The position numbers and the translations under genes are program-made. Shown here one piece after another: positions 1-64,000 of a stretch of 64,000 nucleotides of DNA. The notes beneath the pieces are model-generated. The model was not told where the DNA came from. It searched no databases and saw only the letters and a list, made by a program, of their open reading frames with translations. The DNA is taken from assembly GCA_900473175.1 (NCBI GenBank), contig UCKM01000015.1, forward strand, positions 62,001 to 126,000, given 5' to 3'. Source of the DNA: Hyphomicrobiales bacterium. Lineage in GTDB: Bacteria > Pseudomonadota > Alphaproteobacteria > Rhizobiales > Rhizobiaceae. Position 1 is the stretch's first letter; each line of letters opens with the position of its first letter.

Positions 1-52
1 GCAGGTGCTTGACGATATCCTTTTCCCCGATGGTGGTCAGGCCGACATCCAT
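1..52 (-). CDS. 5' end of an unrecognised gene (runs off the window)
   Basis: Only the first 17 codons are visible, reading MDVGLTTIGEKDIVKHL from an ATG at 52. The start lies 12 bp past the stop codon of the preceding minus-strand gene, so this is most likely the third gene of an operon with the two genes to its right. Too little is present to name a family. Confidence 0.6.
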   Translation of the reverse strand, partial: MDVGLTTIGEKDIVKHL

Positions 53-64
53 GATGGTCTCTCC

Positions 65-1216
65 TCAAACACCGCTGATCACCTGTCCATTGGACAGGAT
101 ATGCGTCTCAAAGCCAGTGAAGATGCCTTCTGCCTCGCCGGAGGCATAGAGCGCCTGATAGGCTTCGTGCGGCACCAGCGCATGCTGTTCGTAGTGGCTG
201 ACCCCTTGCCGCGACGCTTCAAGGTCATCAGTATTGATGTGAAATTCCTCGCGCGAGGGCTCCGACGAGAAGAGGCCACGCTTGCCGGGCTTCTCCGCCG
301 TGGAGAAGACCTCCTGCAAGGTCCAGGTCAGCAGCCAGGCGTCTTCCGGTCTGCGTATGCTCTCCAGTACGTCGGCGACCTTCTGGTTATGTTCCGTGAT
401 CCCCGCCGTATAGAATGGGCCGAGTACGACCCGGCGCAACTGCTTGGGATGCAGCTCGGGGAAATCCTGATCGAGGCTCGTGGCGATCGTGATCGGCGAC
501 AGGGAATAGGCCGAATTCCTGGCCGCGAAATCATCGAAGCTCCGCGCCAGATTCGGATTGAGCAGCCCGCCGACAGGGAGCGGTATTTTCACGCTGCTGT
601 TCAGCTTGCCGTCCTTGTCGACGAGGGTGTTCACCATGTCCTCGGAAGAATCCTCGATCGTTGCCAGGTAAATCAGCGGCAAATTGGCTGCGCCATCGAA
701 CGATGCCCAATGCACGATATAGACCGGGCGCATGGTTTTAGGATTGACTGAAACGCCAATGGTCTCCGGCAGCAGAAAAGGCGAGAACACTTCGCCCTTG
801 TTGACCGTTTCGAGATAGATCCGCTCTGCCATCGACCGTTGCAGATCGCGCGGAAAATCGCGATTGCGCAGGATAAAATCCGCCATCTCGCTACGCAGTG
901 CTTCCGCGGGGAGAATCGCCGCCAGCCGTTCCTTCGCATCCTTCTTGTCATTTTCGAGTTCGAGGACATTCTGGAAAACCGGAAAACCGCTATCCGCCTT
1001 CGATATGCGGAAACGCTCGGCAAAGCCGAGACGATTGCGCCAACACTCGAAAGAGGCCTTGAGGCGCTGCAGATATTGCGCGACGGTCTGAGCAACCAGA
1101 TCACGCTTGTCAGGGGAGGAATCCTCATTGCTGAGAAACACGTCCAACCCATCAAGCGCAGAGCGGATAGCGCCAAAATGGCGCTCAGCCGCCGCTATAT
1201 CCGCATGATCCGTCAT
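65..1216 (-). CDS. conserved-looking protein of unknown function (383 aa)
   Basis: I do not recognise this protein. It is 383 residues with no signal peptide or obvious membrane segment, so probably cytoplasmic. The N-terminal 120 residues are helical and charged, and the middle part (about 145-330) is mixed with short hydrophobic strands. It follows the coiled-coil gene 1220-2308 by 3 bp and precedes the truncated gene at 52 by 12 bp, so the three are almost certainly one transcript. Long overlapping ORFs on the plus strand here are antisense shadows. A partner of the coiled-coil protein is an inference from context only. Confidence 0.75.
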   Translation of the reverse strand: MTDHADIAAAERHFGAIRSALDGLDVFLSNEDSSPDKRDLVAQTVAQYLQRLKASFECWRNRLGFAERFRISKADSGFPVFQNVLELENDKKDAKERLAAILPAEALRSEMADFILRNRDFPRDLQRSMAERIYLETVNKGEVFSPFLLPETIGVSVNPKTMRPVYIVHWASFDGAANLPLIYLATIEDSSEDMVNTLVDKDGKLNSSVKIPLPVGGLLNPNLARSFDDFAARNSAYSLSPITIATSLDQDFPELHPKQLRRVVLGPFYTAGITEHNQKVADVLESIRRPEDAWLLTWTLQEVFSTAEKPGKRGLFSSEPSREEFHINTDDLEASRQGVSHYEQHALVPHEAYQALYASGEAEGIFTGFETHILSNGQVISGV

Positions 1217-1219
1217 GGA

Positions 1220-2308
1220 TCAGCTTTGCCCGTAATTGGCAGCGTTGTGCTTCTTCAAGACCTCGGAGAAACGGCGCGAGAATGCATCGTCGGCCAGCTT
1301 CTTGCGGCGCTGGATATCCTGCGAGGAGACCATGTTCTTTTCGTGCATTTCGAGAAGGTCGCCAATATGTTTCTGGGCGGCTGCACCGACGCCCGCCATT
1401 GTTTCCTCTGCGGCGGTATCCACCTTGCTACCGAGCGTGTTGATCTTGTGCGCCACATCCTGCTGGGCTGCGGTCTTGAGCGAATCCTCAAGCGCCTTGT
1501 AGAGCACGATGCGCTGTTCGGTATCGATGGCAAGCTTGTTGATCAGCGTGCTTTGGGCGGCGATCTGGTTGTTGAGGGAATCGACGAATGTCTGGAACAT
1601 GGAGGTGTAGCGTTCCAGCGTCTGGCTTTCGGCAAGCAGCTCCTGCTCCTTGGCCTGACGCTCATTATACTCCGTTGCAAGCTTCGAACGCTCGCCTTCA
1701 AGCTCGGCGCGCGTGCCTTGGTCCGTGGAAGCGGCAATACGGTTTTCGATATCGAGAAGCAGGGGATTGAGTTCTTCGATACGATTTTGCGTCGCTTCGA
1801 GGTTGGCGATGGTTGTCTTGCGCCGCTCGATGACGGTGGCGAGGCTCGTCTCGGAGGTCTTGTAGCGCTGGTCGAGAACCGCTTTCTGTTCCTTGAGTAT
1901 CCCGACTATACGATCGGACTTGGCAAGAAGTTCCTGCAGATTGCCGGCCAGCGACATGTTGCGCACGCGGTCCGAACGCAACCGCTGCATCTTCTGTTTG
2001 GAGAAGACGCCGACGAATTTCTCCCAACCCGAATAGCCCTTCATGCTCTCGAACTCGGAGCCGAACACGTTGGTGGCATCTTCGAGCCCGATGATCAGTT
2101 CGGCGATATTGCCTTCCATCACCTTCTGCTGGCGTAGGACATCTTCAATGCGGGCATTTTCAATGTCGAAATCAGAGGCGCCGATCTTCTCGTCGGCGTT
2201 GGCGAACTTGTCGAGAACGACGCTGGACTGATCGATCCTGGTCCGCATATCGTTAACCATTGTCCTGGTTTTTTCGATTTCGGAATCAAAGCTTTGCAAA
2301 CTCGCCAT
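1220..2308 (-). CDS. long coiled-coil protein of unknown function (362 aa)
   Basis: The start is set at the ATG at 2308 (MASLQSFDSE), which has an AGGGGAAG ribosome site; an ORF extension to 2395 lacks one. The protein is almost all charged, heptad-like helix (roughly 1-60 and 125-340), with many Glu, Lys, Gln and Leu and no membrane segment or signal peptide. It is first in a minus-strand operon of three and is divergent from modE. No catalytic motif was seen. A scaffold or filament role fits the composition but is inference. It could belong to a stress-response family such as those near tellurite genes, but no defining motif was found. Confidence 0.75.
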   Translation of the reverse strand: MASLQSFDSEIEKTRTMVNDMRTRIDQSSVVLDKFANADEKIGASDFDIENARIEDVLRQQKVMEGNIAELIIGLEDATNVFGSEFESMKGYSGWEKFVGVFSKQKMQRLRSDRVRNMSLAGNLQELLAKSDRIVGILKEQKAVLDQRYKTSETSLATVIERRKTTIANLEATQNRIEELNPLLLDIENRIAASTDQGTRAELEGERSKLATEYNERQAKEQELLAESQTLERYTSMFQTFVDSLNNQIAAQSTLINKLAIDTEQRIVLYKALEDSLKTAAQQDVAHKINTLGSKVDTAAEETMAGVGAAAQKHIGDLLEMHEKNMVSSQDIQRRKKLADDAFSRRFSEVLKKHNAANYGQS

Positions 2309-2458
2309 ATAACTCTTCCCCTTATTGCCCAAGAAACAAACTTTACCGCGCCATGCGAATATAGACATGCCAGTTAGCAAAAAGAAGCCTACCAAAGGAT
2401 GACGGGTTTCAAAGAAAGCTATAGATAATCACAACATGTCAACGGCACAGTCACAACG

Positions 2459-2851
2459 ATGGGTTCACCTTCAAAAAGCGATCTGAAACCGATCCTTCGC
2501 ATAGACTTTCCGAATAAGGAACGGCTGGGTCGTGGCAAAATGCAGTTGCTGGAACATATCCGCGCGACGGGCTCCATTTCAGCCGCGGGCCGGGCAATGG
2601 ATATGTCCTATCGCCGCGCCTGGTTGCTGGTCAGCGCCATGAACAACATGTTTTCTCAACCGGTCGTCGGTTCGCAGCGCGGCGGCAAGCAGGGCGGCGG
2701 TGCAGTCGTGACCGCATTCGGCGAAGAACTCTTGAAGCGCTTTCGCATCATGGAGAAGAAGATCGAAACTGCGGTCGCAGAGGAGATAAATTGGCTCGAC
2801 GCCAACCGCACCAAGGACGAACCCTCCCCTCCGCCAACCGACGATCAATAG
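2459..2851 (+). CDS. modE: ModE-type molybdate-responsive regulator (DNA-binding domain only)
   Basis: A 130-residue winged-helix protein of the LysR-like ModE N-terminal class. The segment [21 protein letters not shown] is followed by an arginine-rich recognition region ([11 protein letters not shown]), as in ModE. It lacks the C-terminal pair of molybdate-binding TOBE domains of E. coli ModE, so it is a short form; in such forms molybdate sensing may use a separate Mop protein, and one is encoded at 6088-6294. Its 3' end overlaps that of modC by 7 bp, convergently. No strong ribosome site precedes the ATG. Regulation of modABC through the Mo-box at 5468 is inferred. Confidence 0.85.
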
Positions 2852-3918
2852 GGTTCGAGTGCAACGGTCTTGATGATGGCGAAGACGCGGGTTCCCGGTG
2901 CAAGACCGAGCCTCTCAGCAGACAATTGAGTGATGCGAGCCAATAGCGGTGTGCCCTCACAGGCGATGCTTACATCGGCCACCCGGGCCTCATCCACACT
3001 GATCGCGCTGACGATACCTTCCAGAATGTTGAGCGCGCTCAATTGTTCGGGCCTGACGGTGGAAAGCATCACGTCCTTGGCGAGGATATGGATGCGGACC
3101 GGCTTTCCCTCCGCAACCTGAGTACCGGATACGTAGATGTATGACGACTTGAAGCCGATGGTTGCAAGGTGATGGGGGGCATCGTAATGCACGACCCTGC
3201 CTTCAATGACCGAACCGGCCTCACGCCGATCTTCGCTCAGGATCGATGACTGGTTCAATACATCGGCGGCGGCGCCCACCATTGCCACCTTGCCCTCACT
3301 CATGACGACGACCCGATCGGCGAGCCGCGCGACCTCGGCCACCGAGTGGCTGACATAAAGGATCGGAATGTTCATCTCGTCGCGCAAGGCCTCAAGATAA
3401 GGCAGGATTTCCGTCTTCCTCGTATCATCGAGCGCCGCCAGCGGCTCGTCCATTAACAGAAGCCGCGGCGACGACAACAGCGCGCGGCCGATGGCAACGC
3501 GCTGCTTTTCTCCACCCGACAGTTTTTCCGGACGCCGATTGAGCAGCGAACCGATGCCGAGGAGGTCTATGATGTTCGAAACATTGTTCGAACGCTCGGG
3601 CTTAGGCGCGAACCAGCGGCCATAATTCAAATTCTGCTGGACGGTCAGGTGCGGGAACAGTCTTCCCTCCTGGAACACAGTGGCAAAGCGGCGCTTGTGT
3701 TTGGGAACGAAGATACGCCTTTGCGTATCAACCAGCACATCGCCGTCGAAGACCACCTTCCCCTGATCGGGACTTGTCAGGCCGGCAATGATGCGGATGA
3801 TCGAGGTCTTGCCCGATCCCGAGCGACCGAACAGCGCCGTGACGCCGCGCTCCGACGTGAAGGCTGCATCAAGTTCGAACGCGCCGAGGCGGTGTCTGGA
3901 TTCGAACTTGAGCGTCAT
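2845..3918 (-). CDS. modC: molybdate ABC transporter ATP-binding protein
   Basis: 357 residues. The Walker A motif GRSGSGKTS lies at 31-39, the ABC signature LSGGE at 133-137 and Walker B LLLMDE at 153-158. The C-terminal part (about 290-352) is the TOBE/Mop domain typical of ModC, which is longer than generic ABC ATPases. It energises molybdate import at the inner membrane. The ATG overlaps the stop of modB by 4 bp (ATGA), giving translational coupling. It is the last gene of modABC. Confidence 0.95.
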
Positions 3919-4616
3919 TCGATATCCACCCTGCGTCCGACAAGGTAGGCCATGAATTCCGACGCCATCAGCGCCACCATCGAGACAATGACGGAAATGA
4001 TCGTCAGGCGGAATGCCGCCGCATCGCCGCCCGGCACCTGCGTGAACGTGTAGATGGCGGAGGACAAGGTCTGTGTTTCACCGGGAATATTGGAGACGAA
4101 CGTGATGGTGGCGCCAAATTCGCCCATGGCCTTGGCGAAGGAAAGGATCATCCCCGCGATAATGCCGGGCAGTATCAATGGCAGCGTTACCGTGGCGAAG
4201 ACCCACAAGGGACCCGCGCCAAGCGTACCGGCCGCATCCTCCAACTTACGGTCCACCGCCTCGACGGAAAGACGGATGCTGCGCACCATCAGCGGAAAGC
4301 CCATAACACCGCAGGCCAGCGCCGCGCCGGTCCAGCGAAACGACAGGACGATGCCGAGATAGTCGGCGAGGAAGGCCCCTATCGGACCGCGCCTGCCGAA
4401 CAGGATGAGCAGAATGAATCCCGTAACGACAGGCGGAAGGATGAGCGGCAGGTGGACAAGTCCATTGAGGATGGACTTGCCCCAGAAATTTCCTCGCGCC
4501 AGAAGCACGCCAAGAAGGATGCCGAAGGGCAGGCTGGCGAGCATCGCGACCGAAGCAATCCGCAGAGTGAGATGGACGGCGGTCCATTCTTGATCGCTCA
4601 GTGAGAACCAGTCCAA
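3915..4616 (-). CDS. modB: molybdate ABC transporter permease
   Basis: 233 residues with five to six hydrophobic helices. The cytoplasmic loop with [18 protein letters not shown] is the conserved permease EAA motif that contacts the ATPase. Length and order match ModB. It lies 34 bp downstream of modA and overlaps modC by 4 bp. Confidence 0.94.
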
Positions 4617-4650
4617 CGCACGCCCCCGCCTATTGCTCTATCCGGCTAGC

Positions 4651-5445
4651 TTACTTGAGAACGGTAAACCCTTGCTTTTCGAAGAATGGCACAGCCTTGT
4701 CGGATTTGATGTAATCAAAGAGCGACACCGCATCGGCGTTCTTGCTCTCATTGAGGATAGCGATCGGATAGATGATCGGCTTGTGGCTGTTTTCCGGGAA
4801 GGTGCCGACGATCTTCACTTCCTTGTCGGCGGCCGCATCGGTCTGGTAGACGATGCCATAGGGCGCCTCGCCCCGCGACACCAGCAACAGGGCTGCGCGC
4901 ACGCTTTCCGCTCCCGCCACCTTGTTTTCGACCGAAGCCCATACGCCGAGCGATTCCAGCGCAGCCTTGCCATATTTTCCTGCCGGAACGGAATCGACCG
5001 CGCCCATGGCGAGACGGCCATCACCGAGGAGCTTTGCGATGTCAAAGCCCTTCTTGATTTCGACAGGTTCCGCCTTGTCCTTGCCTGCGACGAGGACGAT
5101 GCGATTGCCAAGAAGGTTCTTGCGCGTATCTGCCTTGATCAAATTTTTCTTGGCGACATAGTCCATCCAGTCGAGATCAGCCGAAATGAAAATATCCGCC
5201 GGCGCTCCGGATTCGATCTGCTTGGCGAGCGCAGAACTTGCCGCGTAGGAGATTGTCGCTTCCTTGCCTGATTCCTTTTGCCATGCAGCCGTAATGTCAT
5301 CGAGCGCGTTCTTGAGGCTCGCCGCGGCAAATACCGTGACTTTCTCCTGTGCCTGTGCCGAGGCGACCGGCATCGCCATGCCGAGCCACGCCGCCGCACA
5401 TGCGGCCACCGTCATTTTGATCCATTGCCGACGTTGAATGCCCAT
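4651..5445 (-). CDS. modA: periplasmic molybdate-binding protein
   Basis: 264 residues with an N-terminal signal peptide (hydrophobic stretch about 9-30, probable cleavage at ASAQA). The mature start KVTVFAAASLKNALDDI is the conserved ModA beginning; FAAASL supplies oxyanion ligands in the family. It captures molybdate or tungstate and delivers it to ModBC. It is the first gene of modABC, with a ribosome site (GGAGGG) just upstream. Repression by ModE when molybdate is plentiful is expected from the Mo-box-like dyad 23 bp upstream of the start codon. Confidence 0.95.
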   Translation of the reverse strand: MGIQRRQWIKMTVAACAAAWLGMAMPVASAQAQEKVTVFAAASLKNALDDITAAWQKESGKEATISYAASSALAKQIESGAPADIFISADLDWMDYVAKKNLIKADTRKNLLGNRIVLVAGKDKAEPVEIKKGFDIAKLLGDGRLAMGAVDSVPAGKYGKAALESLGVWASVENKVAGAESVRAALLLVSRGEAPYGIVYQTDAAADKEVKIVGTFPENSHKPIIYPIAILNESKNADAVSLFDYIKSDKAVPFFEKQGFTVLK

Positions 5446-5467
5446 TTAACCCTCCAGTTCAGGCGTT

Positions 5468-5491
5468 CGAGATATTTTTCTGAATATATCG
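5468..5491. promoter_or_regulatory. putative ModE binding site (Mo-box) upstream of modA
   Basis: Half-sites CGAGATAT and ATATATCG, separated by 8 bp, form a 7-of-8 inverted repeat resembling the Mo-box (CG-n-TATAT halves). It lies between the divergent modA and TrmO-like genes, next to the modA start. Confidence 0.6.
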
Positions 5492-5510
5492 ACGGGCATC
5501 ATATGGCCAG

Positions 5511-5534
5511 TGTTATATTTCTGCGGATATATTG
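5511..5534. promoter_or_regulatory. second, weaker Mo-box-like site upstream of the TrmO-like gene
   Basis: Halves TGTTATAT and ATATATTG have the same 8-bp spacing as the site at 5468 but a less perfect dyad (5 of 8). It is centred about 35 bp upstream of the TrmO-like ATG at 5559, so it could overlap that promoter or its 5' leader. Confidence 0.45.
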
Positions 5535-5558
5535 ACCTTCAGGATAGGAAGGATCGTC

Positions 5559-6080
5559 ATGGTTCGAGAAAATGAGATCCGCGACAATGAGGTCGCCGTC
5601 GCAGCGCCGGATCCGGTCGATGGGGCCTTGACGTTCATCGGCAGAATTTCCACGCCTTGGACGTCCCGCCTGACCTGTCCGCGTCAGGGCCGGCATGACG
5701 GTCCCCTATGCCGGATTGAAATCTTCGAACCGTGGGTCGCGGCCCTGGATGGCGTCGCCGAATTCGAACGGCTCGAGATTCTCTATTGGCTGGACCGCTC
5801 GCGCCGCGATCTTGTCCTGCAGAGCCCGGCTAATAACGGCAAGGTTCATGGCACCTTCGCTTTGCGCTCGCCTGTCAGGCCAAACCCGATCGGGACGGCG
5901 ATCGTGAAGCTCGAGAAGGTTGAGGGCGCGATTCTGTCGGTACGCGGCCTGGACTGCCTCGATGGCACACCGCTTCTCGACATCAAGCCTGATCGGACAT
6001 TGTTCAAGCCTGTCGCGCCACCGCAGCCCGGTGATTTCGATACCGATCCCGCCGCCGCAATCTATTGTCAGAAGGCCTGA
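5559..6080 (+). CDS. TrmO/TsaA-like SAM-dependent methyltransferase
   Basis: 173 residues. The start at 5559 (MVRENEIRDN) follows AGGAAGG; a TTG start at 5532 would fall inside the Mo-box-like sequence. Family signatures are visible: FIGRISTPW near the start, the turn LRSPVRPNPIG that binds S-adenosylmethionine in TrmO, and GLDCLDGTPLLDIKP. Characterised TrmO methylates t6A37 of tRNA-Thr. Its place between modA and mop, behind a Mo-box-like site, suggests a molybdenum-linked paralogue rather than housekeeping TrmO, but that is inference. Confidence 0.82.
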   Translation: MVRENEIRDNEVAVAAPDPVDGALTFIGRISTPWTSRLTCPRQGRHDGPLCRIEIFEPWVAALDGVAEFERLEILYWLDRSRRDLVLQSPANNGKVHGTFALRSPVRPNPIGTAIVKLEKVEGAILSVRGLDCLDGTPLLDIKPDRTLFKPVAPPQPGDFDTDPAAAIYCQKA

Positions 6081-6087
6081 AGACCTG

Positions 6088-6294
6088 TCAGTCGATGGCC
6101 ACCATCACGTCAGACGCCTTGACCACCGCATAGGCCGTATCGCCGGCCTTGAGGCCGAGTTCATCGACCGCCTCATTCGTGATCGACGCCGTAACGACTG
6201 AACCACCGACATCAATGCGGACATGGGCAGTGGTTGCGCCTTTGACGACTTCGACCACCTTGCCCTTGAGGCGATTGCGTGCGCTTATCTTCAT
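6088..6294 (-). CDS. mop: Mop-like single-TOBE molybdate-binding protein
   Basis: 68 residues: one TOBE/Mop domain starting MKISARNRLKGKVVEVVKGA and containing the conserved VTASITNEAVDELGL segment. A GGGAGAG ribosome site precedes the ATG at 6294; an upstream ORF extension is not supported. Mop proteins (molbindins) oligomerise and hold several molybdate ions in the cytoplasm, serving as storage or sensor. It faces the TrmO-like gene tail to tail with 7 bp between. With the short ModE it could form a split sensor (inference). Confidence 0.9.
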   Translation of the reverse strand: MKISARNRLKGKVVEVVKGATTAHVRIDVGGSVVTASITNEAVDELGLKAGDTAYAVVKASDVMVAID

Positions 6295-6387
6295 GTGATC
6301 TCTCCCTTTGGTGCTCGTATGGCGCCACTGAAGCAGAAAACCGCTTGGGGGGACAGGACCGAGTGCGCTTGTGCGCAAGCCGCTCAA

Positions 6388-6990
6388 CTAGAACGCCTGA
6401 AAGCCGCCCGGCGAAATGCGTCCTGTTTCTTCCTCCCAATGCTTGCGGCAAAGGGAAACATAGGCGGATTTCTCGATCGCCACCTGATCGCCCTCGGTCA
6501 GCGCATGGCCCTCAGGATCGCGGCGAACGACCATCGTCGCCTTGGCGCCGCAATGGCAGATCGTGCGGATTTCCCGCAGGCTGTCGGCAATGGCCAGCAG
6601 TTCCGACGAGCCAGGAAAGAGCTTGCCCTGAAAGTCGGTGCGAAGGCCGAAACACATGACAGGGATGTTGAGGCGATCCGCGACACGCCCCAGTTCCCAG
6701 ACCTGATCCTTGGTGAGGAACTGCGCTTCGTCGAAGAACACACAGCTTAGCGGACTTGTCGCATGCGCAGCGGCGATTCGTTCGAACAGCTTGTCGTTTT
6801 CGCGATAAAGCTCCGCTTGCGCGCTGACACCCAGCCGGGAGGTGATTCTTCCAACACCGTTTTCCGCGTAATGCGCGGCGGTAAAGAGCATCGTGCGCAT
6901 GCCACGTTCCTGATAATTATAGGAAGCTTGCAGCAGAAGCGTGGATTTGCCGGCATTCATTGCCGAATAGCTGAAGTAGAGTTTTGCCAT
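6388..6990 (-). CDS. tdk: thymidine kinase (type II)
   Basis: 200 residues from the ATG at 6990 (MAKLYFSYSA); the longer ORF start at 7068 has no ribosome site. The P-loop SAMNAGKST lies near residues 8-16, the Walker-B-like FFDEAQF and the lasso region follow, and paired cysteines (ICHCGA and SLCRKHW) supply the structural zinc. It phosphorylates thymidine with ATP in the salvage pathway. It appears to be a single gene. Confidence 0.95.
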   Translation of the reverse strand: MAKLYFSYSAMNAGKSTLLLQASYNYQERGMRTMLFTAAHYAENGVGRITSRLGVSAQAELYRENDKLFERIAAAHATSPLSCVFFDEAQFLTKDQVWELGRVADRLNIPVMCFGLRTDFQGKLFPGSSELLAIADSLREIRTICHCGAKATMVVRRDPEGHALTEGDQVAIEKSAYVSLCRKHWEEETGRISPGGFQAF

Positions 6991-7178
6991 GGCTTGCTTT
7001 AACCGGACTCCGTCCCGGCATGAAGCCCTCATTTCCCTTGCCCGCAACTTTTGTCGGATTTTTAACAACTGTCGCGATTTGACCGGATTTATGCGCGCCT
7101 ATGCTTGAATGCCCGCGAATTTGGTGCTTGGTTCTTGCATGCATCAACCGGGAAAAACCCGGAGAGGGAGAACTACCG

Positions 7179-8120
7179 ATGAACGTACTATCCAAACTCA
7201 CCATTTCTCTGGCTCTTGTCTTGTCTGCTGGCACCGCTTTTGCCGCAGAGCCCGAATCCTGCAAGACTGTTCGATTCGCCGACGTTGGTTGGACGGACAT
7301 TACGGCGACGACCGCAGCGACGAGCGAAGTGCTCAAGGGTCTGGGTTATGAGACTGACACTAAGGTATTATCCGTCCCCGTCACCTATGCCTCGCTCGGC
7401 AAGAAGGACATGGATGTCTTCCTTGGCAACTGGATGCCGACCATGGCGGCGGACATCAAGCCATACCTCGAAAACAAGACCGTGGAGGATCTGGGACCCA
7501 ACCTTACCGGTGCCAAATACACCCTCGCCGTACCTCAATATCTGTTTGACGAAGGCCTGAAAGACTTCAAGGACATCGCCAAGTTCAAGGACAAGCTCGG
7601 CGGCAAGATCTATGGCATCGAGCCGGGCAATGACGGCAATCGCCTCATTCTCGATATGATCTCCAAAGACAAGTTCGGCCTCAAGGATTTCCAGCTCGCC
7701 GAATCGTCCGAACAGGGCATGCTGGCCCAGGTTGCCAAGGACACGAAAGGGAAAAAACCGATCGTGTTCCTCGGCTGGGAACCGCATCCGATGAATACGA
7801 ACTTCAAACTGGCCTATCTTTCCGGCGGCGATGACGTGTTCGGCCCGGACTTCGGCGGCGCCGTTGTCCACACCAACGTGCGTGCCGGTTATATCACCGA
7901 ATGCCCGAACGTCGGCAAGCTCCTGACCAATCTCAAGTTCAACCTGAAAATGGAAAATGAGATCATGGGCAAGATTCTCGACGACGGCGAGGATGGCGCC
8001 AAGGCGGCATCGGAATGGCTGAAGGCCAATCCGGCAATTCTCGAAACCTGGCTTGCCGGGGTAAAGACCCTAGACGGCAAGGATGCCCTGCCGGCGGTCA
8101 AGTCGTCGCTTGGACTTTAG
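7179..8120 (+). CDS. choX: choline-binding periplasmic protein of an ABC transporter
   Basis: 313 residues from the ATG at 7179 with GGAGAGGGAG upstream. A signal peptide ends at TAFAA|EPESC. The mature protein is an OpuAC/ProX-type quaternary-amine binder matching rhizobial ChoX: FADVGWTDITATTAATS, VFLGNWMPTM and FLGWEPHPMN, with Trp/Tyr cage residues for the trimethylammonium group. It leads choXWV, delivering choline for glycine betaine synthesis or catabolism. Betaine or proline betaine as the ligand cannot be excluded. Confidence 0.92.
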   Translation: MNVLSKLTISLALVLSAGTAFAAEPESCKTVRFADVGWTDITATTAATSEVLKGLGYETDTKVLSVPVTYASLGKKDMDVFLGNWMPTMAADIKPYLENKTVEDLGPNLTGAKYTLAVPQYLFDEGLKDFKDIAKFKDKLGGKIYGIEPGNDGNRLILDMISKDKFGLKDFQLAESSEQGMLAQVAKDTKGKKPIVFLGWEPHPMNTNFKLAYLSGGDDVFGPDFGGAVVHTNVRAGYITECPNVGKLLTNLKFNLKMENEIMGKILDDGEDGAKAASEWLKANPAILETWLAGVKTLDGKDALPAVKSSLGL

Positions 8121-8181
8121 GGTCAGGGACCTAATGCTCGATCCCGGGTGGGATCAGCTGGAATGACGAAGAGAACATCCA

Positions 8182-8205
8182 CCGTCCGGCGCTCAGGCCG
8201 GACGG
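8182..8205 (+). other. intercistronic hairpin between choX and choW
   Basis: A perfect 9-bp stem (CCGTCCGGC, 8182-8190, and GCCGGACGG, 8197-8205) with a 6-nt loop lies in the 122-bp gap between choX and choW. It lacks a real U tract. The likely role is to protect choX mRNA from 3' decay or to cause partial termination, so that more binding protein than permease is made. Confidence 0.65.
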
Positions 8206-8242
8206 GCGTTTCCATCATTACATGACAGAGGGATAGTTCCGC

Positions 8243-9085
8243 TTGGACTGGCTGACACAAGACAAGATTCCGGTAGGCAGAACGGCGAAGCAAGTCGTCG
8301 ATTGGCTCACAAACAATTTCGCCTGGTTCTTCGATGGACTGGCGATCCTGATGCAGGGATTCATCGACGGGCTGATGTTCGTCCTGAAATACCCCCACCC
8401 GCTGATCATGGTCGTGATCTTTTCCGCCATCGCCTATGCGCTGCGTCGATCCATTGGCGTAACCATCCTCACCGCTCTCGGCTTCCTGTTCATTCTCAAC
8501 CAGGGATACTGGCAGGAGACGATGGAAACGCTGACACTCGTGCTGTCCTCCTGCATCCTGTGCATGGGCATCGGCGTTCCGATCGGCATCATCGCCGCGC
8601 ACCGGCCAAAGTTCTATGCCTCGATCCGGCCGGTCCTCGACCTGATGCAGACCTTGCCGACCTTCGTCTACCTCATCCCGGCCATCGTCTTCTTCGGCAT
8701 CGGCATGGTGCCGGGCCTGCTGGCGACGGCGATTTTCGTACTGCCCGCTCCCATCCGCCTCACGCATCTCGGCGTCTCTTCAACACCGTTGCACCTGCTC
8801 GAGGCCGGTCAGGCGTTCGGAGCATCGTCGCGCCAACTCCTGTGGAAGATCGAATTGCCCTATGCCATGCCCCAAATTCTGGCTGGCCTGACACAGACCA
8901 TCATGCTGTCGTTATCCATGGTGGTCATCGCCGCCCTGGTGGGTGCCGACGGACTCGGCGTTCCGGTCGTCCGCGCGCTCAACTCCGTCAATACCGCCCT
9001 GGGTTTCGAGGCCGGGCTTGTCATCGTGGTCGTCGCCATCGTGCTTGACCGTATCTTCCGTCCCGGCAAGGAGCCAGGTGAATGA
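8243..9085 (+). CDS. choW: choline ABC transporter permease
   Basis: 280 residues. No ATG start is available; a TTG at 8243 is preceded by AGAGGGA, so the gene probably uses TTG. Six or so hydrophobic helices and the EAA-like loop LLEAGQAFGASSRQLLWKIELP identify an OpuAB/ProW-type permease. It overlaps choV by 4 bp. It forms the membrane channel for ChoX-bound choline. Confidence 0.92.
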   Translation: MDWLTQDKIPVGRTAKQVVDWLTNNFAWFFDGLAILMQGFIDGLMFVLKYPHPLIMVVIFSAIAYALRRSIGVTILTALGFLFILNQGYWQETMETLTLVLSSCILCMGIGVPIGIIAAHRPKFYASIRPVLDLMQTLPTFVYLIPAIVFFGIGMVPGLLATAIFVLPAPIRLTHLGVSSTPLHLLEAGQAFGASSRQLLWKIELPYAMPQILAGLTQTIMLSLSMVVIAALVGADGLGVPVVRALNSVNTALGFEAGLVIVVVAIVLDRIFRPGKEPGE

Positions 9086-10128
9086 CCGCGATCACGCTGG
9101 ATAATGTCTGTATCATCTTCGGCAAGAAGACTGACGATTCTCTTTCTCTCGCCGATCAGGGCAGGAGCCGCTCGGATATCCAGGCCGAAACCGGCCATGT
9201 GCTCGGTGTGCATAATTGTTCGATCACCATTGCTGAGGGTGAGATCGTCGTTCTCATGGGCCTGTCGGGCTCCGGAAAATCCACGCTGCTGCGCGCCATC
9301 AACCGGCTCAACCCGATCTCGCGCGGCTCCGTCGTCGTGCACAATGCCGGTCGGTCGATCGATGTCGGCAAGGCCGACAAGGCGACTTTGCGGGATCTGC
9401 GCAAACATCTCGTCTCGATGGTATTTCAGCAGTTCGGCCTCCTGCCATGGCGCACCGTCGAAGAGAATGTCGGGTTCGGTCTCGAGCTTTCCGGCGTGTC
9501 CAAGGAAGAACGGGCCAAGGCCGTGCAGCAGCAGCTTGAATTGGTCAATCTGAAGGACTGGGCCAAGCGCAAGGTCGGCGAACTTTCAGGCGGTATGCAG
9601 CAGCGTGTCGGCCTTGCCCGCGCTTTTGCCACGGGCGCGCCGATCCTGCTCATGGACGAACCCTTCTCAGCGCTCGATCCCTTGATTCGTACGCGGCTTC
9701 AGGACGAACTTCTGAGCCTCCAGGAACGTTTGAAGAAGACGATCGTCTTCGTCAGCCATGACCTCGATGAGGCAATGAAAATTGGTAACCGCATCGCCAT
9801 CATGGAGGGTGGACGCATCATCCAATGTGGGACGGCGCAGGAAATCCTGCTCAACCCCGCCGATGACTATGTGGCGGATTTCGTCGCCAACATGAATCCG
9901 CTCGGCGTCCTTACCGCCGCGGATATCATGGTGCCGCTCGACCGCACGCGTCCGGCGGGACGGCCGTTTGCGGCAACCGCCCGCCCGGAAACGCCGGTGC
10001 GCGAAATCATGCAGGCTGTCGCCAAAAACAGCGGTGATGTCGGCGTGGTCGACAAGGGCGCGATCCTCGGCATGATCTCCGCTGATGACATCGTGCGCGG
10101 CTTACTGAAGCATCAGAAACAGCATTGA
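9082..10128 (+). CDS. choV: choline ABC transporter ATP-binding protein
   Basis: 348 residues. Walker A GLSGSGKST lies at 60-68, LSGGM at 168-172 and Walker B LLMDE at about 189-193. The C-terminal portion (about 300-345) is a single CBS-like half domain (VREIMQAVAKNSGDVGVVD), as in OpuAA/ProV ATPases that sense osmotic state. The ATG overlaps the choW stop (ATGA), so the two are translationally coupled. Confidence 0.93.
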   Translation: MTAITLDNVCIIFGKKTDDSLSLADQGRSRSDIQAETGHVLGVHNCSITIAEGEIVVLMGLSGSGKSTLLRAINRLNPISRGSVVVHNAGRSIDVGKADKATLRDLRKHLVSMVFQQFGLLPWRTVEENVGFGLELSGVSKEERAKAVQQQLELVNLKDWAKRKVGELSGGMQQRVGLARAFATGAPILLMDEPFSALDPLIRTRLQDELLSLQERLKKTIVFVSHDLDEAMKIGNRIAIMEGGRIIQCGTAQEILLNPADDYVADFVANMNPLGVLTAADIMVPLDRTRPAGRPFAATARPETPVREIMQAVAKNSGDVGVVDKGAILGMISADDIVRGLLKHQKQH

Positions 10129-10211
10129 CCGCCCCGCGATCAAAATTTCAAAGGATCGCCCTTATCGGAGAGAGGTAGCGAATAGTCAAACCGGTAAACT
10201 GACGAGAAGCT

Positions 10212-10475
10212 TTATTCTTCGTCGCCATTCTCGTCATCGTTGGCCTTGCCTGCGGGTTGCCAGGAATGTGGCGAGACCTTCTTCTGGGTGTTCGAATCGG
10301 TAAATATCCACCATCCGGCGTCGGTTTCGTCCCACTGCCCGCCGGTAGCCTTCAGGCGCTCCAGCGAACGATACTGCCCGATCGATTCATTCTCTTGCCC
10401 ATCCTCGTCGGTCCAGAACACCTGGACCTTGCTGCCATCTTTCGGTGCGGTGGAAATCGGCTGCTTCGCGGTCAT
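10212..10475 (-). CDS. small DUF551-like protein of unknown function
   Basis: 87 residues starting MTAKQPISTAPKDG; AGGGAG lies 8 bp before the ATG at 10475, which is preferred to the ATG at 10481. The PISTAPKDG opening resembles the DUF551 signature often seen in phage and rhizobial small proteins. The C terminus is acidic (DDENGDEE). No function is known. Confidence 0.72.
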   Translation of the reverse strand: MTAKQPISTAPKDGSKVQVFWTDEDGQENESIGQYRSLERLKATGGQWDETDAGWWIFTDSNTQKKVSPHSWQPAGKANDDENGDEE

Positions 10476-10535
10476 AGGCATTTCTCCCTGCAACGATACG
10501 GTGCGTGGTTTGACAGGCTAACCGAGAAAGTGCGA

Positions 10536-11369
10536 TCAGGCAGCAGCTTTCTTCTTCTCGAGGCGCGCCCTGATGCTGGCGACGTCGGACTTCGGCGTCG
10601 CCGCAAACAGCGTCTTCGTATAGTTGTGCTGCGGATTGGAAAACACCTCGTCGCGCGTGCCGTATTCGACGACTTCGCCGTAATACATCACCATCACCTC
10701 GTCGGCGATATAGCGCACCACCGAAAGATCGTGGCTGATGAACACGTAGGTGAGGTTGAACTCGTCCTGCAGATCCGCCAGCAGGTTGAGCACCTGTGCC
10801 TGCACCGACAGATCGAGCGCCGAGACCGGCTCGTCGAGCACCAGCAGGCTCGGGCTCAGCATCAGCGCGCGCGCAATGGCGATACGCTGGCGTTGGCCAC
10901 CGGAGAACATGTGCGGATAGCGATTATAATGTTCCGGTCCGAGACCGACCTTGACCAGCATCTGCATGGCAAGGTCGCGCCGCTCCGCCGCTGTCTTCTT
11001 GGTGTTGAGCAGCAGTGGTTCGCCAAGCACTTCGCCGATCTTCTGGCGCGGATTGAGCGACCCGTATGGATTCTGGAAAATGATCTGCACCTTGCGGCGC
11101 AATTCATGCGTCACGCGATCCCTGGCGATGTTGATGGGCTTGCCTTCGATCAGTAGTTCACCCGAAGTCTGCGGATCGATAAGGGTGAGGATGCGTCCAA
11201 GGGTAGACTTGCCGCAACCGCTTTCGCCAACGATGGCAAGCGTCTTGCCCCGCTCAAGGGTAAAACTCACGCCCTTGACCGCACGCACGGCCTTTGCCTT
11301 GCCAAACATGCCGCCGCTAACGTGATAATCGCGAATGATATTGCGGCCTTCGAGTACGATCTCGCTCAT
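10536..11369 (-). CDS. dppF: dipeptide/oligopeptide ABC transporter ATP-binding protein (F subunit)
   Basis: 277 residues. Walker A GESGCGKST lies at 48-56; the ABC signature and Walker B (LLVLDEPVSALDLS) follow. It pairs with the D subunit as the second ATPase of a Dpp/Opp-type importer. The ATG overlaps the dppD stop by 4 bp. Unlike E. coli DppF (about 330 aa), it ends without the C-terminal oligo_HPY segment containing clustered cysteines. Substrate could be dipeptides, haem precursors or other small peptides. Confidence 0.88.
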   Translation of the reverse strand: MSEIVLEGRNIIRDYHVSGGMFGKAKAVRAVKGVSFTLERGKTLAIVGESGCGKSTLGRILTLIDPQTSGELLIEGKPINIARDRVTHELRRKVQIIFQNPYGSLNPRQKIGEVLGEPLLLNTKKTAAERRDLAMQMLVKVGLGPEHYNRYPHMFSGGQRQRIAIARALMLSPSLLVLDEPVSALDLSVQAQVLNLLADLQDEFNLTYVFISHDLSVVRYIADEVMVMYYGEVVEYGTRDEVFSNPQHNYTKTLFAATPKSDVASIRARLEKKKAAA

Positions 11370-12220
11370 GATGGCACTCCTGCGTTGGCCGCTTCGTTCT
11401 TCATGAAGTCGGCAACAGTCGACAGGCGATCGCCGGTGGCGTTTTCCGGCAGGGCGGAAAGAAGGGCACGTGTATAGGGGCTCTTGGGCGCTTCGAAGAG
11501 GGTGAGCACGTCGGCCTCCTCCATCTTGCGGCCCTTGTATTGGACGATGACGCGATCGGCGGTTTCCGCCACGACGCCCATGTCATGGGTGATCATGATC
11601 AATCCCATGCCGTGCTTCGCCTGCAGGCTGACAAGAAGATCGAGAATCTGCTTCTGGATGGTCACATCGAGCGCGGTCGTCGGCTCGTCCGCGATCAGCA
11701 ATTTCGGATTGCAGGCAATTGCTATGGCAATCATCACGCGCTGGCACTGCCCGCCAGACATCTGATGCGGGAACGAGTTCAAACGTTCTTCCGGCGTGGG
11801 GATGCCGACTTGTTGCAGCAATTCGATTGCGCGCTTGCGCCGCGCCTTCGCATCCATCTTCATGTGAACCTGCAACACCTCTTCCAGCTGGAAACCGACC
11901 GTGAAGCAGGGGTTGAGGCTCGCCATCGGTTCCTGGAAGATCATGGCGACATCGCGGCCAACAATTTCCCGCCGCTGTTTCGTCGTCATGGTCAAGAGGT
12001 TATGGCCATCGAAGATCATGCTGTCGGCCGTGACCGTTGCCGTCTTTGGCAAGAGGCCCATGACCGCAAGCATCGCGACCGACTTGCCGGAGCCGGATTC
12101 GCCGACGATCGCCAGAACTTCGCGCGCATCGACCGACAGGTCGATCCCCTGCACGGCCATGAACAGGCCGGCACTGGTATCGAAGCCAACCGAGAGGTTC
12201 TTGATTTCAAGCAAAGCCAT
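11366..12220 (-). CDS. dppD: dipeptide/oligopeptide ABC transporter ATP-binding protein (D subunit)
   Basis: 284 residues. Walker [10 protein letters not shown] lies at 40-48, the signature [12 protein letters not shown] and Walker [13 protein letters not shown] follow. The H-loop is ITHDMG. Like its partner it is 40-odd residues shorter than E. coli DppD and lacks the C-terminal oligo_HPY part. It sits 4 bp after dppC. Confidence 0.88.
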
Positions 12221-12224
12221 CGCG

Positions 12225-13142
12225 TCAGCTCCTCTTCAGTTTCGGGTCGAGGGCATCGCGCAAACCGTCGCCGACCAGATTGATCGCAAGAACGGTGATG
12301 AGGATTGCAAGGCCAGGAAATGTGACGACCCACCAGGCGCGCAGGATGAACTCGCGCGCTTCTGCGAGCATCGTGCCCCATTCCGGCGTTGGCGGCTGGG
12401 CACCCATGCCGAGGAAGCCGAGGGCCGCCGCTTCAAGAATGGCGTTGGAAAATGACAAGGTTCCCTGGACGATCAGAGGTGCCAGGCAGTTCGGCAGGAT
12501 GGTCTTGAACATCAGGCGCAGATGGCCGGCACCGGCCAGCTTGGACGCTATGACATATTCGCGATTTTTCTCGCTCATCACCGCCGCGCGCGTCAGACGC
12601 GCGAAGTGCGGCTGCAGGACGAGCGCAATGGCGATCATTGCGTTAAACAGGCCGGGTCCCAATATCGCAACGAGCACCAGCGCCAGGAGCAGCGGCGGGA
12701 AGGCCAGGATAATGTCCATGATGCGCATGATCAGCGCATCCACCCAGCCGCGGAAATACCCGGCGAGCACGCCAAGTATGACGCCTGTGAACATCGAAAT
12801 GGTGACGACGATCAGACCGATGAACAGCGAGAAACGCGCGCCGTAGATCAAGCGTGAAAGGAGGTCGCGGCCGACAGCATCCGTTCCGAGCAGGAACATC
12901 GAGTTGCCACCCGTCTGCCAGGACGGCGGCGTGAGCAGGGCCTCGCGATATTGCTGATACGGCGCATGCGGCGCAATCACCGGGGCGAGTATGGCGACCA
13001 GCACCAGAAGCACCAGAATGACAAAGCCGATCACGGCGCCCTTGTTGACGCTGAAATAGAACCAGAACTCCGACAACCGCGCCATCCGGCCCGATGATTG
13101 GGGCGTGGCAAGCGGTACGGGCGGGGAAACTTCGTTAGTCAC
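12225..13142 (-). CDS. dppC: dipeptide/oligopeptide ABC transporter permease (C subunit)
   Basis: 305 residues with an N-terminal helix (about 30-50) and five further helices. The binding-protein-dependent permease loop and the DppC-type segment LLGTDAVGRDLLSRLIYGAR are present. It lies 6 bp after dppB. It forms the heterodimeric channel with DppB. Confidence 0.9.
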   Translation of the reverse strand: MTNEVSPPVPLATPQSSGRMARLSEFWFYFSVNKGAVIGFVILVLLVLVAILAPVIAPHAPYQQYREALLTPPSWQTGGNSMFLLGTDAVGRDLLSRLIYGARFSLFIGLIVVTISMFTGVILGVLAGYFRGWVDALIMRIMDIILAFPPLLLALVLVAILGPGLFNAMIAIALVLQPHFARLTRAAVMSEKNREYVIASKLAGAGHLRLMFKTILPNCLAPLIVQGTLSFSNAILEAAALGFLGMGAQPPTPEWGTMLAEAREFILRAWWVVTFPGLAILITVLAINLVGDGLRDALDPKLKRS

Positions 13143-13148
13143 TGTTCC

Positions 13149-14156
13149 TCACTTTACGCGAATGCGCGGGTTGACGACCGCATAGAGCAGATCGACAATC
13201 AAATTGACGGTCATGACGATAAGAGCGACCAGCATCAGGCCGCCCTGTACGACGACATAGTCGCGCTTGGCGATGGCGTCGATCATCCACTTGCCAATGC
13301 CGGGCCATGAGAAGATCGTCTCTGTCAGGATGGCACCGGCCATCAACAGGCCCATCTGCAATCCGATCGTGGTAATGACGGGGATCATTGCATTGCGCAG
13401 CGCATGGACGCCGATCACCCGCTTTGGCGCAAGGCCCTTGGCCCTGGCCGTGCGCACATAATCCTCGCCAAGCACTTCAAGCATGGCTGAACGGGTCTGC
13501 CGGGCGATCACCGCGAGCGGAATGGTGCCCAGCACGATGGTCGGCAGTACCAGATGCGAGAAGGCGGATTTGAACGCGCCCTTTGGCCCCGAAATCAGGC
13601 TGTCGATAAGCATGAAGCCGGTGGTGGGCTTGAAGAAATAGATCAAGTCCATGCGGCCCGAAACCGGGGTCCAGTGCAGGATACCTGCGAAAAGGATGAT
13701 CAGGAGGATGCCCCACCAGAAGATCGGCATCGAATAGCCGACGAGCGCAATGCCCATGCTCAATTGGTCGAAGACCGAGCCGCGCTTGACCGCGGCGAAG
13801 ATGCCGGCGGGAATGCCGATGATGACGGCAAACAGCATGGCGCAGATGCTGAGCTCAAGCGTTGCCGGAAAGAGCGTCAGGAAGTCGGCAAGGACAGGCC
13901 GCTTGCTGGCGATCGAAGTACCAAAGTCCCCGTGGAATATGTTCCACACGAACGAGAAATACTGTTCCCAGATCGGCCGGTTGAAGCCGAATTGATCCAT
14001 CAACAGCTGATGCCGTTCCGGGGTCATGCCGCGCTCGCCCGCAAGGGCGATGACGGGATCTCCAGGGAGCAGACGGATGAAGATAAAGGCTATGAAGCTG
14101 ATGCCAATGAACGTTGGAATCAGCAGCAGCACACGGGATGCGATATAGCGAAACAT
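13149..14156 (-). CDS. dppB: dipeptide/oligopeptide ABC transporter permease (B subunit)
   Basis: 335 residues. The N terminus MFRYIASRVLLLIPTFIGIS is the typical first helix of DppB/OppB. The motif RQTRSAMLEVLGEDYVRTARAKGL is the EAA-type loop of this subfamily. It is separated from dppA by 54 bp holding a strong terminator-like hairpin. Confidence 0.92.
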   Translation of the reverse strand: MFRYIASRVLLLIPTFIGISFIAFIFIRLLPGDPVIALAGERGMTPERHQLLMDQFGFNRPIWEQYFSFVWNIFHGDFGTSIASKRPVLADFLTLFPATLELSICAMLFAVIIGIPAGIFAAVKRGSVFDQLSMGIALVGYSMPIFWWGILLIILFAGILHWTPVSGRMDLIYFFKPTTGFMLIDSLISGPKGAFKSAFSHLVLPTIVLGTIPLAVIARQTRSAMLEVLGEDYVRTARAKGLAPKRVIGVHALRNAMIPVITTIGLQMGLLMAGAILTETIFSWPGIGKWMIDAIAKRDYVVVQGGLMLVALIVMTVNLIVDLLYAVVNPRIRVK

Positions 14157-14163
14157 GGCAACC

Positions 14164-14200
14164 TGAAAAAATGCGGTACCGGCCGGGGGGCCGGTACCGC
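14164..14200 (-). terminator. hairpin with U tract between dppA and dppB
   Basis: On the minus strand a perfect 12-bp stem (14173-14184 with 14189-14200, loop of 4) is followed by ATTTTTT. This has the form of an intrinsic terminator. Since dppBCDF lie just downstream with no other clear promoter, it probably attenuates, giving excess DppA over the membrane subunits. Confidence 0.8.
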
Positions 14201-14210
14201 GAGGAGTGAA

Positions 14211-15815
14211 TTACTCGGTGATGTCAACGGCTTCGAAGTTGTGCACGCCAAACGCACTCGGAACATATCCGGTTACGTTCTTGGTCATCGCCGTGGTCAC
14301 GAGCGAGTGAGCCAGCGTTGCCCAGGGAGCTTCGCGCTTGAATACGACCTGCGCTTCTTCATAAAGCTTGGTGCGTTCAGCAACGTCGGAAACCACAGCG
14401 GCCTTATCGATCAGGGCAGTGAATTCCTTGTTGCACCATGCGGCGCGGTTGGAGCTGCCAACGGCCTGGCACGACAGGAGCGTTGCCAGGAAGTTGTCCG
14501 GATCGCCATTGTCGCCGGTCCAGCCGATGATGACGGCGCCATCATGCTTCGGATCGGAAGCGCGCTTCAGATATTCCTGCCAATCGTAGCTGACGATCTC
14601 GACCTTGACGCCAACCTTGGCAAAATCGGACTGCAGCAGTTCCGCCGTGCGGCGGCCGTTCGGCATGTAGGGACGCACGACCGGCATCGCCCAGATCTTC
14701 ATGGAAAGATCCTTCACGCCAGCCTTTTCGAGGGCTGCCTTTGCCGCTTCAGGATTGTATTCGTCATCCTTGATCGACGTGTTGTAGGACCACATCGTTG
14801 GCGGGATCGGGTTGATTGCAGGCTTGCCCTGGCCGAGATAGACGGCATCGACGATAGCCTTCTTGTCGATGGCCATGTTGAGCGCCTTGCGCACTTCCGG
14901 CTTGTCGAATGGCGCCTGCGTCGTGTTGTAGGCAAGCGTCGAAACGTTCAGGCCGCTTTCCTGGATAACCTGCAGGTTGGCGTCGGCCTTGAGGCCTTCG
15001 ACGTCTGCCGGATCAGGATAAATTGTCAGCTGGCATTCGCCGGCCTTGAGCTTCTGGACACGGACAGCCGCATCCGGCGTTACCGCGAAGATCAGGTTGT
15101 CGAGCTTGACCTTGCCCTTCCAGAATGTCGGATTGGCTTCATAGCGGATTGCCGTATTCAGCTGATAGTCAACGAACTGGAACGGACCAGTGCCGACCGG
15201 CTGTTCGTTGAATTTCTGCTGAGCGCCCTCAGCCTGAAGCTTGTCGGCATATTCCTTCGACACGATGGACGAGAAGTCCATGGCGAGGTTGGCAATCATC
15301 GGTGCGTTCGGCTTGGTCAACGTGATCTTGACCGTGAGGTCGTCGACCTTTTCGACGGACTTGACCAGCTTGGGGAAGTCCATGCCTTCGAAATACTCGT
15401 AGGAAGCGCCGTCGACATACTTGGCCCACGGGCTGCCTTCCTTCTGGCGCTCGAAGGAGAACACGACGTCATCGGCATTCAGGTCACGCGTCGGCGTGAA
15501 ATAGCTCGTGGTCTGGAATTTTACGCCTGGACGCAGCTTGAATGTGTACTGGAGGCCGTCATCGGAGATCGTCCAGCTTTCAGCCAGTGCCGGCTCGACT
15601 TCGGACTTGCCGGGCTTGAATTCAACGAGCTTGTTGAAAACGGCCTGTCCCGTCGCATCGAGCGTTTCGCCGCCCGTGTACAGCGCCGGATCAAAGCCGC
15701 CGGGGGCAGCTTCGGAACAATAAACCAGCGTTTTGGCCGAGGCTCCACCTGCCATCAGCCCACCCGTCAGCATTGCGAGCGCCGTGGCCGCAAGGAGTTT
15801 CTTGTAGGTATACAT
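14211..15815 (-). CDS. dppA: periplasmic peptide-binding protein (SBP_bac_5)
   Basis: 534 residues from the ATG at 15815 (MYTYKKLLAA), preceded by GGTGGA; the ORF extends further but without a signal peptide. The signal peptide ends near GGASA|KTLVYC. SBP family 5 features include YCSEAAPGGFDPAL, ALAESWTISDDGLQYTFKLR and RKALNMAIDKKAIV. It is the first gene of dppABCDF and gives the importer its specificity (dipeptide-like in the closest characterised relatives). Confidence 0.92.
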   Translation of the reverse strand: MYTYKKLLAATALAMLTGGLMAGGASAKTLVYCSEAAPGGFDPALYTGGETLDATGQAVFNKLVEFKPGKSEVEPALAESWTISDDGLQYTFKLRPGVKFQTTSYFTPTRDLNADDVVFSFERQKEGSPWAKYVDGASYEYFEGMDFPKLVKSVEKVDDLTVKITLTKPNAPMIANLAMDFSSIVSKEYADKLQAEGAQQKFNEQPVGTGPFQFVDYQLNTAIRYEANPTFWKGKVKLDNLIFAVTPDAAVRVQKLKAGECQLTIYPDPADVEGLKADANLQVIQESGLNVSTLAYNTTQAPFDKPEVRKALNMAIDKKAIVDAVYLGQGKPAINPIPPTMWSYNTSIKDDEYNPEAAKAALEKAGVKDLSMKIWAMPVVRPYMPNGRRTAELLQSDFAKVGVKVEIVSYDWQEYLKRASDPKHDGAVIIGWTGDNGDPDNFLATLLSCQAVGSSNRAAWCNKEFTALIDKAAVVSDVAERTKLYEEAQVVFKREAPWATLAHSLVTTAMTKNVTGYVPSAFGVHNFEAVDITE

Positions 15816-16150
15816 CTTTTCCACCTTCAGAGGTTTTTTGTGTTGCAGGCCCCCATGCCTGCAACGAAAGTCGCATGGAAGCCTTTGCCATGTCGCAATG
15901 CAAGCAGATTCATTCGCAGTCAACCCGTAGACGGACGCATAATTGACGATTCTGGGGAAAGTCTCCCTATAAGGAAAAAAAATAGTGAAATTACCCATAA
16001 ATCCGTCCACTGACTTCCGGTATGGTGGGTACAACCCATCACAAGTTTAACGCGAAAAAGGCGCATTTGGCTTGCGGCGAGGCATTTCCAGTCTGGTTAT
16101 GCGCAAAAACTCGTGCGACAAGTCATGTTATCGCAAAGGGAGAGCCAATC

Positions 16151-16912
16151 TTGGACGCAAAAGGCCAAACTGCAATCGTCACGGGCGGCGGATCCGGTCT
16201 CGGCGCCGCGACCGCGCGCGCTCTGGCACAAAAGGGTGCGAGGGTTGCCCTCATCGACATCAATCTCGACGCGGCCCAGAAGGTCGCCGACGAAATTGGT
16301 GGTCTCGCTCTTTCCTGCAACGTCTCGAGCGCCGGGGATGCGGAGAAGGCAGTCGCGCGCGTTGTGGACGAACTTGGCCCGCCGCGCATCCTTGTCAATT
16401 GTGCCGGCATCGCCAATGCCGGACGCATTGTCGGCCGGGACGGGCCGCACGACCTTGAGCTCTATCGCCGGGTGATCGAAGTCAATCTCATAGGCTCGTT
16501 CAACATGCTGCGGCTTGTCAGTGATGCCGCGTCAAAGCTTGAACCGCTGGAGACCGGCGAACGTGGTGTCATCATATCGACGGCATCGGTCGCCGCCTTC
16601 GACGGGCAGATCGGCCAAGCTGCCTACGCGTCTTCAAAGGCGGGAATTGCCGGCCTCACATTGCCCGCCGCTCGCGAGCTTGCGCGTTTCGGCATTCGTG
16701 TCATGGCAATCGCGCCGGGCATTTTCGGCACGCCCATGGTGCTTGCCATGCCGCAAGAAGTGCAAGACTCGCTTGCCGCCTCGATCCCCTTTCCTGCAAG
16801 ACTGGGCAATCCGGAGGAGTATGCGGCGCTGGCGCTCCACATCATCGAGAATCCCATGTTGAATGGCGAAACCATTCGGCTGGACGGTGCGATCCGGATG
16901 GCCCCGAAATAG
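16151..16912 (+). CDS. SDR-family dehydrogenase, 3-hydroxyacyl-CoA dehydrogenase type 2-like
   Basis: 253 residues from a TTG at 16151 (GGGAGA upstream), which gives the usual family length; the long N-terminal ORF extension is not convincing. TGGGSGLG (11-18) binds NAD, with Asp37 favouring NAD over NADP. The catalytic residues Ser146, Tyr159 and Lys163 are present. The end, GNPEEYAALALHIIENPMLNGETIRLDGAIRM, matches the HSD17B10/HadA-like group acting on short 3-hydroxyacyl-CoAs. Appears monocistronic. Confidence 0.85.
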   Translation: MDAKGQTAIVTGGGSGLGAATARALAQKGARVALIDINLDAAQKVADEIGGLALSCNVSSAGDAEKAVARVVDELGPPRILVNCAGIANAGRIVGRDGPHDLELYRRVIEVNLIGSFNMLRLVSDAASKLEPLETGERGVIISTASVAAFDGQIGQAAYASSKAGIAGLTLPAARELARFGIRVMAIAPGIFGTPMVLAMPQEVQDSLAASIPFPARLGNPEEYAALALHIIENPMLNGETIRLDGAIRMAPK

Positions 16913-17141
16913 CATTGCGGTAATGGAGCCGCGGCAAAGCAACCTGCCAAGTTGCCAGTTATCAATGTCGGTCAGGGAATTTCCATTGCATTGAGCTGTC
17001 GGCCAGGGATCGCTGTGTGACGGGCGCCTTTCATAATTTGGTCCCAATCGGCGCGGTATCTGTGCGCCATACGGACGAGATGATTTTAGCCGACACGTCG
17101 GGTGGTCGCACCGTCCGATGCATCCAATATCGAAAGCCAAT

Positions 17142-17534
17142 ATGATGAGAATAATTAGCGTCATGCTCTTGCTGCCGGTCGCATTGGCGGGCCCTGCCCG
17201 GGCCATGGATAGCGGCGCAGCCGATGAGCTGGAACGGCTGGATCCGCAAACGCGATTGGAACAGCGATGTGACCTCGAAGCGATGGAACGCATCCATAAG
17301 GATCCTGCCAGGCTCGTGCCTGACGAACTCGTCGCCTATGCTTTCGAAGAGCCCAAGATCAAAGGGGACAAGATCCGGTCAAGCGGAGCGGCCTTTCGCA
17401 GCAAGGGTGAGTGGTATCACCTCTCCTATACGTGCTCGACATCGCCTGACCACATGACTGTCCTGACGTTCCAGTATGCGATCGGCCAGATGGTGCCCCA
17501 TGATCAATGGGCGCACCACTATCTGGTCCCATAG
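17142..17534 (+). CDS. DUF930 secreted protein
   Basis: 130 residues beginning at tandem ATGs 17142/17145. A signal peptide ends near GPARA|MDSG. The mature part holds the DUF930 signature LDPQTRLEQRCDLEAMERI with a Cys pair (in QRCDL and YTCST) that may form a disulphide. The function of DUF930 is unknown; the family is essentially confined to Hyphomicrobiales. Confidence 0.85.
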   Translation: MMRIISVMLLLPVALAGPARAMDSGAADELERLDPQTRLEQRCDLEAMERIHKDPARLVPDELVAYAFEEPKIKGDKIRSSGAAFRSKGEWYHLSYTCSTSPDHMTVLTFQYAIGQMVPHDQWAHHYLVP

Positions 17535-17559
17535 AAAAACCGGGCTTTCGCCCGGTTAT
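17534..17559. terminator. bidirectional terminator hairpin
   Basis: Stem AACCGGGC / GCCCGGTT (17538-17545, 17550-17557) with loop TTTC. On the minus strand it is followed by TTTTT, so it ends the cell-wall hydrolase transcript and may also stop the DUF930 transcript coming from the other side. Confidence 0.75.
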
Positions 17560-17579
17560 CGCAACGCATATCAATCAAA

Positions 17580-18590
17580 CTAGTTGAGGGCGTCCGGGCG
17601 ATCCTGCGCAAGCAGCATCTGGCCGATCGCGTCCACGGCCTTTGCGTTCGGTGCCTGATAGGCAAGCACGCTCGGGTCGCTGGCTGCCGTCGTCGCCGGC
17701 ACCGGTTGTGCCACCTGGACAGTCTGGATCGTTGATGACCGGTAATCCATTGCCTGCGGCGGCGGATCGATCGGCACCGCCACCCTGGTGGCGGTAAATG
17801 TCACCGGCGTTATGTCCGCTTGGGCCACCAGAACCGGCTGCTGCATCGCCTGGCTCACGACACGGCCAGATGTCGGCGTGGATGCGGTCGGAACCGCCCG
17901 CGCTGCCGCGCTGGCCACTTGAACGCCAAGTACCCCATTGTTGCCTCTGCCGCCATTCATTCTCAGGCTGGCGATATAGGCATTGGCGATCGCCTTGCTG
18001 GCATCCTTGGTCGCAATGTCGGCGGTGTTGTAGCGATCGCGCTTCTCGTAGAACGCGTTGCCGCCGGCCACGACGGTGTAGTGCATATTTTTGTATGGAA
18101 AGCGAAGACCTGCCGTATGGAAATACATCGCATTCTTCACCTTGGGATTGCGCTCGCCCTTGAGCACGGCATCAGCCGCTGCCTGGACGTCCGGCAAGGC
18201 CGCTGATTGCATCGGGCGCGACAGCACGCCGGGCGCAAACTGTCCGGCCTGGCCGACGACGCCACAAATCGAGTTGCCCCATTTGCCGGAATCGAGCCGG
18301 TTCATCACCACGGTTCCAACTGCGACCAGGCCGTCCTGGCTTGAGCGATTGGATTCGAAGAACATTGCCCGCTCAAGGCATTCCTTGTCCTTGGGTGTAT
18401 AGGCATAGGAGGTAGTCTTGCTACCGTTACTCAGATTGGCCGAAAGCCTGGAGTGTTGTGCAGTTTGCGTGCAACCACTGACAAGTCCAGCGGCCGCTAC
18501 GATGCCCGCAATAGAATGGATCTTCCACTTAGCGAAGCCGATCACGAAGCAATTCTCATCGCTGTTGTTCCTGCTGGTGAAGGTGCTCAC
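17580..18590 (-). CDS. SleB-type cell-wall hydrolase lipoprotein
   Basis: 336 residues from a GTG at 18590 (a second GTG at 18545 is possible). A lipobox LVSGC ends at Cys40, so it is probably a lipoprotein. Residues about 65-180 form the Hydrolase_2/SleB domain: CLERAMFFESNR with the likely catalytic Glu, then AVGTVVMNRL and FHTAGLRFPY. The C-terminal third is a low-complexity Ala/Val/Pro/Thr tail. Likely role: peptidoglycan remodelling in the envelope. Confidence 0.85.
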   Translation of the reverse strand: MSTFTSRNNSDENCFVIGFAKWKIHSIAGIVAAAGLVSGCTQTAQHSRLSANLSNGSKTTSYAYTPKDKECLERAMFFESNRSSQDGLVAVGTVVMNRLDSGKWGNSICGVVGQAGQFAPGVLSRPMQSAALPDVQAAADAVLKGERNPKVKNAMYFHTAGLRFPYKNMHYTVVAGGNAFYEKRDRYNTADIATKDASKAIANAYIASLRMNGGRGNNGVLGVQVASAAARAVPTASTPTSGRVVSQAMQQPVLVAQADITPVTFTATRVAVPIDPPPQAMDYRSSTIQTVQVAQPVPATTAASDPSVLAYQAPNAKAVDAIGQMLLAQDRPDALN

Positions 18591-18782
18591 AGAATGAGCT
18601 CATTTAGGGCCAAACAATGGCAAAGATGACATTAACGTTACATTACACAATCATCCTTTTGAAATCATGAAGTTATTTTATTCGGTTCAACAGCAAAAAA
18701 ATTCCAATAATGGCAAAATTAAGAATTCATTTACCGTGTTTGACGTAAGCTGGACGCAAGTGATCAGCTCAAAGGCCCGACG

Positions 18783-18974
18783 ATGCGCACGCTTTCAGCC
18801 CGGTACGATACCCGCGAATCACTCGTGGATGCACTGAAGGAACTGATTGCGCTGCAGGTGCCGGCTGAGCATGTGGCGCCCGTCCTGTGCACAATCGGAC
18901 CTGTCGATCTCGACCTGCTCGCCGACTGCATGAACGATTACCACCTCATCGACAATCACTCTGTCGCCGCCTGA
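18783..18974 (+). CDS. small hypothetical protein (63 aa)
   Basis: 63 residues, MRTLSARYDTRESLVDALKE onward, amphipathic helix then an acidic stretch with two Cys. No recognised family and only a weak ribosome site. It lies upstream of and co-directional with the HugZ-like gene. Codon use resembles that of its neighbours. Confidence 0.5.
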   Translation: MRTLSARYDTRESLVDALKELIALQVPAEHVAPVLCTIGPVDLDLLADCMNDYHLIDNHSVAA

Positions 18975-19065
18975 TCACGACGCACCTCCTCAAATCGCTT
19001 GTTCGCCCGTTCCCCACGAACTATCAATCGTTATGGGCCGACGGCCTGAGGAATGAGGAAGCACC

Positions 19066-19845
19066 GTGACCGAAAAGATGGATGTACTTCGCGACGTCGA
19101 TGAGGGCGCCATCCGCCTTGCTCGCACCTTGCTGCGCACCGCCCGGCATGCAGTGATTGCGACGCTTGATCCGGCATCCGGCGACCCGATAGCCACGCGC
19201 GTCGGATTCTCGACCGATCATGATGGCACGCCGATTATTCTCGTGTCGGCCCTGGCCGCACACACGCCAGCCCTTCTCGCCGATCCGCGCTGTTCGCTGC
19301 TGGTTGGCGAACTCGGGAAGGGTGACCCCCTCGCCCATCCACGCATGACCATTTCTGCGAAAGCCCGTGAGATTGAACGCGGAAGTCCCGAGTATGCACG
19401 CATCGAACGGCGCTATCTCTCCCACCTGCCGAAGTCGAAGCTCTACGCCAGCCTTGGCGATTTTCGCTTCTTTCGCCTTGAACCGGATAACGCCAAGCTC
19501 AATGGGGGATTTGGCCGGGCCTATCAATTGGCCGCAAGTGAATGGCTGAGCCTCAATCCGGCCAATGAGGAGCTTGCAGCAGCCGAACAGTCCGCCATCG
19601 ACCATATGAACAAGGATCATGCCGAGGCGATCGCGCTCTATGCCCGCTTTTATGCAAAGGCCGCCGATGGAAATTGGCGGATGACCGGCATCGATGCCGA
19701 CGGGTTCGATCTCGCCAATGGCGACGATGTGTTGCGCATCTTCTTTGCAGAACCGCTGACTTCGGCCAAGGACATGCACATGACACTGGTGCGAATGGCG
19801 GGCGAAGCACGGGCCGGGCTGGAGCCAGCACAGCCTTCCGCATGA
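19066..19845 (+). CDS. HugZ/PNPOx-like split-barrel protein with DUF2470 C-terminus
   Basis: 259 residues from a GTG at 19066 (GAGGAAG upstream). Residues 15-150 form the FMN-binding split barrel of the pyridoxamine-phosphate-oxidase-like group (AVIATLDPASGDPIATRVGF). Residues about 170-255 are the DUF2470 domain with EQSAIDHMNKDHAEAI. This architecture matches HugZ haem oxygenases and related flavoproteins. Haem degradation is plausible, but other FMN chemistry is possible. It is translationally coupled to the methyltransferase downstream. Confidence 0.8.
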   Translation: MTEKMDVLRDVDEGAIRLARTLLRTARHAVIATLDPASGDPIATRVGFSTDHDGTPIILVSALAAHTPALLADPRCSLLVGELGKGDPLAHPRMTISAKAREIERGSPEYARIERRYLSHLPKSKLYASLGDFRFFRLEPDNAKLNGGFGRAYQLAASEWLSLNPANEELAAAEQSAIDHMNKDHAEAIALYARFYAKAADGNWRMTGIDADGFDLANGDDVLRIFFAEPLTSAKDMHMTLVRMAGEARAGLEPAQPSA

Positions 19846-20678
19846 CCGCTCCAACGCTTCATGACCCCGACCCCCGCGTGATCCGCATAACCGATGCAGC
19901 GGATGAGCGCCTTGTGCCCTATCGGAACGTGCGAGAGCGCGATCTGGTCGGCCGCGAGGGCCGCTTTATCGCGGAAGGCAAGGTCGTCCTCAATGTACTC
20001 CTATCCAATCCGGCATTTGCCGTTGAATCCCTGCTGATCCTCGAAAATCGGCTTTCCGGGCTCAATGAGCAGTTGGCGCTATGCCCTGATGATGTTCCGG
20101 TCTATTGCGTCACGCGGGAAACGATGGATGCAATTGCCGGGTTTCCCATGCATCGCGGCATTCTTGGCGTTGGCAGGCGTAGCACGCCCCAATCCGTCGA
20201 CGCGCTGATCGAGATGATGCCGCCCCGAGCCCTTGTGGTCGTTCTTTGCGGCATTTCCAACCACGACAATATGGGGTCGATCTTTCGTAACGCCGCAGCC
20301 TTTGAAGCGGACTGCGTCCTGATGGATGAGACCAGTTGCGACCCGCTCTACCGCAAGGCAATTCGCGTCTCGGTGGGTGCGGCACTGAAGGTCCCTTTTG
20401 CCCGGGAGGAATCGATCGAATCGATCGTGAGCAAGCTGCAGCGAAGTGGCTTCAGCCTGTTTGCCTTGAGCCCGTCCGGAACAACGAGCATCCACGATGC
20501 TGTACCGTCACCGCGCACGGCGCTGCTGCTCGGCACCGAAGGCGAAGGGCTGCCGAAGTCGCTGCTACAGCAACTGCAGACGGTAAGAATTCCGATGTCT
20601 TCTGGCTTCGACAGCCTCAATGTCGCGACCGCTTCAGGCATCGCCCTGTCGCGGTTCAGCCGTTTTGCCGGCCTCTGA
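19842..20678 (+). CDS. SpoU/TrmH-family RNA 2'-O-methyltransferase
   Basis: 278 residues from the ATG at 19842, which overlaps the end of the HugZ-like gene. SpoU motifs are all present: SNHDNMGSIFRNAAAF (motif 1), ALLLGTEGEGL (motif 2) and IPMSSGFDSLNVATASGIA (motif 3). It methylates a ribose in tRNA or rRNA using SAM through a knotted fold. The target cannot be told from sequence. Its last 45 bp overlap the convergent coiled-coil gene. Confidence 0.9.
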   Translation: MTAPTLHDPDPRVIRITDAADERLVPYRNVRERDLVGREGRFIAEGKVVLNVLLSNPAFAVESLLILENRLSGLNEQLALCPDDVPVYCVTRETMDAIAGFPMHRGILGVGRRSTPQSVDALIEMMPPRALVVVLCGISNHDNMGSIFRNAAAFEADCVLMDETSCDPLYRKAIRVSVGAALKVPFAREESIESIVSKLQRSGFSLFALSPSGTTSIHDAVPSPRTALLLGTEGEGLPKSLLQQLQTVRIPMSSGFDSLNVATASGIALSRFSRFAGL

Positions 20679-21698
20679 CGCGGCCGCCTGCAGTGCCCGG
20701 ACCCGGTCGGCAATGCTTACGATGGCCTCGCCATTTTCGTCGTAGACCGCAGGAACCTCGCTCTTTGCCTTCGACAGCAGCTCGTTGATCGGCGAGGCCG
20801 GACCTTCGAGCCGCGCCACCATGGCCACGACCTGTGAGGCGAGCGTGTTCATCGTTTCGCGCAAGACCTTCGATTCCTGCGCCTGGACCAGCGCTTGCTT
20901 GCCGCGCGGCACATCGACGACCGACGAGCCTTGCTCGCGTCCGTCCGCAAGCACCTTGCGCAAGCGCTCGTTGATGCGTTCTATTTCCTTCTCACGGCGG
21001 GAAAGCATGGCCTCCGCATCGGATAATTTGGTCAGGAGCGCGGCGGCCTGTTTCTCGAATTCGGCGCTGCGCTTGGCCTCCTGCGCTGATGAATGTTGCA
21101 GGGCCTTCAGATCCGCCTCGGCCTTGCGGCGCTGTTCGTCACCGTCGCGTTTGTCCTGGCGTGCTTCCTTCAATTCGTCCGACAGGTTTTCGATCCGGGC
21201 AGCTTGGGCCGCCAGTTCAATTTGCAAACTATCGGAGTTGATCGAAAGGCTCGCTATGCGCCGATTGAGAAGCTCAATTTCGGTCGAGCGCTGATCGAGC
21301 GTTTTCTCGGTGCCGCTCAAATTCCTGGCGGATGTCTGCAGGCTTTGCTGGTGCATGTCGAGACCGCTTTTGAGTGCGGCAATGGTCTCGTCACGTGCGG
21401 CAAGGTCGGCGGTGAGGTTACGCACAAGCCGCTCCTTCTCGCCGAGCTCGGCCAAATGCAGCGCTGCCTTTTCCCGCACGCCATCGAGGATCAATTCGAG
21501 CTTGCGCTCGGCCATGGCATGCTCGGCACGCAGTCCATCCCTTTGTGCCTGTATCTCATTGAGCGTCAGCGGCGTTTCGGCTTCGACATGTCTGCGGGTA
21601 AGCAGCATAGCCCGGCGCCAGATGGGCGGCGCAATCAAAAACGCCAGCAAGACAGCGCTCAGAATTCCGAGAGCAAAATATAACGCAGACTGGATCAC
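20634..21698 (-). CDS. membrane-anchored coiled-coil protein of unknown function
   Basis: 354 residues from a GTG at 21698. One N-terminal helix (about 5-26, ALYFALGILSAVLLAFLIAP) anchors it in the inner membrane. Residues 60-270 are a long coiled coil rich in Ala, Glu and Arg, and a short tail ends in Glu/Ala. No enzyme motif. It could be a structural or envelope-tethered scaffold. It overlaps the methyltransferase gene tail to tail by 45 bp. Confidence 0.75.
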   Translation of the reverse strand: MIQSALYFALGILSAVLLAFLIAPPIWRRAMLLTRRHVEAETPLTLNEIQAQRDGLRAEHAMAERKLELILDGVREKAALHLAELGEKERLVRNLTADLAARDETIAALKSGLDMHQQSLQTSARNLSGTEKTLDQRSTEIELLNRRIASLSINSDSLQIELAAQAARIENLSDELKEARQDKRDGDEQRRKAEADLKALQHSSAQEAKRSAEFEKQAAALLTKLSDAEAMLSRREKEIERINERLRKVLADGREQGSSVVDVPRGKQALVQAQESKVLRETMNTLASQVVAMVARLEGPASPINELLSKAKSEVPAVYDENGEAIVSIADRVRALQAAASEAGKTAEPRQGDA

Positions 21699-21734
21699 GA
21701 TTGAGGTCCTGTTCGGGTCAATTCAAGGGCGCAC

Positions 21735-21782
21735 CCCTTGCCGTCATCCTCGAGCCTGAACTCGAGGACCCCACAGCAAGGG
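21735..21782. repeat. intergenic palindromic unit
   Basis: Nested inverted repeats: outer CCCTTGC (21735-21741) with GCAAGGG (21776-21782), inner CCTCGAG (21748-21754) with CTCGAGG (21761-21767). The core resembles the short palindromic repeats scattered between rhizobial genes. It lies between the start of the coiled-coil gene and the end of the DUF1134 gene. Confidence 0.55.
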
Positions 21783-21882
21783 AGCACCGTTATCTCACAT
21801 CACGCGAGGTAATCCAGAGTCAAAGTAAATTAACGGCATTTGAACGGCATTTGGATGCGGCGGGCACAGGGCCATGAGCGAC

Positions 21883-22461
21883 TTAAAACGGATTCCATGT
21901 CGCCGTCTGCGTCAGCTTCAGATAGCCGACATTGACGCCAAGCCGCGCCCCGACCCCAGTTCTGATCGGTACGAGCAGCACCTGATTGCGCTTGAGCACG
22001 TTGAACCCAACGCCGGCAAAGAGATAGGCCGAGCCCGCAACACCGACAAACCGGCCATAGAGATTCTGCACATCGTCAAGGTTATAGACGAGCATCATGA
22101 CGCGGGAGCCCTGCCCGCCGAAATCCCAGCCGATCGATGGTCCCTGCCAGAAGGTTTTGTGATCGCCGGCGTTCTTCGTATAGAGCGTGCCCTCGCCATA
22201 GGTCAAACCACCGATCAGCGCACCCGATCCTTCCTCGCCGAGAACATAGCCGTTGGGCAGGCCATAACTCTGGAAGACTTTCTCGACAGCCGTGGCGAGC
22301 CCGCCAGATGTTGATCCGAAGAACCGCTGGCCGGAATTGATGACCTCTTCCATCGTATAAGTTTCTTGCGCGCGCGCCGTCTGCGCCTGGGCGACAACAA
22401 GGGACACGAGTGTCAGGAAGAGAAGAAAGCCACGGTTCAAAGACAAGAGTAGAGACGCCAT
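21883..22461 (-). CDS. DUF1134 secreted protein
   Basis: 192 residues with a signal peptide (about 1-31, ending QTARA|QETYT) and AAAGGA before the ATG. The mature part matches DUF1134: YTMEEVINSGQRFFGSTSGGLA and a Gly-rich repeat of short strands (GPSIGWDFGGQGSRVMMLVYN). It is probably periplasmic or outer-membrane-associated. Function unknown; conserved in alphaproteobacteria. Confidence 0.85.
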   Translation of the reverse strand: MASLLLSLNRGFLLFLTLVSLVVAQAQTARAQETYTMEEVINSGQRFFGSTSGGLATAVEKVFQSYGLPNGYVLGEEGSGALIGGLTYGEGTLYTKNAGDHKTFWQGPSIGWDFGGQGSRVMMLVYNLDDVQNLYGRFVGVAGSAYLFAGVGFNVLKRNQVLLVPIRTGVGARLGVNVGYLKLTQTATWNPF

Positions 22462-22783
22462 CGTAATTCCTTTTGGCTGTTCGCTTCTTTGCCTGACGCC
22501 TGATACGGGGAAATGCAGATCTTGCGCCTGCTTGCTGATTTGATGTTCTATTTAAGGGGCTAAACCTTGTATAAAAGTTTATGAATCGATCTTGGCATTT
22601 CAATGACTTGCAAAGATTGGCAAAAACGCTGGAATTTCAGCATTCACAGGCTTTGACCACGACGTTCTTGCCGATCAGGATCAGGCTATGTATCCAAATG
22701 GACCAGAAATCTGGGTGATTCGCGCCACGACTGATTCGCGATGATCTTCGAACCAACCGGCCAATTCTCCAGGAGACGCCCTT
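22462..22783. promoter_or_regulatory. divergent promoter region with three GANTC sites (DUF1134 gene / chpT)
   Basis: This 322-bp gap holds no gene. GANTC sites (targets of the cell-cycle methylase CcrM) lie at 22583-22587, 22717-22721 and 22733-22737. The last two are within 70 bp of the chpT start. A methylation-sensitive promoter for chpT is plausible. Confidence 0.5.
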
Positions 22784-23413
22784 ATGACATTGCCCGTTAT
22801 TCTCTCGGCAACGGACCTCGGGGCGCTCCTGAGCAGCCGCATCTGCCACGATATCATCTCGCCGGTCGGCGCCATCAATAACGGGCTGGAACTGCTTGAA
22901 GAAGGCGGCGCCGATGAGGACGCGATGAACCTCATCAAGTCCAGTGCCCGTAGCGCCTCGGCGCGCCTGCAATTCGCGCGCATTGCTTTCGGCGCCGCAG
23001 GCTCTGCCGGCGTTCAGATCGATACCGGCGATGCCCAGAATGTCGCCAACGAATATATGAAGGGCGAAAAGGCGCAGTTCAGCTGGGCAGGCACCCGCGT
23101 GCTTCTGCCGAAAAACAAGGTCAAGCTGTTGCTCAATCTGGTGCTCATTGCCAATGCCGCCCTGCCCCGCGGCGGCACGCTTTCTGTTTCGCTGGAGACG
23201 CCGGAGACGGAACCCCGCTTCGTCCTCACCTCGCGCGGGCCGATGCTGCGCGTTCCGCCGAAATTCCTCGAATTGCACAGTGGCAAGGTTCCGGAGGAGC
23301 CAATCGACGCCCATGCGGTCCAGCCCTACTACACGTTGCTGCTGGCGCAGGAAGCCGGCATGACCATTTCTATCCACGCGACGCCGGAAGAGATCGTTTT
23401 CACGGCGGCGTGA
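22784..23413 (+). CDS. chpT: histidine phosphotransferase ChpT
   Basis: 209 residues with CAGGAG before the ATG. The motif SSRICHDIISPVGAINNGLEL carries the phosphorylated His22. The rest is the degenerate HATPase-like domain of ChpT without ATP-binding boxes. In Caulobacter and Brucella it relays phosphate from CckA to CtrA and CpdR. Its place next to a receiver gene and ctrA fits this role. Confidence 0.93.
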   Translation: MTLPVILSATDLGALLSSRICHDIISPVGAINNGLELLEEGGADEDAMNLIKSSARSASARLQFARIAFGAAGSAGVQIDTGDAQNVANEYMKGEKAQFSWAGTRVLLPKNKVKLLLNLVLIANAALPRGGTLSVSLETPETEPRFVLTSRGPMLRVPPKFLELHSGKVPEEPIDAHAVQPYYTLLLAQEAGMTISIHATPEEIVFTAA

Positions 23414-23528
23414 CAACTTCATAAAAGTTGCATCAAAATTTACCATCAACCTTGGGTGTTTGTTCACCCAAGGCCTGCTAGTCTTTTACCCGAACACCAC
23501 ACTTGCTTGGGTTACGGGGGTATTCCAA

Positions 23529-23897
23529 TTGCTACGTTGCATGGTCGTCGATGGTTCGCCTGTCGTCAGGAAAGTTGCGCGCCGGCTCATCGCCAGTGAC
23601 ACCACCGTGGTGACGACGGCCGATTCCGGCTTTCAGACAGTCGCCGCCTGCAGCGTCGAGATGCCCGATGTCATCATCCTCGACAGCGCGATTTCCGACA
23701 TGCCGACACCCGACATCATCACCCAGCTTCGCGCCTTGCCGGGCGGCGCCAACAGCAAGATCTATCTCTGCTTGCCGGAAATCGACGTGACCAAGATCAT
23801 GCGTGCCAAGCGCGCGGGCGCGGCGGGCTACCTGCTCAAACCCTTCAATCGCACGTCGATCGCCGAAATCCTGCCCCAGGTGCCTTTGGCGGGCTAA
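23529..23897 (+). CDS. degenerate single-domain response regulator
   Basis: 122 residues from a TTG at 23529 (GGGGGT upstream); no other start gives a complete receiver fold. The phospho-acceptor Asp52 (VIILDSAIS) and Lys104 (YLLKPF) are kept. The usual acidic pair reads Asp8-Gly9 and the Thr/Ser switch position reads Leu (IYLCLPE). Phosphorylation is therefore doubtful or altered. It lies between chpT and ctrA, so a role in the CckA-ChpT-CtrA relay is likely but inferred. Confidence 0.8.
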   Translation: MLRCMVVDGSPVVRKVARRLIASDTTVVTTADSGFQTVAACSVEMPDVIILDSAISDMPTPDIITQLRALPGGANSKIYLCLPEIDVTKIMRAKRAGAAGYLLKPFNRTSIAEILPQVPLAG

Positions 23898-23950
23898 CGG
23901 TCATTGTTACCGATCCGCCCGCTCCCGCGTTTTCTCTGCGAATGCCAAAG

Positions 23951-23979
23951 AAAAAGGCTCCGCAAAACGGAGCCTTTTC
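23951..23979. terminator. bidirectional terminator between receiver gene and ctrA
   Basis: Stem AAAAGGCTCCG / CGGAGCCTTTT with a 5-nt loop. The A/T ends provide a U run on both strands, so it can terminate both converging genes. Confidence 0.85.
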
Positions 23980-24003
23980 ACATGGTTTCGCTTATGCGCC
24001 CGA

Positions 24004-24705
24004 TCAGGCGATTTCGCGCAGTTCCGTCGCATCGGGTTCGCGCAGCACATAGCCACGGCCCCAGACCGTCTCGATATAGTTGATGCCGTCCGATGCCGAG
24101 TCGAGCTTCTTGCGCAGCTTGCAGATGAAGACGTCGATGATCTTCAATTCGGGCTCGTCCATGCCGCCATAAAGATGGTTGAGGAACATTTCCTTGGTGA
24201 GCGTCGTGCCCTTGCGCAGCGAGAGCAGCTCCAGCATCTGGTATTCCTTGCCGGTCAGGTGAACGCGCTGGCCGCTGACTTCGACAGTCTTGGCGTCAAG
24301 ATTGACCACCAGGTCGCCCGTGGTGATGACCGACTGGGCATGGCCTTTGGACCGGCGCACGATCGCGTGGATACGGGCAACCAGTTCGTCCTTGTGGAAG
24401 GGCTTGGTCATGTAGTCGTCGGCGCCAAAGCCGAGACCGCGAACCTTGTCCTCGATCCCTGCCATGCCGGAGAGGATCAGGATCGGTGTCTTCACCTTCG
24501 ACAGGCGAAGTGTCCTCAACACTTCATAGCCGGACATGTCCGGCAGGTTGAGGTCGAGGAGGATGATATCGTAGTCGTAGAGTTTGCCGAGATCGACACC
24601 CTCTTCGCCCAGATCCGTCGTATAAACATTGAAGCTTTCCGACTTGAGCATCAGTTCGATGCTCTGGGCCGTCGCACTATCGTCTTCGATTAAAAGAACC
24701 CGCAT
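24004..24705 (-). CDS. ctrA: cell-cycle master regulator CtrA
   Basis: 233 residues from the ATG at 24705 ([10 protein letters not shown]); the ORF extension to 24771 is not conserved. Receiver domain 1-120 has Asp51 ([13 protein letters not shown]), Thr/Ser and Lys104 (YMTKPF). The C-terminal winged helix (about 130-225) contains [20 protein letters not shown] and the recognition helix [12 protein letters not shown]. It binds TTAA-N7-TTAA sites and controls replication, division and flagellar genes. It ends in DATELREIA rather than the AA of Caulobacter CtrA. Confidence 0.97.
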
Positions 24706-25181
24706 ATCATTCCCCTTTTCCCGCCGCTGAAATGGGTTGCCGTGCAATCCCGAAGTCAGGTCGCGAAACAAGCCGTTTCCATAACGTTAAGATTGCCACC
24801 GAATGGTTAACAAAATCTAATTCCGCTTTGCAAGGGCCTTTGACTCTTAATTTAAGGATCAAGGGCACCGCATTGATTCATAAGGTCAAGTCGCCGGCCA
24901 AAAACCATCAGACAGAGCTTCAGGTTCAAGAGCTAAGCGATTCATTCGACTCGATAAAGTCTCCGCCTAAAAACTTCAGGTTTCGATTTACCGAGCTTTA
25001 AGTCTTAAGGCGTATGATTAATGCTGAACGTAAAGGAAAGGTTACCAGACGGGACTGCCTTTAAGTTTTTGTTTCATTTTCCCGAAGTGATTCGGGTGAA
25101 ATGTCAGCCGGATGATCCGCTGCCGCAAGTTTGGCAGCTTTCGCGTACTGGCTGTGTCGTGGCGTTGAGGGGGTAGTGAGT
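24706..25181. promoter_or_regulatory. ctrA / fliJ-like divergent control region with a GANTC cluster
   Basis: 476 bp without a gene. GANTC sites lie at 24842-24846, 24875-24879, 24939-24943, 24948-24952 and 25089-25093. Chance gives about one per 256 bp. Several TTAA tetramers occur (for example in TTAATTTAAGG at about 24847), but none with exact TTAA-N7-TTAA spacing. The layout fits a CcrM-sensitive ctrA promoter as known from Caulobacter. Confidence 0.65.
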
Positions 25182-25565
25182 ATGAAGTCGCATGAGGGTT
25201 TGGTTCGGCTGAAGCTCTTTCAGGTCAAGGAAAAACGCCGTCAACTCGGCCAGCTCGATCTGATGATGGGTGAGTTCGAACGCATGGCCGCGGAACTGGA
25301 CGCGCAGATCCTCTCGGAAGAGAAGAAGGCCGGCATTACCGACATTTCGCACTTTGCCTATCCGACGTTCGCCAAGGCGGCGCGCCAGCGTCGTGACAAT
25401 CTCTTTGATTCCATCCGCGACCTGAAGGCACAGAAGGATGAAGCGGAAGCTGCCCTTGCCGAATCGGAAGCAGAGCTTGCAAAGGCCGAGGCGCTCGAAC
25501 AGCGCGACGGCAAGCCGCGCGACGAAGAAATCACCCTGACCGACAGACGGGCAATGATCGGCTGA
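25182..25565 (+). CDS. fliJ: FliJ-like flagellar export chaperone
   Basis: 127 residues from the ATG at 25182 (GAGGGGG upstream). It is almost wholly helical with a coiled-coil pattern (KLFQVKEKRRQLGQLDLMMGEF, then KAQKDEAEAALAESEAELAKAE), as in FliJ. FliJ helps the flagellar type III ATPase FliI. No fliI lies in the window, so the assignment rests on fold, length and location beside ctrA. Confidence 0.65.
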   Translation: MKSHEGLVRLKLFQVKEKRRQLGQLDLMMGEFERMAAELDAQILSEEKKAGITDISHFAYPTFAKAARQRRDNLFDSIRDLKAQKDEAEAALAESEAELAKAEALEQRDGKPRDEEITLTDRRAMIG

Positions 25566-25605
25566 TCCCACTTGGAAAATGTCCTGAGAATCAGCCTGGG
25601 CAGCT

Positions 25606-25902
25606 CTAGCGCTGCTGGATCACATCCGCCCACTCTTCATGCCCGAGCGATTGCGCCCGCATGAAGGGGCAAAGCGGAATGATCTTCCATCCTCCTGCCC
25701 GCGCATCCTCCACGGCATTCAAGGCCAGCGCCTGCCCCACGCCTTGGCCGCGCAGTGCATCAGGCACTTCCGTGTGATCGATGATGATCAGATGCGGACT
25801 CGCGCGCGAGAATGTCATTTCGGCTTCGTGGCCCGAGACCACAGCCACATAGCGTCCGCCCTTTCCTGTCTCTTCCTTCTCGATCCTGATGTCGTTCGTC
25901 AT
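25606..25902 (-). CDS. small GNAT-like N-acetyltransferase (YjdJ type)
   Basis: 98 residues. It has the compact acetyl-CoA fold of the Gcn5-like YidJ/YjdJ group: IIIDHTEVPDALRGQGVGQALA includes the pyrophosphate loop R-G-Q-G-V-G, followed by GGWKIIPLCPF. The substrate is unknown. It converges with the FliJ-like gene, with 40 bp between stops. Confidence 0.85.
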   Translation of the reverse strand: MTNDIRIEKEETGKGGRYVAVVSGHEAEMTFSRASPHLIIIDHTEVPDALRGQGVGQALALNAVEDARAGGWKIIPLCPFMRAQSLGHEEWADVIQQR

Positions 25903-25980
25903 TCATCAACTCCTTGACGTTCGTGGCGTGCTGCCGTCATGCATATGTGTGCTTTAAACCATCTTTGCCACGGAACGCCC

Positions 25981-26439
25981 ATGCCGCCCGCGCGATTTCT
26001 CATCCCGATTTTCCTTTTCGTCGCAACCTTCGCGCTCGCCCTTGGCCTGACCATGCCGCTGATGAATGTGAGCAAACTTTACTTCTTTGACGAAAACCCG
26101 TCGCTCCTTGCCATTATCGGCTCGCTCTGGACGGGCGGCGAATGGCTGCTCGCTGCGATCGTCACGTTGTTTTCGATGGTCTTGCCCATTGCAAAACTTG
26201 GCGTCGCGCAACTGGCGGCCATGCAGGTCCCGGCTGCTGCCCATGCCCTGCATCGCTGGATCGGCCTTCTGTCCAAATGGTCGATGCTCGACGTGCTGCT
26301 TGTGGCGCTCGTGATTTTTGGCGCCAAGACCAGCGGACTTGCCACCGCAATCGCCCAGCCTGGCCTGTGGTTCTTCACCGCCTCGGCTTTGCTGTCGGCG
26401 CTTGCCACCCACCTCATCGTTCGCGCAGAGCGAGCCTGA
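25981..26439 (+). CDS. PqiA-like membrane protein
   Basis: 152 residues from the ATG at 25981; the longer ORF start at 25939 has no signal. It has four hydrophobic helices, and FALALGLTMPLMNVSKLYFF resembles the start of one half of paraquat-inducible protein A (usually two such halves). It is a half-size form without the zinc-ribbon cysteines. Likely inner membrane; function in envelope lipid or stress pathways is inference. Confidence 0.7.
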   Translation: MPPARFLIPIFLFVATFALALGLTMPLMNVSKLYFFDENPSLLAIIGSLWTGGEWLLAAIVTLFSMVLPIAKLGVAQLAAMQVPAAAHALHRWIGLLSKWSMLDVLLVALVIFGAKTSGLATAIAQPGLWFFTASALLSALATHLIVRAERA

Positions 26440-26459
26440 CTGGCAAGGCTCCAAATGGG

Positions 26460-26484
26460 AAAAGGCTGGTCTTGCGACCAGCCC
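26460..26484 (-). terminator. terminator of sciP
   Basis: Stem GGCTGGTC / GACCAGCC (26464-26471, 26476-26483, loop TTGC). On the minus strand it is followed by TTTTCCC, placing it just downstream of sciP. It could also stop the converging PqiA-like transcript. Confidence 0.7.
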
Positions 26485-26508
26485 CTCCAACATTCACTGC
26501 ACCATCAT

Positions 26509-26784
26509 CTAATGACGATATTGCTGTATCCGGGTCGTTCGGAGGCCAGCCAGCCCATGATCGGAGATCGAGGACTGCCAGGACAGGAACTCCTCCACCG
26601 TCAACGTATAGCGTTGGCAAGCTTCCTCAAGACTAAGAAGACCACCGCGCACAGCGGCAACCACCTCAGCCTTGCGGCGAATGACCCAACGCCGCGTGTT
26701 CGCGGGTGGAAGATCGGCGATGGTCAGCGGACTGCCATCCGGGCCGATTACGTATTTTACTCTCGGTCGAACAAGATCGGTCAT
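26509..26784 (-). CDS. sciP: DUF1153 protein, SciP-type CtrA antagonist
   Basis: 91 residues from the ATG at 26784 (MTDLVRPRVK). It contains the DUF1153 helix-turn-helix: RRWVIRRKAEVVAAVRGGLLSLEEACQRYTLTVEEFLSW. In Caulobacter, SciP binds CtrA and blocks its transcription activity in G1 cells. Its presence 2 kb from ctrA supports the same role here. The upstream DNA carries a near-consensus CtrA site and a GANTC site. Confidence 0.93.
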   Translation of the reverse strand: MTDLVRPRVKYVIGPDGSPLTIADLPPANTRRWVIRRKAEVVAAVRGGLLSLEEACQRYTLTVEEFLSWQSSISDHGLAGLRTTRIQQYRH

Positions 26785-26840
26785 TGTACTCTCTACACTA
26801 AACTTCAAGACCTATCGCACCTGACATTACATAGAGGGCT

Positions 26841-26865
26841 TTAATAATTGCCTAAACGCCGAGTC
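26841..26865. promoter_or_regulatory. CtrA-box-like site and GANTC upstream of sciP
   Basis: TTAA (26841-26844), 7 bp, then CTAA (26852-26855) matches TTAA-N7-TTAA with one mismatch, and is followed by GAGTC at 26861-26865. Both lie 57-81 bp upstream of the sciP start. Confidence 0.5.
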
Positions 26866-27072
26866 ATTGTCTGGTAACTTCGGTTAATGGATTGGCGACG
26901 GTTTCGTTAAACTTTTTTCTAACTGGCAAGCATTTGCGAAGGACCGCAGGTCGGCCATGGTAAACTTTCGTCGGTCTTGCATCACTTCCTGTTGGCAGAC
27001 CCGGTCAATTCACCTATATAAGGCCCACAATAAGCTGCGCCTTTATGCCGCTGCAATGAACCGGATCCGCTT

Positions 27073-28263
27073 ATGACACTGAATAATCTTGATCTGCCGG
27101 GAAAGCCGGAAGACACCCGTATCGTCGTTGCCATGTCTGGCGGCGTGGATTCTTCTGTCGTGGCAGGCATTCTCAAACGTCAGGGCTACGATGTCGTCGG
27201 TGTCACCCTGCAGCTCTACGATCACGGCGCATCGACCCACCGGGCGGGCTCATGCTGCGCCGGACAGGATATCGAAGACGCACGCCGCGTCTCCGAACGC
27301 CTTGGCATTCCCCATTATGTTCTCGACTACGAAGCGCGCTTCCGTGAAGCGGTGATTGATCCCTTCGCCGCAAGCTATGTCAGTGGCGAGACGCCGATCC
27401 CGTGCGTCTCCTGCAATCAGACCGTAAAGTTTGCTGACCTTTTGCAGACCGCCCGCGATCTCGGAGCCGACGCCTTGGCCACGGGCCATTACATCCGCAG
27501 CCATGCCAATGGCGCTCACCGCGCGCTCTACCGTCCGGTCGATACGGACAAGGATCAGAGCTATTTCCTCTTTGCCACCACCCAGGAGCAGATCGACTAT
27601 CTGCGCTTCCCGCTCGGCGGCATGACCAAGACCGAGACCCGCGCCATCGCCGAGGAACTTGGCCTGACTGTTGCCAACAAGCAGGACAGCCAGGACATCT
27701 GCTTCGTGCCGCAGGGAAAATATTCAGACATCATCGCCAAGCTCAAGCCCGAAGCGGCCAACCCCGGCGATATCGTTCATATCGATGGCCGCGTGCTCGG
27801 CCGTCATGAAGGCATCGTCCATTACACGATCGGCCAGCGGCGCGGCATCGGTGTTGCCACCGGCGATCCGCTTTACGTCGTTCATCTCGATGCGAAGAAT
27901 GCCCGCGTCGTCGTTGGCCCGCGCGAGGCGCTCGAAACCCGCAAGGTCTTCCTGCGCAACATCAATTGGCTGGGCGATGGCGCCTTGTCGGACATTCCAG
28001 CAGGCGGCGTCGAGGTCTATGCCAAGGTCCGCTCGACGCGCCCGCCGCGCCCCGCCGTCCTGCATCATCAGGGCGGGGAGACATGGGTTGAGCTGGTGGA
28101 TGGCGAAAGCGGCATCGCGCCGGGGCAGGCCTGCGTCCTTTATTCCGACGACAGCAACACCGCCCGCGTCTTCGGCGGCGGTTTCATCGGCCGCTCCGAA
28201 CGTGCGCCGCAGGCGGAAGCCATGCTCAAGCGCCTCGCGCAGCAGGGCCACGCCGCAGCGTAA
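27073..28263 (+). CDS. mnmA: tRNA 2-thiouridylase MnmA
   Basis: 396 residues. The PP-loop SGGVDSS lies near 22-28, the catalytic cysteine regions CVSCNQ and QDICFVP and the tRNA-binding segment [11 protein letters not shown] follow. It adds sulphur to U34 of tRNA-Lys, -Glu and -Gln with ATP. Length is normal for the family. It is probably monocistronic. Confidence 0.97.
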
Positions 28264-28292
28264 CCTCATCCGCCCGTTTCTGCATGGCTGGA

Positions 28293-28461
28293 GTGCGTGG
28301 TTCGACAAGCTCACCATGAGGAAATTTTGTGGGCTGCAACGACATTCATCGACGCATGAGTTTTTTGATCCCTGCTAAGCAAAGATCTCCTCATGGTGAG
28401 CAGTTCTTGGCTCCCTGCAAAGCACAAATCTCCCTCATGGTGAGCTTGTCGAACCACGCAC
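28293..28461. repeat. 28-bp perfect inverted repeat with internal direct repeat
   Basis: The arms 28293-28320 and 28434-28461 are exact reverse complements (core GGTTCGACAAGCTCACC). Between them the sequences ending near 28400 and 28446 form an imperfect direct repeat of about 32 bp (TCATGGTGAGC shared). It lies between the converging mnmA and DegT genes. It looks like a dispersed intergenic palindrome and may fold as a long transcript end. Confidence 0.8.
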
Positions 28462-28485
28462 GAACCTGTTGCCAGTCGAACGACT

Positions 28486-29613
28486 TCAAGCTGCTTTCTG
28501 ATGAAACGACCGGATCGTCCCGATGATCCGGTCCTGATCGGCCTCGGCAAGATAGGGATGCATGGGCAGGCACAGGATGTTCTTCGGCAATGTTTCCGAA
28601 ACCGGCAGGCCGCCAGGCGCGCGCATGTAGCGCTCATAGGCAACCTGCAGGTGCAACGGCTTTACGTAATAGATGACCGACGGAATGCCCTCGGCCTGCA
28701 GGTGCGCCTTCAGCGCGTCGCGGTTCCTGGTCTCAATGGCATATTGCGCCCAGGCGGAGCGCGAGCCGGCCGGCATGTGCGCAACCTTTACCACGTCCTT
28801 CAGGCCATTCGCATAGCGCCTGGCGACGATCTGGCGAGCTTCCATCTCGTCTTCGAGGATGGCGAGCTTTTCAATAAGGATCGCCGCCTGGATGGTGTCG
28901 AGGCGCGAATTCATGCCGATGCGGACATTGTCGTACTGTGTTTCGCCCTTGCCATGGAACAGCACGGAACGCAGCACCTCGGCCAGCGCGCCGTCATTTG
29001 TGAACATAGCGCCGCCATCGCCGTAGCAGCCGAGCGGTTTGGCCGGATAGAAGCTCGTCGCAGCCACATCGCCGAAAGCGCCGCACATGGCATTGTCGCG
29101 CTTGCCGCCGATCGACTGCGCCGCATCCTCAATGACGAACAGACCTTCCTTTGCGGCAATGGCGGTAAGGGAGGTGTAGTCGGCGGCAAGGCCGAAGAGA
29201 TCGACGGGGATGATCGCCTTTGGCTGCAGCCGGCCTTCGGCGCGCACGGCGTCGATTGCGGCCTGGAGCTGCTCGATATTGATATTGTAGGTATCGGCAT
29301 CGACATCGATGAACACCGGTTCGGCCCCGGCCAGCGCCACCACTTCCGCCGTCGCGGCGAAGGTGAAGCTTGGGACGAACACGGCATCGCCCGGACCAAT
29401 GCCCTTGGCCATCAGTGGCATCAGCAGCGCATCGGTGCCATTGGCGCAGGCGACCACGTGCTCGACCCCGACATAATCGGCAAGACGCTTTTCGAACTCG
29501 GCAACCTCGGGCCCGAGAATATACTTGCCCTCGCGCACCACCTTGGCGATTGCCGCGTCAAGTTTGCCGCTAATCCGTTCACGCTGTGCGCCGAGATCGA
29601 TGAACTGCATCAT
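28486..29613 (-). CDS. DegT/DnrJ/EryC1/StrS-family sugar aminotransferase
   Basis: 375 residues. It is a PLP enzyme with ANGTDALL, Asp163 (IEDAAQSIGG) and Lys192 (SFYPAKPLG) for the Schiff base. The closest functional relatives, such as WbpE/WlbC, aminate UDP-3-keto sugars for surface polysaccharides. The oxidoreductase upstream (29784-30776), 170 bp away and co-directional, could make its keto substrate. The exact sugar is unknown. Confidence 0.88.
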   Translation of the reverse strand: MMQFIDLGAQRERISGKLDAAIAKVVREGKYILGPEVAEFEKRLADYVGVEHVVACANGTDALLMPLMAKGIGPGDAVFVPSFTFAATAEVVALAGAEPVFIDVDADTYNINIEQLQAAIDAVRAEGRLQPKAIIPVDLFGLAADYTSLTAIAAKEGLFVIEDAAQSIGGKRDNAMCGAFGDVAATSFYPAKPLGCYGDGGAMFTNDGALAEVLRSVLFHGKGETQYDNVRIGMNSRLDTIQAAILIEKLAILEDEMEARQIVARRYANGLKDVVKVAHMPAGSRSAWAQYAIETRNRDALKAHLQAEGIPSVIYYVKPLHLQVAYERYMRAPGGLPVSETLPKNILCLPMHPYLAEADQDRIIGTIRSFHQKAA

Positions 29614-29783
29614 TGCTCCAATATCAAATGGCCCGGCGAATCCATCGCGAGCGGTCTGGACGACTCTTTAAAAGGGCAGAGGGAGGACTGCCAGAGATCG
29701 CCATTCAAAGTTTGTGCGGCCTTGTAACAACGCTTTATGCCAAGTGCAATCCGGTTGAGAATGTTGCAACCGGATCGAGGTGC

Positions 29784-30776
29784 CTAGCTCGCTTCCCGCT
29801 TGGCCTCGTTATGCGCAACCGTCCCTGCGGTCAGGATGCGCAGCACGCGGATGGCCTCTTCACCGTCGGTACGCGGCTGGGCGCGCGTCTCAATGCTCTC
29901 AATGAAATTCTGGCACTCGCGCGTCAAGGGCATGCCTTGCGTAACCTTGATATAGGTCGGCTCCTCGGTCGTCGAAGCCCACTGGCCATTGTCCTGCCAG
30001 ATGGAATGCTTGTAGACGGCGAGCTTCTTGTCCCACTGTTCCATGTCGTCGAACACGGCCATGGCCTTGGTCCCGACTACGGTCAGGCGGCGCTCGCGAT
30101 AGGGATTGAGCCGCGAAGCAAAAAGGTGCCCGCGCACATTATTGGGGAAACGCAGATGCAGATGTGCGAAATCGCTCAGGTGATCGAGCACGGCCGCACC
30201 CTCACCGCGCACTTCCAGTGGCTCCGTCCCGGTGATCGCCAGGATCATCGACAGATCGTGCGGCGCCAGATCCCACAGCGCATCGTTTTCCGTATGAAAC
30301 TTGCCCAGCCCGAGCCGGTGCGAATGGATGTAGCGTACCTTGCCGAGATGGCCGGCCTTGATCAGTTCGAGCAGTTTCTCGAAGGCCGGATGAAAGCGCA
30401 GCACGTGGCCGACCATGAAGATGCGGCCATTGTCGTGCGCAGCCTTCACGGCGGCTTCCGCGTCCGGCACCGTCAGGGCGATAGGCTTTTCGACCAGAAC
30501 GTCCTTGCCGTTGGTAACAGCCTTGATCGCCGCTTGCGCGTGAAATTGCGGCGGCAGCGCCATGACGATGGCATCGACATCGGGATGGGTGAAGAGATCA
30601 TCAGCCTCTATATGCAGAACGTCCTGCTCGGCGGCAAAACCGGCGGCGCGATCGCTGTTCTGGTCGGAGACGGCATATAGAGCGCCGAGGCTCTTTAGTG
30701 TACGGATATGATTACTGCCCCAATAGCCGCAACCCAGCACTGCAATCCGTGGAGCCATCTTTTCAGCCTTGTTCAT
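29784..30776 (-). CDS. Gfo/Idh/MocA-family oxidoreductase
   Basis: 330 residues from the ATG at 30776 (an ATG at 30758 is also possible). The Rossmann motif VLGCGYWG lies at the N terminus, and the family's catalytic Lys lies in LVEKPIA. The C-terminal domain binds substrate. Paired with the DegT aminotransferase it probably oxidises a nucleotide sugar at C3 using NAD. It is the last gene before the tRNA-linked island. Confidence 0.85.
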   Translation of the reverse strand: MNKAEKMAPRIAVLGCGYWGSNHIRTLKSLGALYAVSDQNSDRAAGFAAEQDVLHIEADDLFTHPDVDAIVMALPPQFHAQAAIKAVTNGKDVLVEKPIALTVPDAEAAVKAAHDNGRIFMVGHVLRFHPAFEKLLELIKAGHLGKVRYIHSHRLGLGKFHTENDALWDLAPHDLSMILAITGTEPLEVRGEGAAVLDHLSDFAHLHLRFPNNVRGHLFASRLNPYRERRLTVVGTKAMAVFDDMEQWDKKLAVYKHSIWQDNGQWASTTEEPTYIKVTQGMPLTRECQNFIESIETRAQPRTDGEEAIRVLRILTAGTVAHNEAKREAS

Positions 30777-31008
30777 GTCGGCATCCAATATCTGGAGCAT
30801 GAAACGATGACAAGTCCCGGAACCCGGCAATTCAATGTCAGCCTGGGAAAAACCCGGCGCCCGGTTCAAGCATATTCAGATACGAATGCTCGCAAGATTG
30901 CTTGACAGGCAGTTTCTGCCCACATATACCCCGCCCGTCCCTGTCGCATGACAGCGCGCTCCCCGGTATAGCTTGATAGGCAGACCATCGACGGATCGCA
31001 TGACATGG

Positions 31009-31085
31009 GGCGAAGTAGCTCAGTAGGTTAGAGCAGAGGAATCATAATCCTTGTGTCGGGGGTTCGAATCCCTCCTTCGCTACCA
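31009..31085 (+). tRNA. tRNA-Met (CAT), site of island integration
   Basis: It folds as a standard cloverleaf: acceptor GGCGAAG with CTTCGCT, D-arm GCTC/GAGC, anticodon arm GAGGA-ATCATAA-TCCTT with anticodon CAT, and T-arm GGGGG-TTCGAAT-CCCTC. The discriminator A and an encoded CCA follow. It resembles the elongator tRNA-Met of alphaproteobacteria rather than initiator tRNA; a tRNA-Ile2 identity (lysidine-modified CAT) is less likely. Its 3' half overlaps the recombinase gene on the other strand. Confidence 0.93.
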
Positions 31086-32679
31086 TCGCTCCCCCCCACA
31101 CGTTCGGGATGTGTTCCCCGGTGAGGGAGGCGATGTAGGTCCAAACCTCGGCTTGATACCCGCCGTTAGCGGTATCGCTCACTTCTATATGTGAAATCAT
31201 CGACCTGATTGCCTCGACAACTTCGGGATCGGTGATTTGCTCGCCCTCTTCCAGCTGCTCCGATATGCGCGTGATCGTGCGCTGCAAGCGCCGGATCGAA
31301 GTGGGGTGGATGTCGACAACCGGCACCGCTTCTTTCGCGGCCTCAAGCTCTTTCAACAGCTTTTGCCGCTCGACATCCAATTCCTTCGTGCGAACCTCGA
31401 TGCGCTCTGCCGGGAGGCCCTTTGCAAGCGCATCAATCAGCCGATCGAGTTCCCGCGTGACATCCATCAGGCGCTTTTCGACCTTAGATCGATTTCGGGT
31501 CGCGCTGTTGATGGCCTCGCGGCGGTTTTCGTAATAGGCCCGGATATGCTCGGCAGTGGCTTCTGGATTATCCACCATTTCGAACAGGCCGTTTACGACG
31601 GCCTTCTCGATCCGATCGAGCCGATAGCCTCGGCTGTTGTCACAAGTCCCACTCTCTATATATCGGGAGCATTTGATCCGAATGCCACCACCATGGTTTC
31701 CCTGCGACGACATTCCGCCGCCGCAATAGACGCAGCGAAGGAGGCCGGAAAGCAAACGCTTCGGCTTCCGCGTCATATGCCCCTGTTTGCTCCCATGCGA
31801 TCGATGCTCTTTGCGCTCCTGCGCGGCCTGGAAGATCTCCCGGCTGACGATCGCAAGATGCGGAGCCTCTGCCGTCTTCCACTCGCTTTCATGATTAAAG
31901 CGGCTTATCCGCCGCCCCGTATCGGGGTCTCGGATCATTCGAACTCGGTTCCATACGATCGTCCCGCCATAGATGGCATTGACGAGAATTCCATAGGATC
32001 GATTTTTGCTGCCGTTGATTGTGCTTGCATTCCATCTGACACCACGCGGGGGCGGCACGCCCTCGTCGTTCAATTGCCGCGCGATATCGCGGGGCGTATA
32101 GCCTTTCAGGTAGCGATCGAAGATCGTCCGGATGACTGCCGCTTGCTCGTCGTTAATGGTCCGCTCGCCGGGCTTGCCCGGAACCATGTCGTAGCCGTAG
32201 GCATTCCCCCCGGCCACCCGGCCATCATTGACGACGCCTGCAAGGCCCCGGCGAACCTTGTGCTTAAGGTCGGCCATGAACAGCGAACCCACCAAACCCC
32301 GAATGCCAATTTGAACCGCATCGGCAACGCCGTCGTGGACCGCCATGATATCGACGTTGACGAAGGTGAGCCGCTTATAAATGCCTGCCAAGTCTTCCTG
32401 ATCGCGGGAAACGCGATCGAGGGCTTCGACAATCACCATGTCGAAAAGCCCGGCCTTGGCATCATCCATCAGCTGCATAAGGCCATCGCGGCCAATGATC
32501 GAGGCGCTGGTTTGCGCCCGATCGGAATAGACGCGGGTGACTTCTATTCCCTCTTTCCGGGCATGGGTCCGGCATAGCGCCACTTGATCGTCAATGGAGC
32601 GATCTTTTTGGAGGTCCGTCGAATAGCGGGCGTAGATTGCCGCTCTTCGTGATGGGTTGCTTCTTGGTCTTGGCTGCAT
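31042..32679 (-). CDS. large serine recombinase (island integrase)
   Basis: 545 residues. The resolvase domain starts AAIYARYSTDLQ with catalytic Ser20 and contains VIVEALDRVSRD. A Recombinase domain follows (about 170-280), then a zinc ribbon (CVYCGGGMS and CSRYIESGTC) and a coiled coil (about 375-450). The last 14 codons, MVAKEGFEPPTQGL, are the reverse complement of the tRNA 3' half, so integration supplies the natural end of the gene. It catalyses insertion and excision of the island. Confidence 0.95.
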   Translation of the reverse strand: MQPRPRSNPSRRAAIYARYSTDLQKDRSIDDQVALCRTHARKEGIEVTRVYSDRAQTSASIIGRDGLMQLMDDAKAGLFDMVIVEALDRVSRDQEDLAGIYKRLTFVNVDIMAVHDGVADAVQIGIRGLVGSLFMADLKHKVRRGLAGVVNDGRVAGGNAYGYDMVPGKPGERTINDEQAAVIRTIFDRYLKGYTPRDIARQLNDEGVPPPRGVRWNASTINGSKNRSYGILVNAIYGGTIVWNRVRMIRDPDTGRRISRFNHESEWKTAEAPHLAIVSREIFQAAQERKEHRSHGSKQGHMTRKPKRLLSGLLRCVYCGGGMSSQGNHGGGIRIKCSRYIESGTCDNSRGYRLDRIEKAVVNGLFEMVDNPEATAEHIRAYYENRREAINSATRNRSKVEKRLMDVTRELDRLIDALAKGLPAERIEVRTKELDVERQKLLKELEAAKEAVPVVDIHPTSIRRLQRTITRISEQLEEGEQITDPEVVEAIRSMISHIEVSDTANGGYQAEVWTYIASLTGEHIPNVWGGAMVAKEGFEPPTQGL

Positions 32680-32798
32680 TTTTTGCTTTCTGCATTGCTT
32701 TCAGTAGTTAGACCGTCGCTAAGATTATCGGCGCGGGCATCAGCCCGCCCCAATGCGCGTGCGAGGTTTAGCAGCAACGGATCGAGTGTCGGAACCAT
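32544..32798 (-). CDS. small hypothetical protein overlapping the recombinase start
   Basis: 84 residues from an ATG at 32798 (AGGGGAAG just upstream), beginning MVPTLDPLLLNLARALGRAD. The first half looks like a helix-forming real protein, but the last 45 codons overlap the recombinase gene in another frame by 136 bp. Such an overlap is unusual, so the gene may be shorter in life, or frameshifted. Confidence 0.4.
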   Translation of the reverse strand: MVPTLDPLLLNLARALGRADARADNLSDGLTTESNAESKKCSQDQEATHHEERQSTPAIRRTSKKIAPLTIKWRYAGPMPGKRE

Positions 32799-32808
32799 TG
32801 ACTTCCCC

Positions 32809-33003
32809 TTATCCAAACAAGTCCGCCTGGGCGGGGCTGATATCGATCGAAGCTGCGGTCCGGCGGGCATTTGCTGCCCGCTCCATCAGCCAAAACCACA
32901 TGTTGCCGAAATGTCTCCGGCGGCTCGCTTCGCGCAGGAGAACCCGCGCATAGTGGATTTGAAATGCCCGTTCCTCAGGCGGGGAGCGATCCGCCGTTTT
33001 CAT
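32809..33003 (-). CDS. small island protein of unknown function (64 aa)
   Basis: 64 residues from the ATG at 33003 (GGAGA upstream). The sequence is basic and helical with an aromatic patch (HFGNMWFWLMERAAN). It starts 4 bp after the ssb stop, in one operon with ssb. No family recognised. Confidence 0.6.
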   Translation of the reverse strand: MKTADRSPPEERAFQIHYARVLLREASRRRHFGNMWFWLMERAANARRTAASIDISPAQADLFG

Positions 33004-33007
33004 CCCA

Positions 33008-33511
33008 TTATCTCCATTCCGGAGCGAACGGGATTTCATCGTCAAGATCGCGGCTGAAATTGCGCCCGCTGCTTGTGCCGCCGCCCGAATTGCTGCGGCT
33101 GCTTTCGCGATCATCGTCTCGATCCCGCGAGCGCCCACGGCTCGAACCCCGATCCTGATCGCCGTCGCCATTGCCGCCAAGCATCTTCAATTCGCCCTTG
33201 AAATTCTGAAGAACGACCTCCGTCGAATATCGGTCGTTGCCGTCGCTGTCCTGCCACTTGCGAGTTTGCATCGCCCCTTCGATGAAGATCAGCGCGCCTT
33301 TCCGAAGATACTGCTCGGCCACCTTGGCGATGTTTTCATTAAAGATGACGATGTTGTGCCATTCAGTCTTTTCCTTCCGCTCGCCACTGTTCTTGTCGCG
33401 CCATGTCTCGGTTGTCGCGAGACTGAAATTCACCACCGGGCTACCGCTATTCAGGCGGCGGACTTCTGGGTCTTTGCCCAGACGACCGATCAATTGAACC
33501 TTATTCAGCAT
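33008..33511 (-). CDS. ssb: single-stranded DNA-binding protein (island copy)
   Basis: 167 residues. The OB fold (1-110) starts [19 protein letters not shown] and includes TEWHNIVIF and [12 protein letters not shown]. An Arg/Asp/Ser/Gly-rich linker leads to DLDDEIPF, the acidic tip that docks repair and replication proteins. Here five more residues (APEWR) follow the tip, which is unusual because SSB normally ends there. It is probably an accessory SSB for element transfer or replication. Confidence 0.93.
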
Positions 33512-33518
33512 TATTCAC

Positions 33519-33761
33519 CTATTTCGTTAAGGGCGTCGCGGGAATTTCACCGATCAAAACGCTGACATGAACGCCGAGGGTCCGGGAAAGCGTGACAAGC
33601 TCCGAAGCTGAAAGGTCTCGCACACCGTTCTCGATACGCGTGATGGTGTGCTGCTTCTTCCCGATCGCTTCCGCGAGTGCCTTTGTGGACAGTCCCCGAA
33701 GCAGTCGGAGTGCACGAAGGCGCTCGGCAAGCATCGCGTCGATTTGCTGTTTTGTATCCAT
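33519..33761 (-). CDS. XRE-family helix-turn-helix regulator
   Basis: 80 residues; HTH_3 domain about 12-68: RLRALRLLRGLSTKALAEAIGKKQHTITRIENG. It is typical of phage and island repressors. It lies 7 bp upstream of ssb in the same direction and only 36 bp from the diverging gene, so it may control both directions. Confidence 0.88.
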   Translation of the reverse strand: MDTKQQIDAMLAERLRALRLLRGLSTKALAEAIGKKQHTITRIENGVRDLSASELVTLSRTLGVHVSVLIGEIPATPLTK

Positions 33762-33797
33762 GATCAGACCCCCCGCAGCTTCAAATGATGGCGAACG

Positions 33798-34184
33798 GTG
33801 TGCCTCAAATCTTTTTCAAGATCGGTCGCCCAGGCGGGCGCGGCGGAACTATCGCCGCAGGACGCCAAGGCGGGAAAAGATGCGATCGAGCTCCACTACA
33901 TCAATCAGAAAATCTATTCGCCGGTCGTTTGCGATGAGCGCGAGGTCGGCGGGACAGTCTTCGTCAGCTGCGGCCCATCGCGAGGTAGCGTTGATGGCGG
34001 TTTGTGGGCTATCGGAGCCGGGCCGACTGTCCTCGCCGTCAATGGCAAGGCCTTGCAGCATGCGGACGGCATTGGAACGACAATCTTCGATGCTGATGGG
34101 AAACAGGTAAGGTTCGCCGAGTGGCGAAAGGTGCATCGAGACAAGCCAATCGATGTTCCTGCTGTGTTGAAAGCCTTCCAATGA
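33798..34184 (+). CDS. hypothetical island protein, possibly 5'-truncated
   Basis: 128 residues from a GTG at 33798, without a good ribosome site and with only 36 bp to the divergent regulator. The conserved-looking part starts around LSPQDAKAGKDAIELHYINQ and contains two Cys (VVCDE and VSCGP). The family is unknown to me. Its TGA overlaps the ATG of the membrane protein gene that follows, so the two are coupled. The true N terminus may have been lost. Confidence 0.5.
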   Translation: MCLKSFSRSVAQAGAAELSPQDAKAGKDAIELHYINQKIYSPVVCDEREVGGTVFVSCGPSRGSVDGGLWAIGAGPTVLAVNGKALQHADGIGTTIFDADGKQVRFAEWRKVHRDKPIDVPAVLKAFQ

Positions 34185-34807
34185 TCGGTGGCGAAAGGTC
34201 GGGGGCTATCCTGTTCCTCGCCGTGGCGCTGGCAAGCGCGATATTCGGCGCGGCATTCTCGATGACAGTTGCCCGCCACTCGGCAGACGCGTCGTTTCTT
34301 TGGTCGGCAGAGGAAGTCCTTTACAGATATCAAACCCTAATTGCAGGCTTTGCTGCAGCAGCGTTTGCTTGGATGAGCGTCCGAAAAGTGACCGATCAAA
34401 TGGCACTTCAACGGGAGCAGCATGTTTCGGATAAGCGGTTCGCCTTAAGGAAGGAAATCGCTGCCCTGGGGGAGCTTGGGAACTTCTTTGACAATATTGC
34501 GAACGAATTAAAGGGCAACGAGACGCTGGCAGATTATCATCTGTCGAAGCTCGGCCATTTTCTCGAAGAAGACGCCAACAACATTTTGGAACACCACAGT
34601 GCCGGATTGCCAAGCCTCGTCAAACAGGACTTGTCAAAGGCAGTCGCACTCTTATCCCGCTACAATAAATACGAAGTGATGGACGCTTTTGAGCAGGAAG
34701 TAAGAGGACCGCGTTCAAACCTCGTTTCTCCCATAGACGAACAACTGACCAAACTTCGTGCATCGGTGTTCGATTGGCGGGGCGAGATCAATGGTTTTCT
34801 GCGATAG
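34181..34807 (+). CDS. two-helix membrane protein of unknown function
   Basis: 208 residues from the ATG at 34181 (overlaps the previous stop). Helix 1 spans about 8-30 and helix 2 about 48-66 (YQTLIAGFAAAAFAWMSV). The remaining 140 residues are a charged helical cytoplasmic part (MALQREQHVSDKRFALRKEI and so on). This layout, a membrane anchor with a soluble helical domain, is common in island cargo, including some phage-defence effectors, but nothing identifies its activity. Confidence 0.7.
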   Translation: MIGGERSGAILFLAVALASAIFGAAFSMTVARHSADASFLWSAEEVLYRYQTLIAGFAAAAFAWMSVRKVTDQMALQREQHVSDKRFALRKEIAALGELGNFFDNIANELKGNETLADYHLSKLGHFLEEDANNILEHHSAGLPSLVKQDLSKAVALLSRYNKYEVMDAFEQEVRGPRSNLVSPIDEQLTKLRASVFDWRGEINGFLR

Positions 34808-34929
34808 GCCAACTATTCATTGAGCTTATATGCAGTAAACGTGCCGATATATGCTTTTGATAACTAGCACTTGCCCAACGCGGGGTTAGCAGATTAGGCT
34901 TGATCGGGGTGACGGGGACCAAAAGCCAT

Positions 34930-36033
34930 ATGACAGAAGTTGCGCCGTGGGAAGATGAAGGGCGTTCAGATCGCTTGTTCATCCATTTTGACGTTGAAGG
35001 TCATTTTCTCAAGCTCGATACTTTTATTCAAACTGCGGAAAGTGCCCGCGAGATCATCGCGGCGATAGACCAGACGTTCTTCAAAGGTGAATTGAAGTAT
35101 GAACTGATCGTGTTGCCGCCGGACGATGGCAGCTTCCTAACAAAATTTGGGGTCTTGGTTGCCGCTGGAACGGCAGCTTTTGGAATTTTGAATACTGACA
35201 TCGGCGCCGCTTATGTCGAGGGGTTGACAGGAAAAGCGCCAGTCGAATGGGCGAAAGAGCTTGGCCAGGATCATCGCGTGCGCGTCCAAGATGCCTATGA
35301 GATGATCGAGCCCAGGGAAGAGCCCTCACAAGAAACTACTCAGCCAACGCCTCCATCCCCAACCTCTACCAAATCAGAGAGCGATCAAGCGGCTTGCCGA
35401 ACTAGCGCGAAGATAATTGTCGCTATGGCGCGAGGTGTTCTTGAAAAGGAAACTGATGAATTAAACAGGATCGGCATGAACGTCGGCAATTTGTTCGACG
35501 CACTGGACGCGCGCGCAAAGTTCTATAGCGCCTGCATCAAAGATAGCGACGTTAGCCGGATCGGGTTCACGCCTGATGATGAGTTCCCGATCCCCCGCAA
35601 GTCATTCCCCGAGCGCGCCCAGAAGCCTACACCGCCAGACATTGAGGAAGATCCATCCGAGTGGGCGGTTGCCATCGAAAGCATTTATGTCACTTCCCCC
35701 AATTGGGATGAGGAAGATCAGAAAACCCGCCAATGGAAGGGCAAAGATCAAATTCGCCGTGACTGCTACTTCGTGATCGAAGACGCCGAGTTTTGGGGGC
35801 TGGTCAAGGTGAAAAGCTTGCACGTGGAGGTATTGGACAACCTTAAAGTCCAATGGGCTTATCAGATCAAGGAAGGCAGACCGAAAAACCGCAGGGTCCT
35901 ACGTGTCCTTGAGTTCAATGGGGATAAGCTGGCCGATCCCCTTATGCCCGATGCAATACGGGCAGTCCTGGGGAGCTTTTCGGCGATGAGTGCCCCGCGC
36001 GGTGAGCCTACACTGTTCGATGATCGGGACTAA
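34930..36033 (+). CDS. unrecognised island cargo protein (367 aa)
   Basis: The start is taken at the ATG at 34930; a TTG at 34900 would add ten residues. N-terminal part 1-70 is alpha/beta (LFIHFDVEGHFLKLDTFIQTA). A hydrophobic stretch follows at about 70-87 (FGVLVAAGTAAFGIL), then a Pro/Glu/Ser/Thr-rich linker (120-150). The C-terminal part (about 235-340) has strand-rich sequence with EDAEFWGLVKVKSLHVEVLDN. I do not recognise the family. It is the last gene before the first degenerate att copy, as cargo often is. Confidence 0.65.
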   Translation: MTEVAPWEDEGRSDRLFIHFDVEGHFLKLDTFIQTAESAREIIAAIDQTFFKGELKYELIVLPPDDGSFLTKFGVLVAAGTAAFGILNTDIGAAYVEGLTGKAPVEWAKELGQDHRVRVQDAYEMIEPREEPSQETTQPTPPSPTSTKSESDQAACRTSAKIIVAMARGVLEKETDELNRIGMNVGNLFDALDARAKFYSACIKDSDVSRIGFTPDDEFPIPRKSFPERAQKPTPPDIEEDPSEWAVAIESIYVTSPNWDEEDQKTRQWKGKDQIRRDCYFVIEDAEFWGLVKVKSLHVEVLDNLKVQWAYQIKEGRPKNRRVLRVLEFNGDKLADPLMPDAIRAVLGSFSAMSAPRGEPTLFDDRD

Positions 36034-36089
36034 CGTTCGAAAGAGCCTTCGCTACCGATCAAGCGCACAAGCCCGTATTGGGCTTGTGC
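36032..36089. repeat. att-like copy B plus hairpin
   Basis: AACGTTCGAAAGAGCCTTCGCTACC (split: 36032-36051 and 36052-36056) resembles the T-arm and acceptor end of the tRNA-Met at 31009. It continues into a hairpin GCACAAGCCC-GTATT-GGGCTTGTGC at 36065-36089. Bases 36043-36089 are identical to 37045-37091. It is a likely attR of the first island segment. Confidence 0.7.
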
Positions 36090-36114
36090 TCTCATTTCGT
36101 CACGGCGACACTCG

Positions 36115-36759
36115 CTATTTCACCGAGTTGCATATGCTGGCATCAAGCTCGCAAGGCACGTTTAAACGTGTCTCGTTGTTTGTCGATGCCCATGGATGCT
36201 CGAACGTCTTGCGGCACTGCGGGTACTTTGTTTGCCAGCCAGCGTCTGCCTTCACCCAATAAACGTCAAAGACGGCATTTACCCGCGTATCTGTTCCGAC
36301 TTTGAATGGGACCGACATGTACCAGCCAAGACCATCATCGTTGCTCGCCCCTGGGACCACCCGATAGATCGTCGTATTGAAGGTCGAACCGCCGTGGGTC
36401 TCAACGTCCTTGTCCCCTGCTCCCCGGGGACCAATGAGTTTTGCCTCACATATCGTATAGCCCACGTCCGTCCGGATGATGCCCCGCATATCCTGCTTAT
36501 CATTGGGTACAATCAGCTTAGCGGCTTCAGCAATGCTGGCGTTTACTTTATCCGGGTCACAACCGAAGAAGGCGCACGCGGCTGCAACCACTGCCTGGCC
36601 CTCCTTGGTGGTGAGTTCTTTCGTAGTCTTTTGAACGATATCCACCTTATCGTGTTGGACTAGAACGTCGTATCGATTGACGAGAATTTCCTGAGCGTCG
36701 GCGGTGGATGCCAGTGCCGCCCCCACACAAGCACAGCCAAATGCAAAGATGTTTCGCAT
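36115..36759 (-). CDS. secreted protein of unknown function
   Basis: 214 residues with a signal peptide ending STADA|QEILV. The mature part has four to six Cys (for example FFGCDPD, YTICEA, PQCRKT and NVPCEL) that could form disulphides in the periplasm. It lies alone between att copies B and C, as the sole cargo of a 1-kb segment. No family recognised. Confidence 0.65.
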   Translation of the reverse strand: MRNIFAFGCACVGAALASTADAQEILVNRYDVLVQHDKVDIVQKTTKELTTKEGQAVVAAACAFFGCDPDKVNASIAEAAKLIVPNDKQDMRGIIRTDVGYTICEAKLIGPRGAGDKDVETHGGSTFNTTIYRVVPGASNDDGLGWYMSVPFKVGTDTRVNAVFDVYWVKADAGWQTKYPQCRKTFEHPWASTNNETRLNVPCELDASICNSVK

Positions 36760-36973
36760 GTTGTCCTCCCAAACTTACGAGATCATTTGCGGTGCTAGAT
36801 TGTTCCTCGGCCCACAAGCATACAAAGTACCCCCATGCGCTCATGTCCTAATGGTGAACATTCTAGAGGAAATACCGAGGTTTATCGATTAGCCCAATAG
36901 GGGATACCCGTTGCACATTGGTAGTGCCCCCGGTCGATCAGCCGAGATGCATTACGAGGCCAATAAGCTGCGG

Positions 36974-37091
36974 CTATGCGATGAATTTTCCGATGCTTAT
37001 GATTTCCTGCCGATCGCGGTTTGTTGGGGGGGAACGTTCGAAACGAGCCTTCGCTACCGATCAAGCGCACAAGCCCGTATTGGGCTTGTGC
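36974..37091. repeat. att-like copy C with flanking homology and hairpin
   Basis: The 33 bp at 37026-37058 (seven G, then AACGTTCGAAACGAG and CCTTCGCTACC) are identical to 39329-39361. The preceding 50 bp are also similar to those before copy D. It is followed by the same hairpin as copy B (37067-37091). This is a probable junction between two inserted segments. Confidence 0.7.
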
Positions 37092-37102
37092 GCTAGTATC
37101 AG

Positions 37103-37258
37103 TCATCAAGCTTTATGATTTGGCCTTCACGAATTTCAAACACGCCATTTTCACCACCTTCTGCGATGAATTCGGCTTCGAGTTCAGCCCAAGTGCCGAG
37201 AGGCGTACCGCATGTGCTGCAATTGATCAGCGCGCCCGGCGTCACGTTTTGCGTGACC
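37103..37258 (-). pseudogene. 3' fragment of an unrecognised gene
   Basis: A 51-codon open frame without a start (an upstream TAG closes it) reads VTPGALINCSTCGTPLG and ends GVFEIREGQIIKLDD. The CSTC pair resembles half a zinc ribbon. It is probably the tail of a gene cut by a recombination event. The rest of 37092-37484 holds nothing that I can identify apart from the sulfatase ribosome site. Confidence 0.4.
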
Positions 37259-37484
37259 TAAGAAATCGTCGCTGTATATTTTCTTGTAACCGTTACGTAC
37301 TTGCGATGTTGGCTAATTCTGAAAAGAGTGGTCTTGAAGGGCCGTTCTTATTCCATGGCATCACGGCGCGGACCTTTCGCACGGCTACATCCACTGAGTA
37401 CACAGATGCTACGGGCGTAACGGCGCCGCATTACCCGCAGGAACGTGTCTCTCTGCCTTGGCCCAATCCACGGGAGGTACTGCA

Positions 37485-39140
37485 ATGGCAGACAATTCAA
37501 ACCCAAGCAGGCGTGATCTTTTGCTGACTGGCGGGTCGTTGCTCGCCATGTCGGCGATCGGCGCGGCTGCCACGAGTGTAACCGGCAAGAGCGCGAACGC
37601 CCAAGCATCTGGCAAAAAACCGAACATCGTCGTCATCATGGGTGACGACATCGGCATCTGGAATATCGGTGCCTATCATCGCGGTATGATGGCAGGGCGT
37701 ACTCCAAATCTCGACAAGCTCGCCGCAGAGGGCATGCTGTTTACCGATTACTACGCCGAGGCAAGCTGCACCGCGGGTAGAGCAAATTTCATCACCGGCG
37801 AGCTTCCGGTTCGTACCGGCATGACCACAGTCGGCCAAGCTGGCTCGCCAATCGGTATACCAGCGGCTGCACCCACCCTTGCTACCGTCCTGAAGTCCAT
37901 GGGCTACGCCACGGGGCAGTTCGGCAAGAACCACCTTGGCGACCTCAATGAGTTCCTCCCAACCGTCCACGGCTTCGACGAGTTCTTCGGCTATCTCTAT
38001 CACCTCGACGCGATGGAAGATCCGGCGCACCCCGGCTATCCGCAGGACCTGCTGAATGTCGTCGGTCCCCGCAACATGGTCCACTCGTGGGCCACCGATG
38101 TGGATGACCCGACGGAAATGCCGCGCTGGGGAAAGATCGGCAAGCAAAAGATCGAGGACGCCGGCACGCTGTTTCCGAAGCGGATGGAAACCGTTGACGA
38201 CGAAATTCAGGACCTTTCCTTCAAGTTCATCGACAAGGCCAAGGCCGACGGCAAACCGTTCTTCCTCTGGCTTAACCCGACGCGAATGCACATCGTCACC
38301 CACCTCTCGGAGAAGTACGAGAAGATGCGCAACTCTGAGAATGGCTGGACCATCCACGAGGCGGGAATGGCCCAACTCGACGATATCGTCGGTGCCACAA
38401 TGCAGAAGCTTAAGGACCTTGGGGTGGACGACAACACCATCATCATATTCACCACCGACAATGGCACCGAGAACTTTACCTGGCCGGATGGTGGCCAGAC
38501 CCCATTTTACGGCGGCAAAGGCACGACCTATGAAGGCGGTTTCCGCGCACCAGCCATGATCCGCTGGCCCGGGCATGTTCCTGCGGGCTCGATCGGAAAC
38601 GGTCTGTTCTCCGGGCTCGATTGGTTCCCTACCCTCGTAGCCGCTGCGGGCGATCCCAATATCATCGTCGAGCTGAAGGCCGGGAAGGACCTCAATGGCC
38701 AGAACTACAAGGTTCACCTCGACGGCTATGACCAGACCAGCATGATCACCGGAACGGGTAAATCGAACCGCCACGAGATTTGGTATTTCGCCGAAAGCAC
38801 ACTCGGTGCTGCCCGCATTGACGACTACAAATACACCTTCAAAGAACAGCCGGGCGGTTGGCTCGGTGACACGGTGACATTGGGTGCTCCGACCGTTGTC
38901 AACCTGCGTCTGGATCCGTTCGAGCGCACGGCTTTCTTCAAGGGGGGAAACAACGGCTCGCTCGAATATATGGAATGGTACAAATTCGAATTCTGGCGTT
39001 TCGTTCTCGTTCAGCAGAAGGTGGAGGAGTTGGCCAAGTCCGCCATCGACTTCCCGCCTATGCAGGCAGGCGCAAGCTTCGGGCTTAGTGCCGTCAAGGC
39101 TCAGATCGCAGAGGCCATGAGGAAACAACACGGGCAGTGA
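37485..39140 (+). CDS. Tat-exported sulfatase (CTAGR type)
   Basis: 551 residues from the ATG at 37485 (GGGAGG upstream). A twin-arginine signal is visible (SRRDLLLTGG). The sulfatase fold begins KPNIVVIMGDD, with Asp54-Asp55 as metal ligands. The formylglycine site is C95-T-A-G-R99, the C-x-A-x-R variant. HIVTHL and TTDNGTENF supply later active-site residues. It hydrolyses a sulfate ester, unknown, in the periplasm. A formylglycine-generating enzyme is needed and is not in the window. It resembles the sulfatase at 53295. Confidence 0.9.
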   Translation: MADNSNPSRRDLLLTGGSLLAMSAIGAAATSVTGKSANAQASGKKPNIVVIMGDDIGIWNIGAYHRGMMAGRTPNLDKLAAEGMLFTDYYAEASCTAGRANFITGELPVRTGMTTVGQAGSPIGIPAAAPTLATVLKSMGYATGQFGKNHLGDLNEFLPTVHGFDEFFGYLYHLDAMEDPAHPGYPQDLLNVVGPRNMVHSWATDVDDPTEMPRWGKIGKQKIEDAGTLFPKRMETVDDEIQDLSFKFIDKAKADGKPFFLWLNPTRMHIVTHLSEKYEKMRNSENGWTIHEAGMAQLDDIVGATMQKLKDLGVDDNTIIIFTTDNGTENFTWPDGGQTPFYGGKGTTYEGGFRAPAMIRWPGHVPAGSIGNGLFSGLDWFPTLVAAAGDPNIIVELKAGKDLNGQNYKVHLDGYDQTSMITGTGKSNRHEIWYFAESTLGAARIDDYKYTFKEQPGGWLGDTVTLGAPTVVNLRLDPFERTAFFKGGNNGSLEYMEWYKFEFWRFVLVQQKVEELAKSAIDFPPMQAGASFGLSAVKAQIAEAMRKQHGQ

Positions 39141-39161
39141 AATGAAGGCATTGATGCTGCG

Positions 39162-39188
39162 AACGGCTCTTGAGGAGCCGTTCCTTCC
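39162..39188 (+). terminator. hairpin downstream of the sulfatase
   Basis: Stem GAACGGCTC / GAGCCGTTC (39162-39170, 39176-39184) with loop TTGAG, followed by CTTCC. It has the position of a terminator but a poor U tract. Confidence 0.6.
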
Positions 39189-39263
39189 ATCCGTGCAATC
39201 GGCAACGGCGACGACGTAGCCAACGACGGACGGGCAGGCACAGGTCATAAACAGCTTGTTACT

Positions 39264-39361
39264 GTTATGCGGTAAATTTCCCGATGCTCATGATTTCATG
39301 CTGGTCGCGGTTTCGAACATGCGCCCTTGGGGGGGAACGTTCGAAACGAGCCTTCGCTACC
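39264..39361. repeat. att-like copy D
   Basis: 39329-39361 is identical to 37026-37058 (33 bp), and the 50-60 bp before it are similar to those before copy C. After CCTTCGCTACC it continues CATC, as the tRNA does, and not with the GATC-hairpin of copies B and C. It probably marks the right end of the composite island. The 155 bp from here to the IS element hold no gene. Confidence 0.65.
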
Positions 39362-39516
39362 ATCACTTTCCACAATGATTTCAGACAGTTATGGCGTTCC
39401 AGCGCGGCAGAAATTCCGATTTCATGTTGCGTTCATGTTGCACTCATTATCATTGATTTTTATAGGCTTTCACTAAGTAGCGGCTAGTCGACGCGACATG
39501 GACGCAACATGAAGCG

Positions 39517-40400
39517 GGTCTTGTCACATAAACTGAGGTGAAGTGGAGTTTGCCTCTCTGCTGCCTGTTTCAGGCAATCGCGATCGTCGCGATGTTCCAC
39601 TGGGCCATCGCATTGAGACGATGGTGGCGTATGGCATTTGCTGAGCGGTTGGAGCGAGGTGGGACGAAGAGATTTCTTAGGGCTGAGAAGATCGCGACGA
39701 AGCGTTGCAGGCCTCCTTGAGATCGGAAGCCCTGCATGATCCGCTCACGTTTCGTAGCGGCAGATGTGAATTCTCCGCCCGATTATTCAGCCCCTTGTGG
39801 CTCCGATGTTCAACGGAAGGCATGATTTGACGCCGAGCTGCTCGATAGGGGCGGAGCTTATCGGTGATCATACGCCTCGGCACCATGCCCTGCTTCTTTA
39901 GCAGACGCACCAGCAATCGCCTGGCAGCCTTGGCATTACGACGGTTTTGGACAATCGCGTCGAGCACATAGCCTTCCTGATCAACAGCCCGCCACAACCA
40001 GCACTTCTTGCCTGCGATGGTGATGACCATCTCGTCAAGGTGCCAGATATCATTTCCGCTTGGCTGCTTGCGGCGAAGGCGCCGGGCATAGCTCGGGCCG
40101 AACTTGATCCCCCAGGGCCGGACCGTTTCATAAGAGACGGTGATCCCGCGTTCCAGCAGCATTTCCTCAACGAGCCGCAAGCTCAATGGAAATCTGTAGT
40201 AGAGCCATACGGCACGGGCGATGATCTGAGCTGGGAAACGGTGACGTTTGTAGCTGACGGCAGGCTGGGTCATGCCGTGTCTTCTAGCTCAGAAATGCTG
40301 ACGCCACGTTTATGTGACAATACTTCGCGACGATCGCGATTGCCTGAAACAGGCAGCAGAGAGGCAAACTCCACTTCACCTCAGTTTATGTGACAAGACC
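39517..40400. mobile_element. IS6-family-like insertion sequence with 76-bp inverted repeats
   Basis: 884 bp. The ends 39517-39592 and 40325-40400 are perfect 76-bp inverted repeats starting GGTCTTGTCACATAAACTGA; IS6-family repeats are normally far shorter. A second copy of TTTATGTGACAA lies internally at about 40309. No 8-bp target duplication flanks it (ATGAAGCG left, TTCCTCAG right), so a deletion or rearrangement has probably followed insertion. The transposase gene is frameshifted. Confidence 0.85.
39677..40273 (-). pseudogene. IS6-family transposase, frameshifted near the C-terminus
   Basis: 198 codons remain in frame. The DDE triad is visible as Asp80 (WHLDEMV), Asp138 (ITDKLRPY) and Glu167 (NNRAENSH). 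After LPLR at about 39752 the frame goes wrong; a single extra base there would restore a segment reading RERIMQGFRSQGGLQRFVAI, which is the usual IS6 ending. One base seems to have been lost, so the copy is probably inactive unless a programmed shift occurs. Confidence 0.85.
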
Positions 40401-40598
40401 TTCCTCAGTGCTCGCTTTTCCTTCGAGTGCCTCCCCGAACTTTTGAAGATCGAAAACTTCAGAGGCAGACCCATATTGATGACTGATCCGGCCGACTGCG
40501 TTGGCGACAATTGATCTTGTTTTCGACGGACGCTGAAGATTGCCGGAAAGGCCGACAACTGTTGGATTGGGTATGGCAACTCCTGTGAAGCGGCACAC
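40401..40598 (-). pseudogene. N-terminal fragment of an NADPH-dependent FMN reductase
   Basis: The frame contains PTVVGLSGNLQRPSKTRSIV, the phosphate-binding start of SsuE/MsuE-type FMN reductases, then ASEVFDLQKFGEAL. After about 65 codons it runs directly into the right inverted repeat of the IS element, so the gene was cut there. The remaining C-terminal part is not found on the other side of the IS. Confidence 0.75.
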
Positions 40599-40769
40599 GT
40601 TCAGCCGCGAACTTGATCGGCGTGGGGATTAAGCCAAGTATTAACTTCAATGAGATGCGGATAGAGCATTCTCTCGCGGCGTTTGATGTTTGGACTGCGA
40701 TGACCAGTTATCTAAATGTCGCAGGCACATACGGGTGTTTTGTTCCACAATTGGTTGCAACTCTGTTGT

Positions 40770-41143
40770 CTAATTTTCAAGCTCCTTGGCGGAGCGAGAT
40801 TTCTCATTGATATCCGCAAAACGCGGGTCGAATTCACCTTCTGCCGACAGAGCCTTGCCCTTGAATTGGCCAGCAGACTGAAGCAGGTCAATTGTGTCTT
40901 GCTGGGTTGCCAAAAGTTCGGCTTTCAATCCGGGAATGCGGCTATTGCTACCATCGCTGTCTGCAACCACCTTGGCGTCGGCTTCACTCAAACGCTGATC
41001 CTTGATCAGATATTCGCTGATCCAGATATCTCTGTTTGTATTTTTCCAAAGATGGGCGCGGTACCAGTGAATGACGAGATCACGGATCGCAGCGGCCTGA
41101 GCTGGATCAGCAAGGGCCGCGGCTCCGTCACTTGCTGAACAGT
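40770..41143 (-). pseudogene. C-terminal fragment of an unrecognised protein
   Basis: About 120 codons in one frame (AAAIRDLVIHWYRAHLWKNT through KSRSAKELEN) that joins the broken DUF992 gene upstream without a proper start. It looks like the helical C-terminal part of another, secreted or soluble protein, fused by deletion. An ATG at 41177 would be formally possible, but its first residues derive from the junction. Confidence 0.5.
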
Positions 41144-41551
41144 TCAACATCCTGGCTGCATGAAATGGGCTGAACAATGCCGCCTCGCGAATCGCGTCAA
41201 AGTTTGCGACGATACCTGCTTGGTGCGGACAACTAAGGGTATCGGGAAACCGGCCCGGTGCACACGGCCCCGTGTCGTGAAGCCGAGGTCCACGCCAAAC
41301 TTCCTGATTTCGCCACTATAAGGTTCCGAACGATCGCCTCTCTGGCTCGAACGGAAAATGCAGTTGATTTCCTTGGCCGAACCCAAAAGGTAGCCGACGC
41401 CGCCGCCGAACGTGCAATCGAGGAAGCCGATCCTGACGCCGCCGCGCGCATCCGGGCTCTGGTACCGCACCGCATCAGCGGCATTGACGGGACCGCCTCC
41501 AATCCCCGCAAACAGAGTTCCGGACAGCACCGTTGCAAAGGTTTTTTTCAT
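41144..41551 (-). pseudogene. DUF992 secreted protein, broken C-terminus
   Basis: Starts at the ATG at 41551 with AAGGAG upstream. A signal peptide ends PVNA|ADAVR. The DUF992 core follows: GGVRIGFLDCTFGGGVGYLLGSAKEINCIF and IRKFGVDLGFTTRGRV. After about 100 residues the usual Gly/Ala-rich C-terminal half (hydrophobic strands) is missing and an unrelated tail is read. A deletion or frameshift near 41250 is the simplest cause. Confidence 0.75.
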
Positions 41552-41743
41552 GATTTTCTCCTTAAGATTTGGCCTGTGGATCCTGACATGTGATCGTCGG
41601 CAAGGTTGGGCAACGGTTTCCACGCAGAACTGCGGAATTTGGTGGCAAGAACCACCAGATCTGAAATCGTGTATGACGTAGCCGAAGGTTCATGGTTCGT
41701 CCAAAGTACCGGACAGTTTCGAGATGTTCTTGTCTTGATGCCT

Positions 41744-42316
41744 CTAGGCATCCTTCGGCAGCGCCGAGTGAATCCTTGAGATGAAGACACGGAAGTCCTG
41801 CATGAATTTGCTAAGGAAATCGGCGGTGGTGTCGTTCGTGACCTCGCCCTCATCGGTGATCAGCCCCGGTTTGAACTGAATATAGGCTTCCGGTGCACTC
41901 ATATGGGGAGAGTTGCAGAAACTGAGCACGCTGCGCAAATTCTGTTGGGCGACTGCTGTGCCAATCGCGCCCGGCGACGTGCCAATCACCGCTGACGGCT
42001 TGCGTGTGAACGAGTTGGTGCCGTAGGGGCGGCTCGCCCAGTCGATTGCGTTTTTCAGTCCGCCGGGGATGGATCGATTGTATTCGGGCGTGATGAACAG
42101 CACGGCGTCGACGGCGGCGATTGCCGCCTTGAATGCCTTGCCGGCCGGAGGGTAGTCAGCGTCATAGTCGTAGCTATAGAGCGGCAGGTCCTTGAAGGAT
42201 ATCTCCGACATTTCAAGTTCCGGCGGGGCGAACCGCACTAATGCCTTTGCGAGCCTGCGATTGATCGAGTCCTTGGCGAGGCTGCCGATTAAATAGCCTA
42301 CTTTATGCGTGGTCAT
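41744..42316 (-). CDS. NAD(P)H-dependent FMN/quinone reductase (ChrR-like)
   Basis: 190 residues. GSLAKDSINRRLAKAL is the FMN phosphate loop and TPEYNRSIPGGLKNAIDW the flavin-contact motif of the NADPH-dependent FMN reductase family (ChrR, YieF and related azoreductases). It reduces quinones, chromate or nitro compounds. It is complete, unlike the FMN reductase fragment at 40401. It stands co-directional with a nitroreductase and an MBL-fold gene. Confidence 0.88.
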   Translation of the reverse strand: MTTHKVGYLIGSLAKDSINRRLAKALVRFAPPELEMSEISFKDLPLYSYDYDADYPPAGKAFKAAIAAVDAVLFITPEYNRSIPGGLKNAIDWASRPYGTNSFTRKPSAVIGTSPGAIGTAVAQQNLRSVLSFCNSPHMSAPEAYIQFKPGLITDEGEVTNDTTADFLSKFMQDFRVFISRIHSALPKDA

Positions 42317-42402
42317 GTATTTCTCCAGATATCACGCACGACAAAAGACTATCATGCGCAAGAATTACAAAAAGGGGGTTCTTGTCCTTTGAGCGCGATT
42401 AG

Positions 42403-43068
42403 CTAACCGCCGACGAACGTAACTGTCTCGTCGAGCGGCGCGCGGCCCGTACGGGTGGAACTCACCGTGGTGTCCTCGTACCCGATCGACATGCCGCAGA
42501 AGAGGATGAGCCCGTCCGGGGGGGACAGGACCTCCGCGACCGTTTCGCGAACCTGCGACCACGCCATCTGCGGGCAACTGTGCAGCCCTTCGGCGCGGAG
42601 CAGGAGCATGACGGTCTGCAGATACATGCCGACGTCGGCCCATTGGGGCCGGCCGAGGTCGCGGTCGATGTAGCAGAAGAGGGCAGCGGGCGCGCCGAAA
42701 CAGTTCCAGTTGGCGATGGCGGCCCGCTGGCGCGCCTCCCAGTCCTCGCGCGCAATGCCGAGCGCGCTGTAGCGTTCCTTGCCGAAGGCGGATCGGCGCT
42801 CCCCGTACGGGGACTTCAGCACGGGTGGATACATCTCGTACTGCCGCTTGTCCCAAGCGTCGCCGTGGGCCACGCGCTCGACAGCGCTCGTCTTGAGCTC
42901 GGCCAGCGGCGCGCCGGCCAGCACGTAGGTGTTCCACGGCTGGATGTTCGATCCGGACGGGGCCCAAGCTGCGGCGGACAGCACGCGCTCCAGCACCTCC
43001 CTCGACACAGGCTCATCCTTGAATCCGCGCACCGCCCGTCGGCTTGTAACTGCCTCATATACGTCCAT
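42403..43068 (-). CDS. nitroreductase family protein
   Basis: 221 residues. RRAVRGFKDEPVSREVLERVLSAAAWAPSGSNIQPW contains the FMN-contact Arg-Arg and the PSGSN motif of the family. The C-terminal part has GLHSCPQMAW and the closing loop. It reduces nitro or quinone compounds with NAD(P)H. The codon use is markedly GC-rich compared with the genes at 40-42 kb, which hints at a separate origin. Confidence 0.9.
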   Translation of the reverse strand: MDVYEAVTSRRAVRGFKDEPVSREVLERVLSAAAWAPSGSNIQPWNTYVLAGAPLAELKTSAVERVAHGDAWDKRQYEMYPPVLKSPYGERRSAFGKERYSALGIAREDWEARQRAAIANWNCFGAPAALFCYIDRDLGRPQWADVGMYLQTVMLLLRAEGLHSCPQMAWSQVRETVAEVLSPPDGLILFCGMSIGYEDTTVSSTRTGRAPLDETVTFVGG

Positions 43069-43140
43069 AATGATCGCTTCCTTACTGCCGGTCTCGGTTT
43101 CAGATGCCGGCCGTCTAGTGCGGCCTGACCCAACAAGTGG

Positions 43141-44058
43141 TCAGTAGTCCCAGAAGATCGGCACCCAACGAAAGGCGTCGCCCTCGACGGCTACATGACC
43201 GATGGATGGAAACGGCAGGTGAGTGGCCACCAATAGTTCGCCGCTCGCTGCCAGCTCCCGCAAAAGCCGGATGCGAACGCGGGCCGCCTCTTCAGGGTCG
43301 TGTTCGAACCCGTTGAACCAGTCGGGATGCTCGAACCCGACCGCGAACACGGCATCGCCGGCGAACATCAGCCGGTCGCCGCCGGAGGCAAGGCGCACCA
43401 CGCTGTGCCCAGGGGTGTGGCCGCCGGTACGAGTGACGACCACCCCCGGCGCAACCTCGTACTCCTCCTCGAACGTCCACAGATTGCTGCTGTACTCTTC
43501 CGCAAACCGCTTGGCGGCCGCCCGAAGCGCGTCCGGGAACCCCTGCGGCATCGAGACGTGGGAGAAATCGGGGTGGGTCCAGAACTTGACCTCGGCGGCC
43601 GCCACATGGATACGCAGGTCCGGGCGCAGCTGCTCCTTTATCCCGTCGACAAGCAGCATGCCAATGTGGTCCATGTGCATGTGGGTAAGCACCACGTCGG
43701 TCACGGATGCCAGATCGATTCCGGCGGCCTCCAGTCGGTGGGCCAACTGTCCGGCCCGCGGCAGGTTCAAGTCAGGGTCGTCCCCTAGCCCGGCATCGAT
43801 GAGGATGGTCTTGCCGCCGCTTCGCACCACGACCACGTTCAGCCCCCAATCGAGCGTCTCCGTCGGCAGGAAATTGTAGTCCAGCCAGGCCGCCCGCACA
43901 TCCGGGTCGGCGTTGTGGCCCAGCATCTTGCCGGGCAGCGTCAGCACGCCGTCGCTGACCACCATGACGTCAATCTCGCCGATCTTCAGCGCGTAGCGCG
44001 AGGGAACCAACTCGTCGACAGGTTTGATGACGGGGTGTGAGGTCTGTTTTATGTTCAT
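43141..44058 (-). CDS. MBL-fold metallo-hydrolase
   Basis: 305 residues. The zinc motif THMHMDH lies at 125-131 (H126, H128, D130, H131); GGHTPGHS and MFAGDAVF supply further ligands. The group includes quorum-quenching lactonases and other hydrolases. No signal peptide is seen, though relatives with Tat signals exist. It is separated by 72 bp from the nitroreductase and probably shares its transcript. Confidence 0.88.
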   Translation of the reverse strand: MNIKQTSHPVIKPVDELVPSRYALKIGEIDVMVVSDGVLTLPGKMLGHNADPDVRAAWLDYNFLPTETLDWGLNVVVVRSGGKTILIDAGLGDDPDLNLPRAGQLAHRLEAAGIDLASVTDVVLTHMHMDHIGMLLVDGIKEQLRPDLRIHVAAAEVKFWTHPDFSHVSMPQGFPDALRAAAKRFAEEYSSNLWTFEEEYEVAPGVVVTRTGGHTPGHSVVRLASGGDRLMFAGDAVFAVGFEHPDWFNGFEHDPEEAARVRIRLLRELAASGELLVATHLPFPSIGHVAVEGDAFRWVPIFWDY

Positions 44059-44491
44059 GTCGGTCTCCTGTTGTTTGTCTCGTCTTTTCAGGCGTTTTCG
44101 GCGACGCTACATCGGGGCAGTCGTTGCGGACAATTGGGGGCAAGGACAGGCTGAGCCATACTGTGGTATAGGTCGGACATTCAGACTGATGGGCAACGGA
44201 ATAACCGGAACGGGGCTCGTGGCAACGGTTTCTCGAACGGTTGTCGTTAGACTGTGAGAGCGCCGTTCGTTAACTCTAGAGGCATGCCTGATAAACTAAT
44301 GAACATCGGTGGCATCGCGTAGCCATACCAAAGCATAGGTTGGCTCATCCATTTACGAGCGGAGCCTAGCTAGTCGTACGATGGAGACTCTCGATCGGCC
44401 CCTGCACCATAGAGCAATCACATTGTATCAGTCTTGCGAGGCCGTCGGGCCGTGTCCGTCGCGCTTGCCGGACCGTAGGATCGAGGCCGTC
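44059..44491. other. intergenic region between MBL gene and efflux genes
   Basis: 433 bp with no convincing gene. It must hold the promoters of the divergent MBL-fold gene and the HlyD-type gene, but no clear operator or hairpin was seen. A short plus-strand frame at 44106-44257 has no start or recognised domain. Confidence 0.5.
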
Positions 44492-45517
44492 GTGGCGAAG
44501 TTCAACAAGAAAAAGATCGGCGTGTTGCTGTGCCTCGGCGCTGTGATGGTGGTTGCGGTCGGATGGACGTGGGTTCGCCTGGATGGCGAGATTTCGACCG
44601 ACAACGCATATGTTCGCGGGGAGGTGACCTCGCTCGCCCCGAAGGTTACCGGCTACATCACCTCCGTTGAGGTTGAGGACAACCAGACCGTCAAGGCGGG
44701 CGACGTCCTATTCCGTATCGATGATCGCGACTATCGTGCACATCTCGCGGAAGCGGTGGCCAATGTAAAAGCTGCGGAGGCCCGCCTGACCAACGTCGAC
44801 GCAGAAACCCGACTCCAGCACGCGCTGATCCGGCAGGCCGAGGCGCAACATCAATCGGCCATGACCGAGTTGGACTTGGCCATCAAGGCCTCCGATCGCC
44901 GCCGTGAACTCATTCGCAGCAACTCGGTCAGCCAGGCGCAGGTCGATGAAAGCAATACGGCACGAGCGAGGTCCGAGGCGGATGTATCGGCGGCATCGGC
45001 AACGCTGGAGGCCCAGCAGCAGCGCGTTGCCGTCCTTGCCACTCAGCGGGACGCGGCGGTTGCCGCCGTCGCCCAGGCACAGGCCGCGCGCGATCTTGCC
45101 CAGATTGATCTCGACCACACATTAGTACGTGCACCCCTCAACGGCGTTGTCGGCAACCGCCAGGTCCGCATCGGCCGGCTTGTCGCGCCGGGAACTCCCT
45201 TGCTCGACATCGTTCCGGTCGACGCTTTGTGGGTGGTAGCGAACTTCAAAGAAACCCAGATTGAACATATCCGCGTTGGACAGAAAGCCCGCATCAGGGT
45301 CGACGGCTATCCGGACGAGACCTTTGAAGGCACGGTCGACAGCTTTGCACCCGGCAGTGGCTCCGCATTCAGCGTGCTTCCTACAGACAATGCAACAGGG
45401 AATTTCGTCCGCGTCGTTCAACGCATTCCAGTGAAAATCCGGTTCGCCAAAAGCCCCTCGCCCGACCGTCTGGTCCCAGGCCTGTCCACCCGCGTCGCAG
45501 TCGAGTGGGAACCATGA
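44492..45517 (+). CDS. HlyD/EmrA-type membrane fusion protein
   Basis: 341 residues from a GTG at 44492 (GAGG upstream); an ATG at 44381 would add 37 unlikely residues. A signal anchor spans about 10-28. The lipoyl half-motifs VTGYITSVEVEDNQTVKAGD and TLVRAPLNGVVGNRQVRIGRLVAPG flank a coiled-coil hairpin of about 110 residues. It bridges an inner-membrane pump and an outer-membrane channel. Its pump gene, overlapping by 4 bp, is truncated, so it may be orphaned. Confidence 0.9.
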   Translation: MAKFNKKKIGVLLCLGAVMVVAVGWTWVRLDGEISTDNAYVRGEVTSLAPKVTGYITSVEVEDNQTVKAGDVLFRIDDRDYRAHLAEAVANVKAAEARLTNVDAETRLQHALIRQAEAQHQSAMTELDLAIKASDRRRELIRSNSVSQAQVDESNTARARSEADVSAASATLEAQQQRVAVLATQRDAAVAAVAQAQAARDLAQIDLDHTLVRAPLNGVVGNRQVRIGRLVAPGTPLLDIVPVDALWVVANFKETQIEHIRVGQKARIRVDGYPDETFEGTVDSFAPGSGSAFSVLPTDNATGNFVRVVQRIPVKIRFAKSPSPDRLVPGLSTRVAVEWEP

Positions 45518-45732
45518 CTGTCGCCGTTTCAGCCAAGCCTGTCGGCTCCCGAAGCGCCGGAGCAGCCCTCCTGCTCACTGGCATGCTGCTTGCCGCGCTG
45601 ACGGAAGCGATCGCCAGCACGGTCCCGTCGCTCGGGCGCGGGGACATCATCGGCGACACCTATGCCACCCCCGACGAATTCGCTTGGGTGGATGTCGGAT
45701 ACACCGTACTCCCGGGGCTCATGACCAGCTGA
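45514..45732 (+). pseudogene. truncated EmrB/QacA-type MFS permease (N-terminal fragment)
   Basis: The ATG at 45514 overlaps the stop of the fusion protein gene, as normal for emrAB-like pairs. The first 65 codons resemble the start of a DHA2 permease: LLLTGMLLAALTEAIAS, then FAWVDVGYT. After GYTVLPGLMTS it stops, and the DUF4126 gene begins on the other strand. About 430 codons are lost, so export cannot work. Confidence 0.82.
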
Positions 45733-46180
45733 CGACGATAATTAACGCGCCCACCACAGCTACTGCATCTTCTGTCAGGGCTGCAGGCAAGTCCTTGCCG
45801 AACGTCGCTGCAAGGCTGCCGCGGCTTGTGGCCCCGCCGTACGTTCCGGCCACAGCGCCAATGATCCCCGCAATCACTCCTGCAACGAGAGATCCCCCGG
45901 CCGCGCCGAGCGTTGCGCCGGCAAGTGCGCCCGAAACGATGCGGGTGCCGAACTGCAACGGCACTTTGCGTGATGGCGTGGATGGAAGCTTGTCTGACAC
46001 CAATTCGGCGAGGGCAAACACTGTGAGAATCCATGGCGTCCAGCGATACCCCATGAATGCCAGAGGCGTCTGAGATACATCAAACCAGCCGAGCGCGGCA
46101 GCCCATGCAACGGCGGCCGGTGCCGTCATCGCGCGTAGACCAGCGACAATTCCGATTAGAAATGCGAGCGTAATAATCAT
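45719..46180 (-). CDS. DUF4126 membrane protein
   Basis: 153 residues with four to five hydrophobic helices and the DUF4126 features GLRAMTAPAAVAW at the N terminus and GAVAGTYGGATSRG near the C terminus. It is full length. Its 3' end overlaps the MFS fragment by 14 bp at the deletion joint, but its own stop (SWS then TGA) looks natural. Function unknown. Confidence 0.8.
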   Translation of the reverse strand: MIITLAFLIGIVAGLRAMTAPAAVAWAAALGWFDVSQTPLAFMGYRWTPWILTVFALAELVSDKLPSTPSRKVPLQFGTRIVSGALAGATLGAAGGSLVAGVIAGIIGAVAGTYGGATSRGSLAATFGKDLPAALTEDAVAVVGALIIVVSWS

Positions 46181-46438
46181 GGTGGTTCCTTACTTTATTT
46201 CGACTTGCGACAGCCTTCGAGGGTCTGTTTCTCCTCATAGGTTACGGAACTCCCAAGGTGCGAGCCATCGTGCTAAGGATGTGTGCGATCGATATTATGG
46301 TATGGGATATCCCTGTACCCTTTGACCCGACGGCACCTTGAAGGGGACGGCCACGACAGCGCGCCGTTCCCTTCCCAGTTCCTACTGGGTCTGGACGTAA
46401 CACCACGCGGCCTCGTTGGAGACGAGCAATGCATGCGT

Positions 46439-46702
46439 TCAATGGCCCGATCTGCTCACGAAACTTTTGCTGAAGCCGATCAACCCTTGATCGACACAGA
46501 CGAATGCCAGAATCCACCACGGCCAGCTGTTAGTTGAAGTAAGGATCAGCGTTGCGACGAAAACCCCGGCCGGAGGCCAGATGGAAACAGTTATCCCGGG
46601 GACGATGGCGAGCACCTGCGCGAATCCGCAGCCCATGACGTAGGCCACAACAAAAAGACCCAGGTGCAGGAATTGGGGGCGGTTCGACCAGACGGACAAC
46701 AT
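46439..46702 (-). pseudogene. MASE1 sensor domain fragment
   Basis: The frame from an ATG at 46702 reads LHLGLFVVAYVMGCGFAQVL and SIWPPAGVFVATLIL, the signature of the MASE1 membrane sensory domain at the start of histidine kinases or diguanylate cyclases. Only the first 75 or so residues survive; the remaining helices and the output domain are absent. 46181-46438 shows nothing else. Confidence 0.75.
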
Positions 46703-46949
46703 CAGCTGCTCCTGCAGGACAAAGAAAGCCTTGGGGTCGTCAGCTTTTCGTGTTGGGCTTGTGTTGATATTGCGAGCTGGCGAACTCGCGCCACACTTTA
46801 ATCTCGCACCGGCATGCCCGCAACTTATGGTAGTGCGAGCTGTCGCATGATTAATAAACTGCCACAGCAAACCCATCCCCCCAGGCGCTATCTGGCGTAT
46901 AGGCGTTGCATCGGAGTGTGTGTCGGAGTCTCGCTCAGCCGGCAGCTTT

Positions 46950-47162
46950 CTAGGCGAGTAGCCGCTGGCGTACGTCCGCAGGTATCGACTGCCAGGCACG
47001 CACCAGATGCGGAACAAAGGGTGTTTTCATCTTCCGCATCGCGCTGCTTCGATGCAGTTTGACGGTGATTTCCGATATATTCAGTTCGAACGCTATCTGT
47101 TTGCTGAGCGCTCCCCGCACGACTGCCTCCGTGACTGCCGCTACTAATAGCGGGATAGCCAC
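46950..47162 (-). pseudogene. FixJ/LuxR-type response regulator, C-terminal fragment
   Basis: The frame holds the LuxR-type HTH of FixJ/NodW regulators: EAVVRGALSKQIAFELNISEITVKLHRSSAMRKM. The receiver domain and the first part of the HTH are missing. It lies beside the MASE1 fragment, so the pair is probably the ruin of one two-component system. The 340 bp from here to the epoxide hydrolase start hold no gene. Confidence 0.75.
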
Positions 47163-47502
47163 TTGCGCGCTGGAGGCATACGCGATCTCGGGTGGCGTAT
47201 CAAAAATCCCGCCGCTTCATTTTAGTGCTGATTTTGCCAGTTCTGTCCTCCATTCGAACAGGAGTTTGTTTGATGCGTGGCCGGCTACGTCGTGTCGACT
47301 TTCGTGAAAATGGCTGCAATGATTCCTGAACGTGCGACACGGTAGATTTTTTTGTCGGCCGCATTGGCGAAATGGTCAAGTGGACTAGGGGTATTGTTCC
47401 GGGCTTCGCACATCTATGCCAAGGTATGCCGATACATTGGTATATTTGATTTTGATACTCCTCGGGAGGATCTAGGGCGACTTTCAACAAGCGGAGCAAA
47501 CC

Positions 47503-48811
47503 ATGTCAGAATTTTCACCAACGCGTCGAGAAATTCTTGCTGCAGCTGTAGCGGGAGGCGTTGTAGGCCTCCTTCAGGCCAATTGCACGCTGCAGCGGGC
47601 GGCGATGCTATTCGCCCCTTCACGATAAAATTTCCCAAATCTGACCTGGCCAACCTGCGCCGACGCGTAGCCGCCACCCGGTGGCCTAACAAAGAACTTG
47701 TCTGAGACTCGTCGCAGGGCGTGCAGCTCGCGACCATCCGGAAACTCGCCAAACACTGGGCGACAGACTATGACTGGGGCAAGATGGAGGCGCGGCTAAA
47801 CGCGCTGCCACCGTTCATTACAGAGATCGACGGTCTCGACATTCATTTCATCCACGTGCGCTCGAAAAATAAAAACTCCCTACCGCTCATCGTCACGCAT
47901 GGACGGCCGGGCTCGATCATCGAGCAGCTCAAGATCATAGATCCCCTTACCAATCCGACAGCGCATGGGCCCGACGCATCCGATGCGTTTGACATCGTCA
48001 TTCCGTCACTGCCGGGTTGTGGTTTTTCGGGCAAGCCAACCGAGCCCGGGTGGGACGTTCCCCGGATCGCGCGCGCATGGGTTACGCTGATGAATCGCCT
48101 CGGGTACACACGCTTTGTGGCGGCAGGCGGCGATGTAGGTGCACAGGTTGTCGACGAGTTGGGTGTCCAGGCGCCGCCGGAGGTGTTAGCCATTCACGGG
48201 TACGCTTCCGGCCGAGATTTCCAAGGCGCTCAATTTCCACGAAGCGGCTCCCGCGGGGCTCTCGGCCGATGAACAGAAGGCATGGGACCAGTTGTACTCC
48301 TTCTACAAGAACGGACTCGGCTATGCGATCGAGATGAACAGTCGCCCGCAGACGCTGTACGGCCTTGTTGATTCGCCGGTTGGGTTGACGGCATGGATAA
48401 TCGACCACGACATCCGCAGCTATGAAATGATTGCCCGCTCTTTTGACGGAGAGGCGGAAGGGCTTACTCCTAACGACGTCCTCGACAACGTCACGCTCTA
48501 CTGGCTGACAAATACCGCCGTCTCTTCAGCCCGCCTCTATTGGGACAGCGCTCGCACGGCGAAGAAAGGCTTCTTCGACGTCAAGGCGTCACTATCCCGG
48601 CAGCCATAAGCGCGTTTCCGGATGAAATTTATACCGCTCCCAAGAGCAGGGCGGAAAAGGCGTATCCGAAACTCATTCACTACAACCGGGTTCCGAAGGG
48701 GGGCACTTCGCCGCCTGGGAACAGCCGAAATTTTATTCGGAGGTAATTCGTGCGGGGTTCAGGTCGCTCCGCAAACCAGCCAGATGCCCATGCCAGCGGG
48801 ATCTTTGTTGA
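47503..48811 (+). pseudogene. epoxide hydrolase, Tat-exported type, with several lesions
   Basis: An ATG at 47503 (GGAG upstream) opens a Tat-type leader (SPTRREILAAAVAGG). A frame change near 47580 leads to the epoxide hydrolase N-terminal domain (IRPFTIKFPKSDLANLRRRV), which meets an in-frame TGA at 47703. The frame goes on with HGRPGSIIEQLKII and GYTRFVAAGGDVGAQV (the nucleophile Asp in GGDVG). It then shifts at about 48215 and again at about 48580 and in the last 100 bp, ending at 48811. At least one nonsense and three frameshifts make it clearly dead. Confidence 0.88.
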
Positions 48812-48967
48812 AATGACACACAATAGAGAGTCGCGCCATGGGGGTGATCCGCCGAGCGCGGCGGGATAGTGCCGGCGAGATGGGTCGCCAAGCTATTTGC
48901 GCGTAGATCGGCCCGCTGGTCTCGCGAGCCCTCGCCCAAGACATCGCGTATCTTTGCTTCTAGCTTG

Positions 48968-51172
48968 CTACGAGGCCCCGCTTCTGGCGCGAGCCAGACG
49001 ATCGATAGTAATCGGAAGATCTCGCATCCTTTGCCCCGTTGCGTGGAATATTGCATTTGCGATGGCGGGTGCCACGGCGACGACCCCGATTTCACCCAAG
49101 CCCTTCACGCCAAGCGGGCTGACTTGGGCATCTGCTTCATCGACGAACACCACGTCTATGTCGTACACGTCGGCATTGGAAGGAATGTGATAGTCACCGA
49201 AACTGTGCGCCATGCAGCGGCCGAGGTTGTGATCGTAGGCGGCGTCCTCGTGCAACGCTTTCCCAATCCCCATGACAGTTGCGCCGATGATCTGGCTGCG
49301 GGCAGTGTTAGGATTAAGAATGCGTCCCGCGGCTACGGCACATACGATGCGGGTGACACGAACCACGGATAGCTCCTCGTCGACCCGGACCTCGGCGAAC
49401 ACTGCCGCATGGGTGGCGCTGGAAAAATTCTTGCCGAACGGGAGGCTGAACTTTGTGGCGGTTGCACTCAGTTTGCCGCCACGTTGGAGTTTCAACAAAT
49501 CGACTAGAGCGGATGCAGAAAGTAGCTCGGCACCCTGCCGACGTTCCAGAACGCCTGCTTGCTTCGCCCGCGACCTGATCGTCGACTTGAGCTTGCGACA
49601 AGCGGACTGGACGGCAGCGCCAGAGGTTGCTGCCGTCCATGAGCCCCCCTGAATTGGATTGAAGGGCAAGGCGGAATCTCCGAGCCGTACCACAATGCGG
49701 TCCATTGTCGTTTCGAGCGCGTCCGCTGCAATTTGACTGAGGATCGTGTAGGTACCCGTGCCGATGTCGGTGATAGAAGATGTCACTTCAAACTTCCCGT
49801 CGCCCCTGAGCCTTACTTCTGCCCGCGCGGGCGCGGGTGACATCGCGGCCTCCCAAGCTCCTGTAGCCATGCCCCAACCGATCAGTTCTTTGTCCTCCCG
49901 CATTGACCGCGGCGCGTGACTGCGCTTGCCCCAGCCAAAACGCCCGCTTCCCTGAGCATAGCATTCACGCAGCGCCTTGCTGCTGAACGGTCGGTTTTCG
50001 CTCTGGTCGCGCTCCGTGTAGTTTGCGAGGCGCAGAGCCAGAGGGTCTATATCGAGGGCGTAAGCCAGTTCATCCATTGCGGATTCCAGCGCAAACATTC
50101 CTGTCGCCGCACCCGGAGCGCGCATGTCGCATGGCGAAACGGTGTCGAGTTTCGCCAATTCGTAGGTGAGCTTGATGTTGTCGCAGCGGTAGATGCTCGC
50201 AGAGAACAGCAGCATCGGATCCTGGGCATCCTCAAATTGCGAGGTGGCGGCCACGGCTCGATGCCTGATCGCCTGCAACCGGCCTTTCTTGTCGGCCGCG
50301 AGAGAGACGGTTTGGGTGGCGTTGGCGCGGTACCCGAGCGCAAACATGTGGTCGCGCGGCAGAACCAGCCGGACAGAGCGTTTGAGCGCCTTCGCCGCCA
50401 TAACCGCCAGAAAGACCGATTGCTGGGGTCGTAGACCAAGACCGAACGCACCACCGACATAGCTACTTACAACCCGCACTTTGCGTCTGATCAAGCGAAA
50501 CGCGACCTTGAGGAAGAGCTCCACACTCTTTGGGCTCTGCGTCTTGTCGTAAACAGTGACAACCTTGTCGCCCCACTGCACCGTCGTTGCAAACAGTTCC
50601 ATGGGATGATGGTTTTCCGGAGAGGTGGTGTAGGTCGATTCTATTTTCACGGGAGCAACTGCGAACGCCCGGTCGGCGTCTCCTGTCGGATGAGGGACAG
50701 GGGCGACGCCGATCCGGTGTTTCCGCGGTTTGAACGCCGTCGATGCAGCGAGGTCGGTGGTATGTTGCTCGGTCTCATACATCACGTCGACCAAAGCGGC
50801 CGCGTCACGCGCAGCTTCCAAACTTTCGGCGATAACCAGCGCGACGGGTTGACCGCTGAAATACACACGGTCGTCGTATAGCGGCATGAACGGTTTTCCC
50901 GGCGGACCCGCTGTATCCTTATAAAGAAATGAGACCGGCCAGAACCATGGGCGATTTTTGTGGCACAGAATCTCGACCACGCCCGTAAAACGTCTGGCTG
51001 CAGCGAGATCGATCGACAGTATCCGACCCTTGGCGATCGACGCCGTCACGACGTACGCATGCAGGAGATCGGGAATATTGTATTCGGCAGCATATTTAGC
51101 CTCGCCCCGAACCTTCGGCGGTCCGTCAATTCGGAAAATGCTCTTGCCCGTGACCGTCTGCTCTTGATCCAT
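48968..51172 (-). CDS. paoC: molybdenum hydroxylase large subunit (PaoC type)
   Basis: 734 residues from the ATG at 51172 (GAGGGA upstream). Domains: N-terminal aldehyde oxidase a/b hammerhead (about 10-130), then the molybdopterin-binding region with AFGLGLRPQQSV, MRAPGAATG and the end loop GVKGLGEIG carrying the catalytic Glu. Length and subunit split match PaoABC (YagTSR), the periplasmic aldehyde oxidoreductase. It needs Mo cofactor, whose metal modABC could supply. No PaoD/XdhC maturation gene is in the window. Confidence 0.9.
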   Translation of the reverse strand: MDQEQTVTGKSIFRIDGPPKVRGEAKYAAEYNIPDLLHAYVVTASIAKGRILSIDLAAARRFTGVVEILCHKNRPWFWPVSFLYKDTAGPPGKPFMPLYDDRVYFSGQPVALVIAESLEAARDAAALVDVMYETEQHTTDLAASTAFKPRKHRIGVAPVPHPTGDADRAFAVAPVKIESTYTTSPENHHPMELFATTVQWGDKVVTVYDKTQSPKSVELFLKVAFRLIRRKVRVVSSYVGGAFGLGLRPQQSVFLAVMAAKALKRSVRLVLPRDHMFALGYRANATQTVSLAADKKGRLQAIRHRAVAATSQFEDAQDPMLLFSASIYRCDNIKLTYELAKLDTVSPCDMRAPGAATGMFALESAMDELAYALDIDPLALRLANYTERDQSENRPFSSKALRECYAQGSGRFGWGKRSHAPRSMREDKELIGWGMATGAWEAAMSPAPARAEVRLRGDGKFEVTSSITDIGTGTYTILSQIAADALETTMDRIVVRLGDSALPFNPIQGGSWTAATSGAAVQSACRKLKSTIRSRAKQAGVLERRQGAELLSASALVDLLKLQRGGKLSATATKFSLPFGKNFSSATHAAVFAEVRVDEELSVVRVTRIVCAVAAGRILNPNTARSQIIGATVMGIGKALHEDAAYDHNLGRCMAHSFGDYHIPSNADVYDIDVVFVDEADAQVSPLGVKGLGEIGVVAVAPAIANAIFHATGQRMRDLPITIDRLARARSGAS

Positions 51173-51180
51173 CTTATCCC

Positions 51181-52200
51181 TCAATGGACACGCTTGTCGG
51201 ACTGCGACTGCGGCGTTCGTGATGCGGCCTGTTCGAGCGCTCGAACGACCGTCCGATGGGCAAGGTCTATCTTGAAGTCGTTCTCAGACAATGCAACGGA
51301 GCCTGACAGCAGCATCGATGCGAACTGGTCGAAGTTCACACGAGAAGCAGGCCGGCCGATCAACAGCGCTTCCGCCGCCGTGTTCCGCCACGGTTTGTGC
51401 GCAACGCCGCCCAAGGCAATTTGGGCTGTCGAGATCGCTGCTTCGTCGTTGATCGTCAGCAACACTGCGGCCGAGACGATGGCAAAGGCGTAAGACAGGC
51501 GATCGCGGATCTTCAAATAGCTGTATCGATGATGCTCGAGAACCGGGGGCAACACGATTCCAAGAATGACTTCGTCAACGAGCAGAGTCGTATCTTTCTC
51601 GGGCGCGTCACCCGGCAGTCTGTGAAAGTCAGCCAAAGGAATTGAGCGCACTCCTTTTGGGCCTTGAACTATTATTGTCGCTCCGATGGCAGCGAGGGCG
51701 ACGCACATGTCGGACGGGTGGGTGGCCACGCAAAGTTGACTTGCGCCAAGTATGGCATGGTTGCGGTTCAGCCCTGTCCGAGCCGGACATCCGCTACCAG
51801 GCGCTCGTTTGTTGCAAGGTGTCAGCACGTCATAAAAATACGAGCAACGCGTTCTCTGCATGAGGTTGCCCGCAACCGTGGCCGCGTTGCGCAACTGGGC
51901 CGATGCGCCGGCGAAGATGGCGCTGGCCAGCAAAGGATAATGTCGCGCGACAGAGGGGTGAACGGCAACCTCCGAATTTGTCACGAGCGCGCCGATCCGC
52001 AATCCTCCATCGGCGGTTTCACTAATCTCACGGAGCGGCAAATCGTTGATGTCGATGATGGTTGTCGGTGTCGAAACGTCGTACTTCATTAAATCAACGA
52101 GGTTGGTGCCTCCGGCCAACAATTTTGCGTCTGGATGGACGGAGAGACTTTCGATCGCCTGATCTATCGACACGGCTCGGACATACGTGAACCGCTTCAC
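51181..52200 (-). CDS. paoB: molybdenum hydroxylase FAD subunit with extra FeS cysteines (PaoB type)
   Basis: 339 residues from a GTG at 52200. FAD contacts are LLAGGTNLVDLMK (27-39) and the RNAATVAGNLM segment. Cys119, Cys129, Cys138 and Cys157 lie in the insertion RTRCSYFYDVLTPCNKRAP and following, which in E. coli PaoB holds a [4Fe-4S] cluster. The GTG overlaps the restored TGA of the FeS gene (GTGA), showing coupling. It carries electrons between the FeS subunit and FAD. Confidence 0.88.
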   Translation of the reverse strand: MKRFTYVRAVSIDQAIESLSVHPDAKLLAGGTNLVDLMKYDVSTPTTIIDINDLPLREISETADGGLRIGALVTNSEVAVHPSVARHYPLLASAIFAGASAQLRNAATVAGNLMQRTRCSYFYDVLTPCNKRAPGSGCPARTGLNRNHAILGASQLCVATHPSDMCVALAAIGATIIVQGPKGVRSIPLADFHRLPGDAPEKDTTLLVDEVILGIVLPPVLEHHRYSYLKIRDRLSYAFAIVSAAVLLTINDEAAISTAQIALGGVAHKPWRNTAAEALLIGRPASRVNFDQFASMLLSGSVALSENDFKIDLAHRTVVRALEQAASRTPQSQSDKRVH

Positions 52201-52699
52201 GGCAAAGACTCCGCGCCGGATGCTGCTGCCATGACTTCTTCGATCGCATCCACGATCCGGTATAGGCACCACAGCGACAGAGGTTGCCGCTCATGCCTTC
52301 GCGTATCTCCTCCCGCGTCTTGGCCGTACCTTCCGAAATCAACCCGATGGCCGAGCAGATTTGCCCGGGCGTACAGTATCCGCATTGGAGAGCGTCATGT
52401 TTCACGAACGCCTCCTGCAGGGGATGAAGCCCGTCGGGAGTTCCAATGCCTTCGATGGTTGTGACAACGGAGCCGTTGCGGCTTACGGCGAGTACCAGGC
52501 AACTGTTGATCCGATTACCGTTAATGAGCACGGTACATGCACCACATTGGCCATGATCGCACCCCTTCTTGGTGCCCGTAAGATCAAACTCCTCTCGCAG
52601 CAGATCAAGCAGCGTCACCCACGGCTCGACAGTAGCTACCCGTATGACGCCGTTGATGGTGTAGACCACGCGGTGTGCTGTGTTTGGTGCCGCATCCAT
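52197..52699 (-). pseudogene. paoA: molybdenum hydroxylase 2Fe-2S subunit (PaoA type), frameshifted at the last 20 codons
   Basis: From the ATG at 52699 the protein has both clusters: Cys47, 52, 55, 67 (KGCDHGQCGACTV) and Cys106, 109, 141, 143 (CGYCTPGQ and NLCRCGAYTG). After Gly148, at about 52256, the frame is lost; adding one base restores IVDAIEEVMAAASGAESLP and a stop at 52197 that overlaps the GTG of paoB. All cofactor residues precede the lesion, so partial function is conceivable; as read, it would run on to 52094. Sequencing error is an alternative. Confidence 0.8.
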
Positions 52700-53294
52700 G
52701 ATGTCACCGAAGCCCCATCCCCTTGGTGTTCGAGTGCGCTTCTTTTGCAAACACTAGGCGCGGATTAACCTCGTGACAAGTTCGATCCACACAAGCCGGC
52801 TCTGTTCAAAGGCGATGAGAACAGACCCATCCGAATTGATATACGGTTTCATGTAGCTGGCAACGGAAGGAGTTGGTTGCGTGGTTCAAACTTGAGGTTG
52901 AATGTCCGCTTTGCGCCAATAGCTGACGTTCCGATGTGAGTGCCCTCGGCGAGATTAACTGAATCCCGGCTTCCAATCATCCAGTGCCTAAGGTGTCGGC
53001 CACCCATGGTGTCCGATGTTACAGTTACGTACTTCACCGATGGCCGATAACTGGAAATACTTTTGGGGATCGCAGGCACCAGTTTGGTGACGCGATATTT
53101 AAGTTGGCATACTGATTGATACTTTGCCCCGCTGGGAGGGAGGCCCAAGCGCGGCATCGTTGTCCCTAAGAAACAGTTCAGCCACGTTTTGTATCACTTC
53201 CCGATCTGTCCAATACCACATCAGGATCGCAATCATTCTTGTGCCGTGCCTGTTCACGGCGGGCGCACAAGCCAGCCAAAGGAGGATAGCAGTC
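52700..53294. other. intergenic region between the Pao operon and the second sulfatase
   Basis: 595 bp holding the divergent promoters. I see no gene. The stretch at 52900-52940 (GTCCGCTTTGCGCCAATAGC) looks like a dispersed intergenic repeat, also hinted at by ATGTCCGCTTTTTGCAG at 63482, but copies are too diverged to define. Confidence 0.4.
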
Positions 53295-54962
53295 ATGACC
53301 ATGAGAAGCGTGAAACGCTTCGCGCTAGCCGTTGCATTGGCATCCAGCGTATTCGCTGTTCCGGCGCAAGCTCAAGACAAGAAACCGAACATTGTTATGC
53401 TCATGACCGACGACACCGGATGGAATGATCTCGGTGCCTACTCGGGAGGCGGTGCGGCCCTCGGCCATCCTACGCCGAACCTCGATCGCCTCGCCAGCGA
53501 GGGTGCCATGTTTACATCCTGGTACGGCCAAGCAAGTTGCACTGCGGGCCGTGCCTCGTTCATAACGGGACGCATTCCGATCCGCTCCGCGCTGTCGATC
53601 GTGGTTGCCCCCGGTGACCAAAACGCCCTTCGCAAGGAAACACCGACAATCGCCGAGTTTTTCAGGGACAACGGCTACACGACCTACTTCTCCGGCAAGT
53701 GGCATCTGGGCGACAAGCCCGAAGCATATCCGATCGAGCACGGCTTCGACGAGATGAAGGCGTTCGGCGCGTACTATCCGGGGGTCTATACCTACAGCGA
53801 TACGTCCCCCTGGTTCCATCCGTGGTTTCCCTCGTTCAATAAGGAATACTCCGAAGAATACTTCAAGATCGTCAACATGTTCGAGTGGGAAGGCGTCGCT
53901 GGCCAGCCCGCCAAAAAAGTGAGCGAGATCTCCTGGGACTACCTGTCTACCTTCGACGTCAGGCAGGCAGATTACGCCATCGACTACATCAAAAAGCACG
54001 CAAAAGAAGACAAGCCCTTCTTCATGGACGTAAACTTCATGAAGATGCACAACCCGAACAATCCCGCGCCCAAGTTCGCGGGCCGAACGCATCTCGGCCG
54101 CTACTCGGATTCCGTCATGGAGCTCGACGACAATATTGGCCGAATCGTGGATACCATCCGGGCGGAGGCGCCCAACACGATTGTCATCGTGACTGCCGAC
54201 AACGGCGCCTGGCAAGATGCCTATCCCGATGCTGGAACCCATCCGTTTCGCGGCGAGAAAGGCAGCTCGTTTGAAGCCGGTTGGCGGGTACCGGGCTTGA
54301 TGTGGTGGCCAGATCACATCCCCGCCGGCGCGAAGTACGGTGAAATGATGACGCATATCGACTGTTGGGCGACGCTGGCCACAATGGTCGGCCTCACTCC
54401 GCCGCCTCATGGCGAGTGGAAGGACAACAACGGCAAGCCCATTTATTTCGACAGCATTGACAACAGCGCCTACATCCTGGGTAAGGCTGACCATTCGGCG
54501 CGGCGATCCTGGGTTTATGTCGATGGCGAGAACTTCAACGCGATCCGCGTGGACATCGCCGGGGACCCGAAGGAGCCCTGGGTCAATATCGCCTGGAAAT
54601 ACACCTGGACCGCGAAGGACTCGTGGCTCGGCCCGCAACAGAACCTGGGGTCGATTGGCTCTCTCTACAACCTGACCATGGACCCATTCGAGAAATACGA
54701 CATGGTCTTCAATGGCGCGATGTCATCGCGCCTGCCGAAGAGCTCGCCGGGTCAGTATGCGGGAGAGGACAACGGCTGGGTCCTGTCGCTGGTCTATCCC
54801 GCACTCATCGAGTTCGACCAGTCGGTCATCAAGTATCCAAGCATCAAGCGGTTCCCGGGTGGTGCTTCGGACGACCTGATGCCGAACCTGCAGAACCCGG
54901 AAAACCCCGTGCCTGCGCTGGATCCGAACAACCCACCGCAAACAAAGGCCGGCGGCGGCTGA
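53295..54962 (+). CDS. Sec-exported sulfatase (CTAGR type)
   Basis: 555 residues from the ATG at 53295 (GGAGG 9 bp upstream). The signal peptide ends AVPAQA|QDKK. KPNIVMLMTDD gives Asp39-Asp40. The formylglycine site is C82-T-A-G-R86. Later motifs are GKWHLGD, MKMHNP and TADNGAW. The C-terminal third (YTWTAKDSWLGPQ to the Pro-rich end) resembles that of large arylsulfatases. Same subgroup as the sulfatase at 37485, but exported by Sec, not Tat. Substrate unknown. Confidence 0.92.
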   Translation: MTMRSVKRFALAVALASSVFAVPAQAQDKKPNIVMLMTDDTGWNDLGAYSGGGAALGHPTPNLDRLASEGAMFTSWYGQASCTAGRASFITGRIPIRSALSIVVAPGDQNALRKETPTIAEFFRDNGYTTYFSGKWHLGDKPEAYPIEHGFDEMKAFGAYYPGVYTYSDTSPWFHPWFPSFNKEYSEEYFKIVNMFEWEGVAGQPAKKVSEISWDYLSTFDVRQADYAIDYIKKHAKEDKPFFMDVNFMKMHNPNNPAPKFAGRTHLGRYSDSVMELDDNIGRIVDTIRAEAPNTIVIVTADNGAWQDAYPDAGTHPFRGEKGSSFEAGWRVPGLMWWPDHIPAGAKYGEMMTHIDCWATLATMVGLTPPPHGEWKDNNGKPIYFDSIDNSAYILGKADHSARRSWVYVDGENFNAIRVDIAGDPKEPWVNIAWKYTWTAKDSWLGPQQNLGSIGSLYNLTMDPFEKYDMVFNGAMSSRLPKSSPGQYAGEDNGWVLSLVYPALIEFDQSVIKYPSIKRFPGGASDDLMPNLQNPENPVPALDPNNPPQTKAGGG

Positions 54963-54984
54963 GGATTGTCGTCTATTTCTAACG

Positions 54985-55013
54985 AGGGGCCGCCTCACCA
55001 GGGGCGGCCTCCT
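54985..55013 (+). terminator. GC-rich hairpin after the second sulfatase
   Basis: GAGGGGCCGCC and GGCGGCCTC pair around a short loop, 23 bp past the stop, followed by CTTAC. It fits a terminator though the U run is weak. Confidence 0.6.
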
Positions 55014-55181
55014 TACAACAGAACGGCCGCGAACCATGGAACAGCAACCGAATGCCGTGCCGGTTCCATACAAGCAGCCCCAGCAAATGAGCGATGACTC
55101 TTTTACAGCGCCTGCTACGGCGGGTGCCGGGAGCCTAACGCGGCACAGATCTGCGCCGGTTTTCCGTGCTAAGATTCGGCC

Positions 55182-55388
55182 ATGACCAGCCATCCCATCA
55201 AGCCGCCACCGCAGGAAGGCTTCTACGCCAAGCGCGAGCGCGATCTCATGAACACGCTGCGTTCGAGAGTCACCGGACTCGACGCCAATGCCGACTTCCA
55301 GTCGTTGGTTCTCGAACCCTATCGCGCCGGCTGGGGACTGACGGAAACGTGGCGCGCCATCGAAATGCTAAAGGCCGAACGCAAATAA
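55182..55388 (+). CDS. small hypothetical protein (68 aa)
   Basis: 68 residues, MTSHPIKPPPQEGFYAKRER onward, basic and helical, ending AIEMLKAERK. Its codon pattern is that of a real gene and a hairpin follows. Family unknown. Confidence 0.6.
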   Translation: MTSHPIKPPPQEGFYAKRERDLMNTLRSRVTGLDANADFQSLVLEPYRAGWGLTETWRAIEMLKAERK

Positions 55389-55462
55389 AAGTTGTGATTT
55401 AAAATGGCGACAGCCGGTCGCTGTTGCGAATCCCCAATTTGAGTGACAGAGTAAAACAGCAA

Positions 55463-55495
55463 GAGGGGCAATCGATTTGCGGCCGATCGCCCCTC
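55463..55495 (+). terminator. terminator-like hairpin after the 68-aa gene
   Basis: GAGGGGCAATCG pairs with CGATCGCCCCTC (11 of 12) around a 9-nt loop. No clear U tract follows. Confidence 0.5.
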
Positions 55496-56413
55496 CAGTC
55501 CCCGGAATGGGGGAGCCAACTGAAACGAAGGCCTGCGGTTTTAATAGTCTTTCGCAAAGAGATGCCGCAGGTCTCGTTCAGTAAGCATTACTCTCAATGA
55601 CTCGCATCCACTGCACAAGCCGCTAACGCCGCTATCCCCTGTCGTTCTTTTGTGATCGGCCTAATTGTCCACAGAAGTACAGGTTTCCATGGCTGGCGCG
55701 TCAGTTCGCTGACGAGCGCGTGCAGCTTCTCGCCAACAATGTCAGGCGGATCGTCAATCCGGGTTTTCTTCCAAATAAAGGATCAACGTTGTGTGGTTGA
55801 TGCGGTCCTGCGGCTCATTTTCGCCCAGTTGACGCCGAGCTCTAGAAGCGCGCGAATGGATTTCGCAGGGTGCGGCGTGATTTCACAACATTTCGATCGG
55901 CAGGATTGGCGGCGACGATGTCTTTCAGTACGGGGATCGCCTCGCCATGCCGCCCCCGCTCATCATGACTTGAGCAAGGTGTCCGCCGATGCTGGCGTTG
56001 CGCGCACGGCGGATAGGGGTAGTAGCCGGACTGGGGCTGTAGTCAGAGGGGCCGTAGTCGTTGTCATACAGACGCGTGGCGGCCAACCCCACCGCGACAC
56101 CCGGGCGACGTCTGGCGCGCCGCCTTATCGGCCGCTATGATAGGGTATGCTAGCAGTTGCCGCCTAACCGATTACAACTGGGTGGTCGTCGCTGACGCGC
56201 GCATCGCCGCTGCCGAAACGATCGTTCGCCTCCGTCGAACCTGCCAAAGCCGCCACCTTCACGAAGCGCGGCAGCACGAGGCAGCAGCACGGCGAGGAAG
56301 GACGACTTTTCAGAAAGGCAACGCGGTGTAGCTTTCGGACGAAAAAATTGGTCCACGACGGGGAACGGCGCCGCGATGGCGAGCTCATCCGGCGCTAGAC
56401 GGGAGAAGGTATT
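55496..56413. other. gene-free, probably decayed stretch
   Basis: 918 bp with no convincing coding frame. The minus strand at about 56110-55960 hints at a Gly/Tyr/Pro-rich protein remnant (GLAATRLYDNDYGPSDYSP) broken by frame changes. The last 20 bp hold the GGGAGAAGG ribosome site of the next gene. Confidence 0.45.
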
Positions 56414-57238
56414 TTGAGATTGCTGACGCGCCTTTGCCAGAGGATTCTGGTTTTCTTTCTGGGCGTAGTTAGCGTTTGGCTGATAGTCTTCGTCGTTTTC
56501 GATACTGCCGACCACAGACTTCCATGGGTCCTGGCGGTGAGTCTTACGTATTGCTTGGCTGCCTATGTTATTTTGCCAAACGTGGTCCGAATGGGCCTGA
56601 AGGTTCTTCACCGCAGACTTATCCCCAGATACACGACCACCGGAGATGGTCTGCCCGGCGATCCTGTAAATCTCGTCCTCATCGGCACTCTTCAACAACT
56701 CTGCGAAGCCTTTGCAACAGCGGGTTGGTCCACGGCCGACCGTTTGGGGATGGCAAGCTCGTGGCGAATGATACGAGCGTTTCTGCTGAACTCCGCCTAT
56801 CCCACCGCACCTTTCAGCACTCTCTATCTCTTTGGGCGACGGCAGGACATAGGTTTCCAAGAGCCCATTGATAACAGCCCGCGTAAGCGCCATCACATCC
56901 GTTTTTGGGCCCTCAGCCTCGACCATTCCGAGGACGATATGGGCGCAGCGAGCTTCTGGTTCAATACGGACAAACCGTCGGCCGGCCAGCGCGTACTATG
57001 GGTTGGGGCGGGCACCAGAGATATTGGATTTTCTCTAACTTGGCTGACGTTCCAAGTTACACATGCTACCGATTCGGATACGAATGCCGAGCGCGACCAC
57101 ATAGTCGGTGAGTTGAGAGCAAAGCGAGTGATCGGGGATGTCGCGTTGCACCAATGTGGTTCACGTTTGCAGACTGGAAAGGTCAATCATTACGTTACCG
57201 ATGGTGAGATCGCGTTCGCCAGCTTGATAGAAAAATGA
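56414..57238 (+). CDS. LssY C-terminal-domain membrane protein
   Basis: 274 residues from a TTG at 56414 (GGGAGAAGG upstream). Two N-terminal helices (about 8-30 and 36-57) anchor it. Residues about 75-270 form the LssY_C domain: DPVNLVLIGTLQQLCEAFATAGW, LYLFGRRQDIGFQ and WVGAGTRDIG. In Legionella, LssY belongs to the lss secretion locus; the function of the domain is not known. Confidence 0.82.
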   Translation: MRLLTRLCQRILVFFLGVVSVWLIVFVVFDTADHRLPWVLAVSLTYCLAAYVILPNVVRMGLKVLHRRLIPRYTTTGDGLPGDPVNLVLIGTLQQLCEAFATAGWSTADRLGMASSWRMIRAFLLNSAYPTAPFSTLYLFGRRQDIGFQEPIDNSPRKRHHIRFWALSLDHSEDDMGAASFWFNTDKPSAGQRVLWVGAGTRDIGFSLTWLTFQVTHATDSDTNAERDHIVGELRAKRVIGDVALHQCGSRLQTGKVNHYVTDGEIAFASLIEK

Positions 57239-57535
57239 ACAAGGATCCGTGATCGGAAGTCACCGGATCTGACCCGGTTTCTGGTCCAGGAAGCTGGGCT
57301 TCCGGTCATCGAAATCCTCGACGTGATTTTCCGGCATCGAGGAAAATGATCAAAAGCACCGTACGCCATTTCATCCTGCTTCACCTCAACAGCGTTTTGC
57401 AATAGAACCGCTCGCACTGTACCTCTATCCTGGCACCATCGCCGCTCTCCCTTGGGTTCGAGAATCAGTGCGCTGGGATCGGGGGGCAGCGAAGCCGGCA
57501 GTTGAGCTCGAAACCGAACGAGCGGAGAAAACTCG

Positions 57536-58618
57536 ATGAGAATTGCGCAACCAGCCGCGTTCTGGATTGTGGTCTCAGTGGTCGCTTTGGTTACGCTGGT
57601 GCTGTTGCGCCAAATCCTGCTGCCGTTCGTCGTCGGTGCATTGCTCGCCTATCTGCTCGTTCCGGCGGTCGACAGGTTGGAGCGGTTCGGGATTGGTCGT
57701 TCGTTTGCAGCTCTGGCCGTCTTCCTGCCGCTGGTTGCGGGTTTTATCGCCTTTCTCCTGGTGATGCTCCCGGCCATCATTGGCGAGCTCAGATTTTTTG
57801 TTGAGGAATTTCCCCGCTACGTCGCGCGACTCCAGTCGCTCATGACCGATGCAAGCGGCCCTTGGCTGCACAGTGTCATGGGCGACGAGCTTCATATCGA
57901 GCAATCCTCCGCCGATGTCGCGAGGACGATGAGCAGCACCTGGCTTGATGGCTTCCTTCGCTCGTTATGGTCGGGCGGACTGGCCTTGTTCTCCCTTCTC
58001 TCGCTGCTCGTCGTCACGCCGATCATCGCCATCTATCTCGCAATTGACTGGCAACGAATGATTGCGACGGTTGATGGCTGGCTTCCTCCGGCGCACCGCG
58101 ACGATATTCGGGCGCTTGGGCGCGAGATCCACGTTACGGTCGCTGGCTTTGTGCGTGGGCAGGTCGTCATCTGTCTCGTGCTCGCCGTGCTTTATGCGAC
58201 GGCCGTGAAGGTGACTGGGCTCAACCATGCCATTTTGATCGGCATTACGGCAGGCCTCATCAGTTTTATACCCTACCTCGGGGCCGCCACCGGTATCTTG
58301 GTGTCGGTGTGCGTTGCCACGGCCCAGTTCTGGCCGAATTGGGTACCCGTCACTGTTGTGGGGGGCATCTTCATCGTCGGAGAAATGCTTGCCGATTATG
58401 TGCTGTCGCCGCGCGTCATCGGTCGTCGCGTCAAACTCAACCCAGTCTGGATGATGTTTGCGCTGTTCGCCTTTGGATGGCTGTTCGGCTTCATCGGATT
58501 GTTGTTGGCGATACCGATCGCGGCATCGTTGGGCGTGATCCTGCGGTTCGCGAGGCGGCAGTCTCTAGCAGGCTCGGGTCACCACGCCTCTGACGGGCTG
58601 CCTGGCCCGGAACGATGA
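57536..58618 (+). CDS. AI-2E-family (PerM/TqsA-like) transporter
   Basis: 360 residues with GGAGAAAA before the ATG. Eight hydrophobic helices arranged as in the AI-2E transporter family, with LLRQILLPFVVGALLAYLLVP at the start and GLISFIPYLGAATGI in the conserved core. The family covers quorum-signal exporters, permeases and Na+/H+ antiporters, so the substrate is open. No partner gene is adjacent. The 297 bp upstream hold nothing clear. Confidence 0.88.
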   Translation: MRIAQPAAFWIVVSVVALVTLVLLRQILLPFVVGALLAYLLVPAVDRLERFGIGRSFAALAVFLPLVAGFIAFLLVMLPAIIGELRFFVEEFPRYVARLQSLMTDASGPWLHSVMGDELHIEQSSADVARTMSSTWLDGFLRSLWSGGLALFSLLSLLVVTPIIAIYLAIDWQRMIATVDGWLPPAHRDDIRALGREIHVTVAGFVRGQVVICLVLAVLYATAVKVTGLNHAILIGITAGLISFIPYLGAATGILVSVCVATAQFWPNWVPVTVVGGIFIVGEMLADYVLSPRVIGRRVKLNPVWMMFALFAFGWLFGFIGLLLAIPIAASLGVILRFARRQSLAGSGHHASDGLPGPER

Positions 58619-59175
58619 ACCGGCGCTGGACCCGATATGCTGCAAGGCGTATTGGCACTCCGCAGTATGCCCTTGTTGCACCACGTCAATGACAGAGGCA
58701 TCCACCCTATAGTCAACGCCCAGCGTCCTGTGGAAAGCCGAGCCGATACTGCAGATGAACGCTGCTGTGGTCGCGCCGTTAGGAAAGTCCGCTCCCGCCA
58801 AGCGAGGCGACATCGAATACCACCACGGCAGGGGACCGCTTAGGGCCATAAGCGGACCACCTGGCGTTACGGGCTACAGTCTTAATTTTTCGCGCGTGCT
58901 GCCGACTGCGTTGAAGAGTGCAGCGGTAGTGTTGGTTTGCGCCGCGGAGCTGAATAGCGCGCCCGCCGCATCCCGCGAGCCATGACGTCGCAGTCCGCGT
59001 AAATCCGGAAAAAAACCCCGAGCGACGCAGACATTGCGGCAGGTCGAACCGAGCTTCAGCCTTAGCTTAACTAGCCAAGCGATGCTTTCTGTTCGATAGT
59101 GTCAGCGTACTCGGCCGTTACATTGCGGCGGGTCGTCAAATCTTGGAACAACGATCAACACGAAGGGGTAGCGTT
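58619..59175. other. intergenic region without a recognisable gene
   Basis: 557 bp. Short frames have no starts with ribosome sites or known motifs. The end carries the leader of the alpha/beta hydrolase gene. Confidence 0.5.
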
Positions 59176-59852
59176 ATGGCAATCAATACGGTCGTTCTCG
59201 TGCATGGCGCTTTCGCCGACGGCTCTTGCTGGACAAAGGTAATCCCGCTGCTCACGAAGCGTGGATTCAAGGCAATCGCCGTTCAAAATCCTCTCAGCTC
59301 ACTGGCGGACGATGTTGCAGCTGTACACCGGGTTATCGGGATGCAGAAGGGTCCGGTTCTCCTGGTCGGCCACTCCTGGGGCGGCGCCGTAATCACCGCA
59401 ACCATCCACAGGTGAAGGGCCTCGTCTATATCGCGGCAGGCGCACCGGACAGCGGGCAGTCGTTCGCCGACTGGTGGAAGGACTATACGCCCGCGCCTGG
59501 CGCGGCCGAAATCAAGCCGTATGGAGAGGGCTATGTTGCCTTGACGCCCGAAGGGGTTCGACGGCACTTCGTGCAGGACATCCCGCCGGATGAGTCCGAT
59601 CTCGTGTATGCGACCCAAGGCCCGCTGGCAGTCAAATGCTTCGGCGACAAGATTAGCAAGGCAGCATGGCGGTCCAAGCCGAACTGGTACATCGTCGCAG
59701 CGCAAGACGAGACCATTCCTCCGGCTGTCGAGCGCGATTCTGCGAATCGGATGGGCGCCGAGACAATCGTACTGGAAAGCTCGCACGTCCCGATGCTTTC
59801 TCAGCCCGATGTCGTCGCGGAATTTATCATAAAAGCGGCATCGTCGCTGTAG
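59176..59852 (+). pseudogene. alpha/beta hydrolase with one frameshift
   Basis: From the ATG at 59176: AINTVVLVHGAFADGSCW gives the oxyanion His-Gly, and GHSWGG carries the nucleophile Ser67. At about 59405 the frame ends (TIHR stop at 59413). The continuation lies in another frame: HPQVKGLVYIAAGAPDSGQSF, then AQDETIPPAV with the acid Asp and SSHVPMLSQPDVV with the catalytic His. All three catalytic residues survive, so the break is small and recent. The intact protein would have about 225-235 residues. Confidence 0.85.
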
Positions 59853-60097
59853 GGAGAGCAGAATGGGGCCGCCAAAGCGACCCCATGTTCCAGACTCTCG
59901 GTATGATTGCAGCCATGCCAATGCGGAAATGATTCCCCACTTTAAGGACGACGATTTTGCATTCTCCCGCCGGATCTACGAATTCTCTTCGCATATCCTG
60001 CGAAAGCTTCACCAATTATCGGTGGTGCCCCACCTCCTCAATCTCTTCATCCAACACCAACTGACCTGGTTCACGCAACCGAGAACGAAAGGATAAG

Positions 60098-61114
60098 ATG
60101 ATGACTCTCAAGGATATTCTGCCGAGCAAGCTCGGTTTTGGCGCAGCCCCGCTCGGCAACATGTTCCGCGATATTCCGGAGGAAGAGGCTTTGGCAACCG
60201 TCGACGCCGCCTGGCATGATGGCATTCGCTATTACGACAATGCGCCGTTCTATGGCGCCGGCCTCGCAGAGATCCGCATGGGCGTGGCGCTTGCGAATAA
60301 GCCGCGCGACCAATTTGTAATCAGCACCAAGGTTGGCCGGGTCATCCTCGACGAGATCGAGGATGTCAGCGCCCGCGACCTCGGTGAGAAGGGTGATGTT
60401 TTCTAATACGGCCGTCCGAACAAGATCGTCAACGACTACTCAGAAGATGCCACCCTACGCTCGATCGAGGACAGCCTGAAGCGGCTCAACACCGATCACA
60501 TCGAGATCGCCTGGGTCCATGACGTCGCCCAGGATTTTTACGGTGACGAGTGGCTCAGCGTTTTCGAAAGCGCACGCAAGGGCGCCTTTAGGGCACTCGA
60601 CCGGCTGCGCGATGAAGGTGTGATCAAGGCCTGGGGCCTCGGTGTCAATCGTGTCGAGCCGATCGAACTGCTGCTCGCGCTGGAGTGCCCGCGCCCGGAT
60701 GGCTTCCTGCTCGCTGGTCGCTACACGCTGCTCGACCATGACCGTGCGCTTCAGCGCGTCATGCCAGAGGTTGCCGAACGCGGACTCGGTATCGTCGTAG
60801 GCGGTCCTTACAGTTCCGGCGCGCTGGTGGGCGGCCCGAACTTCGAGTATGCCCCGGTAACGCCTGCAATCCTCGACAAGGTGGCGCGGATCAAGGCGAT
60901 CGCCGATCGCCATGGTGTGACGATGAAGGCGGCAGGACTGCAATTCTCTCTCGCCAATCCGGCCGTCGCAGCCGCCATTCCCGGTGCGAGCAAGCCGGAG
61001 CGCATCGCGGAGGATCGTGCCGGGCTCGAAGAGGCAATCCCGGCGGATTTCTGGCGCGAGATACGCAAGGCCGGCCTCGTCAATCCGAATGCCCCCCTTC
61101 CCCTCGCGGTCTGA
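60098..61114 (+). pseudogene. aldo/keto reductase (D-threo-aldose 1-dehydrogenase-like) with one nonsense codon
   Basis: One frame runs through the whole family length (338 codons) except a TAA at 60404-60406, after DLGEKGDVF. The start LPSKLGFGAAPLGNMF, DNAPFYGAG (catalytic Tyr), STKVGR (Lys), HIEIAWVHD (His) and the C-terminal NADP region IPGASKPERI are all intact. Relatives oxidise L-fucose or D-threo-aldoses. An ATG at 60620 could give only the C-terminal half. AGGATAAG precedes the start. Confidence 0.88.
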
Positions 61115-61412
61115 AGGCGTGAACTCCCCGAAAGAGCCTTGCTTAGGTGGCACTTAACCTGCGTCAAAACCCATTGGACGTCGATGGCTGCTATTGATGA
61201 CGCCGCGTCGGTGGCTTCCTCGGATTCTCTCAGAGAAGCAATTGTTTTTAGATCAGGCCGTGAGGTCTGCTTTGGGCCCGACAGCGGACGAGCTACGAAA
61301 GGGCTTGAAAGGACACGAACTGCTGACGCACTATCGGCGCTCTCGGAGAGTTGAGTTCTGCTCTGGCCCATTATGCGATTTCCGAAGCGCACATATCAAA
61401 AACATTGTGTAA

Positions 61413-61438
61413 ACGGTTCCCACGAGCTTGGGAACCGT
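61413..61438. terminator. perfect 10-bp hairpin in the 61.1-61.6 kb intergenic region
   Basis: ACGGTTCCCA / TGGGAACCGT with loop CGAGCT, between the ends of the converging aldo/keto reductase and zwf genes. No U tract, so termination is uncertain. The rest of 61115-61574 shows no gene. Confidence 0.5.
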
Positions 61439-61574
61439 AATCGATCTTATGTTGCTTTAGAGCCATCATATTGAAGCCTCTCATCAAGCTTTACGTCCAG
61501 CAGCCTTGGCGAAGAGACTATATGAATAGTTCCATGACATTCTGGTCGCCTGGAAATGTTGACAAGGCCGCCGA

Positions 61575-63032
61575 CTATTCCTTCGCCGAATCTCGCCAAG
61601 CCCGCTCGAACGGCAGGCGCCAGGCATGAGGCGCGATGAGCTGGTGGATCGATTTCGGCCCCCAGCCGCCCTGATCATAGAGGCGCACCGGCGGCGGGTT
61701 TTCCAAGAGGGGTTGCGAGAGTTCCCAAAGCCGCTCTATACCCTCGGCGGTGGTAAACAGCATGTGATCGCCACGCATGGCGTCGAGGATCAGGCGCTCG
61801 TAGGCCTCGAGCACTTCGCCGATCAGACCGGTTTCGCTCATGGCGAACTGCAACGACAGCTTGTCGAGCCTGAAGCCTGGGCCGGGTCGCTTGCCATAGA
61901 AGGACAGCGAGACCTTTGAGGCATCAGCAAGGTCGAACGTAAGGTGGTCCGGCCCTTGCGCCCCAACGCCCGAGCCGGCCGGGAACATCGATTTGGGTGG
62001 CTCTCGGAAGGCGATCGAGATGATGCGCTGGCCCTCCGCAAGACGTTTTCCCGTGCGCAGGAAGAAGGGCACGCCCGCCCAGCGCCAGTTGTCGATGGCA
62101 CATTTGAGGGCGATGAAGGTATCGGTGTCGCTCTCCGGATCAACCCCCGGCTCCTTGCGGTAGCCGATGTATTGGCCGCGCACAACATTGCGTGGCTCAA
62201 TCGGCAGCATGGAGCGGAACACTTTGTTCTTTTCCTCCGAGATCGGCGCCGGCTCCAAGGCCGTGGGCGGCTCCATCGCCATAAAGGCTAGGATCTGAAA
62301 GAGGTGGGTCACCACCATGTCGCGATAGGCGCCCGTCGTCTCGTAGAAGGCCGCGCGAGTGGATAGCCCCAGCGTCTCCGGAACGTCGATCTGCACATGG
62401 TCTATGAAGTTGCGGTTCCAGATTGGCTCGAAAAGTCCGTTGGCGAAGCGGAAAGCGAGGATGTTCTGCGCCGGTTCCTTGCCGAGAAAGTGGTCGATAC
62501 GGAAAATCTGCTTTTCGTCGAAAACCTCGTGCAGTCTCTTGTTCAGTTCCATCGCACTGACAAGGTCCGTGCCGAACGGCTTTTCCATAATGATGCGGCA
62601 ACCCTCAACGAGCTTCGCCTCAGCAAGGAGTCGCACGGCCGGAAGCGCCGCCCTCGGCGGCACGGAGAGATAATGCACGCGCCGCGTTTCTGGCCCAAGC
62701 GCCTCCTCTGCCCTGTTCACCGCTTCCTTCAGCAAGTCCGCGCCGGCAGAAAGCGAGACATAGTCAAGCGATGAGGAGAAATCTTCCCATTCGGTCTCGG
62801 TGAATTTGCGGGTCAGGAACGTGCTGAGCGACTCGCGTGCGATGGCGCGGAAACCGTCGGCATCGATCTCATCAAGCGAGACACCGACGATGCGGCACCC
62901 GGGGATAAAGCCAGCCTTAATGAGATGGAACAGGCCCGGCAACAGCTTGCGTCGGGAGAGATCGCCCGTTGCGCCGAAGAGGACGACGACCTGCGGATAG
63001 CCGGGTCCGACCCGAGTGAAATTCCTTTGCAC
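61575..63032 (-). CDS. zwf: glucose-6-phosphate 1-dehydrogenase
   Basis: 485 residues from a GTG at 63032 (GGGGAACGGG upstream). GATGDLSRRK is the NADP fingerprint; RIDHFLGKE is the active-site signature with the catalytic His; EKPFGTDL is also conserved. It makes 6-phosphogluconolactone and NADPH, feeding the Entner-Doudoroff or pentose-phosphate path. pgl and edd, often its neighbours, are not here, so this may be an accessory copy. Confidence 0.95.
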   Translation of the reverse strand: MQRNFTRVGPGYPQVVVLFGATGDLSRRKLLPGLFHLIKAGFIPGCRIVGVSLDEIDADGFRAIARESLSTFLTRKFTETEWEDFSSSLDYVSLSAGADLLKEAVNRAEEALGPETRRVHYLSVPPRAALPAVRLLAEAKLVEGCRIIMEKPFGTDLVSAMELNKRLHEVFDEKQIFRIDHFLGKEPAQNILAFRFANGLFEPIWNRNFIDHVQIDVPETLGLSTRAAFYETTGAYRDMVVTHLFQILAFMAMEPPTALEPAPISEEKNKVFRSMLPIEPRNVVRGQYIGYRKEPGVDPESDTDTFIALKCAIDNWRWAGVPFFLRTGKRLAEGQRIISIAFREPPKSMFPAGSGVGAQGPDHLTFDLADASKVSLSFYGKRPGPGFRLDKLSLQFAMSETGLIGEVLEAYERLILDAMRGDHMLFTTAEGIERLWELSQPLLENPPPVRLYDQGGWGPKSIHQLIAPHAWRLPFERAWRDSAKE

Positions 63033-63567
63033 AGTGCCCGTTCCCCTTTCTGCTGTTGCGCCCAGCCCTGCACCTGTGTGGCAGGCTGCCCTGATGCTTG
63101 AGGCCCCGCGGCATGCGCTCACCCGATCGAAGGCTGAATAGAGACATGAATTACCCAGTCGATCAAGGATTTACGGGACTCTCCATCCCTCAGGCGCTCA
63201 ATCAATCCGGAGCAGGGGCGCGGTGGCGAATCGCGCCACGGCCAAGACAATCGAGGAAGCCACGGTTTCCGTGCCCACCAACTAGCGAAACACCACCAGC
63301 GACTTCGACGCCGCCCTTGGAGAGGCTCAAAGAGCAGTGTTTCTTTGTGGTAATGCAACGCATTGCTCTCGAACGACAATGCCAGATTGTAGGCCTGCCG
63401 ACGAATGCCGCTCGTCGGTGCGCCCCAAACTCGGCCGCACGACCGTTATCGGCGCAACTGCGACCCGCGTTGTACTGCGTCATGTCCGCTTTTTGCAGCA
63501 CCAGCGATCGGTGGCTCGATGACCATTATGACGGCGCGAAGCGGAGGTCGGCGACTCAGGCGAAGGG
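63033..63567. other. intergenic region between zwf and the YCII-like gene
   Basis: 535 bp upstream of zwf. Several short overlapping frames exist on both strands, none with domain similarity or ribosome site. Nothing else seen. Confidence 0.45.
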
Positions 63568-63918
63568 CTAGGACGCGGGTTCTGTGAGGAAGGGCATGAT
63601 GTCCACGCCGTCTCCTGGAAAGACAGAGAAATGCGGGTGGTCTTCAAAGAGACGGGCGGCGGCCTCGATGGTCTCGGCCTCAACGACGATGTAGCCGCAG
63701 AAGGGATTCACGGCGCCGGCGATGCCGTCCTTTGTCACGCGCGTCGTCTTACCGACCATGCCGCCACGATCGGGCAACGATGCGGCGTTCCTCGCCTCCC
63801 AGTCCGCCCACTGCTTTAACCCGACGGTGTCGATCGCGTCCTGCTCCGGTTTGGGCAGGCTGCGAAAGCGGGTGAGGTCTTCGGGCTTCATGGTATAGAC
63901 GGCGAGAAAGCGGGGCAT
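63568..63918 (-). CDS. YCII-related domain protein
   Basis: 116 residues. PRFLAVYTMKPEDLTRF starts a ferredoxin-like alpha/beta fold, and NPFCGYIVVEAETIEAAARLFEDHPHFSVFPG is the typical second half of YCII-like proteins (with the His of DHPHF). Function unknown; relatives occur beside ECF sigma factors or redox genes. It is the last gene in the window; 63919-64000 shows nothing. Confidence 0.85.
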   Translation of the reverse strand: MPRFLAVYTMKPEDLTRFRSLPKPEQDAIDTVGLKQWADWEARNAASLPDRGGMVGKTTRVTKDGIAGAVNPFCGYIVVEAETIEAAARLFEDHPHFSVFPGDGVDIMPFLTEPAS

Positions 63919-64000
63919 GCGGCGCTCTTCGTGCTGGCAGAATGGTATTCGAGCCTAGCCTCTCTACTGGCCGAAGTCACTCCGCATTCGCACCGTTGAG

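Follow-up and report, generated by a model that had tools for sequence, protein, structure and literature searches.

Architecture of the array behind tRNA-Met

The window analysed here, a stretch of 64,000 nucleotides, corresponds to positions 62001-126000 of contig C39 in a genome of 4.88 Mb (45 contigs) that, judging from its kinship, probably belongs to the plant-associated genus Phyllobacterium; contig coordinates are window coordinates plus 62000. A tRNA-Met gene with an intact 3′ end is followed by a unit of about 5 kb encoding a large serine recombinase, the last codons of which are the antisense of the tRNA (MVAKEGFEPPTQGL), and then by two small cassettes (Table 1). The only Rfam family detected between window positions 30800 and 39600 is the tRNA. 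The recombinase combines a resolvase N-terminal domain, a recombinase domain and a zinc ribbon, and is the sole protein on C39 matching PF07508 or PF00589. Its best NCBIfam match is CcrB (6.2e-30), with 104.3 bits for a cut-off of 900; the scores for CcrC (60.8, cut-off 900) and CcrA (49.1, cut-off 700) are lower.

Table 1. Features of the tRNA-Met locus, in window coordinates
Feature	Position	Strand	Evidence or remark
tRNA-Met (CAT), landing site; 3′ end TTCGAATCCCTCCTTCGCTACC intact	31009..31085	+	ARAGORN; Rfam RF00005, 67.5 bits
tRNA-proximal recombinase unit, ~5 kb (contig 93085-98056)	31085..36056		bounded by tRNA and site B
Large serine recombinase, 545 aa	31042..32679	-	Pfam Resolvase, Recombinase, Zn_ribbon_recom; PHROG 95 integrase, 4e-97
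Single-strand binding protein	33008..33511	-	Pfam SSB
HTH regulator	33519..33761	-	Pfam HTH_3
377-aa ORF, stop codon overlapping site B	34900..36033	+	no Pfam match
Site B: core without long arm (GGGACTAACGTTCGAAAGAGCCTTCGCTACC)	36026..36056	+	nearer to sites C and D than to tRNA
Cassette 1, 1002 bp	36057..37058		one 214-aa ORF inside
5′ hairpin of cassette 1	36063..36089	+	11-bp helix
214-aa ORF of cassette 1	36115-36759	-	no family found
Site C: conserved arm and core	36946..37058	+	arm profile match R1, 80.4 bits
Cassette 2, 2303 bp, with sulfatase	37059..39361		ends with site D
5′ hairpin of cassette 2	37065..37093	+	hairpin alignment; folding
Sulfatase-family protein, 560 aa	37458..39140	+	Pfam Sulfatase, 3.8e-52
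Site D: conserved arm and core	39245..39361	+	arm profile match R1, 88.8 bits
IS element, 79-bp inverted ends (39517-39595, 40322-40400)	39517..40400		ends compared
IS transposase ORF	39677-40273	-	Pfam DDE_Tnp_IS240

The 11-bp tail of the tRNA-Met, CCTTCGCTACC, is located at contig position 93074 in the tRNA itself and recurs ten times past it on the plus strand, with at most one mismatch, at contig positions 98046 (site B), 99048 (site C), 101351 (site D), 157814, 158707, 159318, 161136, 162425, 163732 (with a mismatch) and 165531. These copies span 72.5 kb, from the tRNA-Met to a LysE gene. A preliminary description of the window had reported three copies resembling the tRNA-Met 3′ end, at 36032-36056 (B), 37026-37058 (C) and 39329-39361 (D). 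They lie where it placed them and all carry TTCGAA...CCTTCGCTACC; the 33 identical bp of sites C and D (GGGGGGGAACGTTCGAAACGAGCCTTCGCTACC) and the 47 bp common to sites B and C, from GAGCC through the hairpin, can be read directly. The count of three was too low, seven of the ten copies being situated outside the window (contig 157814-165541). The description of these copies as degenerate tRNA ends applies to their tRNA-like core, but sites C and D are the ends of a specialised conserved arm and only site B is reduced to the core.

Four further matches to CCTTCGCTACC in a 141-kb stretch are isolated and fall outside the tRNA-LysE interval. In the whole genome, the pattern CGAAN{3,8}CCTTCGCTACC has 10 forward matches (the tRNA and nine of the copies), all on C39, with none on the reverse strand and none in a reversed control. 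A 26-base pattern with up to three mismatches retrieved sites C and D from the window (mean of 0.00 matches in 100 shuffles) and missed site B because of a one-base deletion.

Past the 5-kb recombinase unit, the successive segments measure 1.0, 2.3, 56.5, 0.9, 0.6, 1.8, 1.3, 1.3 and 1.8 kb, i.e., eight small units (0.6-2.3 kb, each holding one or two genes) and a single segment of 56.5 kb. The small cassettes encode, in order, an unknown 214-aa protein, a sulfatase, an unknown 207-aa protein, a SnoaL-like protein, an effector-associated-domain protein, an EamA transporter, a DUF1232 protein together with a PEMT-type methyltransferase, and a DUF1254/DUF1214 protein. Their genes occur in both orientations and no recombinase was found among them. 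The G+C content of the small cassettes is 0.51-0.57, for 0.54-0.61 per kb in the 31 kb preceding the tRNA.

The 56.5-kb segment (contig 101361-157824) contains 54 non-overlapping ORFs of at least 120 aa, which by eye are largely metabolic or transport genes; the Pfam analysis of this segment covered three of its products, the transposase, a second sulfatase and a DUF992 protein. An IS element, not itself a component of the cassette system, follows site D at the start of the segment. An IS-mediated origin of the segment was rejected, a single copy of this IS being present in contig 42001-183000 and no composite transposon being seen.

The conserved arm and the hairpin

Nine of the ten copies stand at the end of a conserved arm, which measures about 110-130 bp (...GGGGGGaACGTTCGAAACGnnCCTTCGCTACC). 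Aligned over 17 sites of five genomes, the arm reads AAATTTTCCGATGCTnATGATTTCC...ATCGCGA..., a run of G and then aACGTTCGAAACGnnCCTTCGCTACC. At contig 162425, the core has the sequence found in the tRNA (TTCGAATCCCT), as expected of a recombinant between site and tRNA. The recombinase unit terminates in a core without arm (site B), which beyond the positions identical to the tRNA scores 11 against each of sites C and D (0 of 2000 shuffles each) and 0 against the tRNA. Comparison of site B with the seven other arm sites of this genome gives p values from 0.008 to 0.5, three of them below 0.05, and for five of the nine arm sites tested the likeness is not significant. In modelled attachment sites joined from element ends, dyad symmetry was not significant in any of 11 cases (lowest p 0.06), so that the crossover is not located by this criterion.

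A hairpin stands at the start of five of the eight small cassettes. In an alignment of 16 cassette starts (five from this genome, six from the genomes G214, G213 and G210, and five from a plasmid of Phyllobacterium sp. A18/5-2), all chosen for a visible hairpin, a choice that favours structure, an 11-bp helix is kept 6-8 bases past the core with 94.9% of its cells paired, for 17.6-46.8% in slid versions. The starts of this genome omitted for want of a hairpin are those after the tRNA, after site D and at contig 158717, 159328 and 163742; at the last of these, half of the hairpin is present. The covariation score is 0.186 for 0.106 in shuffles (0 of 500 reach it), and 11 cells are changed on both sides for 5.5 in shuffles. 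Only two pairs show double changes, a number not above that of shuffles (437 of 500), so that the covariation is modest. The hairpin may provide the tRNA with a new 3′ end or terminator, its own having been displaced.

The tRNA-Met locus in relatives and the plasmid landing sites

Alignment of the tRNA locus in related strains had been proposed as a check in the preliminary description. The LysE gene lies nearer to the tRNA in seven of 19 relatives, and no arm site was found on the contig stretch behind tRNA-Met in any of the 19. All ten 3-kb loci compared match in the flank to the left of the tRNA, as do G214, G211 and G063. In the seven relatives, LysE is located 3′ of tRNA-Met at 1.2 (G210), 2.7 (G209), 2.8 (G200), 6.0 (G205), 8.7 (G214), 12.6 (G204) and 27.1 kb (G063), for 72.6 kb, after the last site, in the genome studied here. 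The 6-20 kb examined in each of the other 12 relatives did not contain it; the stretch of G203 measures 6 kb up to the contig end, and a weak LysE paralogue in G201 (35%) was excluded from the count. The last core is followed by ATT, the bases also found behind the tRNA in 18 of 19 relatives. Since the inner site at contig 159318 is also followed by ATT, this lends weak support to insertion at the tRNA. Given the missing arm sites in relatives, the cassette array at the chromosomal tRNA-Met is so far confined to this genome.

The arm profile matches five of 20 Phyllobacterium genomes, our genome included, with nine sites in the latter, five in G214 (P. zundukense Tri-48; one partial), two in G215 (A18/3m) and one each in G213 and G210. 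On the A18/5-2 plasmid, a second arm profile identified five sites, of which the last has a damaged core. Not counted as arm sites are a 22-bp match in G204 and arm-less cores in G213 (C9:83159) and G063 (C37:200851). In broader samples, searched with stricter filters by which weak matches are lost, the profile was detected in two of 394 genomes of the family, both Phyllobacterium (one of 109 genera), and in one of 397 genomes of the order, our genome only (one of 142 genera). An exact-core search of 199 family genomes retrieved our genome only; it was too strict and is superseded by the profile. The three named plasmid records with a site all belong to Phyllobacterium: P. zundukense Tri-48 (NZ_CP017941.1), A18/3m (NZ_CP104972.1) and Phyllobacterium sp. 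A18/5-2 (NZ_CP104967.1). A phage or virus origin was rejected: one site gave no match in 50,697 phage records, and the core pattern has no exact match in IMG/VR.

The exact 36-bp tail of tRNA-Met is present on plasmids of Tri-48 (NZ_CP017941.1) and A18/3m (NZ_CP104971.1), and an imperfect copy on that of A18/5-2. Around the tail, about 104 bp can be aligned between the three plasmids, with 83-90% identity; ARAGORN detected no tRNA gene in the fetched stretches, and Rfam nothing at the Tri-48 tail. In Tri-48 and A18/5-2, cassettes follow the tail, i.e., two plasmid arrays begin there, and in A18/3m the gene behind it encodes a tyrosine integrase (about 391 aa) that has an arm-binding domain. 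We saw no tRNA-Met tail anchoring the arm sites of G213 and G210 or either of those of G215.

Individual cassettes are shared between these replicons. The EamA cassettes of G210 and the A18/5-2 plasmid share 95.3% identity over 1171 bp; the identity starts exactly at CCTTCGCTACC, the sequences upstream being different, and stops inside the arm, which is mostly lost there in A18/5-2. At the left junction in G210, CCTTCGCTACC is present and the tRNA-like sequence before it is absent. In A18/5-2, the EamA cassette adjoins a cassette encoding a 201-aa protein; the relatives of these two in our genome (68% and 72% identical) have two further cassettes between them. A piece of the Tri-48 contig C1 matches the DUF1254 cassette over 1.69 kb with 89% identity; at its start stands the first half of the hairpin, behind a possible worn core, and it breaks off near the expected beginning of the arm. 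Shared cassettes other than the EamA (95%) and DUF1254 (89%) pairs are about 68-72% identical, which indicates that the shuffling is mostly old. For the sulfatase cassette, 227 plasmid records match in part and none covers 80%; among the matches listed, these correspond to the gene, in most cases at 60-80% identity. The gene is thus common in rhizobia and uninformative on the cassette.

Probable cassette accretion, alternative explanations and known systems

These data most probably reflect site-specific accretion of recombinase-less cassettes at tRNA-Met, the repeated copies being the junctions; this confidence concerns the accretion and not the identity of the recombinase. A typical cassette starts just past a core, often with a hairpin, and ends with an arm of about 110-130 bp and the core GGGGGGaACGTTCGAAACGnnCCTTCGCTACC. 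A circular cassette would recombine with the 3′ end of tRNA-Met inside the common CCTTCGCTACC, leaving the tRNA whole and the new cassette beside it. Older cassettes would be displaced outward, so that each older junction would show arm and core, and the serine-recombinase unit would be the newest arrival. Cassette circles and excision are predicted steps of this scheme. Successive insertion at the same tRNA, already suggested in the preliminary description, is supported by the position of the array between tRNA-Met and LysE and by the sharing and reordering of cassettes between genomes. Against accretion stand the 56.5-kb segment, far bigger than a cassette, the missing arm of site B, the G210 junction that lacks tRNA-like sequence, the mostly old age of the shuffling and the want of arm sites at tRNA-Met in relatives.

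The 56.5-kb segment would fit a large element, as expected if several different integrase-bearing islands had inserted in turn at tRNA-Met and each had been deleted to a remnant. Such sites are moreover used by different recombinases, serine recombinases in this genome (G000) and in G063 and a tyrosine integrase behind the plasmid tail of G215. We nevertheless consider this improbable, since the same arm at nine junctions, the hairpin in five of eight small units and the recurrence of two small units elsewhere are not expected from independent decay. An ordinary dispersed intergenic repeat (REP or MITE-like), with a tRNA-like end by chance and segments that are not mobile, appears less probable still. 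Some arm sites of relatives do lie away from the chromosomal tRNA-Met (one each in G213 and G210, two in G215), the kind of dispersal to unrelated sites that the preliminary description had named as evidence of another repeat family, but the Tri-48 and A18/5-2 arrays begin at a tRNA-Met tail, cassette identity begins exactly at the core, and in our genome every copy belongs to one strand-uniform array behind tRNA-Met.

Small cassettes, a long repeated site and a single orientation of the sites would also characterise a chromosomal integron, whose attC sites are moved by an IntI-type tyrosine recombinase. Integron cassettes have GTTRRRY as edge motif, whereas the edge here lies in the tRNA tail, and the cassette genes occur in both orientations. 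Single-strand folds of the arm alone have z scores from -0.85 to 0.98 in eight of eight cases (two folds including the hairpin reach -2.07 and -2.49), and C39 has no Phage_integrase match (13 are found elsewhere in the genome). With an unfolded arm and no such integrase on the contig, identity with attC was rejected, and an integron is extremely improbable.

Among enzymes that might move the cassettes under the accretion scheme, we favour the large serine recombinase next to the tRNA, at somewhat less than even chances. Site B ties its unit to the cassette core. A homologue in G063, about 45% identical, also abuts tRNA-Met; a copy of CCTTCGCTACCA lies 17 kb beyond, and the core ending that recombinase element is unlike the cassette sites. 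No relative of the serine recombinase was found in the arm-site genomes G210, G213, G214 and G215, and a single scan of GTDB genomes gave one remote match (26% identity) and no close relative; after one arm site of G215, there is a fragment weakly resembling its C terminus (15 residues, E 0.17). The want of dyad symmetry in the modelled attachment sites also speaks against it. The absence of the serine recombinase from the other arm-site genomes fits a tRNA-targeting tyrosine integrase instead, as does the architecture of the site, which with its long arm and core is reminiscent of a tyrosine-integrase attP. The tyrosine integrase directly behind the G215 plasmid tail would be such a candidate; we regard a tyrosine integrase as possible although unlikely, and some other enzyme as slightly less likely again. 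Two more PF07508 recombinases and the Phage_integrase proteins encoded on other contigs of the genome could act on the cassettes in trans.

How bacteria without integrons collect single genes is poorly understood. Here, one site family is at hand with chromosomal and plasmid landing sites, cargo and a candidate recombinase. The relatives with the same site (P. zundukense Tri-48, A18/3m and A18/5-2) have closed, sequenced plasmids, so that excision, mobilisation in trans and the role of the hairpin are directly testable. These findings suggest that repeated tRNA tails within islands may signal a cassette system rather than decay.

The array resembles integrons in that cassettes of 0.6-2.3 kb, each with one or two genes, are lined up at a fixed landing site, and differs by its tRNA landing site, the absence of a folded attC and the lack of an IntI-type or other tyrosine recombinase on the contig. 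A speculative and rather doubtful extension would be a separate gene-capture system of Phyllobacterium, equivalent to the integron but served by a serine recombinase, whose recombinase-less cassettes of one or two genes would carry a long tRNA-mimicking site and often a hairpin, land at the chromosomal tRNA-Met or at tRNA-Met tails of megaplasmids and be shuffled between replicons. In staphylococci, SCC elements insert at the 3′ end of rlmH by means of a large serine recombinase and form tandem units, some of them recombinase-less. The type of recombinase (CcrB being its best NCBIfam match), the use of a conserved gene 3′ end and the tandem units are common to both, but the target here is tRNA-Met, the units are smaller and the recombinase scores far below the Ccr cut-offs and is not classified as CcrA, CcrB or CcrC. 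CIMEs are att-flanked units without recombination genes, formed by accretion and moved in trans. The present units fit this description in their anatomy, and movement in trans would be expected of them; they are small, have a conserved arm and in many cases a hairpin, whereas CIMEs are remnants of ICEs.

According to the available part of the source, tycheposons measure 4-200 kb, are associated with the tyrosine recombinase xerD and carry cargo at tRNA genes, that of tRNA-Met among them (PMC10872708); they share with our array cargo at such tRNA genes, and differ by the tyrosine recombinase, as C39 has no Phage_integrase match. In Sinorhizobium meliloti, excerpts of the published work describe hot spots of integration at tRNAs, where the integrases are nearly always of the tyrosine type (PMC11476347). 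Among the matches listed from open papers, we found no Phyllobacterium cassette array, no cassette defined by a long conserved arm and a hairpin, and none at both chromosomal tRNA and plasmid tRNA tails; the islands with tRNA repeats listed there came from other phyla. The closest likeness is to additive flexible genomic islands, in which, as far as the accessible sections report, cassettes or islands are added at a tRNA with direct repeats of the tRNA end: islands of Ca. Methylopumilus are marked by repeated tRNA-Lys ends (PMC10872708) and Ca. Actinomarinales have tRNA-located gene cassettes with direct repeats (PMC7771536). Our array likewise is inserted beside a tRNA with repeats of the tRNA end, its flanking genes are much closer in relatives (LysE in seven of 19) and the content between them is variable. 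Its conserved arm of 110-130 bp may set it apart from those islands, as do a frequent hairpin, cassettes traced between genomes and a serine recombinase at the tRNA. The array is akin to known tRNA-anchored additive islands and adds new features to them, seen only in Phyllobacterium among the genomes sampled.

Plasmid-borne copies of the tRNA-Met tail

Cassettes bounded by copies of the tRNA-Met tail typically hold one or two genes followed by an arm and core, and often open with a 5′ hairpin. A 236-bp unit on the Tri-48 plasmid combines hairpin, arm and core with almost no space left for any gene, and is perhaps an empty cassette. An IS110-family transposase directly precedes the tRNA-Met tail in the array of the A18/5-2 plasmid, and on a P. 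zundukense A18/3m plasmid the tail at 106766 is immediately followed by a gene for a tyrosine integrase that has an arm-binding domain.

Coordinates of the features discussed (contig coordinate = window coordinate + 62000)
Feature	Location	Strand	Domains
236-bp cassette	L057:728-963 (Tri-48 plasmid 125728-125963)		
IS110-family transposase	L090:17035-18153		Transposase_20 + DEDD_Tnp_IS110
Tyrosine integrase	L088:18481-19656 (G215 C3)	-	arm-binding domain
56.5-kb segment	contig 101361-157824 (window 39361-64000 and beyond)		
Second sulfatase, inside 56.5-kb segment	window 53124-54962		sulfatase (Pfam)
IS element	window 39517-40400		DDE_Tnp_IS240 (Pfam)
Tandem tRNA-Met genes	G211 C1:3701837-3703427		
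Intergenic short repeats	window 28281-28461; contig 176662-176817, 178615-178950	both	

The segment beyond site D

The 56.5-kb segment, flanked by two array sites, contains 54 ORFs of at least 120 aa. A short way past site D, the end of the sulfatase cassette (cassette 2), lies an IS element whose 79-bp inverted ends are 98.7% identical; no second copy was found in contig 42001-183000.

Duplication and repeats around the chromosomal tRNA-Met

In the Phyllobacterium genome G211 the tRNA-Met gene occurs twice in tandem, complete both times, with 1.57 kb between the copies and similar sequence following each: a duplication of the entire tRNA at this same locus. The intergenic short repeats, also present near tRNA-Met in several Phyllobacterium genomes, look like REP-type elements.
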